From assembly GCF_900167335.1 (NCBI RefSeq), contig NZ_FUXI01000013.1, forward strand, positions 1 through 41,152: 41,152 nt of DNA. Reading direction: 5' to 3'. The stretch is from Pilibacter termitis (GTDB taxonomy: Bacteria > Bacillota > Bacilli > Lactobacillales > Streptococcaceae). Below are positions 1 through 41,152 of the stretch, piece after piece (the first letter of the stretch is position 1; every line of letters starts with the position of its first letter). The notes beneath the pieces were generated by a model. That model ran no database searches. It saw only the letters and a program-made list of their open reading frames with translations, and had not been told where the DNA came from. A program made the position numbers and the translations under genes.

Positions 1-38
1 GAACAGTTGCCAGACTTCAGCACCATGTAGCTAGACAA
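1..38 (+). repeat. Right end of family-1 palindromic repeat (copy A, cut by window edge)
   Basis: The window opens inside a copy of the dispersed palindrome described for copy D. Only the right arm is visible: GAACAGTTGCCAGACTTCAG, then the conserved tail GTAGCTAGACAAAG. It runs head to tail into copy B. Confidence 0.75.
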
Positions 39-40
39 AG

Positions 41-163
41 AAAAGTGTAGAGGGGCGTTCAGGAGTTTGCGACAGCGAACTATGTCGTTCATTCACTTGA
101 AGCGTTAGCTTCAAGCGACATTGCGAGCAGTCGCCCAACTCCTGCCCCTCGTAGCTAGACAAA
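41..163 (+). repeat. Family-1 palindromic repeat, copy B
   Basis: This is a full-length copy. The outer arms are GAGGGGC with GCCCCTC and CAGGAGTTTG with CAACTCCTG-like bases. The middle stem is ATGTCG with CGACAT, and the apical stem is CTTGAAGC with GCTTCAAG. The tail GTAGCTAGACAAAG runs directly into GGAG, the ribosome binding site of treP, so the repeat touches the translation signal. No separate promoter is visible in bases 1-174, so treP may be transcribed from further upstream. Confidence 0.85.
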
Positions 164-174
164 GGAGAACAATC

Positions 175-2184
175 ATGTCAAAATTTGAAAAAGACGCAAG
201 AGATTTACTTTCTGCAATTGGCGGAGCTGAAAATATTTCAGCAGTTACACATTGTGCTACTCGCCTACGTTTTGTTTTAAATGACCCGAAAAAAGCACAG
301 GAGAGCAAAATTGAACAAATCCCGTCTGTAAAGGGGATGTTTACCAATGCAGGACAGTTTCAAGTGATTATCGGCAACGAAGTACCGACTTTTTACAATG
401 ATTTCACCAAAATCTCTGGAGTAGAGGGTGTTTCAAAAGAGGCTGCAAAATCAGCAGCGAAACAACATCAAAATATTATTCAACGCTTAGTCGGTGTTTT
501 AGCGGAAATTTTTACGCCACTTTTACCTGCGATTATCGTTGGTGGTCTCATTTTAGGTTTTCGCAATATTTTAGAAAGCGTTGGAATGGAATTTCTAGGT
601 CAAAAAGTTATTGAAGGTGTCAAACAACTATCGCCTGATGGCAAGCCAGTTTGGAATACAATTGTTGACATTTCGCCATTTTGGGCTGGTATCAACCGCT
701 TTTTATGGTTGCCGGGCGAAGCGATTTTCCATTTTCTACCAGTTGGTGTGACGTGGAGTATTACACGCAAAATGGGAACAACGCAAATCTTAGGGATTGT
801 TCTTGGGATCACACTTGTCTCTCCGCAGTTGATGAATGCCTATGCAGTAAACGGAGCGAGTGCAGAAGATATTGCCAAATATACGATTGATTTCGGTGTG
901 GGCAGTTTGTTTTTACGAGGGTATCAAGCACAAGTCATTCCAGCCATGCTTGCAGGTTTCCTACTTGTCTATTTGGAAAGATTTTTCAGACGTGTCGTGC
1001 CAGAAGCAATTTCGATGATTTTCGTGCCACTTTTTGCTTTAATTCCTACGATTATTGCTGCTCACGTTGTGCTAGGACCAGTCGGTTGGGCAGTTGGTCA
1101 AGGGATTTCAAATGTGGTCAATGCAGGTTTGACCTCTACGTTTAGTTGGCTGTTTGGTGGAATATTTGGAGCATTGTATGCACCATTAGTTATTACAGGA
1201 CTGCACCACACCACGCTTGCCATAGATAGTCAGTTAATTGCAGATTTTGGTTCAACTAATCTTTGGCCGATGATTGCCTTGTCAAATATTGCTCAAGGAG
1301 CAGCAGTTTTAGGAATTATTATTGCACATAAAGGCAATAAAAAAGAAGAGCAAATTTCTGTACCGTCGCTTATTTCCGCTTGGCTTGGGGTAACAGAGCC
1401 TGCAATGTTCGGGATTAATTTGAAATTTGCCTATCCATTCGTTGCTGCAATGATTGGTTCAGGAATTGCAGGGATGTTTGCTACTTTTGTAAAAATTCGT
1501 GCCAATGCTATCGGTGTCGGTGGACTTCCGGGGATTTTAGCAATCCGAGGACAAGATATGGGAATGTTTTTGGTGGCAATGATTATTGCAATTGTGGTAC
1601 CATTTGTCTTAACATTGTTCTTTAAAAAAGCAGGTATTTTAACTAAAAGTGAACTCGCCCAAGAAACTACCACGGGAACATTTGAAAACATGGAAGAAAA
1701 TGATACAAAAGAAATACAATCAGGGAGCAAAACAACTATTTTTTCACCAATGAAAGCAGAAATGCGACCACTTTCCGAATGTAGGGACGAAGTTTTTTCT
1801 ACAGGGATGATGGGCGTAGGTGTAGTGATGAACAATGTGAGCGGAGAAATTTTTGCCCCGTTTGATGGTGTGGTAACAAGCCTTTTTCCAACGCTCCATG
1901 CAATTGGTTTAATGAGTGATGAAGGTGTAGAAATGCTTATTCATATTGGCATGGATACAGTAAAATTAAACGGTGAACATTTCATTAGTAATGTCAAGCA
2001 GGGAGATAAAGTACGTCGTGGAGAGAAGTTGCTAACGTTTGACGTAGAAAAAATCAAAGCAGCGGGATATAACACACAAACACCGATTGTGATTACAAAT
2101 GCAAATGATTGGCAAGTAGATTTTACTACTTTACCAAAAGAAGTAAATGTAGGCGAAGAAATATTCTTTGCAACCAAATTATAA
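175..2184 (+). CDS. treP: PTS trehalose-specific enzyme EIIBCA
   Basis: Membrane permease that imports trehalose and phosphorylates it to trehalose 6-phosphate. The 669 residues read EIIB (about 1-90, phosphocysteine C27 in THCATRLRF), a multi-spanning EIIC (about 110-480), a polar linker, then a glucose-type EIIA (about 520-669) with its active histidine H590 in MLIHIGMD. Carrying all three domains in one chain is common in Lactobacillales. ATG at 175 is chosen because AAAGGAG lies just upstream; an in-frame start further upstream would translate the repeat copy. The substrate call rests on treC following 64 bases downstream and on overall EIIBC similarity; sucrose or beta-glucoside PTS are close relatives. 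No treR gene is in the window. Confidence 0.9.
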   Translation: MSKFEKDARDLLSAIGGAENISAVTHCATRLRFVLNDPKKAQESKIEQIPSVKGMFTNAGQFQVIIGNEVPTFYNDFTKISGVEGVSKEAAKSAAKQHQNIIQRLVGVLAEIFTPLLPAIIVGGLILGFRNILESVGMEFLGQKVIEGVKQLSPDGKPVWNTIVDISPFWAGINRFLWLPGEAIFHFLPVGVTWSITRKMGTTQILGIVLGITLVSPQLMNAYAVNGASAEDIAKYTIDFGVGSLFLRGYQAQVIPAMLAGFLLVYLERFFRRVVPEAISMIFVPLFALIPTIIAAHVVLGPVGWAVGQGISNVVNAGLTSTFSWLFGGIFGALYAPLVITGLHHTTLAIDSQLIADFGSTNLWPMIALSNIAQGAAVLGIIIAHKGNKKEEQISVPSLISAWLGVTEPAMFGINLKFAYPFVAAMIGSGIAGMFATFVKIRANAIGVGGLPGILAIRGQDMGMFLVAMIIAIVVPFVLTLFFKKAGILTKSELAQETTTGTFENMEENDTKEIQSGSKTTIFSPMKAEMRPLSECRDEVFSTGMMGVGVVMNNVSGEIFAPFDGVVTSLFPTLHAIGLMSDEGVEMLIHIGMDTVKLNGEHFISNVKQGDKVRRGEKLLTFDVEKIKAAGYNTQTPIVITNANDWQVDFTTLPKEVNVGEEIFFATKL

Positions 2185-2190
2185 TTTAGT

Positions 2191-2229
2191 GAGCCTAAGA
2201 GACGACTTGTGAAGTTTTCTCTTAGGTTC
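2191..2229 (+). other. Intercistronic hairpin between treP and treC
   Basis: GAGCCTAAGAGA pairs with TCTCTTAGGTTC over about 12 bp, with one G-U pair and a 15-base loop. No U-tract follows, so it is not an ordinary terminator. It may stabilise the upstream mRNA or set the treP:treC ratio (inference). Confidence 0.6.
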
Positions 2230-2248
2230 AAAGATTGGAGAGAGGAAA

Positions 2249-3874
2249 TTGAGTTTTAAGGATAAGGTAATTTACCAAATATATCCAAAATCGTTTTATG
2301 ATACCAACCAAGATGGGATTGGGGATTTGGCAGGAATTAGGGAAAAATTGCCTTATTTGGCAGATTTAGGCATTGATATGATTTGGTTAAATCCTATTTA
2401 TCCTTCGCCACAGCATGACAATGGATATGATATTTCCAACTACAAGGCGATTGATAAAATGTTTGGCACGATGGAGGAATTTGAACTTCTCGTTACGGAG
2501 GCGAAACATTTCGGGATAGAGCTAATGCTTGATATGGTGCTAAATCACGTTTCGACAGATCATGAGTGGTTTACTCGTGCATTGGCAGGGGAGAGGCAAT
2601 ATCAGGAATATTTCTTTCTATCTGAACAACCGACAGATTGGCAATCGAAGTTTGGTGGCAATGCGTGGGAAAAATTTGGCAAGAGCGATTTGTACTATTT
2701 GCATTTATACGACAAAACACAGGCGGATTTGAATTGGCGAAATCCTCGTGTACGAGAAGAATTGTTTAGCGTAGTCAATTTTTGGCGTAAAAAAGGTATC
2801 AAGGGATTCCGTTTTGACGTGATAAACGTTATCGGAAAAGATGAAGTGCTAAAAAATAATTCGATTAACGAAGGGAAAGCTGAATATACAGACAAACCAA
2901 TCACTCATGACTATTTGCGTGAGCTAAACGATCAGACTTTTGGTCAAGACAATTCGAGCATTACCGTTGGTGAAATGAGTTCTACAACAATTGAAAACGG
3001 CATTTTATACACTCAGCCAGAACGAAAAGAGTTATCTATGGTCTTTCAATTTCATCATTTAAAAGTGGACTATGAAAATGGTGAAAAATGGACGAAAAAA
3101 ACGTTTGATTTTGAAGCATTAAAGCAAATTTTACACAGTTGGCAAACGAAAATGAGCGAACAAAATGGCTGGAATGCTCTGTTTTGGAACAATCATGACC
3201 AACCAAGAGCGTTGAATCGCTTTATTGACGTGGAAAATTACCGAGTGCAAGGAGCAAAAATGCTTGCTGCTGCGATTCATCTCAATCGTGGAACACCATA
3301 TATTTATATGGGAGAAGAAATCGGTATGCTCGACCCTGAGTTTAGTGAAATGAGTGAGTACAAGGATATTGAGAGCTTTAACGCTTATGAAGCTCTTTTA
3401 GAAAAAGGCATGCCCCCTGCTGAAGCTAAAAGTATTATCCAAGCAAAATCACGCGACAATTCACGCGTTCCAATGCAATGGAATGGTGAGAAAAACGCAG
3501 GTTTTACAAAAGGAACACCGTGGCTAAATGTCGGTAGAAGTTATCAAACAATCAATGTTGAAACGGAGAAAAAGAGTGGTAGCATTTTATCTTTTTACAA
3601 GCAATTGATTGCTTTAAGAAAAGAGAAAAAGCTAATTTCAGAAGGGAGTTATCACCCTTACGCTACTAGTCATCCGAAAGTTTACGCTTTTTTACGTGAA
3701 TTGAAAGATGAAAAACTCCTTGTCTTAAACAATTTCTTCGCTGAAAAAACAATGGTCAAAATACCTAGAGAATTTACAAACGGCGAAATTTTAATAGACA
3801 ATTACGCAACGCAACAGTTAGAAGAAGAACTTGTCTTGGAGCCTTATCAAGTGTTGGGGATTTATGTGAAATAG
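2249..3874 (+). CDS. treC: Alpha,alpha-phosphotrehalase (trehalose-6-phosphate hydrolase)
   Basis: Cytoplasmic GH13 enzyme that splits trehalose 6-phosphate into glucose and glucose 6-phosphate, the step after TreP. At 541 residues it has normal family length. The GH13 motifs are visible: DMVLNH, the nucleophile in GFRFDVIN (D190), the acid/base glutamate in VGEMSS (E242) and NNHDQPR (D317). The N-terminal YQIYPKSFYDTNQDG and IWLNPIYPSPQ.DNGYDI are typical of the oligo-1,6-glucosidase / TreC group. The start is a TTG at 2249 behind GGAGAGAGG. Oligo-1,6-glucosidase is the main alternative, but the adjacent treP favours TreC. Confidence 0.92.
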   Translation: MSFKDKVIYQIYPKSFYDTNQDGIGDLAGIREKLPYLADLGIDMIWLNPIYPSPQHDNGYDISNYKAIDKMFGTMEEFELLVTEAKHFGIELMLDMVLNHVSTDHEWFTRALAGERQYQEYFFLSEQPTDWQSKFGGNAWEKFGKSDLYYLHLYDKTQADLNWRNPRVREELFSVVNFWRKKGIKGFRFDVINVIGKDEVLKNNSINEGKAEYTDKPITHDYLRELNDQTFGQDNSSITVGEMSSTTIENGILYTQPERKELSMVFQFHHLKVDYENGEKWTKKTFDFEALKQILHSWQTKMSEQNGWNALFWNNHDQPRALNRFIDVENYRVQGAKMLAAAIHLNRGTPYIYMGEEIGMLDPEFSEMSEYKDIESFNAYEALLEKGMPPAEAKSIIQAKSRDNSRVPMQWNGEKNAGFTKGTPWLNVGRSYQTINVETEKKSGSILSFYKQLIALRKEKKLISEGSYHPYATSHPKVYAFLRELKDEKLLVLNNFFAEKTMVKIPREFTNGEILIDNYATQQLEEELVLEPYQVLGIYVK

Positions 3875-3906
3875 ATCTTAAGGTTTTGAGGAGAGAGGGG
3901 TGTTTC

Positions 3907-3944
3907 AGAACTCCAGAAGTTTCGTTTTTTGGAGTTCTTTTTTC
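3907..3944 (+). terminator. Intrinsic terminator of the treP-treC operon
   Basis: AGAACTCCA pairs with TGGAGTTCT and is followed by a run of six T. It lies just before the promoter of the ABC-F leader and separates the two units. Confidence 0.85.
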
Positions 3945-3946
3945 CC

Positions 3947-3975
3947 TTGTATTTTTTAAAAGAACATCATATAAT
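3947..3975 (+). promoter_or_regulatory. Sigma-A-type promoter of the ABC-F leader
   Basis: The -35 TTGTAT (3947-3952) and -10 TATAAT (3970-3975) are 17 bases apart. Transcription would start near 3982, giving a leader of about 190 nt before the ABC-F start codon. Confidence 0.8.
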
Positions 3976-4006
3976 AAACTTAACTTAAACAGCAAGAGGT
4001 GAGAAA

Positions 4007-4018
4007 ATGTATAACTAA
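4007..4018 (+). CDS. Three-codon leader ORF (Met-Tyr-Asn) of the ABC-F gene
   Basis: ATG TAT AAC TAA follows a near-ideal ribosome binding site (AAGAGGTGAG, 3993-4002). It begins about 25 nt after the predicted transcription start. Its Asn and stop codons form the first bases of the 5' arm of the downstream hairpin, so a ribosome held here would block that hairpin. Short leader ORFs of this kind control several antibiotic-induced resistance genes. Whether this one is translated is inferred from its ribosome binding site and position. Confidence 0.55.
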   Translation: MYN

Positions 4019-4073
4019 CTCAATTTACTATTTGGATAAAATAAAAAAATTGGTTAGTTTGCGTTTTTTTTTG
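4013..4073 (+). terminator. Leader terminator (attenuator) upstream of the ABC-F gene
   Basis: AACTAACTCAATTT (4013-4026) pairs with AAATTGGTTAGTT (4047-4059), apart from one mismatch or bulge, and nine T follow at 4064-4072. The 5' arm overlaps the end of the Met-Tyr-Asn ORF. This is the geometry expected for ribosome-controlled transcription attenuation. Confidence 0.75.
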
Positions 4074-4124
4074 GTGTACAAAAAATGATTTTGTCGTTGA
4101 GCTGAATGGAGAGTGTAGGATTCT

Positions 4125-4139
4125 ATGCTTTTTTCGTGA
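4125..4139 (+). other. Possible second leader ORF (Met-Leu-Phe-Ser)
   Basis: ATG CTT TTT TCG TGA follows GTAGGA at short spacing. Its stop codon ends two bases before the hairpin that holds the ABC-F ribosome binding site. A ribosome stalled here would open that hairpin. The ORF is very short, so chance is a real alternative. Confidence 0.3.
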
Positions 4140-4141
4140 AC

Positions 4142-4169
4142 TTCCAATTTTAAAATTGGAGTTTTTTTT
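4142..4169 (+). promoter_or_regulatory. Hairpin that sequesters the ABC-F ribosome binding site (also terminator-like)
   Basis: TCCAATTTT pairs perfectly with AAAATTGGA (4143-4160), and eight T run up to the ATG at 4170. The only usable ribosome binding site, TTGGAG (4156-4161), is the 3' arm. The element could therefore stop transcription, block translation, or both. Confidence 0.7.
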
Positions 4170-5675
4170 ATGTCAAAAATTGAATTAAAAAATATGAGTT
4201 TTAGTTACGGTGGAGAGCGTGAAGTTTTTCAAAAAGTTGATTTGACGTTAGAAAGTGATTGGAAACTTGGGTTGATTGGACGAAATGGACGAGGAAAAAC
4301 GACATTGTTGCGTTTGTTAACAGGTGAACTTTGTTGTTCTGGTGAAATTATTCACCAGATGAATGTTGTTTATTTCCCAGAGAAAATAGAAAATCAAAAT
4401 GAGCTGACACTTTTTGCTTTGCAGGAAATTAGAGAGTTTGAGCAATGGAAATTGGAGCGAGAGCTACATTTGTTAAATGTTGATTTAGATGTTTTGTATT
4501 CACCATTTTCTACGCTATCTGGAGGAGAAAAAACGAAGGTGTTGCTTGCACTTTTGTTTCTGGATGAGCAAAATTTTCCATTAATAGATGAACCGACTAA
4601 TCATTTGGATATGAAATCAAGAGAAATTATAGCAAGCTATTTGAAAAATAAACGACAGGGATTTATTGTAGCAAGCCATGATAGAGAGTTTGTCGATAAA
4701 ATTGTTAATCATGTGCTGACGATTGAAAAGACACAACTTATGCTTTACAAAGGGAATTTTTCCACCTATGAGGAGCAAAAGAAACGCCGAGATGAGACGG
4801 AAATGGCTCAAAACGGGCAACTGAAAAAGGAAATCGTTCGCTTGAAGAAAACAACTAGAGAGAAAAAAGAGTGGAGTTTGAACAAAGAAGGTGAAAAAAG
4901 AGGTGCTGCCGATAAAGGCTTTATAGGTGCAAGAGCGGCACGGCTAATGAAAAAATCTAAGAATTTAGAGAGGAGAATGGAAAAGGAAATTGAGCAAAAG
5001 CAGTGTCTGTTAAAGGAAATCGAGGAGACAAGAGAATTGAAAATGAATTTCACCCCTAGTCATCATAAGAGTATTTTTACTGTTGAAAATTTGACACTTT
5101 CATTTTCAGAAAAGAAATTATTTCTTCCAATTTCTTTTGAACTGAAAAAAGGAGAAGTTTTGGCGATTCAAGGAATGAACGGCATAGGAAAAACTTCACT
5201 TATTCACGCTCTATTAGGTAATTTTCAAGGAGAAATGACAGGAGAAATTCATGCAGTTCAAAATATGAAAATTTCCTATGTTCATCAAGAGCATGAAGGG
5301 AATAAAGGCACGTTGTCAGAATTTGCGAAGAAGAAAAAGATTGACTACGAGTATTTCCTCAATAATTTACGAAAACTCGGCATGGAAATGGAAGTATTTA
5401 GTCAAAAAATCGAAAATATGAGCTTAGGTCAAAGAAAAAAAGTAGAACTTGCGAAATCTTTAACAGAACAAGCAGAACTCTATGTTTGGGATGAGCCGTT
5501 GAACTATTTGGATGTGTTCAACCATGTTCAAATCGAGAACGTTATCAAAAATTTCAAACCAACAATGATTGTAATTGAGCATGACAAACGGTTTATTGAG
5601 AATGTAGCAGAAAAGGTAGTAAAATTAGAACGAAAAAAATTATCGGAACAAGCAAATAAAATCCTTTTGTCATAA
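4170..5675 (+). CDS. ABC-F ATPase, Lsa-like antibiotic resistance ribosome protection protein
   Basis: Soluble protein with two ABC cassettes and no membrane segment (501 aa). Cassette 1 has Walker A GRNGRGKTT (37-45), signature LSGGEKTKV and Walker B LIDEPTNHLD. Cassette 2 has GMNGIGKTS, the variant signature MSLGQRKKV and VWDEPLNYLD. Both catalytic glutamates are present. A long basic helical linker (about 195-295) joins them; this region reaches the peptidyl-transferase centre in the family. DWKLGLIGRNGRGKTT closely resembles the Lsa/Vga-type proteins that protect against lincosamides, streptogramin A and pleuromutilins. The attenuator-like leader supports an antibiotic-induced role. Drug specificity cannot be read from sequence, and a housekeeping ABC-F is less likely. 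Confidence 0.85.
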   Translation: MSKIELKNMSFSYGGEREVFQKVDLTLESDWKLGLIGRNGRGKTTLLRLLTGELCCSGEIIHQMNVVYFPEKIENQNELTLFALQEIREFEQWKLERELHLLNVDLDVLYSPFSTLSGGEKTKVLLALLFLDEQNFPLIDEPTNHLDMKSREIIASYLKNKRQGFIVASHDREFVDKIVNHVLTIEKTQLMLYKGNFSTYEEQKKRRDETEMAQNGQLKKEIVRLKKTTREKKEWSLNKEGEKRGAADKGFIGARAARLMKKSKNLERRMEKEIEQKQCLLKEIEETRELKMNFTPSHHKSIFTVENLTLSFSEKKLFLPISFELKKGEVLAIQGMNGIGKTSLIHALLGNFQGEMTGEIHAVQNMKISYVHQEHEGNKGTLSEFAKKKKIDYEYFLNNLRKLGMEMEVFSQKIENMSLGQRKKVELAKSLTEQAELYVWDEPLNYLDVFNHVQIENVIKNFKPTMIVIEHDKRFIENVAEKVVKLERKKLSEQANKILLS

Positions 5676-5703
5676 AAGTAACGATAAAAAATGGTAGAAT
5701 AAA

Positions 5704-5824
5704 GAAAAGCGAAGAGGGGCGAATTGAAGTCTGTGGCAGTGAACCGTGCCGTTTACTTGCTCGAAACGAGTTTCGAGCGGCACTGCGAACAGCCACCAGA
5801 CTTCAGCCCCACGTAGCTAGACAA
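5704..5824 (+). repeat. Family-1 palindromic repeat, copy C
   Basis: First of three tandem head-to-tail copies. The arms are GAAGTCTG with CAGACTTC, GTGCCG with CGGCAC, and apical CTCGAAAC with GTTTCGAG. It ends with CGTAGCTAGACAA. It starts 28 bases after the ABC-F stop codon, and no other terminator was seen for that gene. Confidence 0.9.
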
Positions 5825-5946
5825 GGAAAAGCGGAGAGGGGCGTTCTGAAGTTTGCAACAGTGAGCCGTGCCGTTTACTTGCTCGAAACGAGTTTCGAGC
5901 GGCACTGCGAACAGTTGCCAAACTTCAGCCCCTCGCAGCTAGACAA
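5825..5946 (+). repeat. Family-1 palindromic repeat, copy D (reference copy)
   Basis: Reference unit of about 120 nt. It runs AAAAGCGGAGAGGGGC, GAAGTTTGCAACAGTG, GTGCCG, apical CTCGAAACGAGTTTCGAG, CGGCAC, AACAGTTGCCAAACTTC, GCCCCTC, then tail GCAGCTAGACAAAG. Almost all of it can fold into one long stem with small bulges. It encodes no protein. No flanking duplication was identified. Confidence 0.92.
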
Positions 5947-5947
5947 A

Positions 5948-6033
5948 GAAAAGCAAAGAGGGGCATTCTGAAGTCTGCAACAGTGAACATAGCCTCAAGT
6001 AACGTTGAGACCCTTTACCAGACCTCAACTCTT
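5948..6033 (+). repeat. Degenerate family-1 repeat, copy E
   Basis: The left arm is well kept (AAAAGCAAAGAGGGGC, GAAGTCTGCAACAGTGA). The centre and right arm have decayed to CCTCAAGTAACGTTGAG and CCAGACCTCAACTC. It abuts the ribosome binding site region of the next gene. Confidence 0.7.
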
Positions 6034-6058
6034 ACAAATTGAAAAGGAGGATACAAAT

Positions 6059-7720
6059 GTGAAAATCGTAATTATTGGTGGTGTGGCAGCAGGAACGAGT
6101 GTGGCGGCGAAGGCACGAAGAAATGATGAACAGGCAGAAATTGTAATTTTTGACAAAGATACGGACATTAGCTACGCAGTTTGTGGGATTCCTTATGTTT
6201 TTACAGGAGAAGTGGAAAATTTTGATGAGCTATCTCCACGTGATACCACGTTTTTTAAGGAAAAGTACAATGTTGATATTTTTACAAGACATGAGGTGCT
6301 GGATGTTTCTTATCAAGAGAAAAAAATCATCGTGAAAAATTTAAAAAATGACGAAATATTTGAGGAACATTTTGATAAGTTAGTATTTGCAACGGGGACG
6401 TATTTTAACACACCAGAGGTTTTCCAAAATGTGCAAGCGAAAAATGTTTTTAGTGTGAAAGATATCACTTCTGGTAAAAATATCATGAATTATCTTGAGC
6501 AAGAAGAGGCGAATTCAGTTGTAATTATCGGTGGTGGTTTTGTCGGTTTAGAAATGGCAGAACAGCTGAAAAAGCGTGGTATAGCTACTTCTATCGTGGT
6601 TCCTCACAATCAAGTAATGTCAACATTTGATGAGGATTTGGCATTGAGAATTGAGGACGAAATCACACGTCAAGGGATTTGGCTGATTAAAAATAGTGAA
6701 ATTGTAGAAATTCAAGGCGACAAACGAGTGAAAACGCTTGTTTTAGAGGGCGACCAAGAGCTTTCAGCTGATTTCTTTATTGTGGCAACAGGAGTGAAAC
6801 CTCTCGTTACACTGGCGGAAAAAATAGGTGTGAAATTGGGCGAAACAGGGGCAATTCAGGTTAATTCGAGCATGGAGACCAATCTGGAAAATGTTTATGC
6901 AACGGGAGATGTTGCTGAAAAATTTTCTAGGATAAATGGAAAACCGTTATGGCTACCACTTGCTACGCACGCAAATAAAGAGGGACGTATCGCAGGAGAT
7001 GCCATGACAGGTGGAAGTTCACGAAATCAAGGCATTTTAGGTACGAGCATTTTACGTTTTTTTGATTTGACGATTGGGCAAACAGGTTTGAGTGAAAAAA
7101 TGGCGAAAAAGCAAGGTTATGACGTAGAAATTTTATATAATCAAAAAAATGACCGTCCAAATTATATTAGTGATAAAAAAATCTTGATAAAAGCAGTAGC
7201 AGACAGGAAAACGCATCAGCTCTTGGGGGTACAAATTATTGGAAACGCTGGTGTTGACAAGCGTTTGGACGTTTTTGCAACGGCTCTTTCCTTTGGTGCG
7301 AAAGCAGAAGATTTATTTCAGCTGGACCTTGCCTATTCGCCAGTGTATTCGACGACAAAAGATCCTGTGAATTATACGGGAATGGCACTTACCAACGCTC
7401 TTTCAAGGGGAAAAATGATAACTCCAGCCAAACTTTTAAGCTGGCTAGAAGCGGGTGAAGAACTTCAGCTGATAGATGCTAGACCTCTTCAAGAGTATGC
7501 AGAAAATCACATTGAGGGAGCAAAAAATATTCCACTCAAAGAGTTGCGGACACATCTTCAAGGGCTGGATAAGGAAAAACGAGTGGTTGTTTACTGTAAT
7601 ACAGGCGTAACAGCTAATGCTGCTCAAAACATTTTGTTAAATGAGGGATTTAAAGAAGTTTACAATTTAAACGGTGGCAATGTGAATTATCAAATGATGA
7701 GGAATCATATGGATGGTTAA
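6059..7720 (+). CDS. CoA-disulfide reductase-like flavoprotein with C-terminal rhodanese domain
   Basis: FAD/NAD(P)H-dependent disulfide reductase of the NADH oxidase / CoA-disulfide reductase group, 553 aa. It shows an N-terminal FAD fold (IIGGVAAG), single active cysteine C42 in SYAVCGIPY, a second nucleotide fold (VVIIGGGFVGLEM) and YATGDVAE. The C-terminal domain (about 455-553) is rhodanese-like with active cysteine C513 in VVVYCNTGV. Reductase-rhodanese fusions are linked to reduction of CoA disulfide, persulfides or polysulfides and to redox stress. The GTG at 6059 is the start because AAAAGGAGG lies 8 bases upstream; earlier in-frame codons lie in repeat sequence. Water-forming NADH oxidase is the other family option, but the fused rhodanese argues for sulfur metabolism. 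Confidence 0.85.
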   Translation: MKIVIIGGVAAGTSVAAKARRNDEQAEIVIFDKDTDISYAVCGIPYVFTGEVENFDELSPRDTTFFKEKYNVDIFTRHEVLDVSYQEKKIIVKNLKNDEIFEEHFDKLVFATGTYFNTPEVFQNVQAKNVFSVKDITSGKNIMNYLEQEEANSVVIIGGGFVGLEMAEQLKKRGIATSIVVPHNQVMSTFDEDLALRIEDEITRQGIWLIKNSEIVEIQGDKRVKTLVLEGDQELSADFFIVATGVKPLVTLAEKIGVKLGETGAIQVNSSMETNLENVYATGDVAEKFSRINGKPLWLPLATHANKEGRIAGDAMTGGSSRNQGILGTSILRFFDLTIGQTGLSEKMAKKQGYDVEILYNQKNDRPNYISDKKILIKAVADRKTHQLLGVQIIGNAGVDKRLDVFATALSFGAKAEDLFQLDLAYSPVYSTTKDPVNYTGMALTNALSRGKMITPAKLLSWLEAGEELQLIDARPLQEYAENHIEGAKNIPLKELRTHLQGLDKEKRVVVYCNTGVTANAAQNILLNEGFKEVYNLNGGNVNYQMMRNHMDG

Positions 7721-7803
7721 AAAATTTGGTTGAGGAAGAAGTGAGGCTTTATTTTCCACTTTTTCACAAAAAAAGGATATACTAGAGTAAAGAATAAGAA
7801 TTT

Positions 7804-7836
7804 AAGTGGGCGATAGCTTGCTTTGCACTCCCACTT
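7804..7836 (+). other. Leader hairpin upstream of the 7898 gene
   Basis: AAGTGGG (7804-7810) pairs with CCCACTT (7830-7836) around a 19-base loop. It is about 60 bases before the next start codon and has no U-tract. A -10-like TATACT (7778-7783) lies upstream. It may be a 5' UTR structure, and no known riboswitch was recognised. Confidence 0.4.
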
Positions 7837-7897
7837 GACTGAAGTTAAATTTCAAAATTTTACGAAGTGAATTCGGAGAAAGAAGGAATGTTTAAAA

Positions 7898-8128
7898 ATG
7901 GTAGTGCCAGAAAAAATCCAAACCTCAGTAGAACGTTTAAAAGAAGTGGCAACGGATAAAGCTCAAGAGCTAAAAAGCAATTTCACAGATCAAGTGGAAA
8001 AAATTCACGAACTTGTACAAAAAGATTACTCTATTTTCTTATCGGTTGAAAAAGATGGTGTAAAACGCATAGTGAAAACCAATCGTCCGACCAAGCGAAT
8101 AATTAAATGGCAAAGTAAAGGTCATTAA
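7898..8128 (+). CDS. Small basic protein of unknown function
   Basis: 76 residues, not recognised. The first 45 are charged and helix-prone, like a short amphipathic coiled coil. The C-terminus is strongly basic (KRIVKTNRPTKRIIKW). There is no signal peptide or membrane segment. It is a single-gene unit, with a possible leader hairpin upstream and a shared terminator just after the stop. The ATG at 7898 has GAAGGA about 10 bases upstream; a GTG two codons later is possible. Confidence 0.65.
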   Translation: MVVPEKIQTSVERLKEVATDKAQELKSNFTDQVEKIHELVQKDYSIFLSVEKDGVKRIVKTNRPTKRIIKWQSKGH

Positions 8129-8174
8129 AAAAAAAGAATGTAAGTCGCCTCCCGCTGACTTACATTCTTTTTTA
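8127..8174. terminator. Bidirectional terminator between convergent genes
   Basis: AAAAAAGAATGTAAGTC pairs with GACTTACATTCTTTTTT across a 10-base loop. A T-run follows on one strand and an A-run on the other, so it can serve both the small basic protein gene and the XRE gene. Confidence 0.9.
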
Positions 8175-8525
8175 TGCTTCTTGAAGTAAATTTAAGAAAT
8201 AATCTTTTTCGCTCACCTGTCCTTTTAGCAAACGAATAAAGATAGATATTTTGAGTTTTTCATTGGCATTTAATTCTTCGCCATGATAACTAAGTGGTGT
8301 AGTTAATACCTTTTCAATATCATTTTTGCGAACGCTACTTGAAACTAATAAATTATAATCTACTTGCAAAACTTCAGCGACACGTTTGATAAATGAAATT
8401 GGTGGGTCGTATTCCCCACGTTCAAATTTTTGATAGGTTGTCCTCGAAACAAAGACTTTTTCTGCCATTTTGCGTTGAGAAATTCCAGATTCTACTCGTA
8501 ATTTTCTAACCAATTGTTCGTCCAT
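8172..8525 (-). CDS. XRE-family helix-turn-helix transcriptional regulator
   Basis: DNA-binding protein of 117 residues. The N-terminal Cro/C1-type domain (about 1-62) has recognition helices around SQRKMAEKVFVSRTTYQKFE. The C-terminal 50 residues are acidic and helical with no recognised ligand domain. The ATG at 8525 has GGGAGG just upstream; the longer reading frame has no such site. It is monocistronic, its targets are unknown, and no phage genes are nearby. Confidence 0.85.
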   Translation of the reverse strand: MDEQLVRKLRVESGISQRKMAEKVFVSRTTYQKFERGEYDPPISFIKRVAEVLQVDYNLLVSSSVRKNDIEKVLTTPLSYHGEELNANEKLKISIFIRLLKGQVSEKDYFLNLLQEA

Positions 8526-8858
8526 CGTCAATCCTCCCTTTGAAAATATAGTACCAAAAAAGAAAGGTGGATATGTTTCTTTTTTTATGCTAATTCTCAT
8601 TTTTTATGAAACATAAACGAGCATAATCTGGAAAAAATAGATGAGTGCAATTCCGAAAACCACTTGTAATTAGAAAAAAACAAAGATTGAGAGAAAGAGA
8701 GAACTTCATGAATTTCTTAAAAAAGTTTTTGTATTTGTTTAAAAATGCCAAAGGAAGACAGATGTGGATTGTCAAAATGTATGTTTAATGAAGGGGAGTA
8801 TATAAAGTCAGTGAGGAAATTTAGGATATTATAATGAACCTCTCCTTTACAACACCCA
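8526..8858. other. Intergenic region with one possible small ORF
   Basis: This AT-rich gap separates the XRE gene from the rplS terminator. It should hold the XRE promoter on the minus strand, although no strong hexamer pair stands out. The only coding candidate is the 26-codon ORF at 8708. Confidence 0.5.
8708..8788 (+). CDS. Possible small cationic peptide (26 aa)
   Basis: ATG to TAA encodes MNFLKKFLYLFKNAKG and then a tail with six or seven net positive charges overall. The first 12 residues alternate Lys with Phe/Leu/Tyr like an amphipathic helix. A purine-rich GAGAGAAAGAGAGAAC precedes the ATG but is not a strong ribosome binding site. It could be a small membrane-active peptide or a chance ORF. 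Confidence 0.25.
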   Translation: MNFLKKFLYLFKNAKGRQMWIVKMYV

Positions 8859-8887
8859 AAAAAGCCTAACCCAAAAGGTTAAGCTTT
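8859..8887 (-). terminator. Terminator of rplS
   Basis: Read on the minus strand, AGCTTAACC pairs with GGGTTAGGCT around TTTT and is followed by six T. It lies immediately after the rplS stop codon. Confidence 0.8.
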
Positions 8888-8895
8888 CAACTGTC

Positions 8896-9243
8896 TTAAC
8901 GACGAATTTCTTTGATACGAGCTGCTTTTCCTTGCAATGCACGCAAGTAGTAAAGTTTCGCACGACGTACTTTACCGTAGCGGACTACTTCGATTTTTGC
9001 TACACGTGGAGTGTGAAGTGGGAATGTACGTTCTACACCAACACCGTTTGAGATTTTACGAACAGTGTACGTTTCGCTAATTCCAGCACCACGGCGTTTG
9101 ATTACAACACCTTCAAAAATCTGGATACGTTCGCGACTTCCTTCGACAACTTTCGCATGAACACGTACAGTGTCTCCCGGGCGAAAAGCAGGAATGTCTG
9201 AGCGAAGTTGCTCTTTTGTTAATTCTTCAATCAATGGATTCAT
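8896..9243 (-). CDS. rplS: 50S ribosomal protein L19
   Basis: Structural protein of the large subunit at the 30S-50S interface, 115 residues, full family length. Recognisable stretches are [30 protein letters not shown] and [16 protein letters not shown], with the basic C-terminus [18 protein letters not shown] precedes the ATG. It has its own promoter and terminator. In many Firmicutes it sits in an rpsP-rimM-trmD-rplS cluster, but here those genes are absent. Confidence 0.97.
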
Positions 9244-9330
9244 CTTAATCCGTCTCCTTTTTCCAGTCTATCAATAGAAATTTGAACTCTCCAGCGGATA
9301 AACGTAATACGTGAAAAACTCACGAAGAAA

Positions 9331-9359
9331 ATTATACCATGAAATACTCTATTTGTAAA
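9331..9359 (-). promoter_or_regulatory. Promoter of rplS
   Basis: On the minus strand, TTTACA (9354-9359) and TATAAT (9331-9336) are 17 bases apart. The resulting leader is about 80 nt. Firmicute rplS leaders can carry an L19 autoregulatory structure, but I could not confirm one here. Confidence 0.8.
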
Positions 9360-9403
9360 GGAAATTTTTTTCTAGTCCGAATGTCTATTGTTTATTTGCT
9401 CGT

Positions 9404-9450
9404 TAAAAAAAGTCATAGAAGGATAAAATTCCGTTTATCCTTCCATGAAC
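9404..9450 (-). terminator. Terminator of the oligopeptide-binding protein gene
   Basis: On the minus strand, TCATGGAAGGATAAA pairs with TTTATCCTTCTATGA around a 6-base loop, then seven T follow. Confidence 0.88.
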
Positions 9451-9463
9451 TAATTCTCAATTT

Positions 9464-11101
9464 TTAATTTTTCCATTTCAAATCTTTCAATGTCAATGGA
9501 GAGGCGAATGTGTGGAAATTCACACCCTCGAGATCTGGATTTTGTAAAACGGTTTGTTGATTTTGGCTTAACACTGCCATACCAGCCGTTTCTTCAAGTG
9601 CAACTTTTTCCGCCTCTTTCAATACCTCCCATCGTTTTTCAGGGTCAAGAGCATAGTCTTTTGATGCTTTATCAATCAACTCATCAAATTTCTTATTAGA
9701 ATAGTTGCGGTCATTGCCTGAGTAGAGCATTTTCAAAGTAGAAATTGGGTCTTTATAGTCAGGTGTCCAGTAAATTAGAAAAGCATCATAATTACTTTCA
9801 CGACTAAGATTCAGAGCAGTTTCTGTTGGTAATGCACGCACATCAACCGTTAAACCAGAGAAGTTTTCTTGCCATTGATTTTGAATACTTTCGCCAAATT
9901 TTTTGTAAACTTCAGCATCAGTTGACATCAATTCAATCGTTACTTTCTCGCCAAGCTCTTTTTGAGCAAGTTTCCAGTATTTTTGAGCCTCTTCTTTATT
10001 ATAAGCCATAACGTCACCCGCATCTTTACGGAAGTCAACCCCTGTTTTTTCATTACTGAAAAATTCACTTGTTACCATTCCATTGAGTGCTTGCGAGCCG
10101 TCTGCGATTACGTTTTTCACCAAATTGTCTTTGTCAATCCCAAGTGCCAATGCTTTGCGAAGATTTTCATTTGCAAGTGGCGTAGGTTTTCCGTTTCTTT
10201 TTTGGTTAAATCGAATATAATTCATCGTAGCTGTTGGATAAGATTTGAAGTTTTCATGTTTCAAATTCATTTGAGCAGTGCTACCGCTAAGATAAGCGAG
10301 GTCAAGTTTTTTATTGTCAAACAAATTCAAAGCAGTATTGCCTTCTTTAACTGTTTCATAGTGAATATTTTCCACGTTGACATTGTCTTTATCCCAGTAT
10401 TGTTTATTTTTCTTCAAATCCCAGCTCGTTGCCGAATGTTCCCAGTTTTCCACGATAAATGGACCATTATAGGCGACAGAATCAGCTGTTGTACCATATT
10501 TTTTGCCATATTTCTTCACAGCGTCTTCGTTTTGTGGGAAAAATGTTGAAAACGTCAAAAGTGAAGTGAAGAAAGGTTTAGGCTCTTTTAGTGTTACTTG
10601 CAACGTCAAATCATCTAGTGATTTGACACCTAAACTATCGACTTCTTTCTCGCCATTTGCCACTTCCACCCCATTTTGAATCGTTTCTTGGATAAGGAAA
10701 CTGTAAATATAACTGTTTTTCGGGTCAGCCACTCGTTTCCATGCGTACTCAAAGTCATGTGCCGTCACTGCTTTTTCATCGCTCCACTTCATTCCCTCAC
10801 GAAGTGTAATTGTATAAGTCAAACCGTCCGTAGAAATTTCGGGCAATTCTTTTGCAGCAGCAGGAATGACATTGTCTTTGTCATCAAGCGTGTAAAGTCC
10901 TTCAAACGCAGCAGTATGCGTAATCGCATCTGGAAAGTCAAGCAATGCCGCTGAATCTAGTGTTGTCAACTCACTTTGCGACATGAGATGAACCGTTTTT
11001 TCTTGTGTTTCCTCTTTTTTGCTCTCGTTTCCATTTGAGCAAGCACTTAGTAAAATAGGTGCCAACAAGCTCAGTGTGATGAGTGTTTTTCTTTTTTTCA
11101 T
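9464..11101 (-). CDS. Oligopeptide ABC transporter substrate-binding lipoprotein (OppA/DppE family)
   Basis: Extracytoplasmic peptide-binding lipoprotein, 545 aa. The signal is MKKRKTLITLSLLAPILLSAC with lipobox LSAC (Cys about 21), so it is anchored to the outer face of the membrane. The SBP family 5 core is clear: LREGMKWSDEKAVTAHDFEYAWKR, the YNGPFIVENW region and RKALALGIDKDNLV. No permease or ATPase gene is adjacent, so it probably feeds an Opp system encoded elsewhere or has a sensing or pheromone-binding role. It lies 42 bases downstream of the cupin gene and probably shares its transcript. Confidence 0.92.
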   Translation of the reverse strand: MKKRKTLITLSLLAPILLSACSNGNESKKEETQEKTVHLMSQSELTTLDSAALLDFPDAITHTAAFEGLYTLDDKDNVIPAAAKELPEISTDGLTYTITLREGMKWSDEKAVTAHDFEYAWKRVADPKNSYIYSFLIQETIQNGVEVANGEKEVDSLGVKSLDDLTLQVTLKEPKPFFTSLLTFSTFFPQNEDAVKKYGKKYGTTADSVAYNGPFIVENWEHSATSWDLKKNKQYWDKDNVNVENIHYETVKEGNTALNLFDNKKLDLAYLSGSTAQMNLKHENFKSYPTATMNYIRFNQKRNGKPTPLANENLRKALALGIDKDNLVKNVIADGSQALNGMVTSEFFSNEKTGVDFRKDAGDVMAYNKEEAQKYWKLAQKELGEKVTIELMSTDAEVYKKFGESIQNQWQENFSGLTVDVRALPTETALNLSRESNYDAFLIYWTPDYKDPISTLKMLYSGNDRNYSNKKFDELIDKASKDYALDPEKRWEVLKEAEKVALEETAGMAVLSQNQQTVLQNPDLEGVNFHTFASPLTLKDLKWKN

Positions 11102-11143
11102 TTTGTTTTTTTCCTCTCATTAAAAAAATTAAATCAGCAGAAG

Positions 11144-11461
11144 TTATCTTTCCACTAAAAACCAGACAACAACAGCCTCTTCATTGCTATCGTTGTAATT
11201 GATATGCCCTTCGCCAGCCTCAATCAATTGGGCATCACCTGCCTTGCCAACAATATCTTCACCGTTTTCTAATATTGTATGTGCAACGCCAGAGACGACA
11301 TATGAAAATTCATCTTGCTCGTGACGAGCAAAATCTTTTTCAGGTCGTCGTTCGCCCGGTAATAGTGTAATAATTCCCATTTGTACACGAGAATTATCTT
11401 GGTTTTGTGCATCAAAAAAAGTTTCAAATAATTTTGATGAGTCTTTAGAAATGACTTTCAT
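11144..11461 (-). CDS. Single-domain cupin protein
   Basis: Small beta-barrel protein, 105 aa. The cupin motifs are visible: ARHEQDEFSYVVSGVAHTI (motif 1 with His and Glu ligands) and GEGHINYNDSNEEA (motif 2 with His). Such proteins bind a metal and may act as sugar or small-molecule enzymes or sensors; no specific reaction can be assigned. The ATG at 11461 follows TTGGAGGGAAACA; the longer upstream frame lacks a ribosome binding site. It is the first gene of a unit with the peptide-binding lipoprotein. Confidence 0.8.
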   Translation of the reverse strand: MKVISKDSSKLFETFFDAQNQDNSRVQMGIITLLPGERRPEKDFARHEQDEFSYVVSGVAHTILENGEDIVGKAGDAQLIEAGEGHINYNDSNEEAVVVWFLVER

Positions 11462-11639
11462 TGTTTCCCTCCAATCAGCCTTACACCCAGAAAAATTTTT
11501 TTCTCCATTTAGTATAAAAATTCTGAATATATATGCGTATTTTTGCTGAAATACTAAAAAATAAGAATATTTTCTCATTTACTCAGTCCGCTAAATCAGA
11601 CTTAAAAATGATTTTCCTTCATTTTTTACTATTTTTATC

Positions 11640-11668
11640 ACTATACCAATGTTCAAGAGTGTTGTCAA
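11640..11668 (-). promoter_or_regulatory. Promoter of the cupin - peptide-binding protein unit
   Basis: On the minus strand, TTGACA (11663-11668) and TATAGT (11640-11645) are exactly 17 bases apart, the best consensus match in the window. The start point near 11632 leaves a leader of about 170 nt before the cupin ATG. Confidence 0.85.
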
Positions 11669-11700
11669 AAGTTTTTCAAAAAACTTAGGGATAATAGCAA

Positions 11701-11771
11701 GGTTGCCTCTAAAAATTCACGCTTACCCAAAATAGCTAATTTTGTTTTAACCGGAATTTTTAGAGATTCCC
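11701..11771. repeat. Family-2 palindromic repeat, copy 1
   Basis: The outer arms are GGTTGCCTCTAAAAATTC and GGAATTTTTAGAGATTCCC. The inner part, CGCTTACCCAAAATAGCTAATTTTG, matches the core seen at 23341 and 31466. It starts at the base next to the stop codon of the ArAE gene and may act as that gene's 3' hairpin. Confidence 0.75.
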
Positions 11772-12746
11772 TTAATTTTCCATTTCTCTTACAAATTCCC
11801 TTTTCACTTGTATCATCACTTCAATCAGTTGCAATACTTGAAATAAACCAGCACGATTTTCAAATTCTTCCCGTGTTTTCGGTAGGGGCATTTCTCGGTA
11901 GCTGGCATATGCATTTTGAATTTGCTCTAAAAGGATTTTTCCGTCATTATTGGTTGCATAAGTCAGACTAAGGTTTTCAAAAATACGGGCGATTTCGTCA
12001 AAATGTTCGGTATCGACTTCCAGTTTAATCATGTGCTGAAGAATTTCTGACAAAATATTTACTTGCATTTGACGCATGGTGAAATATTTGTAGAAAAATT
12101 CATTTCGTGAAAACACATGATTTTCCATATATTTTTGCGAAATCGTAACGTTTTTTTCAGTAAAAAGAAGTAATTTGTGACATCTTTTATAAAGTTGCTC
12201 CGCCTCCATTTTTCGATTGACATGACTTGCAAGGAGACCTGCAATTTCCTTAAATTCCAACTCTAATTCCAACTGATTTTCAGCAAGCTCTTTTTCGTCG
12301 TTTGGCATATAAAGATTAGCGATTAATGCAAAACCAACACCAATGCACATCAAAAGTAATTCGTTTAAAATAAGTGGCAAGCTCGTTTGCTTTTCAATCA
12401 GAAAATGCGTCACTAAAACAGAATTGACCACAATGCCGTCGCTCATTCCAAGATACGTGGTAATTGGAATAAATAACAACAAATAGATACCAAACGTAAT
12501 AGGAGTAAATCCTAGCGTGTGAAAAAGTAGAGCAGCGAGGAGTATTGCGATTAGTAAACTCAAAAGGCGATTCACGCCTGTAATAATCGTACTTTTTTTG
12601 GTATTGCTCACGCTTAACACCGCAATAATTCCAGCACTTACTGCATATTCAAGATGAAATACGTTGGCAACAAGGACGGCAAGTGTTGCTGAAATAGCAG
12701 TTTTGATTGTACGAAGTCCAATTTTTATTTTCGGTCTATTTTTCAT
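11772..12746 (-). CDS. ArAE/FUSC-like integral membrane protein
   Basis: 324 residues. The N-terminal half (about 10-150) has five or six hydrophobic helices (TAISATLAVLVANVFHLEYA, AGIIAVLSVSNTKKST, LLSLLIAILLAALLF). The C-terminal half is cytoplasmic, helical and charged. This matches the aromatic acid exporter family (ArAE_1, formerly DUF939) common in Gram-positives. Transport substrates are unproven. It is a single gene read away from pckA, and AAGGTAATC precedes the ATG. Confidence 0.75.
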   Translation of the reverse strand: MKNRPKIKIGLRTIKTAISATLAVLVANVFHLEYAVSAGIIAVLSVSNTKKSTIITGVNRLLSLLIAILLAALLFHTLGFTPITFGIYLLLFIPITTYLGMSDGIVVNSVLVTHFLIEKQTSLPLILNELLLMCIGVGFALIANLYMPNDEKELAENQLELELEFKEIAGLLASHVNRKMEAEQLYKRCHKLLLFTEKNVTISQKYMENHVFSRNEFFYKYFTMRQMQVNILSEILQHMIKLEVDTEHFDEIARIFENLSLTYATNNDGKILLEQIQNAYASYREMPLPKTREEFENRAGLFQVLQLIEVMIQVKREFVREMEN

Positions 12747-12874
12747 GATGATTACCTTCTATTTTTAACTAAAGTTACTAGTTTCCTAATTTTAAGCGAA
12801 ACAATAACAATAATAATGATACAATCATATCAAAAAAATTGTTTTATAGACAGAAAAAGATTTAAGGAAATACT

Positions 12875-12930
12875 AAAAAGGGCAAGAAGTACAATCTATG
12901 TTTTAAGAATAGAAGTATTTTCTTGCCCTC
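12875..12930 (-). terminator. Terminator of pckA
   Basis: On the minus strand, AGGGCAAGAA pairs with TTCTTGCCCT across a 31-base loop with internal pairing, followed by five T. Confidence 0.75.
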
Positions 12931-12935
12931 AATAA

Positions 12936-14600
12936 TTATGCTAGATTTTCTTTGAGTTCTTCAATCATTTGACGAACGACTTCTTCCGTGCCGTCAGGTA
13001 AAGCATGGTAGCCGCCAAGTTCTGTTTTCTTTTTGAGAATGAAATCGAGACGATTTTCCATTCTGAAAATTAATTTCTTCACGTAATCAGCATTTGAAAA
13101 ATCAGGGGTGAACCCTTCAATTTCACGATATTTCATTCCTTCGATAGAACCGAAGTTTTTCCATTCAACTTCGTCATCGACCACTGCTTCAATCGAAGAA
13201 AGAGTGTGATGTGGTTTGACTTTTTCATCGTTGAAAAATCCTGTGTTTAAGATATAGCACTCGGTTTTTCTTTGCTCAAATAGATTTTTGAAATCCTCAA
13301 AATCTTCGCCAAGAGCATAAGCACGAAATGGATTGGCGAATGGCTCGATAACGAGAGCATCCATGTCTACTTTGCCCACGATATTTTCAGCAGTAGAGCG
13401 TTTGGTGGCAAGTGTCAAGCCAAATACTGCAGCGAGAGTGGCATCTTCAATTTTGACAATTGGTGGCAAGGAGTCGTCTTTCATAATCCAGTAGACAGCA
13501 TCAATGCTCTCTTTTAAATGGTCGACACGGTTTGGTGTGACAAATTTAGATTTGACTGTTCGTCCGTTTCCGTTGCGAATATCTTCGGTTACAAGCACTT
13601 TTTTTCCCGTAGTATCAAGGGTTACGCCGACATTTTGACAAGTAAGGAAATATTTTACCGCCTCACTATCCATTGGGTAATCTTGCGTTTTATCAAAATA
13701 AGCAGGCTCAAGAGCAGTAGTAGAACCGTCTTCTTTGGAAATGACGAACGCATCATCATGTAATACAGTTACATCATATTTATCTGCGTTTTTTGCAAGA
13801 GTAATCGTAGATTTTCCACTTCCAGAGAGACCGTAGGCTGCCATTGTGTATTTTTTACCATTTGCCAAAGTGTACTGTTTCATACCGCCATGACACGCAA
13901 CAAAGCCATTTCTATGAGCTGCCGCCCAAGCAAGAGTGAGCGTTCCTTTTTTAAATTCGCCAAAATAACGCAATCCAAGCACCACAGCAGTATTGTGAAG
14001 TGGATCAAAAAGAGCAATACCATGCGGAAAATCAGGGTGCGTCCAATCAGGATCACCAACGATAAAAATATCCCCTTGATTGTATGGAGTAGAATTGGCA
14101 TACATTTCCTCATACTCCGAAGTAATCGCTTGGAAATTGAGCATATAGCTTAAAATATTATTTTCATATCCCTCTGGCAAGAGAAGATGACTTTTCATCA
14201 TAAATGCTTCATCTAGCCCTACGACAACGTCACAGGTTAAAGTTTTCTTGAGATTAAGCTGATACATTGCCTCACGCACAAGTTTGGCAAAATAAGCCTC
14301 GTCAACTTCTGGTTGCCCAATAATTTTGCGAGCAGCAGCAGTACGACCCACGATTTCACCGTCATTGAAAACAAGTACACTCGCTTCACTTGGTAACCCT
14401 AAATCTTCTGCACGATAAATTGGTAGACTTGTTTTGATTACGCCTTTTGCTTTTTCTGCTAATCTGTACGCTTCCTCGGTGTTTTTCACACGAGAGACGG
14501 TATTGGCATAAAAGGCAGTTTCCACGGTTGAACGAATCGCCGAGAATAAAACGTTTCCATTCTTAATATCTTCGATTTTGTAATTTCCAATTGTAGACAT
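12936..14600 (-). CDS. pckA: Phosphoenolpyruvate carboxykinase (ATP)
   Basis: Cytoplasmic enzyme that interconverts oxaloacetate + ATP and PEP + CO2 + ADP (EC 4.1.1.49), 554 aa. The ATP-type kinase loop YGLSGSGKSTITLA lies at about 257-268. DDAFVISKEDGSTTALEPAYFDK and the upstream GDPDWTHPDFPHG and RYFGEFKKGTLTLAW match the family. In lactic acid bacteria the enzyme may work in either direction, toward PEP or toward CO2 fixation and ATP gain. The start at 14600 follows AAGGAGTGATTTT; an upstream in-frame ATG lacks a site. Monocistronic. Confidence 0.93.
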   Translation of the reverse strand: MSTIGNYKIEDIKNGNVLFSAIRSTVETAFYANTVSRVKNTEEAYRLAEKAKGVIKTSLPIYRAEDLGLPSEASVLVFNDGEIVGRTAAARKIIGQPEVDEAYFAKLVREAMYQLNLKKTLTCDVVVGLDEAFMMKSHLLLPEGYENNILSYMLNFQAITSEYEEMYANSTPYNQGDIFIVGDPDWTHPDFPHGIALFDPLHNTAVVLGLRYFGEFKKGTLTLAWAAAHRNGFVACHGGMKQYTLANGKKYTMAAYGLSGSGKSTITLAKNADKYDVTVLHDDAFVISKEDGSTTALEPAYFDKTQDYPMDSEAVKYFLTCQNVGVTLDTTGKKVLVTEDIRNGNGRTVKSKFVTPNRVDHLKESIDAVYWIMKDDSLPPIVKIEDATLAAVFGLTLATKRSTAENIVGKVDMDALVIEPFANPFRAYALGEDFEDFKNLFEQRKTECYILNTGFFNDEKVKPHHTLSSIEAVVDDEVEWKNFGSIEGMKYREIEGFTPDFSNADYVKKLIFRMENRLDFILKKKTELGGYHALPDGTEEVVRQMIEELKENLA

Positions 14601-14798
14601 AAAATCACTCCTTATCACTTTCCTTGTTTTTCTTACAATTCTATTTTACCAGACTTTATGTAAAATGGCATTGATAATCTGTGAGCTTGAGAATTTTTTT
14701 GAATACAACAAAGAATATAACCATTATACTGGTAGCGGACAAAGAAATTTGTTATATTTAGGGGAAGAATAATAAAGGACACCCCTAAAAGGAATGAA

Positions 14799-15353
14799 AT
14801 GATGGAAAATTTGTTATATGTACTTGATGTAGTGAAAGAATGGTTTGTTTATGCACAAAAAAATTATAGAAAACAAGCGTTGCTGTTTTTGGTTATGATT
14901 GGCGTATTAATCGCTGCTAGTTATTCGATTTTCCCCTCGGCACGTGAGAAAATTCGAGCAAAAGAAATGGAAGTATTGGTGAACAATGACTTTCTTTATC
15001 CGAATAAAGTAAAGACGATTCATTACCATGAACTAGACAAACTACTAAAAGAAAAACCCGCTGTTACAGTAATTTTTGCGATACCAAACGGAAAAGAATA
15101 CACGAATTTGTTGAAATTGATGAACAAGGAAAAAGAAGTGAGTGCCATGAATCGCATGATTTATTTTTATCCTATTATTTATGATTTAGATGAATTGTCT
15201 CAAAAGTATCAGTTGAATGTCAAAAAAGGTATGATTGATATAATTTTTTTTAGTGGTGGAACGGAAAAAAATAGAATTCAACTTTCAAGCGAAACGGTGA
15301 TGAACAATCAAGTAATTCAACGAATTAACACTCTTGCAGTGACGGAAAAATAA
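14799..15353 (+). CDS. Membrane-anchored protein of unknown function, thioredoxin-like fold possible
   Basis: 184 residues. An N-terminal cytoplasmic stretch is followed by one membrane helix (about 28-46, LLFLVMIGVLIAASYS) and an outside or periplasm-facing domain of about 135 residues. VTVIFAIPNGKEYTNLLKLM and IIFFSGG resemble the strands of a thioredoxin-like fold, but there is no CXXC motif, so redox activity is unlikely. Two ATG codons are in tandem; 14802 has slightly better spacing to AAGGAA. No family is recognised with confidence. Confidence 0.6.
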   Translation: MMENLLYVLDVVKEWFVYAQKNYRKQALLFLVMIGVLIAASYSIFPSAREKIRAKEMEVLVNNDFLYPNKVKTIHYHELDKLLKEKPAVTVIFAIPNGKEYTNLLKLMNKEKEVSAMNRMIYFYPIIYDLDELSQKYQLNVKKGMIDIIFFSGGTEKNRIQLSSETVMNNQVIQRINTLAVTEK

Positions 15354-15509
15354 AATGTTAGAGCGAAATACGAAAAAATAATTATAATTTTTGAAGTTAT
15401 GTAGAAAAAAAGAGAAAATCACTTCATATCCTTTGAGAAATTAATGAAATGTTGCTATATTAGTTATAGGAAGTCACATCGTTAGTTTTTAGAGGAGTGG
15501 GTGATTATT

Positions 15510-15860
15510 ATGACACAGCAAACATTTCAACATCTTCACATTACACCGCAAACGCATCAGTTAGTTCATTTTCGTGGTTGTGATTATTATATGGTGCCGT
15601 ATGGTTCAAATTATAAAGTAGGTGATTTTATTTTAGTTTCTGAATTTGACAGTACAGGCGTTTGCCTGCACAGTTTTACTGAACAAATTTTAGAAATTGA
15701 TATTAACAAATCAAAGACGAAAATGATGCTTATTATGAAACCGTGGAGTGCAGCAGAAGAAATTTTCTCAAAACTAAAGAAAATGCGTCTGCAAGAAGAA
15801 TTTGACGAAAAAAACAAAGAGCGTGAGTTTTTACATCTTACACAGAGTTTTGCAATTTGA
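15510..15860 (+). CDS. DUF3850/ASCH-like small protein
   Basis: 116 residues. The segment YKVGDFILVSEFDSTGVCLH resembles the DUF3850 signature (YKVGD...REW), a PUA/ASCH-like fold that may bind RNA. An N-terminal HLHITPQTHQLV and a charged helical tail with KLKKMRLQEEFDEKNKERE follow the pattern loosely. The ATG at 15510 is used, with AGAGGAG upstream; a GTG at 15501 is in frame but too close to that site. Function unknown. Confidence 0.55.
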   Translation: MTQQTFQHLHITPQTHQLVHFRGCDYYMVPYGSNYKVGDFILVSEFDSTGVCLHSFTEQILEIDINKSKTKMMLIMKPWSAAEEIFSKLKKMRLQEEFDEKNKEREFLHLTQSFAI

Positions 15861-15888
15861 CCGAGGAATTTTCTTCCTTGGTCTTTTT
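15859..15888 (+). terminator. Terminator after the DUF3850-like gene
   Basis: GACCGAGGAA pairs with TTCCTTGGTC around a five-base loop, followed by five T. The stem overlaps the stop codon by two bases. Confidence 0.88.
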
Positions 15889-15949
15889 AGAACTTTACCA
15901 TTTCTTAAACAAAAAAATTTGACTACTTACTGCTTTTTTATTTTCACTA

Positions 15950-15958
15950 TGCTATAAT
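15950..15958 (+). promoter_or_regulatory. Extended -10 promoter of the LysM gene
   Basis: TGCTATAAT is an extended -10 element (TGnTATAAT) without a clear -35. It lies 31 bases before the TTG start of the LysM protein. Confidence 0.6.
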
Positions 15959-15989
15959 TCAGTGAGTAATATTCATGGAGGGAATTATT

Positions 15990-16544
15990 TTGGCACGTAA
16001 AATAGATGAACACAACACAGAGCCTTGGGAAAAATCAATTTATGACACGGAATTTGAGACGACATCCACTCGTTCTGCCCAAAGGAAAACGAAAAAAGGG
16101 AATACTGCATTTTCTACTGCACTCGTGATACTGATTGTCATGATTATTGGGGCACCGCTTTTGGGGTATTATTATATTACACACAAAGGAGATGACCCAA
16201 AAGTTACTACTTCGACGACAACAAGTGTTTCAAGTAGTGAGGAGACAAGTTCTTCGACTGTGGCAAGTAGCAGTTCTTCACAAAGTTCGGTTAGTAGCGA
16301 AGTGGCAAGCTCGTCTGTTAGCTCATCCGTACCTGCATCTTCTTCAACTGTCGCTTCTTCTAGTTCACAGCAGGAAAACTCTGAACAATACACGACAGTC
16401 TTAGACGGTGAAGGATTGGCTCAAATTGCTGCACGTACTGGTGTAGATGAGGAAACGATTGCCCAGCTTAACGGAATTACGATTGCCCAAGACGGGTCAT
16501 TTGCTCCTGCGATTCATCCGGGACAACAACTAAAAATTAAATAG
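15990..16544 (+). CDS. LysM-domain surface protein with Ser-rich stalk
   Basis: 184 residues. A cytoplasmic N-terminus (about 40 aa) is followed by one membrane helix (about 42-64, TALVILIVMIIGAPLLGYYY), a low-complexity Ser/Thr/Val stalk (about 73-133) and a C-terminal LysM domain (about 135-184) expected to bind peptidoglycan. The start is TTG at 15990, with GGAGGG 7 bases upstream; the in-frame ATG at 15975 overlaps that site. A LysM gene just before cmk and rpsA is the arrangement known from Enterococcus, which supports the family placement. The stalk is repetitive at DNA level (AGTAGC/TCTTCA runs) and may vary in length. Confidence 0.85.
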   Translation: MARKIDEHNTEPWEKSIYDTEFETTSTRSAQRKTKKGNTAFSTALVILIVMIIGAPLLGYYYITHKGDDPKVTTSTTTSVSSSEETSSSTVASSSSSQSSVSSEVASSSVSSSVPASSSTVASSSSQQENSEQYTTVLDGEGLAQIAARTGVDEETIAQLNGITIAQDGSFAPAIHPGQQLKIK

Positions 16545-16548
16545 TCAA

Positions 16549-16628
16549 GGAGAAGTTGGGACAATACTCAAATTCACTTTATCACAAAGATAAAAGGAGT
16601 ATGTCAAGTATTGAACCAACCTCTTTTT
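16549..16628 (+). terminator. Terminator between the LysM gene and cmk
   Basis: GAAGTTGGGACAATACTC pairs with GAGTATGTCAAGTATTGAACCAACCTC with internal loops, then TTTTT. A long stem like this may be leaky and act as an attenuator for cmk. Confidence 0.7.
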
Positions 16629-16655
16629 GTATGAAAATAAATTGAGGAGAAGAAC

Positions 16656-17327
16656 ATGAAAGACATTAGTATCGCCATTGACGGCCCTGCTAGTAGTGGG
16701 AAAAGTACGGTAGCGAAAATATTAGCGAAAGATTATGGATATATTTATATTGATACAGGAGCAATGTATCGAGCAGTTACTTATTTGGCTTTGGCAAAGA
16801 AAATTTCCGTTGAAACTGAAGAATTGCTTATACAAGCGATCGAAAAACAACCTATTTCTTTTCAAGCGAGTGAAAATGGTCAGCAAGTGTTTGTCGGAGA
16901 TGAAAATGTGACGGAGGCAATTCGCCAAAATGATGTAACAAATCTCGTTTCAACAGTTGCAGCGAAATCTCTCGTGCGTACTGCTCTAGTGAAATTGCAA
17001 CAAGAATTTGGCAAAAATGGTGGTGTGGTTATGGACGGTCGAGACATTGGCACGGTCGTTTTACCAAAAGCTGAAGTGAAAATTTTTCTCGTAGCAAGTG
17101 TTGAAGAGAGAGCAGAACGTCGTTACAAGGAAAATATTGCCAAAAAAATCCCAACGGATTTTGAAATTTTAAAAGAAGAAATCGCTCGTCGTGATTATTT
17201 GGACTCTACTCGTGAAATTTCCCCACTCGTGCAAGCTGAAGATGCTGTTTTGCTTGATACGACAGGGTTAAATATTGAGGAAGTAGTCGGTGAAATTAAG
17301 AAGATTATTATAGAAAAAACAAGGTAA
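16656..17327 (+). CDS. cmk: Cytidylate kinase
   Basis: Phosphorylates CMP and dCMP to the diphosphates with ATP in pyrimidine nucleotide metabolism. At 223 residues it has full length for the family. The P-loop is [14 protein letters not shown] (about 8-21), followed by [11 protein letters not shown] for nucleotide binding, [12 protein letters not shown] and the lid region [24 protein letters not shown] is highly conserved. GAGGAGAAGAAC precedes the ATG. It is followed by rpsA after 132 bases, the usual Firmicute order. Confidence 0.97.
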
Positions 17328-17459
17328 AAACAAATAATTTCTATTTATTTACAAAAATGTAGAGAAATCTCTTTCATTTTTCGTGAAAATATCATAGAAT
17401 GGTAGTATCGACTGAAAATTATCAGATAGATATAGATTGTTGTTGTAGGAGGATTTTTC

Positions 17460-18635
17460 ATGTCAGAGAATTTTGAAGCGTTGTTGAACGAACAAGAAGA
17501 AATCAAAGTGGGAGATGTTGTAGAAGCAGAAGTTGTGCAAATCGAAGATAAGCAACTTGTTGTTTCACTTCCAAATGGCTTGCAAGGGGCAGTACCTGTT
17601 CGTGAGCTAACACGCGAAAAAGATGTAGAGTTAAACACATTGGCAAGTGTAGGGGACAAATTTGAGTTACTTGTAGCTCAAGAAGTTCGTGGAAATGCCA
17701 AAGATGAAGGATATTCATTTATCCTTTCAAAAACAAAGCTAGCTGCTCGTAAAGCTTGGGAAGAATTAGTAGGACGTGTCGGCGAAGTGGTTACCGTTAA
17801 AGTTACCAAAGTGGTAAAAGGTGGACTTTCAGTTGACTATAATGGTCTTCGTGGTTTCATTCCAGCTTCTCTAGTAGAAGATCGCTTTGTATCGGATTTC
17901 TCAAAATACAAAGGGGAATCATTTGATGCACGTATCGAAGAAGTTGACGCAGAAAGCGGACGTTTAATTTTGAATCGTCGTGACATTTTAGCAGAAGAAA
18001 AAGCGAAAAAACAAGCAGAAGTTTTTGCAACACTTCATGAAGGTGATGTTGTTGAAGGAACAGTTGCACGTTTGACTGATTTTGGAGCATTCATCAGCCT
18101 TGGTGGAGTGGACGGATTGGTTCACGTGTCAGAAATTGCACACACTCGCGTAAATCGCCCAAGTGATGTCTTAAAAGCTGGGGAAGCAGTTCAAGCAAAA
18201 GTCTTGAATATTGATGAAGAACATGGTCGTGTATCACTTTCAATCAAAGCTACACAGCCCGGACCTTGGAGCGATATTGAAGAAAAAGCACCAGTTGGTG
18301 CAAGCCTTGACGGTGTGGTGAAACGCTTGACAACATTTGGAGCATTTGTTGAAGTGTTCCCGGGTGTTGAAGGTTTGGTTCACATTTCACAAATCTCACA
18401 CAAACACATTTCAACACCTCAAGAAGTTCTTTCAGAGGGTGATGATGTGCAAGTGAAAGTATTGGAAGTAAATCCAGAAGCAAAACGCATTGCTCTTTCT
18501 ATCAAAGCATTAGAAGAAGCACCAGCTCGCACTGAAGAAGTCGAAGAAGACGACCACTACGAAATCCCAGAAGCAGAAACAGGTTTCTCTCTAGGAGATT
18601 TAGCTGAGGGATTGTCTGATTATCAAGCGGAATAA
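17460..18635 (+). CDS. rpsA: 30S ribosomal protein S1 (four S1 domains)
   Basis: RNA-binding ribosomal protein that helps mRNA engage the 30S subunit. The 391 residues contain four OB-fold S1 domains: about 14-84, 100-170, 187-256 and 272-341, the last two with the strong motifs LTDFGAFISLGGVDGLVHVSE and LTTFGAFVEVFPGVEGLVHIS. The acidic tail EEVEEDDHYEIPE is typical. This short form is usual in low-GC Gram-positives, compared with six domains in proteobacteria. TAGGAGG precedes the ATG. Codons are more GC-rich at third positions than in neighbouring genes, as expected for high expression. Confidence 0.96.
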   Translation: MSENFEALLNEQEEIKVGDVVEAEVVQIEDKQLVVSLPNGLQGAVPVRELTREKDVELNTLASVGDKFELLVAQEVRGNAKDEGYSFILSKTKLAARKAWEELVGRVGEVVTVKVTKVVKGGLSVDYNGLRGFIPASLVEDRFVSDFSKYKGESFDARIEEVDAESGRLILNRRDILAEEKAKKQAEVFATLHEGDVVEGTVARLTDFGAFISLGGVDGLVHVSEIAHTRVNRPSDVLKAGEAVQAKVLNIDEEHGRVSLSIKATQPGPWSDIEEKAPVGASLDGVVKRLTTFGAFVEVFPGVEGLVHISQISHKHISTPQEVLSEGDDVQVKVLEVNPEAKRIALSIKALEEAPARTEEVEEDDHYEIPEAETGFSLGDLAEGLSDYQAE

Positions 18636-18657
18636 GGTGTGAGGTGTAATATATGAA

Positions 18658-18710
18658 AATAGGTCAGCTGAATTTCGTTTTCTCGAACGTTTTTAGCTGA
18701 CCTATTTTTG
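18658..18710 (+). terminator. Terminator of rpsA
   Basis: AATAGGTCAGCT pairs with AGCTGACCTATT across a 25-base loop, then TTTTTG. Confidence 0.85.
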
Positions 18711-18712
18711 TC

Positions 18713-18743
18713 AAAAAAAGACGAGAACCCCCATTCTCATCTC
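18713..18743 (-). terminator. Terminator of sstT
   Basis: On the minus strand, GATGAGAA pairs with TTCTCGTC around a G-rich loop, then seven T follow. Confidence 0.75.
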
Positions 18744-18749
18744 AAAAAA

Positions 18750-20003
18750 TTAGTCCACAATCTCTTCGCTTTGATAACGATAAAGTCGTTCGCGGACGGA
18801 GAGTTTTTTGCCTGCTCTTTTTTCAGAAGCTAATTCAGCAGTAGCAGTAAAGAGTAGGTCGCTAGAGGAATTGAGGGCTGTTTCAAATGAGTCTTGAATG
18901 ACGCCAATGACAAATCCTACTCCGACGACTTGCATAGCAATGTCATTTGAAATGCCAAATAAACTACACGCAAGTGGAATTAAAAGGAGTGAACCGCCAG
19001 CAATTCCGCTTGCACCGCACGCTGAGAGTGCAGAAAGTAAGCAAAGGAAAAGCGTAAGTGGTAGTGGCACTTGAATGTCTAACGTATGCACGGCAGCAAG
19101 TGTCATTGTTGAAATCGTAATTGCTGCTCCACCCATGTTAATTGTTGCACCAAGTGGAATGGAAATCGAATAACTTTCTTCCTCAAGTTGCAAAGCATTT
19201 GCTAATTTCATATTGATTGGAATATTTGCCGCTGAACTTCTGGTGAAAAATGCTGGAATTGCACTTTCTTTTAAGCAGAAGAATACGAGCGGATATGGAT
19301 TTTGACGGAGTTTGAGAAATACCATGAATGGATAAATGATAAGTGCTGTGAAAAGCATACTTGCCACTAGCAAAATTACCAATTTTCCATATTGAGCAAG
19401 TCCATTGATACCAGTTGTGGCAACGGAATGGTAGACTAAACCCGCAATACCAACAGGAGCAAAACTGATAATGAATTGTACTACACTTGTTATGGCATGA
19501 GCAAACGTGTCAATTCCCTCTTTGATTTGCTCATTTGCTTTTCTAAGACCAAAACCAAGCAAACTAGCCCAGAAAAGCACGGCAAGATAGTTTCCACCAA
19601 TAATTGCTTGAAGAGGATTTTGGACGACATTCATCAAAATCCCTTTGATGACTTCGCTAATTTCTTGAGGACTTTCCTGCTCCACGGCTTTTTGTAGAGT
19701 AATAGTAACAGGGAAAAGAAAACTTGCGATGACACCTACTAAACTAGCTAGAAAAGTCGCTACCAAGTAGAGCGAAAGAATCGAGCCAAGATAATTTTTT
19801 TCATTTTTCTTATGTTTTGCAACAGATGCTAAAATGAGTGCAAATACTAAAATAGGTGCAATAGATTTTAGTGAGGCGACAAATAATTCACCTAAAAGTG
19901 CAAATATTGTTGCTTTTGGAAATAGAAATCCAAGTGTCGCTCCAATCACAATCCCGATTGCGATTTTTTGAATGAGTGATAATGCTTTTAATTTTTGTAA
20001 CAT
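18750..20003 (-). CDS. sstT: Serine/threonine:sodium symporter
   Basis: Integral membrane transporter of the dicarboxylate/amino acid:cation symporter family (417 aa) with eight membrane segments plus re-entrant loops. Family marks are SLKSIAPILVFALILASV, the serine-rich loop FFTRSSAANIPINMKLA (HP1), GATINMGGAAITISTMTLAA and the ASGIAGGSLLLIPLACSLFG stretch (HP2). SstT takes up L-serine and L-threonine with Na+. AAGGAGG precedes the ATG. It is divergent from the two-component system. Confidence 0.9.
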   Translation of the reverse strand: MLQKLKALSLIQKIAIGIVIGATLGFLFPKATIFALLGELFVASLKSIAPILVFALILASVAKHKKNEKNYLGSILSLYLVATFLASLVGVIASFLFPVTITLQKAVEQESPQEISEVIKGILMNVVQNPLQAIIGGNYLAVLFWASLLGFGLRKANEQIKEGIDTFAHAITSVVQFIISFAPVGIAGLVYHSVATTGINGLAQYGKLVILLVASMLFTALIIYPFMVFLKLRQNPYPLVFFCLKESAIPAFFTRSSAANIPINMKLANALQLEEESYSISIPLGATINMGGAAITISTMTLAAVHTLDIQVPLPLTLFLCLLSALSACGASGIAGGSLLLIPLACSLFGISNDIAMQVVGVGFVIGVIQDSFETALNSSSDLLFTATAELASEKRAGKKLSVRERLYRYQSEEIVD

Positions 20004-20121
20004 AAAAAATCCTCCTTATAATTTGGGCTCATGATGTTTGAAAATTTTGTTTTTCCAAATAAAAACAAGAGTGTTATGCTTGCTAAAAAATCACTACTAT
20101 TATCATAGCACACTTATGAAA

Positions 20122-20143
20122 TTCAGAAAAGAAATTTTCTGAA
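20122..20143. promoter_or_regulatory. Perfect dyad in the sstT / response regulator intergenic region
   Basis: TTCAGAAAA and TTTTCTGAA flank a four-base spacer. On the minus strand the element overlaps a plausible -35 (TTTTCT), 17 bases before TATGAT, for sstT. It is a candidate operator, perhaps for the adjacent response regulator. A simple AT-rich hairpin is the alternative. Confidence 0.4.
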
Positions 20144-20192
20144 AATTTTTCGTTTCGTGAAAAAATATTTTAAGGTTCATTTTAGATTTTCT

Positions 20193-20201
20193 TGTTATAA
20201 T
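20193..20201 (+). promoter_or_regulatory. Extended -10 promoter of the two-component system
   Basis: TGTTATAAT forms an extended -10, 31 bases before the response regulator ATG. No clear -35 is present, so an activator or the extended -10 alone may be used. Confidence 0.55.
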
Positions 20202-20231
20202 AGTAGATATAAAAATAAACGAGGTGGACAA

Positions 20232-20915
20232 ATGATTAAGGTGTTATTAATAGAAGACGATTGGCAGTTGTCAGATAATATAAAGAAATATTTGACTGAT
20301 TTTGCCGAGGTGAAACAAGTTTATGATGGATTAGAGGGGCAATTTGAGGCAGAAAGTGCGATTTATGACATTATTTTGTTGGACTGGATGCTCCCTGAAA
20401 AAAGCGGGATAGACGTTTTAAAGACACTTCGTGAAGAACGGAGTAGTACGCCTGTTTTATTTTTGACTGCAAAAGATGACATTGAGGACAAGATGAGAGG
20501 ATTTCAATTCGGTGCAGATGATTATTTGACCAAACCTTTTTATTTGGAAGAATTGAAAATGCGAATGATTTCTTTACTGAAACGTAGCGGACGCTTGCAA
20601 GATGAAAATTCGATTAGTTATGGTGAAGTGGTGGCAAATTTCGCCAATCAAAGTGTCGAAATTTCAGCTGTTGCTCAAGATATTCAAGGAAAAGAATTTG
20701 AGCTGCTCGTTTATTTTTTGCAAAATCAAGGAGCGATTTTAACAAAGGAACAGATTTTTGATAGAATTTGGGGATTTGATAGCGAAACGGCGATTACGGT
20801 TGTCGAAGTTTATATGAGCAAGTTGAGAAAGCATTTGAAAGGAACGAGTTTAGTTGAAAATTTGCAAACCATTCGGAATGTGGGGTATTTGCTAAAAAAA
20901 CAAGAAAGTAAGTAG
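20232..20915 (+). CDS. OmpR/PhoB-family response regulator
   Basis: Two-domain transcription factor, 227 aa. The receiver domain (about 1-115) has the acidic pocket E8-D9-D10, phosphoacceptor D51 in LDWMLP, the switch threonine in LFLTAKD and lysine in LTKPF. The C-terminal winged-helix domain (about 130-225) includes [15 protein letters not shown] and [21 protein letters not shown] precedes the ATG at 20232; the in-frame ATG at 20157 lies upstream of the promoter -10 and is not credible. It is cotranscribed with the kinase 13 bases downstream. Confidence 0.92.
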
Positions 20916-20928
20916 ATGAGGGAAAAAT

Positions 20929-22251
20929 ATGCACGCAGATTTATCTAAAAAACAGCTACAAAGATTTTTCATTCAAAATGTGTTTGCTTTTGCACTTGTT
21001 TTCTCGCTTCTCGGCTTAATTGTCATTAACGTGATGCACCAAAGTGCGTACATGGATGTGGATGAGCAGTTGCAAAGAATTGCGAAAATGAGTTTTTCTT
21101 TGCAATCTGACGGTACTAGGCTGATGATTGTGCCAGAAGACAAGCCTGAGGTTAACCAAGAAAATCAAGGAAAACCTAAGCGTTTAGGTTCGATTGGGTT
21201 TCAGTCGCAAATTATTCTTTGGTCGAAAGATAAGGAACAAGTTGCCAGCACAATGAACAATCTTGAGCTAGGAAATTTAAGCAATCAAATCAAATTTTCT
21301 TCTCTCAATAAAGGAAGTATCCAAGAAGTTTCTTCGATGAATGCTTATGGCGAAAAAATTTATTTCCATTCGATTTTGACGGAATTTAAAGGCGATGAAC
21401 GAACGGGAATTGCCTATATCCAAGTGTTGTCGAATACGAATCAGGTGCGAGAGAGTGTTTCACATTTTGAGAAAATTATCGTTTGGTGTATGGTGATTTT
21501 CTGGCTGTTGTCGCTGATTTTGAGTTTTTATTTGGCAAGAATTTCCATGCGACCTCTTTTGTCGGCTTGGTCGAAACAGCAGGAGTTTGTGGAGAACGCT
21601 AGTCATGAGCTTAGAACGCCACTTGCGATTATTCAAAATAAACTTGAGACACTTTTCACTAAGCCAGATGAGAGCATTTTGGAACATTCGGAGGAAATTG
21701 CTGATAGTTTGGGTGAAATTCGCCGTTTGCGGAATTTGACGAGCGATTTATTGCTTTTGGCAAGGCGTGACGGTACGCAAGTACAAGTGAACAAAGAAGA
21801 AGTCGAAATTTCTAAACTCACAAAGAAAATTACCGATGATTATGCAGAATTAGCAAAATTGGACGAAAAAGTTTTGCGTTATGAATTTGACGAGAATGGC
21901 AGTGATCATTTTTGGTTGGATAAAAAACTTTATCAGCAGTTAATGGTAATTTTGCTAGACAATGCGATAAAATACACCAATACAGGAGATGAAATTGTTG
22001 TTTCAACGCATATTACGAAGTCTGAGCTTGAATTAGTTGTGAAAGATACAGGCATAGGAATGACAGACGAGGTAAAACGAAAGATTTTTGAGCGATTTGT
22101 ACGTGCAGATGCCTCAAGAAATAAGCAAACAGGCGGTTTTGGGTTAGGCTTGTCCATTGCCAAACAAATGATGGAACAATTAGGCGGAAAAATTATGGTA
22201 CTAGACAATTTGCCGAAAGGCTCTGTTTTTAAGATTAGTTTTCCAAAATAA
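20929..22251 (+). CDS. Sensor histidine kinase
   Basis: Membrane kinase, 440 aa, partner of the upstream regulator. Membrane helices at about 14-36 and 182-203 enclose an extracytoplasmic sensor domain of about 145 residues with no recognised ligand fold. The dimerisation/phosphoacceptor box is ENASHELRTPLAI with H226. The ATPase domain shows the N-box LDNAIKYT, DTGIGM, FERF and GGFGLGLSIAK. The CiaH/YkoH-like architecture without an obvious HAMP domain gives no signal identity. Confidence 0.92.
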   Translation: MHADLSKKQLQRFFIQNVFAFALVFSLLGLIVINVMHQSAYMDVDEQLQRIAKMSFSLQSDGTRLMIVPEDKPEVNQENQGKPKRLGSIGFQSQIILWSKDKEQVASTMNNLELGNLSNQIKFSSLNKGSIQEVSSMNAYGEKIYFHSILTEFKGDERTGIAYIQVLSNTNQVRESVSHFEKIIVWCMVIFWLLSLILSFYLARISMRPLLSAWSKQQEFVENASHELRTPLAIIQNKLETLFTKPDESILEHSEEIADSLGEIRRLRNLTSDLLLLARRDGTQVQVNKEEVEISKLTKKITDDYAELAKLDEKVLRYEFDENGSDHFWLDKKLYQQLMVILLDNAIKYTNTGDEIVVSTHITKSELELVVKDTGIGMTDEVKRKIFERFVRADASRNKQTGGFGLGLSIAKQMMEQLGGKIMVLDNLPKGSVFKISFPK

Positions 22252-22256
22252 CATTT

Positions 22257-22290
22257 GAGCAATTGCCTTTTGGGGAGTTGCTCTTTTTTT
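22257..22290 (+). terminator. Terminator of the two-component system
   Basis: GAGCAATTGCC pairs imperfectly with GGGGAGTTGCTC, then seven T follow. Confidence 0.82.
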
Positions 22291-22360
22291 GAAAAAAATA
22301 GTAAAATCATTCGTACAAGATTTTATATACAAAGAAAGAGAAAACTAAAAAAACTTTGTA

Positions 22361-22389
22361 TTAAGTAAAAAACGCTTTCAATCTATAAT
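22361..22389 (+). promoter_or_regulatory. Promoter of the sorbitol operon
   Basis: The -10 TATAAT (22384-22389) is strong. The best 17-base-spaced -35 is the weak TTAAGT (22361-22366), consistent with dependence on an activator such as the PRD regulator encoded in the operon. Confidence 0.6.
22366..22381 (-). promoter_or_regulatory. Catabolite-responsive element (cre, CcpA site)
   Basis: Read on the minus strand, TTGAAAGCGTTTTTTA matches WTGNAANCGNWNNCWW at all but one fixed position. It fills the space between the -35 and -10 of the sorbitol promoter, where bound CcpA would repress. The match is seen; CcpA control is inferred. Confidence 0.6.
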
Positions 22390-22414
22390 GAAATCGTCCA
22401 ATAAGGATAGTAAC

Positions 22415-22467
22415 TACGAGGGGCGTTTTGAAGTCTGTGGCAGCGACCAAAATCTTGTCCCTCATAA
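22415..22467 (+). repeat. Collapsed family-1 repeat in the sorbitol operon 5' UTR (copy F)
   Basis: The left arm GAGGGGCGTTTTGAAGTCTG and a short right arm CCAAAAT..TGTCCCTC remain. The central stems and the GTAGCTAGACAA tail are lost. The remnant still pairs (GTTTTG with CAAAAT, GAGGG with CCCTC) and lies between the start point and the ribosome binding site. Confidence 0.7.
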
Positions 22468-22489
22468 AAGACTTTGAAAGGAGACTATT

Positions 22490-23290
22490 ATGTCAGATTG
22501 GTTAGGAATTAAAGATGAGGTAGTTGTTGTAACAGGAGGGAGCAGTGGAATTGGTGAAGCAATTGTGGAGGAATTGCTCGAGCAAGGAGTGAAAGTGGCG
22601 AATTTAGATCTTCATGAGGGGAAAATTCAACATGAAAATTTATTTTTTGTTGCAACAGATGTGACCGATAGACAAAATGTTGCAAGTGCTATCCAAAACG
22701 TAGTGGAAAAATTTGGCACGATTGATGCAGTTGTTAACAATGCGGGCATTAATATTCCTCGATTGTTAGTAGATGATCAAAAAGAGGCGAGTGAGTATGA
22801 GTTAAGTGAAGAAGTATTTGATAAGATTTTCCAAATCAATGTCAAAGGTGTTTACAATGTTTCACAAGAGACGGCGAAAATTTTAGTCAAGAAAAAATCT
22901 GGTGTCATTATCAATATGAGTAGCGAATGTGGTTTGGAAGGTTCTGAGGGGCAAAGTCCTTATGCGGCAAGTAAAGCTGCGATTAACGGTTTTACTCGTT
23001 CGTGGGCGAAAGAGTTAGCGAAACATCATGTGCGTGTCGTTGGCATTGCTCCGGGGATTATGGAGGAAACAGGACTTAGAACTGAAAGTTATGAAAAAGC
23101 TCTTGCCTACACTAGAGGGAAAACAGTGGAAGAATTGCGAGCAGGTTATGCCAATACAAGTGCTACACCATTAGGCAGAAGTGGAAAATTAAAGGAGGTA
23201 GCAGATGTAGTTTGCTATTATATCAGCAGACGAGCAAGCTATGTGACTGGAATTACGACAAATGTTTCTGGTGGAAAAACACGGGGGTAA
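22490..23290 (+). CDS. srlD: Sorbitol-6-phosphate 2-dehydrogenase (SDR family)
   Basis: Oxidises sorbitol 6-phosphate to fructose 6-phosphate with NAD+ after PTS uptake. The 266 residues form a classical SDR Rossmann fold: TGGSSGIGEA (about 16-25), an acidic residue after the second strand (LDLHEG) favouring NAD, NNAGI, catalytic Ser in INMSSECG, and YAASK. Lactobacilli use this SDR type as gutF/srlD. AAAGGAGAC precedes the ATG. It is the first gene of the seven-gene operon. Another polyol-phosphate dehydrogenase is possible on sequence alone; the glucitol PTS genes downstream decide the call. Confidence 0.88.
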   Translation: MSDWLGIKDEVVVVTGGSSGIGEAIVEELLEQGVKVANLDLHEGKIQHENLFFVATDVTDRQNVASAIQNVVEKFGTIDAVVNNAGINIPRLLVDDQKEASEYELSEEVFDKIFQINVKGVYNVSQETAKILVKKKSGVIINMSSECGLEGSEGQSPYAASKAAINGFTRSWAKELAKHHVRVVGIAPGIMEETGLRTESYEKALAYTRGKTVEELRAGYANTSATPLGRSGKLKEVADVVCYYISRRASYVTGITTNVSGGKTRG

Positions 23291-23340
23291 ATTTTAATCG
23301 TTATCTAGTTTGCGGATATGGAATTGCTATATAATTAGAC

Positions 23341-23398
23341 ATGGCTACCTCTAAAAACTCGCATTTACTCAAAATTGCTAGTTTTTAGAGATACCCAT
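23341..23398. repeat. Family-2 palindromic repeat, copy 2
   Basis: A compact 58-base element: ATGGCTACCTCTAAAAACT pairs with AGTTTTTAGAGATACCCAT around the shared core CGCATTTACTCAAAATTGCT. It sits between srlD and the PRD regulator gene and may form an intercistronic RNA hairpin. Confidence 0.8.
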
Positions 23399-23476
23399 AT
23401 AAAATAGAACGACTTTTTCAATAAATAATCGTTTTATTTCAAAAAAATTATAGAATGTGGATGAGGAAGTGAAAAG

Positions 23477-25309
23477 ATGACGATTATTAACCGATATTTA
23501 AAGTTGCTCGAATTTTTGTCTATAAGGAAAACGGTGCATGTGCAGGAACTTGCAAATTTACTCTCTATCAGTAGCCAGACGGTTGTTAATAGCGTAGAGT
23601 TTCTTGCAGAAGAATATTCGGATATTTTTTCACTTGCCATACAAAAAAAGATTGTGTATTTAACCATTCATGACATGGAAAGTTTTCAAAGGCTAGTATA
23701 CGGTGGAATGAAAGAGGAGGCGGATTATAACTCTCAAGGGAAGAGGACGGCTTATATTTTGCACCAGCTCATTGATCGGGAAAATTTTTTAAACACTGAA
23801 GAAATCGCCTTTGATCTTATGGTTTCAAGAGGAACGGTGGTTAATGATTTAAAAGTCATTCGCCAGCTTGTCGAAGAATTTGGTGGTGAAATTGAGGGGA
23901 AATCGAGTCGAGGAATCCGACTGAAAGCAGATGAATATACGAAAAGATTACTCTTGCTCTATTTTATTTATGATTATTTTCCTCAAAACATCAGTGAGTA
24001 TGATGCGAAAAGAATTGAGGAGTTAGAACAACTGTTTGAGCTAGATTTGGAGACGAGACAACTTTTTGAAAAAAATTGGTCTATTTCGCTCAATCGAATC
24101 AATCAAGAGAAAAATTTGACGACTCTCCCCAAATACTATACCAATTATTTAAAACAGGAAGAACATTTGGATGCGTTAGTGGTCGATATTGAAGTCAATC
24201 ACGAATTAAATTTTTCCAAAACAGAGGTAGACTATCTTTATTTTCCGCTAAGTCTGAAAAATACAATTCAAAGAAATTTCTCGGTTAAACTTCCAAAGTC
24301 GATTCGACAAATTGTTTTTAAGATTTTCGAGGAATTAGCGGAAGAATTTGGGTTGAAAATGCGTGCGGGTGAAATGCTTGAGCAAACAGAATTTCATTTG
24401 TCATTTTTGTTAAATCGCTTGAGTTTTCATTTTGAAAGTAGAGATTTATTTTTTGAAAGCGTAGCAGAAACCTATCCTTTTTCCTATAAGGTATCGGAAT
24501 ATTTCTGTAAACGTCTAGGCAATGAAATCGGTCGTAGAGTTCCGTTGATAGAAGTAGGGTATTTGGCTATTTATTTTGAACTTTCGCTAAGGTCTCGCTA
24601 CGAAGAACGTGTGAAAAAAGTAGCAATCATCGGTTCTATCGGGCAAGGGTTAAAGCAAGTGGTAAAGGAAAAAATTTTCCGCTTGTTTGGTAGCGATACG
24701 CAAATAGATATTCTTTCCTCCAAGTGTGATATTGAAGAAAAGTTAAACGATTATTTGGTTGCGTTCACCAATTCGCTTTTCACTCAGCAATCACTACGGA
24801 CACCGATTTATTCTTTTCATGAATTGTTAAACGAAAGGCAACTGTTAAAGTTTCAATTTGCAGAAGAAGAAAAAAGCGAGTGTTTCCTAGAATGGATTGA
24901 AGCGGAAGTGATTGAGGGAATTTCCTATGAGGAAAATTTAGAAAGATGTATCGAATGTCTTAGCAACCAAGGGATTTTAGACGAGCAGTTTTATGAACGA
25001 CTTTCTGAACGGGAAAAACTTCGGACAACAGTTGAACCTCCGTTTGCCTTTCCTCATACAATTAATTCAAAATCAGAGCAGTTGGTATTGATTTTTGGTA
25101 AATCTTCAGAGGGACTGGAAAGTCATTTTGGGAAAGTACATTTTTTCTTACTGCTTTGTATCCCAGAAGAAATGGATGAGGAGAAAGAAAGAGTGTTGTT
25201 GCAAGTATATGAAGTCGTCTTTCGCCTTTTCCGCCGGTATATTTTGCAAAATGGCAAGAAACAATTGCCAACGATTGACGAGCTGAAAGACTTAGTAGAG
25301 GCATCTTAA
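23477..25309 (+). CDS. gutR: PRD-containing PTS-responsive transcriptional regulator (GutR/MtlR type)
   Basis: Operon regulator of 610 aa controlled by PTS phosphorylation. Order: two N-terminal HTH segments (about 1-60, TVVNSVEFLAEEY; about 85-150, LMVSRGTVVNDLKVIRQLVEE), two PRD domains (about 170-375), an EIIB-like segment (about 380-455) and an EIIA-like domain (about 465-605) with the histidine of FAFPHTI. In PRD2 the usual LxxHF motif reads LAIYFE, so one expected phosphohistidine is a tyrosine. GAGGAAGTG precedes the ATG. The call as the sorbitol activator rests on its place between srlD and gutM. Confidence 0.88.
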   Translation: MTIINRYLKLLEFLSIRKTVHVQELANLLSISSQTVVNSVEFLAEEYSDIFSLAIQKKIVYLTIHDMESFQRLVYGGMKEEADYNSQGKRTAYILHQLIDRENFLNTEEIAFDLMVSRGTVVNDLKVIRQLVEEFGGEIEGKSSRGIRLKADEYTKRLLLLYFIYDYFPQNISEYDAKRIEELEQLFELDLETRQLFEKNWSISLNRINQEKNLTTLPKYYTNYLKQEEHLDALVVDIEVNHELNFSKTEVDYLYFPLSLKNTIQRNFSVKLPKSIRQIVFKIFEELAEEFGLKMRAGEMLEQTEFHLSFLLNRLSFHFESRDLFFESVAETYPFSYKVSEYFCKRLGNEIGRRVPLIEVGYLAIYFELSLRSRYEERVKKVAIIGSIGQGLKQVVKEKIFRLFGSDTQIDILSSKCDIEEKLNDYLVAFTNSLFTQQSLRTPIYSFHELLNERQLLKFQFAEEEKSECFLEWIEAEVIEGISYEENLERCIECLSNQGILDEQFYERLSEREKLRTTVEPPFAFPHTINSKSEQLVLIFGKSSEGLESHFGKVHFFLLLCIPEEMDEEKERVLLQVYEVVFRLFRRYILQNGKKQLPTIDELKDLVEAS

Positions 25310-25344
25310 TTTCTAAAAAAATAATGAAAGCAGGGGAACGAATC

Positions 25345-25830
25345 ATGAATGAATGGCTATTGTTAGGTGTTATTATGCTAAGCGTGTATCTTTTGCAAGT
25401 GTTGTTTGGCTTAAAGCAAATTCAAAATTTTAACAAGACGTATAAAGAATTGCGAAGTCTTGGGAAAGTGGCGATTGGCAAAAGAGCAGGGAAAATCCGA
25501 TCTGGTACGATTGTGATGTTTGCATTAAATAAAAAAGGAGAAATTCAACGAGCGGTAAAAATGCAAGGTGTGACGGTTCTCTCAAGGTTTAAAGAACAGC
25601 CACAATTTGTAGGTTTAGAGCTAATGGTTTTGACGGAGGAACATCCATTAATGATAAAAATGGATAAAATAACACGACAAACCATTTTGAATGCAACAGA
25701 ATTGTACCAAAGAATAGAAGAGGGCGATTACAAAGAGGAGAAAAAAGAGGCACCAATCAGCTTTCTTGCAAGTAAAGTAGGCTATCACATGAACAAACTA
25801 GCGGTAAAGAAAAGCGAAGAAGTGCGTTAA
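25345..25830 (+). CDS. gutM: Glucitol operon activator GutM
   Basis: 161-residue GutM/SrlM family protein. One N-terminal membrane helix (about 2-20, LLLGVIMLSVYLLQVLFGL), then a soluble part with QNFNKTYKELRSLGKVAIGKR and the G.I.MFALN.KGEI pattern of the family. GutM assists activation of sorbitol genes in enteric bacteria. The ATG at 25345 is preferred, with AGGGGAA upstream; an ATG at 25324 lacks a site. The last codons and stop (residues KKSEEVR) are encoded by the beginning of family-1 repeat copy G, so the native C-terminus has been replaced or extended. Confidence 0.85.
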   Translation: MNEWLLLGVIMLSVYLLQVLFGLKQIQNFNKTYKELRSLGKVAIGKRAGKIRSGTIVMFALNKKGEIQRAVKMQGVTVLSRFKEQPQFVGLELMVLTEEHPLMIKMDKITRQTILNATELYQRIEEGDYKEEKKEAPISFLASKVGYHMNKLAVKKSEEVR

Positions 25831-25930
25831 GGAGTTTGCGACAGTGAGCCATGCCATTTACTTGCCTGAAGCACAGCTTCAGGTGGCATTGCGAACAGTT
25901 GCCAAACTCCTGCACTTCGTAGCTAGACAA
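25806..25930 (+). repeat. Family-1 palindromic repeat, copy G
   Basis: Full copy. The arms are GAAGTGC with GCACTTC, AGGAGTTTG with CAAACTCCT, ATGCCA with TGGCAT, and apical CCTGAAGC with GCTTCAGG. The conserved tail CGTAGCTAGACAA follows. Its first 25 bases overlap the 3' end of gutM. Confidence 0.9.
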
Positions 25931-25932
25931 AA

Positions 25933-26055
25933 CGAAAAGCGAAGTAGTGCGTTTTGAATTTTGTCGCAGTGAGCCATGCCATTTACTTGCCTGAAACACA
26001 GTTTCAGGTGGCATTGCGAACAGTGACCAAAATTCAGCACTACGTAGCTAGACAA
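25933..26055 (+). repeat. Family-1 palindromic repeat, copy H
   Basis: Full copy, tandem with G. The arms are GTAGTGC with GCACTAC, GAATTTTG with CAAAATTC, ATGCCA with TGGCAT, and apical CCTGAAAC with GTTTCAGG. Compared with G the sequence changed in both arms of the outer, middle and apical stems. Confidence 0.9.
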
Positions 26056-26128
26056 GAAAAGCGAAGAAGTGCGTTAAGGAGTTTGCAGTAGCAAAACAGT
26101 TCATTTATTCACTGCGAACTTCAACCAA
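26056..26128 (+). repeat. Degenerate family-1 repeat, copy I
   Basis: The left arm is identical to copy G (AAAAGCGAAGAAGTGCG, TTAAGGAGTTTGC), but the centre is shortened to AGTAGCAAAACAGTTC and the right arm to CACTGCGAACTTCAACC. It ends before the ribosome binding site of srlA. Confidence 0.7.
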
Positions 26129-26155
26129 CAAAAAAACAAAAAGGAGCGTAAAAAA

Positions 26156-26713
26156 ATGGATTACATTACAAAATTTGCCGATGCTTTTATGGGATTATTT
26201 AAGCAAGGGGCAGAAACATTTACAAGTTGGGTGACAGGAATTGTACCAGCAGTATTGATGCTATTAGTTGCAATGAATGCGTTGATTGCATTGATTGGTG
26301 AGGAGAGAATTGAAGGTTTAGCGAAAAAAGCGGCGAAAAATCCACTTGCTCGCTACATGATTTTGCCATTCATTTCTACTTTCATGCTTGGCAATCCAAT
26401 GAGTATGGTAATGGGAAGATTTCTTCCAGAATACTATAAACCGGGATTTTGTGCGGCGATTATGCAGTATTGCCACACTTCAAACGGTATTTTCCCACAT
26501 ATCAACCCGGGTGAATTATTTGTCTGGCTTGGCATTGCACAAGGGATTCAAAAATTAGGGTTAAATCAAACGGATTTAGCGATTCGTTATTTGCTCGTTG
26601 GTTTAGTGATGAATTTTATCGGCGGTTGGGTAACAGATTTGACAACAGCCTATGTTGCTAAACAGCAAGGAGTTACTTTGAGTAAAGATGTTCAAGAATT
26701 GATTGAAAGCTAG
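26156..26713 (+). CDS. srlA: PTS glucitol/sorbitol-specific EIIC
   Basis: Membrane channel component (EIIC2) for sorbitol, 185 residues with about four hydrophobic helices. Typical stretches are [59 protein letters not shown] and [20 protein letters not shown]. The glucitol PTS family is unusual in splitting its membrane domain over SrlA and SrlE, as seen here. GGAGCG precedes the ATG. A repeat block of about 325 bases separates it from gutM. Confidence 0.95.
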
Positions 26714-26733
26714 AAAAAGAGGAGGAATACAAA

Positions 26734-27720
26734 ATGACTTTTGGAAAAATTATTGTTACAAAAGGAAACGGTGGGTTCGGTGGTCCTTTGATTATTGAAC
26801 CAACGGAGACAAAAAATAAATTTGTTTACATTACAGGTGGTGGCGAAAAGCCAACGATTGTGGATAAAATTGCTGAACTTACCGGTATGGAGGCAATCAA
26901 TGGCTTTAAGACAACCGTGAAAGACGAGGAAGTTGCTCTTGCGATTGTTGATTGTGGCGGAACACTTCGTTGTGGGATTTATCCTAAGAAAAATATTCCT
27001 ACCATTAATATTATTGCCACAGGAAAAAGTGGTCCACTAGCAAAATATATTACGGAGGAAATTTACGTTTCAGCAGTAGGATTGGATCAGATTCAGCCGT
27101 ATGACGGAGAAAGCGTCGTTGCTACGCAAACTGCAAATGTAGAGCCGAAAATTGATACGACCAAAAAAATTACAGAGCAAAGAGCAGAACAAGGAAGTTT
27201 TATTGCCAAAATTGGTATGGGTGCAGGGAAAGTCGTTGCGATTTTTAACCAAGCAGCAAGAGATGCAGTGCAGACGATTATTCAGACGGTGCTACCATTC
27301 ATGGCATTTGTTTCACTTTTGATAGGGATTATCAATGGTACAGGAATTGGGAATGTATTTGCCAATGCGATGAAACCACTGGCGTCCAATCCGATTGGTT
27401 TGATTATTATGGGATTTATTTGCTCTCTGCCATTTCTAAGTCCACTCTTAGGACCGGGAGCTGTTATTTCTCAAATTATCGGAACGCTTATCGGGGTGGA
27501 AATTGGAAAAGGAAACATTCCGCCACAATTAGCGTTACCTGCATTATTTGCGATTAACACGCAAAATGGTTGTGACTTCATTCCAGTTTCACTTGGGTTA
27601 ATGGAGGCAGAAGTGGAAACCGTAGAAGTAGGTGTTCCTGCTGTTTTATATTCAAGATTTCTCAATGGTGTCCCACGTGTTGTAGTGGCTTGGTTGGCAA
27701 GTTTTGGTTTATATTCATAA
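26734..27720 (+). CDS. srlE: PTS glucitol/sorbitol-specific EIIBC
   Basis: 328 residues. The N-terminal EIIB domain (about 1-130) carries the phosphocysteine C74 in [12 protein letters not shown] and the opening [13 protein letters not shown]. The C-terminal membrane domain (about 180-328) has [21 protein letters not shown] and the [21 protein letters not shown] stretch. It completes the split membrane channel with SrlA and passes phosphate from SrlB to sorbitol. GGAGG precedes the ATG, 20 bases after the srlA stop codon. Confidence 0.95.
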
Positions 27721-27740
27721 TATTTGGCTTCATAAAAACA

Positions 27741-27774
27741 AAAAGGAGCTTGGAAAAAAACACAAGCTCCTTTT
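27741..27774 (+). other. Intercistronic hairpin between srlE and srlB
   Basis: AAAAGGAGCTTG pairs perfectly with CAAGCTCCTTTT (12 bp) around a 10-base loop. Only four T end the stem. It could be a partial terminator or an mRNA processing or stability element between the membrane and soluble PTS genes. Confidence 0.65.
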
Positions 27775-27801
27775 GATAATAGAGAATGGAGAGTTATACG
27801 A

Positions 27802-28176
27802 ATGGAACAAAAGGAAAAAGTAAAATTATTTGAAACAACGATTACAGCAATTGGCATAGAGGCTGAAAAACTTGCGGAGGAAAATATGGTGATTCTCTTT
27901 GGCGATGAGGCACCTGACTTTTTGGCAGATTATTGCTATAAAATTATCCTGAAAAATTTAGAAGGTGAAATTCACGCAGGAATGACTTTGCAAATTGCAA
28001 ATGTTCCTTATGAGATTATGGCAGTTGGCGATGTAGTAGTGAAAAATTTGAATGAACTAGGACATATTACCATTAAACTAGACGGTTCAACGAATGCTGA
28101 ACTTCCCGGCACTTTGTATGTGGAGGAAAAAGAGTTGCCAGAGATAACGGTTGGCACAACGATTGCTATTTATTAG
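27802..28176 (+). CDS. srlB: PTS glucitol/sorbitol-specific EIIA
   Basis: Soluble phosphotransfer component, 124 aa, that takes phosphate from HPr and hands it to SrlE. The family pattern is seen in MVILFGDEAPDFLADYC, GMTLQIANVPYEIMAVGDVV and LNELGHITIKLDG. GGAG precedes the ATG at a slightly wide spacing. It is encoded downstream of the intercistronic hairpin. Confidence 0.93.
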   Translation: MEQKEKVKLFETTITAIGIEAEKLAEENMVILFGDEAPDFLADYCYKIILKNLEGEIHAGMTLQIANVPYEIMAVGDVVVKNLNELGHITIKLDGSTNAELPGTLYVEEKELPEITVGTTIAIY

Positions 28177-28200
28177 ATTTGATAAGCGAGGTGAAAAAAC

Positions 28201-28890
28201 ATGGAATTTATGCTAGATACAGCAAATCTTCAAGCAATTGAACGATTTACTCAAGCATTTTCGATAAACGGCGTAACAAGTAACCCTAGTATTTTGAAAA
28301 AAGAAGGGAAAATTGATCTTTATGCACATTTGAAGAAAATTCGCACGATGATTGGTATGGAAAAAAGTTTGCATGTGCAAGTTGTAGCAAAAGATTTTGA
28401 CGGTATGCTAAAAGATGCCGAGGCGATTTTGGAAAATGTTGACCGTGAAGTTTACATTAAAGTGCCTGTCAACGAAGTAGGTCTTGCTGTGATTAAAGAG
28501 CTAAAAAAGCGAGGAGTCAACGTAACCGCCACTGCGATTTATACGCAAATTCAAGGGTTGTTGGCAATTCATGCAGGAGCTGATTATATCGCCCCTTACT
28601 ATAATCGCATGGAAAATTTGAACATTGACCCACAATTTGTGATTTCTTCATTTGCAGAAGAAATTCATCGCACGAATGCCAAGACGAAAATTTTAGGTGC
28701 AAGCTATAAAAATGTTGCACAAGTGACTACTTCCATAGATTGTGGGGCACAAGCCGTGACGGTGGGTGTTGATGTAGTCGAGCAATTTTTCGCTCATCCG
28801 TCCATTGAAAAAGCAGTAGAAGATTTTGCTCATGATTTTGAAGAAATTCACGGGGTAAATCAAACGATGAGTTCCAAATTATCTATGTAA
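28201..28890 (+). CDS. fsa: Fructose-6-phosphate aldolase / transaldolase-like protein
   Basis: TIM-barrel aldolase of the TalC/FSA subfamily, 229 aa. The Schiff-base lysine is K87 in VYIKVPV. Q60 in HVQVVA and the tyrosines of APYYNR match fructose-6-phosphate aldolase rather than true transaldolase, which usually has Glu and Phe there. The predicted reaction splits fructose 6-phosphate into dihydroxyacetone and glyceraldehyde 3-phosphate, which would follow the SrlD step. Related genes sit in polyol operons of several Firmicutes. GAGGTG precedes the ATG. Transaldolase activity remains possible. Confidence 0.85.
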   Translation: MEFMLDTANLQAIERFTQAFSINGVTSNPSILKKEGKIDLYAHLKKIRTMIGMEKSLHVQVVAKDFDGMLKDAEAILENVDREVYIKVPVNEVGLAVIKELKKRGVNVTATAIYTQIQGLLAIHAGADYIAPYYNRMENLNIDPQFVISSFAEEIHRTNAKTKILGASYKNVAQVTTSIDCGAQAVTVGVDVVEQFFAHPSIEKAVEDFAHDFEEIHGVNQTMSSKLSM

Positions 28891-28914
28891 TAGTTTCACT
28901 CCTATAAAAAAAAG

Positions 28915-28968
28915 TGATGAGATTGAGAGGAAACTCCGCAATCCAGAGTTTTCTCTCAACGACATCAA
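28915..28968. terminator. Hairpin between convergent fsa and HAD genes
   Basis: TGATGAGATTGAGAG..AAACTC pairs with GAGTTTTCTCTCAACGACATCA. The U-tract is poor on both strands, so it is a weak or bidirectional terminator. Confidence 0.5.
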
Positions 28969-28976
28969 CTGAATCC

Positions 28977-29792
28977 TTATTTTTTCAGTACATAATCTTC
29001 AATTGCACGTGCTACGCCACTTTCGTTATTACAAGCCGTTTGAACGGTACTTGCTTTGACCACGTTTTCCGTAGCGTTCCCCATTGCAACGCCGATACCT
29101 GCCACTTCAATCATAGACAAATCATTATCCGCGTCTCCAATTGCCATAGTCTCGCTTGCTTGAATCCCTAAATGTTCAGCGAGTGCAAGAAGAGCGGCAC
29201 CTTTGCTTGCTTTTTTGTTCAAAATTTCATAATAGAACGGGCTTGATTGGACAAGGTTGTAGCGTTCATTGTATTCTTTCGGCACTTTTGCGATGACTTC
29301 GCTTAGAAATTCTGGATCGTCGATAAACATCATTTTCACAATATCCAAATCCTTCGTCATTTCCTCTTGCGTGCGGTAGCTGACAGGCATTTTGACAAGG
29401 TATGCCTCATGCACCGTGTAAGGCGAAATATCACGGTTGGAAGTGTAAATGCGTTCGTTGGTAATTGAATGTAAATGAACGTTTAGTTTACGAGCGAGCA
29501 AGTCAATTTCAAGATAATCTTCGTGCGTTAGTCCAAAACGTGCCAATTCTTTCCCTGTTGCAGTTTCTTGCACTAAACCTCCGTTATAAGTAATCACGTA
29601 GTCGCCTACTTCATTCAAATTTAATTCTTTCAGATAATCCACTACACCCGGAAGAGGTCGTCCTGTTGCAAGAACGATTTTCACTCCTTGCTCTTTTGCA
29701 GTCGCAATCGCTCTTTTCACGTCCTCTGTAATGACGTGATTGTCTGTTATTAATGTGCCGTCAATGTCAATAGTAACTAATTTGATGTTCAT
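28977..29792 (-). CDS. Cof-type HAD sugar phosphatase (YidA-like)
   Basis: Haloacid dehalogenase hydrolase of the Cof/IIB group, 271 aa. Motif I is TIDIDGTLITD with the nucleophile aspartate near residue 8. Motif II follows LATGRP. Motif III is the lysine in NKKASKGAAL, and motif IV is GDADNDLSMIEVAGIGVAMGNA. A cap domain lies between about 85 and 190. Such enzymes dephosphorylate sugar phosphates or FMN-like compounds; the substrate cannot be set from sequence. AAGGAGAAACAAC precedes the ATG. It is the downstream neighbour of the HD gene. Confidence 0.9.
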   Translation of the reverse strand: MNIKLVTIDIDGTLITDNHVITEDVKRAIATAKEQGVKIVLATGRPLPGVVDYLKELNLNEVGDYVITYNGGLVQETATGKELARFGLTHEDYLEIDLLARKLNVHLHSITNERIYTSNRDISPYTVHEAYLVKMPVSYRTQEEMTKDLDIVKMMFIDDPEFLSEVIAKVPKEYNERYNLVQSSPFYYEILNKKASKGAALLALAEHLGIQASETMAIGDADNDLSMIEVAGIGVAMGNATENVVKASTVQTACNNESGVARAIEDYVLKK

Positions 29793-29846
29793 GTTGTTTC
29801 TCCTTAAAATGTTTTTTTGATACTGTTTTGATTTCGCTCAATGTTT

Positions 29847-31196
29847 TCAATCAATCAATTCTCCATTATGAATATGCTTTGAAAACTCCTTATAAACATC
29901 TTCAAATAATCCATTTTGTTGATTCATTTCAAGCATTTCTTTTGGGAAATAAAATCTTCTGTCCCCAACACTTTCACCAGTAATCGCACGTACCAGTGGG
30001 GAAAGTGTCGAGAGTTCTTTCATGCTACCGTCTTCTAGCATAATTTCAATTTGCGTACGAGTGCGTTTTTCCTCTGGTCGATAAAAATCATAAGGCAAAT
30101 CCCAGCTTGAATTTTCAGCGGTATAATAGGCAGGGTTATAGCCTACTTTTTCAACGAGCAGTTGCATTTTTTCAATCAAAGGAAGCTGTGCATCATGGAC
30201 AACAACTGATTTTAAAGGTTTACGGTTGCGGAATTTTTCAGCCAAATCGCATAAAATGGCATCTTGATGTTCCGTCCATTCACCAAAGTAAGTGTTTAAC
30301 ACGCCGTCATCTAGCAAAAGATAATCTTTCAACGTAAAATCCCCTTTTAAAAAAGGAACAAGGCGAGGAGAAGAACGGTTGAAATATTCTTTTTGACTTG
30401 GATATAAATCTTTCGCTCGTTTCAACAAATGATCAAGCAACACTTCCATGGCTCGTGAGGTGGGGTGAAAATAGATTTGCATATACATTTGATAGCGTGA
30501 AACAATATAATCTTCGACAGCGTGCATTCCTTGTGCCAAAAAAGCAATCCCGTTTTTATAGGGGCGAATCACACGATTGATCCGAGTCAAATCGAAAAAG
30601 CCGTATTGCGTACCAGTATAATAGGCATCTCGCAATAAGTAATCCATTCGGTCGGCATCAATTTGCGAAGAAATCATTTGCACGACTTGCTTATTTGGAT
30701 AGTCTTTTGTGATGACACTTGCCACTTTCTCAGGAAAATCAAGAGAAATTTTGCGAAGGATTTGGTTGACCTCGGTAGTTTCGCTTGTGATAATTTCAAC
30801 GGTGAATTTTTCATGGTCAGTTGAAAATATTTTCTCAAAAGTGTGAGAATACGCTCCATGACCGACATCATGCAGAAGTGCTGCACAAAGCGTGACAAGT
30901 CGCTCGCTATCTTGCCAGCCATTTTCTCCCAATTTGTCAGCAGGATATTTTCGTTTAAAAATATCACAAAAAAGTCGTGCATTTTCGTACACCCCAAGGC
31001 TATGCGAAAATCTTGAATGTTCTGCACCGTGAAAAGTAAAACTAGACCCTCCCAATTGTTTCACACGTCTCAAACGTTGCATTTCACGACTATTGATTAA
31101 ATCCAAAATCACTTGATGTGTCACGTGGATATAATTGTGAACAGGGTCACGAAATACTTTTTCCTTTTCCAACCACTGATTTTTATAAAGTGACAT
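29847..31196 (-). CDS. HD-domain phosphohydrolase (YwfO / dGTPase-like)
   Basis: 449 residues. The metal-binding HD motifs lie in the N-terminal third: H in FSHSLGVYENAR and HD in LLHDVGHGAYSHTFEK, followed by DADRMDYLLRDAYYTG, matching the SAMHD1/dGTPase-like superfamily. Relatives in Bacillus and Enterococcus (EF1143 type) hydrolyse dNTPs. The C-terminal part (about 290-449) is a less conserved helical region. TAGGAGGTGCG precedes the ATG. The HAD gene follows 54 bases downstream and may be cotranscribed. Confidence 0.88.
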   Translation of the reverse strand: MSLYKNQWLEKEKVFRDPVHNYIHVTHQVILDLINSREMQRLRRVKQLGGSSFTFHGAEHSRFSHSLGVYENARLFCDIFKRKYPADKLGENGWQDSERLVTLCAALLHDVGHGAYSHTFEKIFSTDHEKFTVEIITSETTEVNQILRKISLDFPEKVASVITKDYPNKQVVQMISSQIDADRMDYLLRDAYYTGTQYGFFDLTRINRVIRPYKNGIAFLAQGMHAVEDYIVSRYQMYMQIYFHPTSRAMEVLLDHLLKRAKDLYPSQKEYFNRSSPRLVPFLKGDFTLKDYLLLDDGVLNTYFGEWTEHQDAILCDLAEKFRNRKPLKSVVVHDAQLPLIEKMQLLVEKVGYNPAYYTAENSSWDLPYDFYRPEEKRTRTQIEIMLEDGSMKELSTLSPLVRAITGESVGDRRFYFPKEMLEMNQQNGLFEDVYKEFSKHIHNGELID

Positions 31197-31465
31197 TTCG
31201 CACCTCCTAAATGAATATTGTGTTACTTTTTATTTTACCATTTTTCTTTGGAATTTATGGGAAATTGTGCGAGAAAAGTTTTGTGAGGTATTTTTTCTTT
31301 GACGGAAATAGCAGGTGATGAGAATTTTTAAGAGGTTTCCTTCACACGTGAAGAAAACGAACAAAAAACGCTATGATTAGGAAAAATCCTCCCTCAACCG
31401 TATGTGAAATTCAGCCCAAAGACTGATGAGAAAACGAAAAAATAAGGTATGCTAAAAAATGTAAA
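31197..31465. other. Divergent intergenic region, nothing recognised apart from AT-rich sequence
   Basis: It must hold the HD gene promoter on the minus strand. A short dyad CTTCACACGTGAAG occurs near 31340. No ORF or consensus promoter stands out before the repeat block begins at 31466. Confidence 0.4.
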
Positions 31466-31743
31466 GGGCACCTCTAAAAAACTCCGCTTAAGACTAAATT
31501 AGCTAGTTTTTCGATTATCGAGGAAATCGACGAAAGCTATGTGGTTCATAGAAAAGCGGAGAGGGGCGGTCAGGAGTTTGTCGTAGTGAGCCACAGCATT
31601 TATTTACTGGAAACGAAGTTTCCAGTGCTGTTGCGAACTGCGACCCAACTCCTGCCCCGTATAGCTAGACAAGGTTGAGGAGATTGACGAAGAAAATCGG
31701 AAAACTAGCAATTTAGGATAAGTGCGAGTTTTTAGAGGTGCCC
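31466..31743. repeat. Family-2 palindromic element, copy 3, with a nested family-1 repeat
   Basis: The left arm (31466-31517) starts GGGCACCTCTAAAAA and includes TAAATTAGCTAGTTTTTCGATT. The right arm (31692-31743) is its near-complement, ending TTTTTAGAGGTGCCC. Between them lie a 16-base imperfect direct repeat (31519-31534 and 31676-31691, GAGGARATYGACGAA core) and a complete family-1 copy. No transposase is encoded; it looks like a miniature inverted-repeat element that took up another. Confidence 0.8.
31551..31672 (+). repeat. Family-1 palindromic repeat, copy J
   Basis: Full copy nested in the family-2 element. The arms are GAGGGGC with GCCCC, CAGGAGTTTG with CAACTCCTG, CAGCA with TGCTG, and apical CTGGAAAC with GTTTCCAG, again a different but matched set. 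The tail is GTATAGCTAGACAA. Confidence 0.88.
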
Positions 31744-31775
31744 TAAAAAAAAGACACTTGAAAAAGGAGAAACAT

Positions 31776-32480
31776 ATGCTACTACAAGCTAAAAAAATCA
31801 GTAAATCATTTGGAAACAAATACAATGCGATTCAAGCATTGAAAGAAGTTGATTTTGCAGTTGAACAAGGGGATTTTGTTGTGATTTTAGGGGCGTCAGG
31901 TGGAGGGAAGACCACTCTTTTGAATACTCTAAGTACGCTAGAAACAGTCGACAGCGGGGAAATTTATTATGAGGGACGAGACGTTCAAGCATTGAGTGAG
32001 AAAGAGAAAACGGATTTTAGGAGAAAGAGCATTAGTTTTATTTTTCAGCAATATCATCTGGTGGCAGAATTGACTGTGCTTGAAAATATTAAATTAGGGT
32101 CTTATTTGAATGAAACGAAAACGATTGATATTCTTGGGCTGATGAAACAGTTAGATATAGAAAATCTCAAAGATAAATATCCATACGAGCTTTCTGGTGG
32201 GCAACAACAGCGGGTGGCGATTGCTAGAGCATTGGCAAAAAATCCGAAAATTTTGTTTTGTGACGAGCCAACAGGTGCGTTAGATGAGAAAACAGGGAAA
32301 TCAGTCTTAGGTTATTTAGAAAAAATCAACGCTGAAAATGCGACGACGATTATTATGGTTACGCATACGGCTGGTATTGGTGAAATGGCAAAACGTGTGA
32401 TTCGAGTGAATAGCGGACAAATCGTTGAGGATAAGAAAAATCTTTCTCCGATTTCTGCAAGTGAGGTTTACTGGGGATGA
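31776..32480 (+). CDS. ABC transporter ATP-binding protein (MacB/LolD type)
   Basis: Cytoplasmic ATPase subunit, 234 aa, pairing with the FtsX-type permease. Walker A is GASGGGKT (39-46), the Q-loop FIFQQYHL, signature LSGGQQQR, Walker [13 protein letters not shown] and the H-loop IMVTHT. The ATG at 31776 has AAAAAGGAG upstream; an in-frame ATG at 31722 lies in the repeat. The genes overlap by ATGA with the permease, so translation is coupled. This class exports or senses peptides and antimicrobial compounds rather than importing nutrients. Confidence 0.93.
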
Positions 32481-34714
32481 AAAATTTAATCAAGGCGAAT
32501 TTTAGAAAATTTTTAAAGAATAAAGGGAGAGTTTTTGGACTTATTCTCCTAATGTTTGCAAGTTTGATGATTTTTGGTGCAATGACAAACGTCTTTCTTC
32601 CGATTGAACGAGCGGAGGAAATGCTTGCTAAAAAAGGAAATCAAGAGGAATTTAGACTCATCATTTCATCTATGCCCAATGCTCAAACGATAAAAGAAAT
32701 CGAAGAGAAATATCAAGTTTCACTAGAAAAAAATGTTAGCAAGAGCGTTGTAGAGGGGGATGAAAAATGGACGATTGTTGCAAACAATTCTTCTATTAAT
32801 CAAACGGTTTTACAAACAGGAAGAATGCCCAAAACAGCGAAAGAAACACTTGTTGACCCTGAATTTTTGACAGCGAAAGGTTCCCGATTGGGTGACGAAA
32901 TAACGGTGAAAAATCAAACATTTAAGATAGTCGGAACATTTTATCGTCCAGATTATGTGTTATTTTCTGATATTAACCAAGCAAGCCCTATTTCACCAGA
33001 AAACCAGCATTTAATTTCACTGACAAACGAGGGATTTTCGAATATTCCTGAGCAAGAAACAATTGTTTTGAGTGGAAAATCGAAGGCAAACTCCAAGATT
33101 GAAGAATTGAAAAAAGATGTGAGATTTTCTTATTTGGCAGTCAATGACAATGCTCTAATCGGCGGAGCAAGTGTGATGATGAACAAAAACAAACAGCTCT
33201 CCCTTTATTTTTCAGCGATGATTCTTATTTGTTCGATTTTTATTTTATTGATACTTTTGAAGAAAATTGTTGCAGAACAGCTGAAAACTTTTGGCGTTTT
33301 ACTCGCACTTGGGTATAAAAAACGTGAGCTTTTGTTAAGTTTTCTTCCTTTTCCTTTGCTCATAGGAAGTGTTAGCTCGATTGTTGGCTATATTTTAGGC
33401 TTTCTTCTTTCTGGTGAATTGAGAAAAACAATGCTTGTTTATTTTCATCTTCCAAAAGTAGAGGAAAAATTTCCATTTCTAGCTTTAGCGTTGACGACTT
33501 TCTTCATTGCAAGTTTGTTAATGGTGGCAACAATCGTGTTAGTTTTACGTTTACTTTATCCAAAAGCATTGGTTTTGATGAATGGTTCGGTGAAATATAG
33601 CAAAAATTCTTGGCTTGTAAGGAGATTAAAAAATCTCCCAATGAAAAATTTTGTAAACAAAACCGCTCTTTCTTTTACATTGAGCAGAAGTAAACAATTA
33701 GGTTTACTCATTTTCACAAGTTTTCTTTCGGTGTTTTTATTATTGGTAGCATTATTACAGTTTCATTTGCCGAATCAAACAAGTGAATTGTTGAAAAAAC
33801 AATATCATTTTGATTATATGTTGCAATATGACCAATTGCAGAGGTTAGAAGAAACAGCAGAAGAAAACGCTCAAGTTGCCTTCATTGCAAATGTAGAGAG
33901 TTTGAAAAAACAGAAAGAAAAAATCGACAGCAAACAAGTTGTGTTAAACGCTTCTCGTTTTCAAACGAAGGATTATTTAAAATTATATAACGGCGAAAAT
34001 AAGTCAGTTAATCATTTTGTGACAAAAAATCAAGCGGTAGTGAGTCGCTATTTTGCCAGCCGCCACAATGTAAAAATAGGAGAAACGCTCAATCTAGTGG
34101 TTAATGGAAAGAACATTTCTTTTAAAGTAAAAGAGTTTGTCGATGATGCAACACAGACGATTTATGCTGATTTTGATTGGAAAGAGCTCCAAAAACTTCA
34201 CCAAAATCAATATAATTTTCTTTATACGAATAAAAATGTTGGACAAAGCAAAGAGTATCCAAAGATTTCTCGTTCAAAGGCAATTGATAATCATTTAACA
34301 ATCGCCAAACAGCTCCAAGCGGGCAGTATTAGTATTGGGATTGTTGCGTTTATAATTTCAGTTGTGTTATTGGTGTTCACCATTTCAAGCATTGTAGAGG
34401 ACAGTAAAAATAATCTAGTGCTTTTGAAATTGCTTGGCTATCGCAAGCGAGAGCTAAATCGTATGTTTTTAAGAAACGCACAATATTTATTTGTTTTATC
34501 AAGCATACTGTTCCTTTTCTTCTCCTCAAGGATTTTTCAAATGATGGAAAAACAATTGACCATTCAACTTTCCATGCCATTAAAAATTGCTTTGTCGACA
34601 GGAGATACGTTTTTCATTTTATCGTTTTTGATTCTTCTTATTGTACTTGTGAGTGGCAGTCAAAAAAGAAAAATCAATCGTTTGTCAATCAATGAAGTGC
34701 TTTTTAGTCGATAA
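32477..34714 (+). CDS. ABC transporter permease with duplicated FtsX domains
   Basis: 745 residues arranged as two FtsX units. TM1 (about 16-40), a large extracytoplasmic domain (about 41-232), then three helices (about 235-260, 282-305, 335-362). After a basic loop come TM5 (about 410-432), a second extracytoplasmic domain (about 435-610) and three more helices (about 615-640, 668-690, 710-730). FGVLLALGYKKREL and LVLLKLLGYRKREL are the paired FtsX motifs that contact the ATPase. A role in peptide export, lipoprotein handling or antimicrobial defence is inferred. No two-component system is adjacent, unlike many BceAB systems. Confidence 0.88.
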   Translation: MKNLIKANFRKFLKNKGRVFGLILLMFASLMIFGAMTNVFLPIERAEEMLAKKGNQEEFRLIISSMPNAQTIKEIEEKYQVSLEKNVSKSVVEGDEKWTIVANNSSINQTVLQTGRMPKTAKETLVDPEFLTAKGSRLGDEITVKNQTFKIVGTFYRPDYVLFSDINQASPISPENQHLISLTNEGFSNIPEQETIVLSGKSKANSKIEELKKDVRFSYLAVNDNALIGGASVMMNKNKQLSLYFSAMILICSIFILLILLKKIVAEQLKTFGVLLALGYKKRELLLSFLPFPLLIGSVSSIVGYILGFLLSGELRKTMLVYFHLPKVEEKFPFLALALTTFFIASLLMVATIVLVLRLLYPKALVLMNGSVKYSKNSWLVRRLKNLPMKNFVNKTALSFTLSRSKQLGLLIFTSFLSVFLLLVALLQFHLPNQTSELLKKQYHFDYMLQYDQLQRLEETAEENAQVAFIANVESLKKQKEKIDSKQVVLNASRFQTKDYLKLYNGENKSVNHFVTKNQAVVSRYFASRHNVKIGETLNLVVNGKNISFKVKEFVDDATQTIYADFDWKELQKLHQNQYNFLYTNKNVGQSKEYPKISRSKAIDNHLTIAKQLQAGSISIGIVAFIISVVLLVFTISSIVEDSKNNLVLLKLLGYRKRELNRMFLRNAQYLFVLSSILFLFFSSRIFQMMEKQLTIQLSMPLKIALSTGDTFFILSFLILLIVLVSGSQKRKINRLSINEVLFSR

Positions 34715-34759
34715 TGTAGCTATTTTTCGTTTAACGAAGAAAAAGCAAAACAATAGATA

Positions 34760-34800
34760 TAAGAGTGGGAAATAGGAAACTATTTTTCTGCTCTTTTTTC
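34760..34800 (+). terminator. Terminator of the ABC transporter operon
   Basis: AAGAG..GAAATAG pairs with CTATTTTTCTGCTCTT around GAAA, then six T follow. Confidence 0.78.
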
Positions 34801-34916
34801 TTTACATCAATCAAATTTAAAAGATTTTGTTTAGTTTTCACAAAGAAATGATTTTGAGACTTGCCGATAAAAGTAAAAAATATTAAACTGAGAGGTAACG
34901 AAAGTTCTTAATTTTT

Positions 34917-34931
34917 ATAGGAAATTCCTAT
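34917..34931. promoter_or_regulatory. Palindromic operator candidate upstream of the E1 alpha gene
   Basis: ATAGGAAATTCCTAT is a perfect palindrome around one central base. It lies 19 bases before the start codon of the E1 alpha gene. A weak promoter candidate (TTGCCG, 17 bases, TAAACT) lies upstream. No regulator gene is adjacent. Confidence 0.4.
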
Positions 34932-34950
34932 TAACAAGAAAGGGAATATT

Positions 34951-35961
34951 ATGAAGTCTAAACTAGAAGTCCAAACAGCTCTTACGCAGAAGGAGATGAA
35001 ACGAACGCTTTCTCGAATGTGGAAAATTCGTGCGTTTGAAGAAAAACTTTCAGAACTTCAAGCAGTAGGGGAAATCTACGGCACTTATCATTTGTCAATT
35101 GGACAGGAGGCGACAGCAATCGGTGCTTGTTCGCAGTTGAACATTACCGATATGATTACTTCGACACATCGAAATCATGCACATTGCTTGGCGAAAGGAA
35201 TTGATATGCGTGCGATGCTTGCAGAGCTTTGTGGGAAATCGACTGGAACCAATAAAGGTAAAGGCGGAAGTATGCATATTGCTGATTTGAAAACGGGAAA
35301 TCTTGGGAGCAATGGAATTGTAGGAGCAGGTTTTCCAATTGCTTGCGGAGCCGCTCTTGCCGCTCAAATGAACAAGACAGGACAAGTAGTGATTTCTTTT
35401 GGTGGAGATGGTTCGGTCAATGAGGGGGCATTTCACGAGGCACTCAATCTTGCATCTATTTGGAAATTGCCAGTGATTTTTTTCATTGAAAACAATCTTT
35501 ATGGCATGAGTAGCAAGGTAAGTGAAATGGTAAACATTTCTCATTTGTCTGACAGAGCAATTGCCTACGGCATACCGGGGATTACGATTGATGGAAATGA
35601 TGTTGAACTTGTTATGTCAACAACGAAAAATGCCATTGAATACGCTAGAAAAGGTCAAGGCCCAACGTTAATTGAGGCGATTACTTATCGTCACGAAGGA
35701 CATTCTAAGAGTGACAAACTTGTCTACCGTACAGAACAAGAATCGGAGATTTGGAAAGAAAAAAATGACCCGATTCGTCGCTTTGAGCTAAAAATGATTC
35801 ATCAGGCGAATTTCACAGAAGAAGATGTGCGTGAGATTGAAAAAATCGCTCGTTTTCATGTGGAGGAGCTTGCAGAAAGTGTCAAGAATGACCCTATGCC
35901 AACAAAAGAAGATTTGCTAAAAGATGTTTATTTTGGAAATGTAGGTGAAGTGCGTGCGTAA
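34951..35961 (+). CDS. Thiamine pyrophosphate-dependent dehydrogenase E1 alpha subunit (acetoin/pyruvate type)
   Basis: 336 residues. This subunit binds TPP through [18 protein letters not shown] and NNLYGMSS (the GDG...N motif, about residues 152-182). The N-terminal [11 protein letters not shown] and [12 protein letters not shown] are conserved in the acetoin (AcoA) and pyruvate (PdhA) subfamily, as is the phosphorylation-loop-like RHEGHSKSD. With the beta subunit it forms an alpha2-beta2 decarboxylase. No E2 or E3 gene follows. AAAGGG precedes the ATG. AcoA seems the closest named relative, but the substrate is not proven. Confidence 0.88.
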
Positions 35962-36943
35962 AATTACTTATTTGGACGCAGTCAATGAAGCGTTGGACGA
36001 AGCTCTAGGCAACGACCCACGAGTTTTCCTCATTGGTGAAGATATTGGTGTTTACGGTGGAGGTTTCGGTGCGACAAAAGGGCTTGTAGAAAAATATGGT
36101 GAAGAGCGAGTACGTTCCACACCGATTAGCGAGGCGGCGATTGCAGGTGTGGCAGTAGGTGCGGCAATCAAAGGTTTGCGACCTGTTATGGAATTACAGT
36201 TTTCAGATTTCATCACGATTGCTATGGATCAAATTGTCAACCAAGCAGCGAAAATTCACTACATGACTGGAGGACAAGCGAGAGTGCCAATGGTCATGCG
36301 GACAGCTGGAGGTAGTGGCACAGGAGCAGCAGCACAGCACTCTCAGTCACTTGAAAATTGGACGGCACATATACCGGGGTTGATTGTCGTAATGCCAAGC
36401 AATGCCTATGATGCCAAAGGTTTACTTCATGCTGCGATTGAAAATGAAAATCCAGTCATGATTTATGAGCATAAATTGCTTTACAAAGAAGAAATGGACG
36501 TACCAGAAATTCCTTACACGATACCTCTAGGCGTAGCTGAGGTGAAACGTGAAGGAGCGGACATTTCGATTGTTGCGACAAGTCGCATGGTAATGCTCAG
36601 TCTTTTGGTGGCAGAAAAACTAGCAAGCGAGGGCATTTCAGTGGAAGTAATTGACCCACGAACACTAGTGCCATTAGATAAACAAACGATTTTAAAAAGT
36701 GTAGAGAAAACGAAAAGAGTGCTAGTTGTCACAGAAGAAGTCAAAGAAAGTGGATTTGGTGGCGAACTTGTGGCGATTATTGCAGAAAGCGAGTTGTCTA
36801 TGCAATTGAAAGCACCAATCAAACGTTTAGGTGGTTCATTTACGCCAATGCCAGCAGGTCAGTTTTTGGAAAGTCAAGCAATCCCAACAGTTGAGAGCAT
36901 TGAGGCGGCAGTAAGGGAATTGGTAGGTGGACGTGATGAGTAA
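35954..36943 (+). CDS. Thiamine pyrophosphate-dependent dehydrogenase E1 beta subunit
   Basis: 329 residues. It shows [15 protein letters not shown] at the start, then [56 protein letters not shown] and AAAQHSQS, plus the transketolase C domain (about 200-325) with [13 protein letters not shown]. The start is uncertain: GTG at 35954 matches family N-termini and overlaps the alpha stop codon; GTG at 35945 is in frame. Gene overlap indicates translational coupling with the alpha subunit. Confidence 0.9.
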
Positions 36944-37367
36944 CGGGAAAGAAGTAAAACTCATTGTTCGCAACACTATTCGTCAATTTGGTGAACGGCA
37001 TGAGTTTGAAACGGTTACAAAAGGTGTCCTTTACGAAAAAGGCGAGAGCATATTTTTGCGATACATGGAAGAAATTTTGACAAACGACCAACCGATTGAG
37101 ACAATGGTCACCATTCAGTTTTTGGCGACAGACGAAATTCGTATTATCCGAACAGGCGACAGTCGCTTGCGACTTCGTTTTTCTAAAGGCGAGAGAATGG
37201 AAGGACAGCTAGAAACACCAATGGGCAAAATGAACGTTGAAACACACACTCAGCAGATTCAGAAAAAACTTTCCTCAAGTGCGGGAGAACTATTTCTTCG
37301 CTACCAAATGAAAAGCCAAAATGGTTTGATGGGAGAATACGAACTTGAAGTAGGGTATGAGGTATAG
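36936..37367 (+). CDS. DUF1934 / YwiB-like beta-barrel protein
   Basis: 143 residues. DUF1934 proteins are small lipocalin-like barrels of unknown role; the pattern [24 protein letters not shown] and [11 protein letters not shown] fits. The ATG at 36936 lies inside the 3' end of the E1 beta gene (8-base overlap), so expression is coupled with it. In other Firmicutes YwiB usually lies near argS rather than dehydrogenases, so this partner arrangement is unusual. Confidence 0.75.
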
Positions 37368-37374
37368 AATAACT

Positions 37375-37435
37375 AGCTAGGCAACACGAAACCAATAATA
37401 GAACAAAGGTTTCCGTGTTGCCTAGCTCGTTTTAT
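37375..37435 (+). terminator. Terminator of the E1 alpha/beta operon
   Basis: AGCTAGGCAACACGAAACC pairs with GGTTTCCGTGTTGCCTAGCT (one bulge) around a 14-base loop, then CGTTTTA. The strong stem reaches the stop codon of the convergent ktrB gene and may work on both strands. Confidence 0.8.
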
Positions 37436-38835
37436 CCAATAATAATTTTCTCCGTAGGATATAAATACCCAATATCCTGCGTTTGTTTTGGTACAAAGAG
37501 GAGGAGCATATAGAGTGTGCCGACACGTCCGACAAACATGAGAATGGCGATAGTAATTTTGCCAATGACGGTCAAATCATCTGTAATGCCGAGTGAAAGT
37601 CCTGTTGTTCCAAAGGCACTTGCGACTTCAAAGACAATGGCAATCATTTTTTGCTCTTGCGTTGCCATTAATATCAACGTAGCAAAGAAACAAAAGAGTA
37701 GCGATAAATTCATCACGACAACGGATTTTCGCACATCGTCATCGTCAATTCTTCGGCCGAAAATGTTGACTTTTTCTTCCCCTTTTAAGAACGAAATCAC
37801 GTATAAAAATACAATGATAGCAGTTGTTGTCCGAATACCTCCGCCAACAGAAGAAGGAGAACAGCCGATAAACATTAAAAGTGAAAAAATCAGCAAAGTA
37901 TTCGGTTGAAAATCCGTCATTGGATTGATTTGAAGTCCTGCGTTTCTTGTTGTCATGGAGTAAAACGCTGAGCTTGTCCATGCTTGAATTTCTGAGACAT
38001 TTTTATAGAGATGATTTTTCTCAAAGGCGAAAATCAAAATGGTTCCAATAATGAATAAGCCTAAAAATGTCACAAGAGCAAGTTTTGAAAACAAAGAGAA
38101 GTTGTATTTTTTTCTGGATTGTTTATCTTTCCAATTGGCAATCCAATCGGTTATTTCAAGCAATACTGGAAAACCAATGCCACCTAAAAAGATGAGAAAC
38201 ATCACAACATATAAAAAGAAATAGTTGTGAGCAAATGGAATCATGGATTTCCCTGTTACATCAAAGCCGGAGTTCGTAACAGCAGAAATCGACTCGTAAA
38301 TTCCCCAGAAAAAACTTTCTCCCCAGTTGTCATACAAACCTTTTGCATGAAAATAAATGCCAAAGGCAATACCAAAAAGAAATTGAGCGGCAATCAAAAT
38401 AATCAATGCACGCTGAATCATTCGCACTACGCCAGAGAGTCTCGGTTGATTCATGTCAATCATGATTAGCTGTCTACGACGAAGGGAGATTTTTTTCTTG
38501 GAAAAGATGAACAAAAATGTCGAAATCATCATAATTCCAAGTCCACCCACTTGAAAAAGAATTTCCAAAAGGACAATACCAGCCGTGTTAAAGACGGTAT
38601 GAATGTCAAAAGTGGTAAGTCCTGTCACGCTAGTTGTTGAAACAGACATGAAAATCATATCTAACAAACCAACTTTACTATTTGGCTGTCTGAAAAATGG
38701 CAGTTGAAACAAGATAAACGTAATCAACGTTAAAAATAAATAGTAAAACACAATAATCTGAATGGAAGAAAATCGTGAAATGATTTTTTTATCTATAAAT
38801 TGATAGATTTTTTGTAATGAACGATGCTGACGCAT
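37432..38835 (-). CDS. ktrB: KtrB/TrkH-family potassium transport subunit
   Basis: Membrane channel subunit for Na+-dependent K+ uptake, 467 aa, with four pore-loop repeats. The filter sequences are SVTGLTTFD, AVTNSGFD, TTRNAGLQ and FGTTGLS; each has the single key glycine. GCSPSSVGGGIRTTT lies at the third pore helix. Length and the short N-terminus point to KtrB rather than TrkH. The cytosolic partner KtrA/KtrC is not in the window. The ATG at 38835 has GTGGGGAAA upstream; a reading frame continuing to 39402 would run antisense through rpmG and secE. Confidence 0.9.
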   Translation of the reverse strand: MRQHRSLQKIYQFIDKKIISRFSSIQIIVFYYLFLTLITFILFQLPFFRQPNSKVGLLDMIFMSVSTTSVTGLTTFDIHTVFNTAGIVLLEILFQVGGLGIMMISTFLFIFSKKKISLRRRQLIMIDMNQPRLSGVVRMIQRALIILIAAQFLFGIAFGIYFHAKGLYDNWGESFFWGIYESISAVTNSGFDVTGKSMIPFAHNYFFLYVVMFLIFLGGIGFPVLLEITDWIANWKDKQSRKKYNFSLFSKLALVTFLGLFIIGTILIFAFEKNHLYKNVSEIQAWTSSAFYSMTTRNAGLQINPMTDFQPNTLLIFSLLMFIGCSPSSVGGGIRTTTAIIVFLYVISFLKGEEKVNIFGRRIDDDDVRKSVVVMNLSLLFCFFATLILMATQEQKMIAIVFEVASAFGTTGLSLGITDDLTVIGKITIAILMFVGRVGTLYMLLLFVPKQTQDIGYLYPTEKIIIG

Positions 38836-38946
38836 AGAATTTCCCCACTTTTTTTTGTTTTTATTATTATAACATGGAATGGGAAATAATTTCATTTGAA
38901 ATCCAAAGCAAAATATGGTAAATTGAAAGGTGAATGAGGTGTAAAT

Positions 38947-39099
38947 ATGGCAATTAAAAAAGCATCCCTTGCTTGTACGGTATGTGGCAATCGCAATTAT
39001 TCGATTACAGCAGGAGACCACAAGCGTACAGAACGCTTGGAGGTTAAAAAGTTTTGTCGCTATTGTGGCAAGCATACGATTCATAGAGAAACAAAATAA
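38947..39099 (+). CDS. rpmG: 50S ribosomal protein L33 (zinc-binding type)
   Basis: 50 residues. The zinc ribbon has C10-C13 and C37-C40 (ACTVCG, CRYCG), so it is the C+ paralogue of L33. AGGTG lies just upstream of the ATG at suitable spacing. It precedes secE and nusG in the canonical rpmG-secE-nusG order. Confidence 0.95.
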
Positions 39100-39115
39100 G
39101 ATTGGAGGAGTGAAA

Positions 39116-39286
39116 GTGAAATTTTTGAAAAGTGTTGTGCAAGAAATGAAAAAAGTAAGCTGGCCAACAAAACAACAACTTCGTAAATTTACGTTTATCG
39201 TATTTGAAACAACGATTCTTTTCGCTTTGATTTTCTGGATATTTGACACAGCAATCAAAGGTGGGTTCAACTTAATCTTGAAATAA
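39116..39286 (+). CDS. secE: Preprotein translocase subunit SecE
   Basis: Essential small subunit of the SecYEG channel, 56 residues. It has the amphipathic surface helix with EMKKVSWPTKQQL followed by one membrane helix (about 27-47, FIVFETTILFALIFWIFDTA). The single-span form is usual in Gram-positives. The start is GTG at 39116 behind GGAGGAG. Confidence 0.95.
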   Translation: MKFLKSVVQEMKKVSWPTKQQLRKFTFIVFETTILFALIFWIFDTAIKGGFNLILK

Positions 39287-39427
39287 AAGTTACACTGAGT
39301 TCTAAAAAGCTCGCAAATTTTAAAATTTGGTGTATAATACAAGATGAATGAAAGAGCTACGCGTAAAGTGGGCTTTTTTATTTTGAATTGAAAACAGAGC
39401 AAAATGACGAATAAAGGAGCAGAAAAA

Positions 39428-39991
39428 ATGGCAAATGAGAGCTTTGAAAGAGAATGGTATGCACTACAAACTTATTCAGGATATGAAAACAAAGTAAAAC
39501 GTGACTTGGAGCAACGTGCGTTGTCAATGGGAATGGAAGATTACATTTTCCGTGTTTTAGTACCGGAGGAAACAAAAGTTGATGAGAGTAAAATTGATAA
39601 AAATACAGGAAAACCAAAAGAATATCAAGAACAAATTTTCCCGGGATATGTTTTAGTTGAAATGGTGATGACTGATCAAAGTTGGTATATTGTGCGTAAT
39701 ACGCAAAATGTAACAGGTTTTGTTGGTTCACAAGGTGCAGGTAGCAAACCAGCTCCACTTTTGCCAGAGGAAATGGCGGGTATTTTGAGAATGATGAATC
39801 TTTCTATTCGTGTATCTGATTTGGAAGTGAATATTGGAGATACTGTTCGTATTATCGAAGGTGCATTTGCGAATATGACAGGAAATGTTTCAGAAATAGA
39901 TTATGAAAAACACAAATTGAAAGTAGATATTGAAATGTTTGGTCGTGAAACGAGTGCAGAGCTTGATTTTGATCAAGTGGAAGAATTTTAA
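39428..39991 (+). CDS. nusG: Transcription termination/antitermination factor NusG
   Basis: Elongation factor binding RNA polymerase, 187 aa. It has the NGN domain (about 1-120: WYALQTYSGYENKVK, FPGYVLVEMVM, TGFVG) and the C-terminal KOW domain (about 135-187: GDTVRIIEGAFANMTGNVSEID). The ATG at 39428 has AAAGGAGCAG upstream; an ATG at 39404 lies before that site. A TATAAT near 39333 and a short T-run near 39374 in the 140-base secE-nusG gap suggest its own promoter or an attenuator. Confidence 0.96.
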   Translation: MANESFEREWYALQTYSGYENKVKRDLEQRALSMGMEDYIFRVLVPEETKVDESKIDKNTGKPKEYQEQIFPGYVLVEMVMTDQSWYIVRNTQNVTGFVGSQGAGSKPAPLLPEEMAGILRMMNLSIRVSDLEVNIGDTVRIIEGAFANMTGNVSEIDYEKHKLKVDIEMFGRETSAELDFDQVEEF

Positions 39992-40030
39992 TGAGCGAGC
40001 AACATTTTTATTGCAGAAGAAGGTGAGAAG

Positions 40031-41152
40031 ATGTCAATGTTTTTAGATAGTGCCGTAATTGAGGTCAAAGCTGGTAAGGGTGGCGATGGTATGGTGGCTT
40101 TTCGTCGTGAAAAGTATGTGCCAGACGGTGGACCCGCTGGTGGTGACGGCGGTCGTGGTGGAGATGTGATTTTGGTTGTTGACGAGGGGCTTCGCACGCT
40201 AATGGATTTTCGTTACAATCGTCATTTCAAGGCGAAAGCTGGCGAAAATGGTATGAGCAAAGGAATGCACGGTCGTGGTGCAGAGGACAGAATTGTCCGT
40301 ATTCCTCCGGGGACGACAATTCGTGATGCCCAAACAGGAAAATTACTCGGAGACTTGACGAAAAATGGCGAGGAATTAGTGATCGCCAAAGGCGGTCGTG
40401 GCGGTCGTGGAAATACTCGTTTTGCAACGCCTAAAAATCCAGCTCCAGAGCTTGCGGAAAATGGTGAACCGGGGCAAGAGAGAAAAATCGAGCTAGAATT
40501 GAAAGTTTTGGCAGATGTAGGACTTGTTGGTTTTCCGTCTGTTGGCAAGTCAACTCTTCTATCGGTAATTTCAGCGGCTCGACCAAAAATTGCAGCGTAT
40601 CACTTTACAACGCTTGTGCCAAACTTGGGTATGGTGCAATTAAAAGATGGACGTAGCTTTGTTGCAGCCGATTTGCCGGGGCTAATCGAGGGTGCCTCTC
40701 AAGGAGTCGGTTTGGGAACTCAATTCTTGCGACATATTGAGCGAACACGTGTTATTTTGCACGTCATTGATATGAGTGGCATGGAAGGGCGAGACCCGTT
40801 TGAAGATTATTTGGCAATCAATAAAGAATTAGAGGCACATAATCTACGTTTATTGGAACGCCCACAAATTATCGTGGCAAATAAAATGGATATGCCAGAA
40901 TCCGAAGAAAACTTAAAAGCGTTTAAAAAGAAATTGCAACAATTGAAAGCTGATGAATTTGCAGATGACGTACCAATTTTTGCTATTTCTGGGATTGCAC
41001 ATCAAGGAATTGAAAATTTACTTGCGAAAACAGCCGATGTGCTAGAAGAAACGCCAGAATTTCCACTTTACGAAGATGAAGAAATCGAAGATGTGGTTTA
41101 TTACGGTTTCACACCTGATGAAAAACAATTCGACATTAAACGCTTGCCAGAT
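40031..41152 (+). CDS. obg: GTPase Obg (3' end beyond window)
   Basis: Ribosome assembly and stress GTPase. 374 codons are visible without a stop. The glycine-rich OBG fold (about 1-158) contains [14 protein letters not shown] and [10 protein letters not shown]. The G domain follows with G1 [10 protein letters not shown]3 [10 protein letters not shown]4 NKMD and G5 AISG. After about residue 340 the C-terminal OCT domain begins and is cut by the window edge. GAAGGTGAG precedes the ATG. It lies 39 bases after nusG, an uncommon neighbour. Confidence 0.96.

Follow-up and report, generated by a model that had tools for sequence, protein, structure and literature searches.

The stretch of Pilibacter termitis DNA analysed here (41,152 nt; hereafter, the window) carries a dispersed palindromic repeat that is probably a non-autonomous mobile element of ~121-122 nt, whose insertion into purine-rich sites is directional and which is maintained as a hairpin. 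The original prediction had proposed a repeat family selected as folded RNA or single-stranded DNA. Selection on folding is supported below by compensatory change, by constraint on paired columns and by a comparison of G·U with A·C changes. Beyond that prediction, the units were recognised as insertions, in sense orientation at stop codons, with relatives across Bacilli.

The unit is a long hairpin with non-symmetrical ends

Six full and four partial copies of the ~122-nt unit were found in the window, all on the plus strand (Table 1), in agreement with the number first predicted; the stem pairs quoted at that time are present as written. The consensus is [A/C]GAAAAGCG…AGCTAGACA, with [A/C]GAAAAGC as the first bases and AGCTAGACA(A) as the last. 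The conserved ends GAAAAGCG and AGCTAGACA are non-symmetrical, i.e., they are not inverted copies, and between them the unit forms a single long hairpin. Six folded strands (four copies, two of them as both strands) had energies of -48.7 to -60.6 kcal/mol, which is more stable than dinucleotide shuffles by 5.1-7.8 s.d. A loose pattern of the unit was found 3 times in the window (0.00 expected). Rfam gave no match in the window at the gathering score and none at E<=1 for positions 5600-6100. The ABC-F gene at 4170-5675 is near the Lsa family, under its curated cut-off (691 vs 750 bits).

Table 1. Copies of the unit and its host MITE in the window
Feature	Position	Strand	Basis
Unit 3' part, cut by the window start	1..38	+	nhmmer hit, model positions 86-123; sequence
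Full unit, followed directly by Shine-Dalgarno-like AGGAG and ATG	39..162	+	
Full unit, first in array, 27 nt past the stop of ABC-F gene 4170-5675	5703..5824	+	
Full unit, head-to-tail with unit 5703-5824	5825..5946	+	
Partial unit, head intact, rest degenerate, ~10 nt 5' of the next gene's AAAAGGAGG	5947..6031	+	
Partial unit, 5' arm only, 5' of a gene start	22414..22456 (approx.)	+	nhmmer E 9.8e-5; sequence
Full unit overlapping the end of ORF 25324-25830	25808..25930	+	
Full unit, second of array	25933..26055	+	
Partial unit (head), then AAAAGGAG and ATG	26056..26119	+	
Full unit at the apex of a MITE	31550..31672	+	
Host MITE (GGGCACCTCTAAAAA ... TTTTTAGAGGTGCCC) split by unit 31550-31672	31466..31743	.	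empty vs filled copies

The genome contains several hundred diverged copies in head-to-tail arrays

The P. termitis genome (2.79 Mb in 59 contigs) gave 254 matches to a genome-wide pattern that required both ends to be exact (145 forward and 109 reverse, with at least one copy matched twice), and the reversed control pattern gave none. We fetched 116 stretches around hits; with one further stretch and the window, these 118 contain 209 of the 254 exact matches. In them, nhmmer found 454 hits, comprising 325 full, 74 head-only, 53 tail-only and 2 internal ones. Scaling the 325 full copies by the fraction 209/254 gives an estimate of ~395 full copies in the genome. Several contigs begin or end in or near arrays (e.g., C10, C12, C17, C23, C35, C51 and C53), so the copy number is probably underestimated. 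A covariance-model search, which the original prediction had called for, scored 150 of 1875 candidates, and 150/150 had E<1e-25.

Units are arranged head-to-tail in arrays of 1 to 8 hits. The gap between tail and head was 0 nt at 202 of 247 junctions and 2 nt at another 35, and the only neighbours on the opposite strand were weak hits of the palindromic unit on itself. Nearly all full copies (316/325) are distinct in sequence. Adjacent copies were only slightly more similar than random ones (0.783 vs 0.767), yet the nearest copy lay in the same array in 79 of 247 cases (1.9 expected). The arrays therefore appear to be partly local duplications and partly mixed.

The stems covary, and changes that break pairs are disfavoured

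The two arms had been predicted to change together, and they do. RNAalifold on 26 copies gave 39 pairs, 25 of them with changes on both sides. In this alignment, 97.9% of the cells were paired, compared with 85.2% when the letters of the 3' side were shuffled (0 of 500 shuffles came up to 97.9%) and 32-41% when the partners were slid. The covariation score was 0.435 vs 0.180 in shuffles. One of the five measures applied to the 26 copies, the number of further pair types, was not above the shuffles (42 vs 42.9). Coupling was also measured as mutual information with average-product correction in 314 of the 325 full copies (identical copies and those shorter than 118 nt were left out). The most coupled column pairs were predicted pairs in 9 of the first 10, 15 of the first 20 and 20 of the first 40, and about 95% of the stem cells were Watson-Crick pairs. 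These column counts are not independent, because the copies are related and recombine.

Since related copies may covary by descent, nearest copies were also compared, using 72 independent pairs that differ at no more than 6 positions. Between these near-identical copies, change per 100 was 1.85 in paired columns and 5.13 in unpaired ones (4.84 without the loop and the first column), i.e., paired columns were 2.6-2.8-fold less changed. Of 91 single changes in stems, 54 left a standard pair in place; the expected share was 25.5%. Thus, the stems covary strongly and pair-breaking changes are disfavoured. Arms that mutate independently had been named as the result that would speak against selection; this was not obtained, though some copies have mismatched halves.

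The selected form is most likely the folded sense strand

Raw counts on the sense strand gave 240 G·U and 90 A·C. Changes between C and T exceed those between A and G at unpaired columns too, so this excess is partly mutational. We replaced the raw counts by a partner-matched test, in which the kind of change is held constant and only the partner differs. In the 72 pairs, C/T changes per 100 sites were 2.29 opposite G (giving G·U) and 0.77 opposite A (giving A·C); A/G changes were 1.41 opposite T and 0.42 opposite C. At looser limits the ratios were 2.1 to 2.8. Changes that give G·U were thus tolerated two to three times as often as changes of the same kind that give A·C, and the combined log ratio had z = 3.8, 4.3 and 5.5 at three limits, which share pairs. 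This difference in tolerance argues for selection on the folded sense strand, and the selected form is most likely that strand, most simply as RNA. In DNA, too, G·T is milder than A·C, which leaves room for sense single-stranded DNA as the selected form.

Folding energies also favoured sense over antisense (283 to 27 in copies of P. termitis and 120 to 6 in Bacillales copies). The controls failed, however: shuffled Bacillales copies favoured sense 100 to 27, and an unrelated MITE favoured one strand 47 to 0. The energy comparison was therefore not used as evidence.

The unit inserts precisely into a MITE

The MITE split by a unit in the window is unrelated to the unit. It is a ~152-nt imperfect palindrome with the ends GGGCACCTCTAAAAA / TTTTTAGAGGTGCCC, and its target duplication is 4 bp in 42 of 50 copies (e.g., TTAA or ATAT) and 3 bp in one; seven copies have none. 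A joined-flank query found at least 40 uninterrupted or near-full-length copies in the genome (40 scored of 234 candidates). Related shorter stretches of the MITE are located in the window at 23334-23405 and 11698-11743.

The apex TTCATAGGTT was present in 30 of the 31 empty copies read. An empty apex has the form GTGGTTCAT AGGTTGAGG, and a filled one the form GTGGTTCAT AGAAAAGCG…GACA AGGTTGAGG; most of the 23 filled copies read TTCAT-[AGAAAAG or CGAAAAG or CAAAAAG…GACA]-AGGTT. Comparison of empty with filled copies thus shows that the 121-122-nt unit entered at T^A and duplicated no more than a single A. Insertion is precise and 5' to an A, the unit has no terminal inverted repeats, and the target duplication is at most 1 bp.

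By eye, filled MITEs carry at least four kinds of unit at one base, sometimes as arrays. Either repeated insertion or a single insertion followed by gene conversion would explain the different units. In a tree of 50 MITE copies, empty and filled ones were intermixed with little resolution; one of the 22 copies labelled as filled (L366) looks like a MITE that holds another MITE instead of a unit.

Units in P. termitis mostly lie sense, beside stop and start codons

To analyse placement, ORFs were called crudely around 154 arrays in the P. termitis genome. Within -4..10 nt, 56 arrays have a stop codon on the head side and none has one on the tail side; in other words, 56 start at a sense stop and 0 end at an antisense stop. 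Within -4..40 nt, 36 arrays have a start codon on the tail side and 1 has one on the head side. In gaps between codirectional genes, the count was 84 sense to 9 antisense, 6 of the latter riding inside the MITE described above. In convergent gaps, 19 of 22 arrays were closer to the sense stop, and in divergent gaps, 14 of 15 were closer to the sense start.

Inspection by eye added detail to both borders. The A or AG with which the unit opens often completes the stop codon, and some arrays have a TATAAT-like box just 5'. Directly 3' of the tail there is often A-AGGAG…ATG, a terminator-like hairpin or a leftover head. At array ends (e.g., L195, L163 and L119), leftover heads such as AGAAAAGCGGAGAGG seem to be the Shine-Dalgarno sequence of the next gene. 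When the flanks of 65 arrays are joined, the sequence is rich in purines, approximately AAA^AA(G/A)AA; this set still includes a few MITE sites.

Relatives in other Bacilli share the ends, not the stems

Searched with blastn, the window units had no match in 57 relatives, of which 1 belongs to the genus of P. termitis, 33 to its family and 23 to its order. A pattern built from the ends only matched 26 of 398 Bacilli genomes including P. termitis (25 of the 397 others), belonging to 16 of 146 genera, and the reversed control matched none. In this sample, neither the 26 further members of the P. termitis family nor the 12 of its order were positive. P. termitis was the richest of the 26 carriers, with 154 matches; the next highest count was 16. 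A scan of named contigs yielded at least 118 stretches, and the 80 listed among them were almost all Bacillaceae and Planococcaceae by name. The family is found across Bacillaceae- and Planococcaceae-type genomes and in one genome from another order. The stems of the relatives share little sequence with the window units; ends, tandem habit and fold energy agree, and the length was 117-125 nt in 124 of 135 regex hits. Three regex hits in unrelated sequence (L258:2415, L222:5891 and L287:6493) were left out, as were L227 and L277 (Anaerotignum and Sphingomonadales MAGs, with unit-like ends only). Plasmids gave no blastn match to the unit. Viral contigs gave four pattern matches, of which three look like chance in coding DNA and one (L387) is unit-like.

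Orientation in Bacillales was counted at 116 of 118 loci with 125 arrays. Within -4..10 nt of a stop codon, 33 arrays have their start at a sense stop, as against 1 with its end at an antisense stop. There was no overall orientation bias (38 sense and 36 antisense in codirectional gaps; start-codon contact 7 to 4), and the 38 loci added after the first 78 weakened the sense bias. One-sided contact with stop codons is thus a feature that the relatives share, and a general sense bias is not.

Five Bacillales arrays lie, by eye, 3' of the end of 23S rRNA. In Cytobacillus oceanisediminis 2691, a joined-flank query found 11 rRNA-spacer sites; an interruption of 121 nt was present in 7 of them and one of 54-55 nt in 2, and the remaining 2 were uninterrupted. 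Of the 11, 8 were read: 6 were filled, and the 2 empty ones differ by a few bases, which makes the exact ends less certain in this genome. In Rossellomorea-type loci (L231, L260, L266 and L280; similarly L286 and L289), units are located inside another palindromic repeat (…CTGCGGGA-unit-GTCTCAC…CCCGCAGGAGTC), possibly a second empty-site system.

Candidate enzymes and alternative explanations

We searched 18 of the 26 carriers and 17 non-carriers, hand-chosen from the Bacilli sample, for candidate mobilising enzymes. A group II intron or other retroelement is unsupported as the source: reverse transcriptase (PF00078) had no match in the P. termitis genome, and its presence (3/18 carriers and 4/17 non-carriers) does not track the carriers. 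Y1 transposase as the mobiliser is likewise unsupported. Y1_Tnp (PF01797) had no match in the P. termitis genome, with 5 of 14 control genomes positive, and its presence does not track the carriers either. A REP/REPIN-like element, moved as single-stranded DNA by a Y1 HUH transposase (RAYT or IS200/IS605 TnpA) that needs the fold for cleavage, would be palindromic, non-coding and high in copy number, with a target duplication of at most 1 bp, as the unit is, and 11 of the 18 tested carriers have a Y1_Tnp match. On the other hand, the richest carrier has none, nor do 7 of the 18 carriers, whereas 9 of the 17 non-carriers do, and no unit lay near any of the 30 Y1 loci read. We therefore consider this explanation unlikely. 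The selection on sense pairing would also fit an intercistronic RNA domesticated by the host, in which hairpins that are cut by RNase III or stop exonucleases tune adjacent genes and are kept by host selection. The sense placement in P. termitis, with a stop codon on one side and a Shine-Dalgarno sequence or terminator-like hairpin on the other, agrees with such a role. Units are found in MITEs and rRNA spacers too, however, and array size ranges from 1 to 8 hits. The unit was missing from the 57 relatives screened with blastn and from the 38 same-family or same-order genomes screened with the pattern, and Bacillales relatives have no overall sense bias. Domestication is accordingly a tentative alternative, with the balance against it.

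Two further explanations concern the hairpin as such. Quasi-palindrome correction is a known mutational process, and template switching that copies one arm onto the other could produce covariation, including the ~95% of Watson-Crick cells, without selection. Such copying would erase asymmetric internal loops and bulges, which are instead conserved, and it does not predict that G·U is tolerated above A·C of the same class; we regard it as very unlikely. Finally, long GC-rich hairpins directly past stop codons could be intrinsic transcription terminators multiplied by duplication. But TTTT follows within the next 12 nt in only 1 of 364 intact tails, and there it is 3' of a Shine-Dalgarno sequence. 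Many arrays lie between codirectional genes, and some are, by eye, 5' of separate terminator-like hairpins. Terminators are thus a highly improbable origin.

A proposed mechanism: a directional element kept as a folded transcript

For the preferred reading, a non-autonomous mobile element, the following mechanism may be proposed. The target would be a directional stretch of purine-rich sequence, for example the interval separating a stop codon from a Shine-Dalgarno sequence, or else the head (AAGAAAAG) of an older unit. A directional target of this kind would lead to sense placement and to array growth 5' of an existing head. Once inserted, the unit would be transcribed together with the neighbouring genes, and its folded sense RNA, at about -55 kcal/mol, would be kept by selection. 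The reason may be that an unfolded insert harms the mRNA, that the hairpin controls how mRNA is processed or stabilised between genes, or that only well-folded copies can be mobilised. The ends GAAAAGCG and AGCTRGACA are shared across Bacilli, unlike the stem sequences, and are presumably recognised by a trans-acting factor.

We also considered a more specific version, in which transcription itself directs insertion. Nascent mRNA, or DNA opened by transcription, would offer the purine-rich sites between stop and ribosome-binding site, so that units land in sense, the folded sense RNA is selected, and a conserved Bacilli enzyme recognises GAAAAGCG…AGCTRGACA. As a complete scheme, this is quite unlikely.

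Small bacterial repeats, such as REP and MITE, are usually read as DNA parasites. Here, insertion in one family is precise, contact with stop codons is one-sided, and selection on folding of the sense strand can be measured. The family offers testable cases for the effect of an intergenic hairpin of ~-55 kcal/mol on polycistronic mRNA. It also raises the question of which enzyme moves an element without inverted ends and, in the richest genome, without a detectable Y1 transposase or reverse transcriptase.

Comparison with known systems

Our literature search found no description of a repeat with these ends; as subscription journals were thinly covered, we do not claim that the family is unpublished. 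Integron attC sites are long imperfect palindromes past stop codons, with structure kept while sequence varies and with the conserved ends RYYYAAC…GTTRRRY. The unit resembles them in being an imperfect palindrome at stop codons, with structure kept, sequence varying and conserved ends. In contrast to attC, RYYYAAC/GTTRRRY ends were not seen by eye, and units stand in tandem without genes between them.

REP/REPIN sequences are GTAG- and CGTC-tagged palindromes that go with RAYTs and are high-copy, non-coding, mostly downstream of genes, plausibly transcribed and presumed to be mobile (PMC3733652). The unit shares the high copy number, the non-coding palindrome, the location mostly downstream of genes, plausible transcription and presumed mobility. 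It differs in its ~122-nt length, non-symmetrical ends, head-to-tail arrangement, sense position at stops and a genome without Y1 transposase. REP sequences are defined by a GTAG or CGTC tag 5' to a palindrome of 20-40 nt, with inverted pairing for REPINs; in the unit, the sense strand has GTAG, GCAG or ATAG 3' to a stem of ~100 nt, and units are head-to-tail.

MITEs such as RUP, NEMIS, bcr1-bcr3 and EFAR are described as small, non-coding, hairpin-forming and often co-transcribed (PMC3733652, PMC3446304, PMC6542083). The unit is like them in being short and non-coding, with many dispersed copies, precise insertion and a hairpin. A MITE of a DDE transposon has terminal inverted repeats and a target duplication of at least 2 bp. 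The unit has no pair of terminal inverted repeats and a duplication of at most 1 bp, and it inserts into a genuine MITE that has both.

Among stem-loop clustering repeats, Bhal-1, Efa-1 and Sta-1 are intergenic stem-loop families of low-GC Gram-positives, of 74, 163 and 105 nt (PMC2267715); compared by size, the unit differs from them. Bacillaceae-1 RNA (RF01690; PMC2864571) is a structured element in Bacillaceae, as the unit is. It has another structure and a length of 67, and it had no match in the window. Two RF01690 matches are nested inside units of a Bacillales relative (L249:6060-6127 and 6302-6367), which suggests that Bacillaceae-1 RNA is an inserted repeat itself. The unit works like a non-autonomous element of the REP or MITE type, but it lacks defining features of the REP/RAYT, DDE-MITE, terminator and retroelement families.
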